A stretch of 7,822 nucleotides of DNA from a bacterium (GTDB lineage Bacteria > ARS69), in contig JALGZO010000463.1 of assembly GCA_025774865.1 (NCBI GenBank), positions 1 through 7,822 of the forward strand, given 5' to 3'. The notes beneath the pieces were generated by a model. It saw only the letters and a list, made by a program, of their open reading frames with translations, searched no databases and was not told where the DNA came from. A program made the position numbers and the translations under genes. Below, one piece after another: positions 1 to 7,822 of the stretch (the first letter of the stretch is position 1; every line of letters begins with the position of its first letter).

Positions 1-448
1 CGATCCGGATGATCACAGGCTCATCGCAGTGGCGGCGTCCGATGGCCCGAGCTTCTTCCTCCGTAGCGGAGAGGTGAACGAACGCGCGCCCGAGCGGCTT
101 GAGCCCGCTTTTCGCGATCTCCCGGGCACCGCCCAAGGTGGTCCCGTGGTAGAGAAATCCGGGCGCCTCATGCTCCGGCAAGTTCAGACGGATCCCCGAG
201 GAATGACCGTAGAGCGCGCGAATCCGACCGTCCACGACTTCGAACCGTCGGCGGCTCGAGCCATCCACGATCTTCATGATCTCGTCTTCCGCGTCCTCAG
301 CGAGGATGTCTTCCGCCACGACGATGTCGACCAGGTCGTCGAACGCGACGAAACCCTCGTCGTCCATGTTGAGTCCGTACTCGCTGGGGCGGTGACGCAG
401 AACCAGCGACAAGAACTTGCTGAGGCGGGTGGCCATTCTCCGGTCCAT
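1..448 (-). CDS. kptA: RNA 2'-phosphotransferase (Tpt1/KptA family), 3' end cut by window edge
   Basis: The family transfers the 2'-phosphate of an RNA splice junction to NAD+, giving ADP-ribose 1'',2''-cyclic phosphate. Fungi need it for tRNA splicing; its bacterial substrate is unclear. The 149 visible codons start with LSKFLSLVLRHRP at residues 9-21, the family's N-terminal signature. Further motifs are RRRF (66-69), the GHS turn (81-83), YHGTT (100-104) and VHLS (124-127). The expected Arg-His-Arg-Arg catalytic set is R18, H19, R68 and R121. The family is usually about 180 residues, so roughly 30 are missing past position 1. Two ATGs are adjacent (449-451 and 446-448). I chose the second because AAGGAG at 454-459 is 5 nt from it but only 2 nt from the first. 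The gene is divergent from the M24 peptidase. Identity is near certain from the motifs; the cellular role is not known. Confidence 0.92.
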   Translation of the reverse strand, partial: MDRRMATRLSKFLSLVLRHRPSEYGLNMDDEGFVAFDDLVDIVVAEDILAEDAEDEIMKIVDGSSRRRFEVVDGRIRALYGHSSGIRLNLPEHEAPGFLYHGTTLGGAREIAKSGLKPLGRAFVHLSATEEEARAIGRRHCDEPVIIRI

Positions 449-502
449 CATCGCTCCTTCGGGACGTCCTTCGGATGGTGGGCGTCTCGTCCAACCGGGC
501 AG

Positions 503-529
503 TTTATAGCCTGCTTCCCGGGGCGGCAA
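503..529 (-). promoter_or_regulatory. Candidate promoter for kptA
   Basis: On the minus strand a TATAAA box (503-508) lies about 52 bp upstream of the kptA start. TTGCCG (524-529) is a weak -35 candidate with a short 15-bp spacer. The 169-bp gap to the divergent M24 gene must also hold that gene's promoter. The best plus-strand -10 I see is TAGATT at 577-582, without a convincing -35. This is read by eye only. Confidence 0.35.
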
Positions 530-617
530 GGACCTCCCCCGCCAGGTTCTCGCTCGATTTCCCGGGGGGAAGCGGATAGATTCGAGGGCCGGTCCGTACC
601 CGAGACGAGGATGACCC

Positions 618-1853
618 ATGAGCACTTCGACCGATTTGACCACCGGCTTGGAGCCCCAGACGTTCCTGATCGCCAAGACGGATCAAGCGATCGAGATCCT
701 CAAGGAGAAGGGGATCGACGTCTGGATCACCTACGTACGTGAGTCCATCGCGAACGTGGATCCCGCTCTCGAACTGATCTTCGAAGGTGACCTCACCTGG
801 GAGTCGGCGCTCATCCTGACCGCGGACGGCGAGAAAATCGCCATCGTCGGCATTCATGACGCACCGGAGGTCGAGGAGGCCGGGATCTACACGCGCGTCA
901 TCGGCTACCGCGAAGGAATCTCCGAGCCGCTCGTCAACACCATCACGCGTCTCGACCCTCGCACGATCGCCGCGAACTTCTCCGAGAACGATCCTCTCGC
1001 GGACGGGCTCGGGGCCGGGCTCTACCGGCTCTTGTTGCGTCGCTTCGACGGCACGCTCTACACCGATCGTCTCGTCTCGGCCGAAGACGTGATCTGGCCA
1101 CTGCGCGGACGCAAGCTCCCGATGGAAGTGGACCTCATCCGTGCGGGCGTGGCGGAGACCGAGAAGATCCTCGAGCAGGCCGCCGAGGAGATCCGGCCGG
1201 GTCTCACCGGCGTCCAGCTCGCGGGCATCATTCGCGGGCTCGCAGACTCCAAGGGATACGGGTGCGCGTGGACGCCGAAGATCTGCCCGATCGTGACCAC
1301 CGGCCCGGAGTCGCGGGTAGGGCACGTCTCCCCCTCCGCCGAAACCATCGGTCCCGGGAGCATCGTGCACGTCGACTACGGGATCCGATTCCACGGGTAC
1401 TGTTCGGACATCCAGCGCATGTGGTACGTCGCGACCGGTGGAGACGGCGTGCCCGAGCCCGTGCAACACGCGTTCGACACCATCGCCGAGGCGATCACGA
1501 AGTCGGCCGAGGCGCTGCGTCCGGGCATGCCCGGCTGGGAAGTGGACCAGGTCGCGCGCGACTACGTGAAGGGGCGCGGGCACGACGAGTATCAGCACGC
1601 GCTCGGTCACCAGCTCGGACGTTCCGCCCACGACGGCGGCGGCGCCACCCTCGCCCCGCGCTGGGAGCGCTACAACGAGACCCCGTTCCGCCCCGTCGAG
1701 AAGGGCAACGTCTTCACCCTGGAGCCTTCGATCCTGCTCCCGGAATACGGCCTCATCGCCCTGGAAGAGGACGTCCTCGTCACCGACGATGGGTGCGAGT
1801 TCCTCTCGAAGCGGCAGACGGAGCTCCCGGTCATGCACTTCCCGGAAGCGTAG
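618..1853 (+). CDS. M24 family metallopeptidase (Xaa-Pro aminopeptidase/dipeptidase type)
   Basis: Predicted cytoplasmic dinuclear-metal peptidase of 411 aa that removes N-terminal residues preceding proline or splits Xaa-Pro dipeptides. Residues about 20-160 form a creatinase-type N-terminal domain and about 170-405 the pita-bread catalytic domain. All five metal ligands can be placed: D253 (HVDYG), D264 (SDIQR), H331 (GHQLG), E369 (FTLEP) and E383 (LEEDV). H338 in SAHDG matches the second conserved histidine of PepP-like enzymes. There is no signal peptide. The ATG at 618 has GAGG at 607-610, 7 nt upstream; an out-of-frame ATG at 611 is ignored. The gene stands alone on the plus strand, divergent from kptA and convergent with apt. 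M24 subfamilies overlap, and creatinase-like or ectoine-hydrolase-like activity cannot be excluded, so no gene symbol is given. Confidence 0.93.
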   Translation: MSTSTDLTTGLEPQTFLIAKTDQAIEILKEKGIDVWITYVRESIANVDPALELIFEGDLTWESALILTADGEKIAIVGIHDAPEVEEAGIYTRVIGYREGISEPLVNTITRLDPRTIAANFSENDPLADGLGAGLYRLLLRRFDGTLYTDRLVSAEDVIWPLRGRKLPMEVDLIRAGVAETEKILEQAAEEIRPGLTGVQLAGIIRGLADSKGYGCAWTPKICPIVTTGPESRVGHVSPSAETIGPGSIVHVDYGIRFHGYCSDIQRMWYVATGGDGVPEPVQHAFDTIAEAITKSAEALRPGMPGWEVDQVARDYVKGRGHDEYQHALGHQLGRSAHDGGGATLAPRWERYNETPFRPVEKGNVFTLEPSILLPEYGLIALEEDVLVTDDGCEFLSKRQTELPVMHFPEA

Positions 1854-1855
1854 CG

Positions 1856-1880
1856 GGCTTCGAGCGGGGTCCGCGAAGCC
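1856..1880. terminator. Hairpin between convergent M24 and apt genes, possible bidirectional terminator
   Basis: GGCTTC (1856-1861) pairs with GAAGCC (1875-1880), and GCGG (1864-1867) pairs with CCGC (1871-1874). This gives a 10-bp stem with a 2-nt bulge and a GGT loop. It starts 3 nt after the M24 stop codon and its last base is the first base of the apt stop. Neither strand has a T-tract, so it is not a textbook intrinsic terminator; its position between convergent genes is the main argument. Confidence 0.5.
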
Positions 1881-2410
1881 TACTCGGAGTCGTACTCCAC
1901 CAGGTACTGAGTACGGTACTTCTCGAGCTTCGATGCTCCGGGTAGGAAGGCGAGGTTCACGACGAAGGCGAGCCCGACGACTTCTCCGCCGGTTTCCTCC
2001 ACGAGCTTCGCCGCCGCCGCAGCCGTGCCCCCGGTGGCGAGCAGATCGTCGACGATGAGAATCCGGGCTCCCTCCCGGAACGCGTCGGCGTGCATTTCGA
2101 TCGAGTCGGTGCCGTACTCAAGCTCGTACGACATCGCCACCGTCTCGGCCGGGAGCTTGCCGGCCTTGCGAATCGGGACGAACGGACATCCGAGGCGGTC
2201 CGCGAGCGCGGCCCCGAAGATGAATCCGCGGGCCTCGATGCCGGCGATCACCTCCACCCCTTCCCCCTTCCAGCGCTCTTCGATCAGGGCGAGCGCCTCC
2301 CGAAAGCGGTCGGGATCCTGGAGGAGCGTGGTGATGTCCCGGAAAACGATCCCGGGTTTCGGGAAGTCGGGGATGTCGCGGATGGACTCGCGGAGCCTCT
2401 GCTGCGCCAC
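1880..2410 (-). CDS. apt: Adenine phosphoribosyltransferase
   Basis: Purine salvage enzyme: adenine + PRPP gives AMP + diphosphate, in the cytoplasm, usually as a homodimer. From the chosen GTG the protein is 176 aa, normal for the family. It begins with the typical IRDIPDFPKPGI stretch (10-21). Further on are GIEARGF (57-63), RKAGKLP (81-87), the flexible-loop motif SYELEYG (94-100) and the PRPP-binding loop ILIVDDLLATGGT (117-129). The frame stays open to a TTG at 2465-2467 (195 aa), but this lies 2 nt from the tRNA CCA end and leaves no room for a ribosome site. GTG at 2408-2410, with GGAG 3 nt upstream, or GTG at 2417-2419, with a G-run about 6 nt upstream, are better choices. The gene follows tRNA-Pro(CGG) on the same strand with no terminator seen, so the two are probably co-transcribed. 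Confidence 0.94.
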   Translation of the reverse strand: MAQQRLRESIRDIPDFPKPGIVFRDITTLLQDPDRFREALALIEERWKGEGVEVIAGIEARGFIFGAALADRLGCPFVPIRKAGKLPAETVAMSYELEYGTDSIEMHADAFREGARILIVDDLLATGGTAAAAAKLVEETGGEVVGLAFVVNLAFLPGASKLEKYRTQYLVEYDSE

Positions 2411-2468
2411 GCTCTCCACGTCGGGCCCCCGCGAGGTATCAGGTATTACTGGAGAAAACCGCCGCAAA

Positions 2469-2546
2469 TGGTCGGGGTGAGAGGATTTGAACCTCCGACC
2501 TCCTGCTCCCGAAGCAGGCGCGCTAACCGGACTGCGCTACACCCCG
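2469..2546 (-). tRNA. tRNA-Pro, anticodon CGG, CCA encoded
   Basis: The minus strand folds into a full cloverleaf. The 7-bp acceptor is CGGGGTG with CACCCCG. The D arm is GCGC/GCGC. The anticodon arm is CCTGC-TTCGGGA-GCAGG, with CGG at positions 34-36. The T arm is GGAGG-TTCAAAT-CCTCT, with one G-U pair. The discriminator is A73, followed by encoded CCA at 2469-2471. The C1-G72 pair with A73 is the usual bacterial proline identity set. The body without CCA is 75 nt. It should read CCG codons. It is the first gene downstream of a strong promoter and lies ahead of apt. Confidence 0.97.
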
Positions 2547-2566
2547 ACCCGAAAAACGGACCCCAA

Positions 2567-2594
2567 AATATACCGGCGGGGTGGCACCTGTAAA
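2567..2594 (-). promoter_or_regulatory. Sigma70-type promoter for tRNA-Pro(CGG)-apt
   Basis: On the minus strand TTTACA (2589-2594, 5 of 6 to consensus) and TATATT (2567-2572, 5 of 6) are separated by 16 bp. Transcription would start near 2560, about 14 nt before the mature tRNA 5' end. It is the best promoter match in the window and lies in the 59-bp gap to the divergent DUF368 gene, overlapping that gene's 5' untranslated region. Confidence 0.75.
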
Positions 2595-2605
2595 GGCACG
2601 ACGCC

Positions 2606-3685
2606 ATGGCGCAATCCGCCCTTGCGCCGCCGCGATCCTTCGCTCAGATTCCGCGGATCCTCGCCCGACTCTGGAATGTGAGCCACACCATCGACGCACC
2701 GGTCACCCACTCCCCTCTGCCGATTCTCGCTCTCCGCGGCGCCATCGGGGGGCTCCTGATGGGCCTCGCGAATCTCGTCCCGGGGATCTCCGGCGGGACG
2801 ATGCTCCTGGCCGCCGGCGTCTACACGTCGTTCATCCGGGCCATCGCCGAGGTCACGACCCTGCGCTTCCGGGCGGACTCCCTGGCGATCCTCGGATCGG
2901 TGGTCGTCGCCGCCGTGCTCGCGATCCTGCTGCTCGCAGGAACGATCAAGACCCTCGTCGTCGAGCAGCGCTGGATCATGTACAGCATCTTCATCGGGCT
3001 GACCCTCGGGGGTATCCCGGTGATCTGGAAGCTGGTCCGCCCCGCCCGATCGGGAACCTGGGTGGGCGCGGCGATCGGCTTCGCGGGCATGGCGGGCCTC
3101 GCCCTCGCCCAAGCGCAAGGGACGGGTGCCGCCGGGAACGGCGCGAGCGGCCCGTTCCTCCTGTTCCTCGCCGGACTCGCGGGCGCGAGCGCCATGATCC
3201 TCCCCGGCGTGAGCGGAGGCTATCTCCTCCTCGTGCTCGGCCAGTACGTTCCGATCCTGTCCGCGATCGACCGCTTCAAGGTCGCACTCGGGGCCGGCGA
3301 CACGGAAGCGGTCGTGCAGATCGGGCTCACGGTGGTGCTCCCGGTCGGGCTCGGAGTCGTCGCGGGAATCGTCGGGGTGAGCAATCTCCTGCGCTTCCTT
3401 CTGCGCCGCTACGAGAAGGTGACCCTCGGCGTTCTGCTCGGCCTTCTCGTGGGAGCGATCGTCGGACTCTGGCCGTTCCAGCAAGGGGTCGCACCGGAGA
3501 TCGGGGACGTCGTGAAGGGGCAGGTCGTGACGGCGGAGACCCTCGCGACGCTCGACGCGGAGGATTGGCCGACGAAGTTCTTTGGGCCGGCGAACTCGCA
3601 GATGATGACCTCGCTCGGGCTCATCCTCGCCGGGTTCCTCGCCACCTCCATGATCTCGAAGATCCGGGGCGACGAGCCTGATTAG
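2606..3685 (+). CDS. popT: DUF368 / PopT-family polyprenyl-phosphate transporter
   Basis: Predicted polytopic inner-membrane protein of 359 aa. DUF368 proteins (PopT) are reported to return undecaprenyl phosphate, the lipid carrier for cell-wall and surface-glycan synthesis, to the cytoplasmic face. The two family motifs are NLVPGISGGTMLLAAGVY (56-73) and MILPGVSGGYLLLVLGQY (197-214), an internal pseudo-repeat matching the duplicated, inverted architecture. Hydrophobic segments lie near 40-56, 93-117, 123-142, 151-170, 183-198, 238-258, 271-290 and 334-350. A soluble stretch of about 45 residues (291-335), likely a loop, precedes the last membrane segment. The ATG at 2606 has AAAGG roughly 9 nt upstream; the first 35 residues are non-membrane, and GTG at 2678 is an alternative start. 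The final TAG (3683-3685) overlaps the stop of the convergent channel gene. The family call is firm; the substrate comes from family knowledge. Confidence 0.9.
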   Translation: MAQSALAPPRSFAQIPRILARLWNVSHTIDAPVTHSPLPILALRGAIGGLLMGLANLVPGISGGTMLLAAGVYTSFIRAIAEVTTLRFRADSLAILGSVVVAAVLAILLLAGTIKTLVVEQRWIMYSIFIGLTLGGIPVIWKLVRPARSGTWVGAAIGFAGMAGLALAQAQGTGAAGNGASGPFLLFLAGLAGASAMILPGVSGGYLLLVLGQYVPILSAIDRFKVALGAGDTEAVVQIGLTVVLPVGLGVVAGIVGVSNLLRFLLRRYEKVTLGVLLGLLVGAIVGLWPFQQGVAPEIGDVVKGQVVTAETLATLDAEDWPTKFFGPANSQMMTSLGLILAGFLATSMISKIRGDEPD

Positions 3686-4692
3686 CCGACGAACCGCAGC
3701 GAGCCGAGCAGCAGCAAGAAACAGACGGGGAAGACGATCCGGGCGGCGGAGTCCACCCGGTCCACCGTCGCGGTACGATCCTGGCGCATCAGATACGCAC
3801 CGGCCGCGACCGTGACGAGGGCCGCGGCGACCAGCACGGTCGACCCCAGCAGCAGATAGTCGATCCGCGTCAGGTACGGCAGCTTCGGGACGAGGCTACC
3901 GACCATGAATCGATAGGCGATCAGGGTCAGTACTGTCGTCACGCCGACGTTCGTCCGGATGTTCACGACGCGCGGATCGATCCAGAAGGCGATCCAGGAC
4001 ATTCCCACGATGAGGATCAGCGGAACCAGCATCTGAACGACGTAGTACTCGACGAACCGACGGGCCCCGATACGCGCGGACAGGCTCGAAAGACTCAACC
4101 CGGGAATGGGGTCGAACAGGCCGACCTCGACCTGGAGCTCCCCGATTTCCCAGTCGGTGATCGCGAGCTCGGCCGACCGAGCGGCCGCCACTCTCGCCGA
4201 TTCGACCAGGACCACTTCGTCGACGGTGGTGCCGTAAACGACGAGCCGGATCTCCAAGGTCTGCGTATCCATGGGAAACCGGCTGAGCTCGAGCGACGAG
4301 GCGAACGTCCCGATGAGGCGCTGCCGGTAGGTCACGGTACCGTCCGGTTGGATCTCGACCTCGTCCGGAAGCTTGCTCGTGGCGTCCCGCTCGTTGAACA
4401 CGACGATGTTCGGCGTCCAGACCTTGTCGCCCGGGACGACCCGCACTCGTTCCCCGGTCAGCCTCGGATCCTTCCACCTCGCCAGAATGAAGACGTCGGC
4501 CTCGAACGCTTCATCCTGGTCAATCACCTTCATGAGGTCGAGCAGGAAGAAAGAGACCTCGACTCGGGTCGGGCTTTCCCCCGGGGGCCGCTCGCTGGAG
4601 ACGTCGGGGACCTGAGCGATCCCCTGGGGAGCAGCAGCCGAAAGCAAACCGAGAGACAATCCGGCGACGACGAGAGCCTGAACGCGCATCAT
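3682..4692 (-). CDS. Pentameric ligand-gated ion channel (Cys-loop receptor superfamily, GLIC/ELIC-like)
   Basis: Bacterial relative of nicotinic, glycine and GABA-A receptors, 336 aa. A signal peptide (about 1-26) leads to a periplasmic beta-sandwich domain (about 40-210), then four membrane helices near 213-238 (M1), 244-265 (M2), 277-301 (M3) and 317-334 (M4). Signatures are RWKDPRL (72-78), VWTPNIVVFN (91-100), the Pro-loop SRFPMDTQTL (137-146), the M1 proline P224 in QMLVPLI, and the M2-M3 loop VPKLPYLTRID (268-278). The two loop cysteines of animal receptors are absent, as in other bacterial members. Aligned to ELIC, the pore-facing M2 residues are N248 (2'), T252 (6'), L255 (9'), A259 (13') and F262 (16'). 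The M3-M4 linker is short, so there is no large cytoplasmic domain. Ligand and ion selectivity are unknown. The start has GAGG 5 nt upstream of the first of two tandem ATGs. It is the last gene of the surE cluster, 12 nt after the barrel-like gene. Confidence 0.95.
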   Translation of the reverse strand: MMRVQALVVAGLSLGLLSAAAPQGIAQVPDVSSERPPGESPTRVEVSFFLLDLMKVIDQDEAFEADVFILARWKDPRLTGERVRVVPGDKVWTPNIVVFNERDATSKLPDEVEIQPDGTVTYRQRLIGTFASSLELSRFPMDTQTLEIRLVVYGTTVDEVVLVESARVAAARSAELAITDWEIGELQVEVGLFDPIPGLSLSSLSARIGARRFVEYYVVQMLVPLILIVGMSWIAFWIDPRVVNIRTNVGVTTVLTLIAYRFMVGSLVPKLPYLTRIDYLLLGSTVLVAAALVTVAAGAYLMRQDRTATVDRVDSAARIVFPVCFLLLLGSLRFVG

Positions 4693-4704
4693 CCGAGCCT
4701 CGGC

Positions 4705-5652
4705 TTAGAAGTAGTATCGCAAGTTCAGCAGGAAATTCGTCGCGGCGAAGGTGCTCTCGACATCTGTCTGCTTCAGGGTCGATACGGTCGTCTCGATTCC
4801 CAGATGGAAATCCCGACGGCCCGTGTAGTTGACGCCGAACGTGCCCGAGTGGATCCCTTTCGCCACGTCGGCCCCCCCCTCTGGAAAGGAGTCGTAGTCG
4901 TAGGCGAGCGCGAGGCCGAGCGGCACTGCCTTGAGCGGAAGCAAGTCGAAGTCTCCGGCCACGCCGCCTCGGAAAACCGTCTCATTCTCGTCCACGTCCG
5001 AAACGGCCTTCGCCGAACCGACCTCCACGAAGCCGCTCGCGCCGAGCCAGGCCGTGACAGCATGGGCCGCGGCTACCGCGGCCGAGAAGCGATGGATGTC
5101 CGCATCCTTGACCAAGGAGTTGTCCTTGGTCAGCCCACCCGAGTCGACCACGCTTTGCGCGAACCCGAAAAAGTCGAGGCCGTAGACGTTCTTGCGGGAG
5201 ACGGTGCCGAGGATCGCGACCTGGGAACTCTCCCGCTGGAGCACGATTCCCTTCGCTTGAAACTCACCGCCGTACACCGACGTGAGCCCGTCGGCGAGCA
5301 CTGATTGTTCGTCGATGCCGACGCGCCCGCTTCCGGAGAGCGAGAGCCGGAGCGCCCCCCACCCCAGGAGATTCTGTTGATACTCGAACTCGAGCGAAAA
5401 GAACGCGAGGTCGCCGACCAGCGTTCCCAGGGTGTCGCCGCCGGTATCGAGGAACGGAGCTTCGAAGCCCGTCGCCACCCCCGCTCCCGTCGCGGTCCGG
5501 ACGTGCGTGGTGACGAACGGATCCGGAATCCGCCGCACGGGCTGGAACTGGTGTTCACCGAGAACCCGCCGCTCGGAGCCATCGGCGACAACCGACTCGG
5601 TCAGGCAAACCGCGACCGCAAGCACCAGGTTCATCCACGTCCGAACAGACAT
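4705..5652 (-). CDS. Secreted, probable outer-membrane beta-barrel-like protein of unknown function
   Basis: I do not recognise this family. The 315-aa product has a signal peptide with hydrophobic core at about 8-18 and a likely cleavage after VVA at residue 23. The rest is rich in Gly, Ser and aromatic residues in alternating strand-like stretches (83-92, 97-107, 188-212, 244-254, 270-288). It ends in NFLLNLRYYF; a terminal Phe with alternating hydrophobics is a typical outer-membrane barrel C-terminus. The cysteine at residue 16 follows Val, so no lipobox is present. The frame is open upstream to 5730, but the ATG at 5650-5652 has AAGGGAG 5 nt away and puts the signal peptide at the N-terminus. 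The coding strand holds a run of eight G (4872-4879) and a perfect 10-bp inverted repeat (5109-5132). The gene lies 29 nt after pcm and 12 nt before the channel gene. An outer-membrane location is inferred; a periplasmic beta-rich protein is the alternative. Confidence 0.7.
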   Translation of the reverse strand: MSVRTWMNLVLAVAVCLTESVVADGSERRVLGEHQFQPVRRIPDPFVTTHVRTATGAGVATGFEAPFLDTGGDTLGTLVGDLAFFSLEFEYQQNLLGWGALRLSLSGSGRVGIDEQSVLADGLTSVYGGEFQAKGIVLQRESSQVAILGTVSRKNVYGLDFFGFAQSVVDSGGLTKDNSLVKDADIHRFSAAVAAAHAVTAWLGASGFVEVGSAKAVSDVDENETVFRGGVAGDFDLLPLKAVPLGLALAYDYDSFPEGGADVAKGIHSGTFGVNYTGRRDFHLGIETTVSTLKQTDVESTFAATNFLLNLRYYF

Positions 5653-5657
5653 ACGAG

Positions 5658-5664
5658 CTCCCTT
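5658..5664 (-). promoter_or_regulatory. Ribosome binding site deciding the barrel-like protein start
   Basis: The minus strand reads AAGGGAG ending 5 nt before the ATG at 5650-5652. It is one of the clearest Shine-Dalgarno sequences in the window. It settles the start against a longer reading frame that would overlap pcm and bury the signal peptide. Confidence 0.75.
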
Positions 5665-5681
5665 GAGATATCGACGTTTCG

Positions 5682-6356
5682 TCAGCCTTTTCTCCACCCC
5701 TCTTCCCCGACCAGCGGTACGAATGCGCAATCGACGAGCTGCTGCATCTTCGGCTTTCCGTCCCGCTTGACGATCACGTCGAGCTTCTGAACCTCGCGAT
5801 CTCCCACCGGCACGACGAGGCGTCCGCCCTCGACGAGCTGCTCGAAGAGGGTGACCGGCACGTCCGGCGCGCCCGCCGTCACCAGAATGCGATCGAAAGG
5901 AGCGTGCTCGCGCCAGCCGAGACTCCCGTCACCGGTCTTGAGAATGACGTTCGAGTAGCCGAGGTCGGCGAGCGCCTTCGCGGCCGCCCGCGCCAGCTCC
6001 GGGGAGCGCTCGATCGAGAAGAGTCGGGGCGTGAATTCGGCCAGGACCGCCGTCTGGTAACCAGAGCCGGTGCCGATCTCCAGGATCTTCTCACCGCCGG
6101 AGAGCTCCAACGCCTCCGTCATGATCGCCACCATGAACGGCTGTGAAATCGTCTGACCGGCACCGATCGGCAAGGCGTGGTCGCCGTACGCGCGAGTCCA
6201 GAGCGCGTGGTCCACGAAACGATGCCGGGGCACCTTCGCCATGGCCGCCAGGACCTTGGGATCGTCGATCCCCCGTTCCTCGAGCTGGTGTTGCACCATC
6301 TCGCCGCGCGCCGCCGCCCGCTCGGCCGTTCCATCACCGGAGAGACCGGGGCTCAT
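5682..6356 (-). CDS. pcm: Protein-L-isoaspartate O-methyltransferase
   Basis: Cytoplasmic repair enzyme of 224 aa that methylates L-isoaspartyl residues in damaged proteins using S-adenosylmethionine, letting them revert to aspartate. The family motif LPIGAGQTISQPFMVA (62-77) is followed by SAM-binding motif I, ILEIGTGSGYQTAVLA (91-106). Later motifs are FSIERSPELA (113-122), the acidic TGDGSLGW stretch (141-148), PFDRILVTAGAP (153-164) and LVEGGRLVVPVG (174-185). The C-terminal FVPLVG (212-217) is also conserved. The ATG at 6354-6356 overlaps the surE stop in an ATGA, so the genes are translationally coupled. The frame continues upstream inside surE, but that extension has no family resemblance. 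M20 is a weaker alternative start. The surE-pcm order is the same as in E. coli. The barrel-like gene follows after 29 nt. Confidence 0.97.
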   Translation of the reverse strand: MSPGLSGDGTAERAAARGEMVQHQLEERGIDDPKVLAAMAKVPRHRFVDHALWTRAYGDHALPIGAGQTISQPFMVAIMTEALELSGGEKILEIGTGSGYQTAVLAEFTPRLFSIERSPELARAAAKALADLGYSNVILKTGDGSLGWREHAPFDRILVTAGAPDVPVTLFEQLVEGGRLVVPVGDREVQKLDVIVKRDGKPKMQQLVDCAFVPLVGEEGWRKG

Positions 6357-7105
6357 GAGCGCACCCCGCTCAGATCCACGGTGGCCAGGGTGTCCCGCGC
6401 TTCGTCGTCCGTGAGGGCCAGATGGAGGGGCGTCACGGAAACTCCTCCCGAGTGAACGATGGCGAAATCGGAGTCGTCGCCGCCTTTCCACGCCGGCTCC
6501 GACCCGCCAATCCAGTAGTACTTCTTTCCGCGGGGATCTTCCTTCTCGATGATCTCATCCGTATAGGTCCGATTGCCGAGGCGCGTGATGCGGGTCGGTC
6601 CCCAGGCCGAGGCCGAGCCCGCCGGGAAGTTGACGTTCAGGATGATCGGTCGATTCGCCCAGCGGTCGCACCGGTCGGCGAGCTCCGCGACGATCCGGGC
6701 GGCACCCCCGTAGTCGCCTCCCTCCCGATCGTGGACCGACGCCGCGATGGACGGGATCCCCAGGATGTGCGCCTCGAACGCCGCCGCCACGGTGCCCGAG
6801 TAGGTCACGTCTTCGCCCATGTTCGGCCCGTGGTTGAGTCCGGACACGACGAGGTCGGGCAGGGCACCGAGCACCGCCTTGCAGCCGACGAGGACACAGT
6901 CGGTGGGGGTTCCGTCGACGGCATGGGTGTCGTCGCCCAGCTCACGGATCCGCAATGGTCGATCCAGCGTGATCGAATGACTCGAAGCGGATTGCTCGCG
7001 ATCCGGGGCGACGATCGTGACCTCGTGACTGGCGCGGAGCGCATCCCCGAGAACTCGAATCCCGGGGGCCAGTATGCCGTCGTCGTTCGTGAGCAGGATT
7101 CTCAA
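6353..7105 (-). CDS. surE: 5'/3'-nucleotidase SurE
   Basis: Metal-dependent phosphatase of 250 aa acting on nucleoside 5'- and 3'-monophosphates (and, in characterised members, short polyphosphate); linked in E. coli to stationary-phase survival. It starts with the hallmark RILLTNDDGILAPGI (2-16). The predicted metal ligands are D8, D9, S39 (in REQSASSHS) and N91 (in SGLNHGPNMG). Other conserved pieces are VDGTPTDCV (63-71), TYSGTVAAAFEA (101-112), ILNVNFP (155-161) and SVTPLHLALTDD (223-234). The start codon is TTG (7103-7105): homology fixes it, because the family begins exactly at this MRILLTNDDG-type sequence and no ATG or GTG is near. The upstream GGGG is a poor ribosome site. The gene is 39 nt downstream of tRNA-Pro(GGG) and overlaps pcm by 4 nt. 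Confidence 0.97.
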   Translation of the reverse strand: MRILLTNDDGILAPGIRVLGDALRASHEVTIVAPDREQSASSHSITLDRPLRIRELGDDTHAVDGTPTDCVLVGCKAVLGALPDLVVSGLNHGPNMGEDVTYSGTVAAAFEAHILGIPSIAASVHDREGGDYGGAARIVAELADRCDRWANRPIILNVNFPAGSASAWGPTRITRLGNRTYTDEIIEKEDPRGKKYYWIGGSEPAWKGGDDSDFAIVHSGGVSVTPLHLALTDDEARDTLATVDLSGVRS

Positions 7106-7144
7106 CGTGGAGCCCCGGGAGTGGGCCCGTCAAAAGCGGGAAGT

Positions 7145-7222
7145 TGGTCGGGGCGACTGGATTTGAACCAGCGACCTCGTGCACCCCAAGCACGCACGCT
7201 AACCTGGCTGCGCCACGCCCCG
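7145..7222 (-). tRNA. tRNA-Pro, anticodon GGG, CCA encoded
   Basis: The minus strand gives a complete cloverleaf. The acceptor is CGGGGCG with CGCCCCG. The D arm is GCGC/GCGT. The anticodon arm is CGTGC-TTGGGGT-GCACG, with GGG at 34-36. The variable loop is AGGTC. The T arm is GCTGG-TTCAAAT-CCAGT. A73 is followed by encoded CCA (7145-7147). C1-G72 and A73 again match bacterial tRNA-Pro. It should read CCC and CCU codons. From memory, a proline tRNA next to an ihfA-merR gene pair occurs in pseudomonads, which fits the merR-type neighbour here. Confidence 0.97.
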
Positions 7223-7240
7223 ACCTTGCGAGCGCGAGAG

Positions 7241-7269
7241 AATCTATCGGCCTCGAAGCGCGTCATCAA
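7241..7269 (-). promoter_or_regulatory. Candidate sigma70-type promoter for tRNA-Pro(GGG)-surE cluster
   Basis: On the minus strand TTGATG (7264-7269, 4 of 6) and TAGATT (7241-7246, 4 of 6) are separated by 17 bp, about 18 bp upstream of the mature tRNA 5' end. It lies after a hairpin that follows merR, so the tRNA and the genes behind it probably form their own transcription unit. Confidence 0.6.
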
Positions 7270-7286
7270 GCGGAAAGAGGAGCGTG

Positions 7287-7319
7287 GGTCGAGGCGGGTC
7301 GCCGCGCGGCCTCTCGACC
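7287..7319 (-). terminator. Hairpin downstream of merR, possible terminator
   Basis: GGTCGAGGC (7287-7295) pairs with GCC-TC-TCGACC (7309-7319) as a 9-bp GC-rich stem with a 2-nt bulge. It begins 15 nt past the merR stop and ends before the tRNA promoter. The downstream strand is only mildly T-rich (CTCTTT), so termination strength is uncertain. Confidence 0.4.
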
Positions 7320-7334
7320 GTCCGGCCCCGGCTT

Positions 7335-7781
7335 TCAGGAGGAGAGCTCCCCGAGAATACTCTCCAGCTCCTGGCGGAGCTCCTTGATCGGAAACGAGGG
7401 GGCTGACTTGGGCGCCGCCGTCACGGGTTCTTTCGGAGCGGGCGCGGCGCGGGTCGTGGCCGCGGGCGCCGGCGCAGCGCCGGTGAACGGGATCTCGATC
7501 TGCGGGAGGTCCCCGCCCCGCCGATCCTGGAGCTTCTTACGCGCCCCCTTGATCGTGAACCCGTCATCGTAGAGGAGCTTCCGGATCAAGAGGACGAGCT
7601 TGACGTCCTTTTCGCGATACGTGCGGTTGCCCGCGCGGTTCTTCTTCGGGCGGAGGGAAGAGAACTCGGTTTCCCAATAACGCAGAACGTGCGGTTTCAC
7701 CTCGGCCATCCCGGCGACCTCGGTGATCGAGTAGTAGATCTTCCGCGGCTGCTCCACCACGCTCTCCCGGCTCGCCCGCAT
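7335..7781 (-). CDS. MerR family transcriptional regulator
   Basis: DNA-binding protein of 148 aa. Residues 15-80 form a MerR-type winged helix-turn-helix. It starts with [15 protein letters not shown] (14-28), then the recognition helix and [10 protein letters not shown] (31-40), the wing [12 protein letters not shown] (44-55) and the second helical pair [19 protein letters not shown] (58-76). A low-complexity Ala/Pro-rich linker (about 101-130) leads to a short amphipathic C-terminal helix (132-146). There are no metal-binding cysteines and no effector domain, so it belongs to the small group resembling the MerR protein found after ihfA in many Gram-negative genomes. The ATG at 7779-7781 has only a weak GGAAG 9 nt upstream; two GTG codons at residues 8-9 are alternative starts closer to the conserved domain. 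The target is unknown. Confidence 0.92.
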
Positions 7782-7782
7782 T

Positions 7783-7822
7783 CTAGCTGACTTCCGCCTT
7801 CGCGTCTCGCCCCATCAGGTCA
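7783..7822 (-). CDS. Possible last codons of an upstream gene (too short to identify)
   Basis: On the minus strand 12 sense codons read [12 protein letters not shown] and end in TAG (7783-7785), 1 nt before the merR ATG. Such close spacing would suit an operon. In related arrangements this position is often held by ihfA or the end of pheT, but nothing in these 12 residues shows it. An open stretch this short can occur by chance. Confidence 0.3.

Follow-up and report, generated by a model that had tools for sequence, protein, structure and literature searches.

Such pentameric ligand-gated ion channels (pLGICs) of prokaryotes as have been characterized in the literature covered here are cation-selective or presumed so, and the latest family survey could assign a biological role to none of the unicellular members (PMC4795631). 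In GLIC, the proton-gated cation channel of Gloeobacter violaceus, E35 acts as the key proton sensor (PMC5760087), D32, D122 and R192 form the coupling triad (PMC10997623, PMC5760087), and R77, R105 and E181 make up a carboxylate site (PMC7336382). From the charges in the pore-lining helix M2, both cation- and anion-selective prokaryotic members were to be expected (Tasneem 2004, PMC549065). Selectivity in prokaryotes is nonetheless not safely read from the motif at -2' to 0', which is insufficient outside animals (Jaiteh 2016, PMC4795631), and we found no functional demonstration of an anion-selective prokaryotic pLGIC in the accessible literature. A preliminary description of the locus studied here had remarked that few such proteins are characterized and that their roles are mostly unknown, in line with the published record (PMC4795631, PMC549065).

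The window, by which we mean the whole stretch of DNA analysed, is a complete contig of 7822 bp (C467), and on its reverse strand lies an ORF of 336 aa with an ATG start (3682-4692), present in the ORF listing exactly as the preliminary description gave it. That description took the product for a bacterial pLGIC and proposed a profile search as a check, and both Pfam models were significant and above their cut-offs (PF02931, E 6.9e-19, 68.6 bits against 26; PF02932, E 5.9e-11, 43.5 bits against 28.1). The top PDB sequence match was the GLIC-GlyRa1 chimera 4x5t (9e-42), with GLIC itself at about 1e-34. An AlphaFold monomer model, built from an alignment of 17 sequences, reached a mean pLDDT of 89.6 and runs from a helix at the N-terminus through a beta-sandwich (residues 42-212) to helices at 214-237, 243-265, 276-303 and 307-334; searched with Foldseek against the PDB, it matched chains of GLIC, GlyR and GABA-A at a TM of about 0.8. 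The beta-sandwich and the four membrane helices read from the letters alone are thus both in the model, and the absence of a four-helix bundle, which had been named as grounds against the call, was not what the prediction returned. Agreement of this degree lies well outside what chance would give.

The product is a bacterial pLGIC, a genuine relative of the neurotransmitter-gated channels, and in its identity and gating anatomy as a channel subunit, setting aside the question of anions, we have high confidence. By its scores it is homologous to the subfamilies TIGR00860 and NF033918 of NCBIfam and stands outside both, being below their curated cut-offs (148.2 of the 280.2 bits required and 122.8 of 500, respectively). 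Inspection of the whole ORF found no Cys-loop disulfide in the extracellular domain (ECD), the single cysteine sitting in M4. As the fold model is a monomer, a pentamer is predicted through homology, and, with no second copy of the gene in the assembly, the pentamer would be homomeric.

The subunit (all parts on the reverse strand) begins with a probable signal peptide region (aa 1-27, 4612-4692), a putative assignment read from the hydrophobic N-terminus alone, where a helix is predicted at 2-18 and followed by a low-confidence linker. Next comes the extracellular, that is periplasmic, beta-sandwich domain (aa 34-212, 4057-4593), matched by PF02931 at 34-166 and with AlphaFold strands from 42 to 212. 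Alignment to GLIC locates in it the Pro-loop FPMD (aa 139-142, 4267-4278), with D142 at the position of D122 of the coupling triad, and E61 (4510-4512) at that of the proton sensor E35, along with D58 at that of D32. By the model, M1 spans aa 214-237 (3982-4053), M2 aa 243-265 (3898-3966, the model being joined here by prime numbering: 2' N248, 6' T252, 9' L255, 13' A259 and 16' F262), M3 aa 276-303 (3784-3867) and M4 aa 307-334 (3691-3774), the M3-M4 linker having just 3 residues; the M2-M3 loop, aligned as PKLPY, occupies aa 269-273 (3874-3888). P140, D142 and the pre-M1 R212 are invariant across the window and 16 relatives (alignment A1), as is P269, and the alignment leaves the triad complete in the window as D58-D142-R212. 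The Pro-loop (F139-P-M-D142) and the M2-M3 loop (P269-K-L-P-Y273) are therefore as intact as the preliminary description had them; its phrase "complete pLGIC signatures" stands for every hallmark tested here, but it overlooked the missing acidic ring at -2'/-1' of the pore.

Taken together, we propose that the gene provides one subunit of a homopentameric Pro-loop ligand-gated channel of the inner membrane with its beta-sandwich toward the periplasm, an orientation that we infer from the N-terminal export signal and from homology. The trigger would be a small solute that binds, or a proton taken up near E61, upon which the triad of the beta1-beta2 loop, Pro-loop and pre-M1 region (D58-D142-R212) would move against the M2-M3 loop (PKLPY) and so unlock the hydrophobic gate that L9' and F16' form. 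The gating residues are present; the motion would be that of GLIC and ELIC. Several of the proton-relevant residues of GLIC are replaced (E222 by N244, H235 by L257 and E243 by G265), and D52 stands at the place of E26, for which reason we regard proton modulation of the channel as possible, without a confident prediction. A GLIC-type carboxylate site was considered and rejected, in that R105 alone is kept (as R125) while R77 and E181 are lost, and on account of these two losses no ligand is named.

The main departure from the described channels lies in the pore. Counted from L9', the M2 helix reads N-2' I-1' R0' T1' N2' V3' G4' V5' T6' T7' V8' L9', and the stretch from -2' to 2' (N244 I245 R246 T247 N248, 3949-3963, reverse strand), by prime numbering and alignment, contains no acidic selectivity ring. 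The filter acid of GLIC is E-2', and we take the acid to be E-1' both in ELIC and in the animal cation receptors. The acidic ring at -2'/-1' by which the cation-selective type of GLIC, ELIC, DeCLIC and nAChR was tested for is absent, with N and I at these positions. Since the intracellular mouth lacks that ring (N-2' I-1' R0'), cation selectivity of the GLIC or ELIC kind is improbable for this pore. Compared with the GlyR/GABA-A-type motif [P]A[R/K] at -2' to 0', the window has R0' and no acid, with N-I instead of P-A.

This feature extends beyond a single gene. In a maximum-likelihood tree of 25 sequences, whose sampling was steered by similarity to the window and which includes neither DeCLIC nor sTeLIC, the window falls into a prokaryotic clade of 10 with a support of 99/97, and neither GLIC nor ELIC belongs to it. 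Published reference sequences of GLIC, ELIC and the animal receptors were used in the comparisons; those of GLIC, GlyR and GABA-A gamma2 agree with PDB alignments, and those of ELIC, nAChR, 5-HT3A and GABA-A beta3 are assumed to be right. The members besides the window are L002, L036, L037, L038, L042, L057, L058, L069, L070 and L076, L042 being a fragment assigned by its membrane domain. No acid occurs from -2' to 2' in nine of the 10 clade members of the tree, and, with the fragment, the acid-free state is found in 10 of 11 inside the clade, whereas of the 20 sequences beyond it 5 are acid-free (Fisher p 6e-4, uncorrected for relatedness). On the tree the acid/no-acid label changes 4 times, against a mean of 8.6 for shuffled labels, and just one of 500 shuffles was as low. 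L069, L070 and L076, which were retrieved once the pattern was known, are likewise acid-free; L070 and L076 are near-identical, so that these amount to about two independent confirmations and not three.

It is tempting to read the clade, the window channel included, as anion-selective (or non-selective) prokaryotic pLGICs, a tentative proposal from sequence that we place somewhat below an even chance; against it speak the animal motif, [P]AR where NIR stands here, and the clade member L036, which has E-2'. The competing view of an ordinary cation-permeable bacterial pLGIC, in which other acids, in the ECD vestibule or the lateral fenestrations, set the selectivity and the missing ring has little effect, comes in our judgement close to an even chance. 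Published accounts make GLIC, ELIC and DeCLIC cation-selective, lateral routes for cations have been proposed in DeCLIC and ELIC (PMC9897478, PMC12637682), and the ring is also missing in five of the 20 sequences outside the clade. However, all known cation-selective members have an acidic filter (PMC9897478), the outer M2 positions 19'/20' of the window are neutral too (G, S), and the absence of the ring in 10 of 11 members marks it as a clade-wide trait, not as drift in one gene. On the anion reading, a pore without the acidic ring may pass anions such as chloride, and the same would hold for most of the prokaryotic clade.

Relatives of the gene were detected in 18 species out of a sample of 369 taken within a single gammaproteobacterial class, in 6 of 386 genomes of a broad sample (the window's genome included) and in 8 of 44 genomes in the phylum of G460, with identities to the window of at most 38% over most of the length; a scan of named genomes found a gammaproteobacterial relative as the only one. 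Such sporadic occurrence is ordinary for pLGIC genes, and their neighbours vary from locus to locus. Spread by phages or plasmids was considered and set aside, as tblastn gave no match and viral contigs had no match by sequence. Separately, an entry of the BFVD from an environmental Megaviridae sample (A0A5J6VL22) has a predicted full pLGIC fold (TM 0.76, 12% identity, E 2.9e-21). Among the other loci, three small gammaproteobacterial genomes (L040, L041 and L043) have a site-2-protease-like membrane gene and then the pLGIC in the same order, and at L050 (2483-4708, forward strand) the pLGIC carries a periplasmic binding protein domain (PF13458) at its N-terminus, a combination on record since 2004 (PMC549065). 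Inside the clade, the pLGIC of L057 (4445-6397, reverse strand) has an N-terminal extension of about 330 residues, in which no Pfam domain was detected and whose motif AVFRDNGVLICEKP is reminiscent of a degenerate HAD-type phosphatase. At L037 (4042-6076, reverse strand) a gene for a ZnuA-like periplasmic metal-binding protein overlaps the start of the pLGIC and adjoins ABC-transporter-like genes, a setting that hints at a metal, or something linked to a metal, as the ligand. G460 and G780 each contain two divergent clade genes, which makes heteromeric assembly conceivable there.

A contig of only 7822 bp in a draft metagenome-assembled genome (4.7 Mb in 785 contigs, with a completeness of 92.65% and a contamination of 8.3%), encoding a membrane domain that resembles animal receptors, raises the question of contamination or of eukaryotic DNA having been binned with the genome, which we consider extremely improbable. 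The MerR, SurE, PCM and APT genes of the contig have counterparts of 61-75% identity in the same order, together with both tRNA-Pro genes, in three genomes of the same family, and these conserved flanks argue against a stray, contaminating contig; moreover, the protein has no cysteine loop and its ECD is GLIC-like. In these three genomes MerR, SurE, PCM, tRNA-Pro(CGG) and APT are consecutive, with M24 too where the stretch reaches, and the block of uptA, pLGIC and a putative outer-membrane protein (OMP) is missing between PCM and the tRNA. Marks of insertion around the three-gene block were sought, and neither convincing direct repeats nor a G+C break was seen. The pLGIC may have arrived with the block between tRNA-Pro(CGG) and pcm, or the block may have been kept solely by this lineage. 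At the contig end (2-463, reverse strand), next to the M24 peptidase gene, lies an RNA 2'-phosphotransferase of the Tpt1/KptA family (PF01885).

Of the two other genes in the block, uptA (2606-3685, forward strand) encodes an undecaprenyl-phosphate translocase-like membrane protein by Pfam (PF04018); it is convergent with the pLGIC gene and downstream of it, overlapping its 3' end by 4 bp, and a homologue sits elsewhere in a same-family genome. The OMP gene (4705-5652, reverse strand) lies upstream, 12 nt from the pLGIC start, and the two are probably co-transcribed. Its product of 315 aa, ending in RYYF, had no match in Pfam, NCBIfam or the PDB, and its AlphaFold model is unreliable (pLDDT 34); a homologue 29% identical (E 5.7e-22) has the C-terminal RYYF too, and we read the protein as a probable outer-membrane beta-barrel. 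One could imagine that the pLGIC senses a ligand without conducting usefully, its fold signalling or buffering a solute together with the neighbouring OMP, a reading for which the 12-nt spacing, suggesting co-expression, would speak, as would the failure to find either gene in the other four genomes of this small phylum, which include the three with the conserved flanks and of which two are incomplete (67% and 82%). We hold it to be unlikely, because the pairing was not seen in any other pLGIC locus read, no pLGIC accompanies the OMP homologue of G698 on the 5-kb contig where it lies, and the window retains every gate and coupling residue of a working channel. For the former two reasons a conserved pLGIC-OMP operon was rejected as well.

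The family itself is known (PMC549065, PMC4795631); our addition is a supported clade, little studied so far, whose members consistently lack the acidic ring. A clade without the cation filter, and with the nearest prokaryotic membrane domains to GlyR/GABA-A in our sample, supplies specific proteins for testing whether anion selectivity predates animals, and it could give structural work an anion-channel counterpart of GLIC.

Within this clade the members are 31-38% identical to the window over most of the length and share with it the M2 core LT[LI]I[AF][YF], whereas the proton-sensor position is E in the window and Q in the six members compared (L002, L036, L037, L038, L057 and L058). When three clade members were searched against the PDB, the best 60 matches were all GLIC or chimeras of it, and GLIC appears to be the closest solved prokaryotic relative of the clade, a distant one. 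With GLIC the window has in common the fold (TM about 0.80/0.86), the best ECD match, the coupling triad, E61 for E35 and the M2-M3 PKxPY; it differs in belonging to another clade, with about 27% identity, in having N, G and L for E-2', E19' and H11', and in its M1-M2 loop, which is 2 residues longer. ELIC, the amine-gated cation channel of Erwinia/Dickeya, resembles the window in fold, in the hydrophobic gate L9'/F16' and in T6' and A13', but it belongs to another clade, has Q at the proton-sensor position where the window has E, and possesses what we take to be an E-1' filter that the window lacks.

The likeness to GlyR and GABA-A, the anion-selective Cys-loop receptors of animals, resides in the membrane domain: searched alone against the PDB, it found GlyR/GABA-A-type chains in all of the best 60, whereas the ECD alone placed GLIC on top. 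No acidic ring is present in either, and R0', G4' and T6'T7'V8'L9'T10' are held in common, while the window is without a cysteine loop and an intracellular domain and has NIR, not PAR. Membrane domains inside the clade scored 133-202 against GlyR and those outside 40-162, and values of 202 for L070, 201 for L076 and 182 for L058 rule out that the resemblance is private to the window gene. The membrane domain of GLIC, a cation channel, reached 162-178 against animal anion receptors, so that the likeness belongs in part to the family at large. A sister relation between the window and the animal anion receptors was likewise rejected, for in the membrane-domain tree the animal receptors, cation and anion types alike, form one group (80/85), apart from the window. 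The GlyR resemblance is no evidence of recent exchange with animals; it is a trait of the clade and probably an ancestral similarity.
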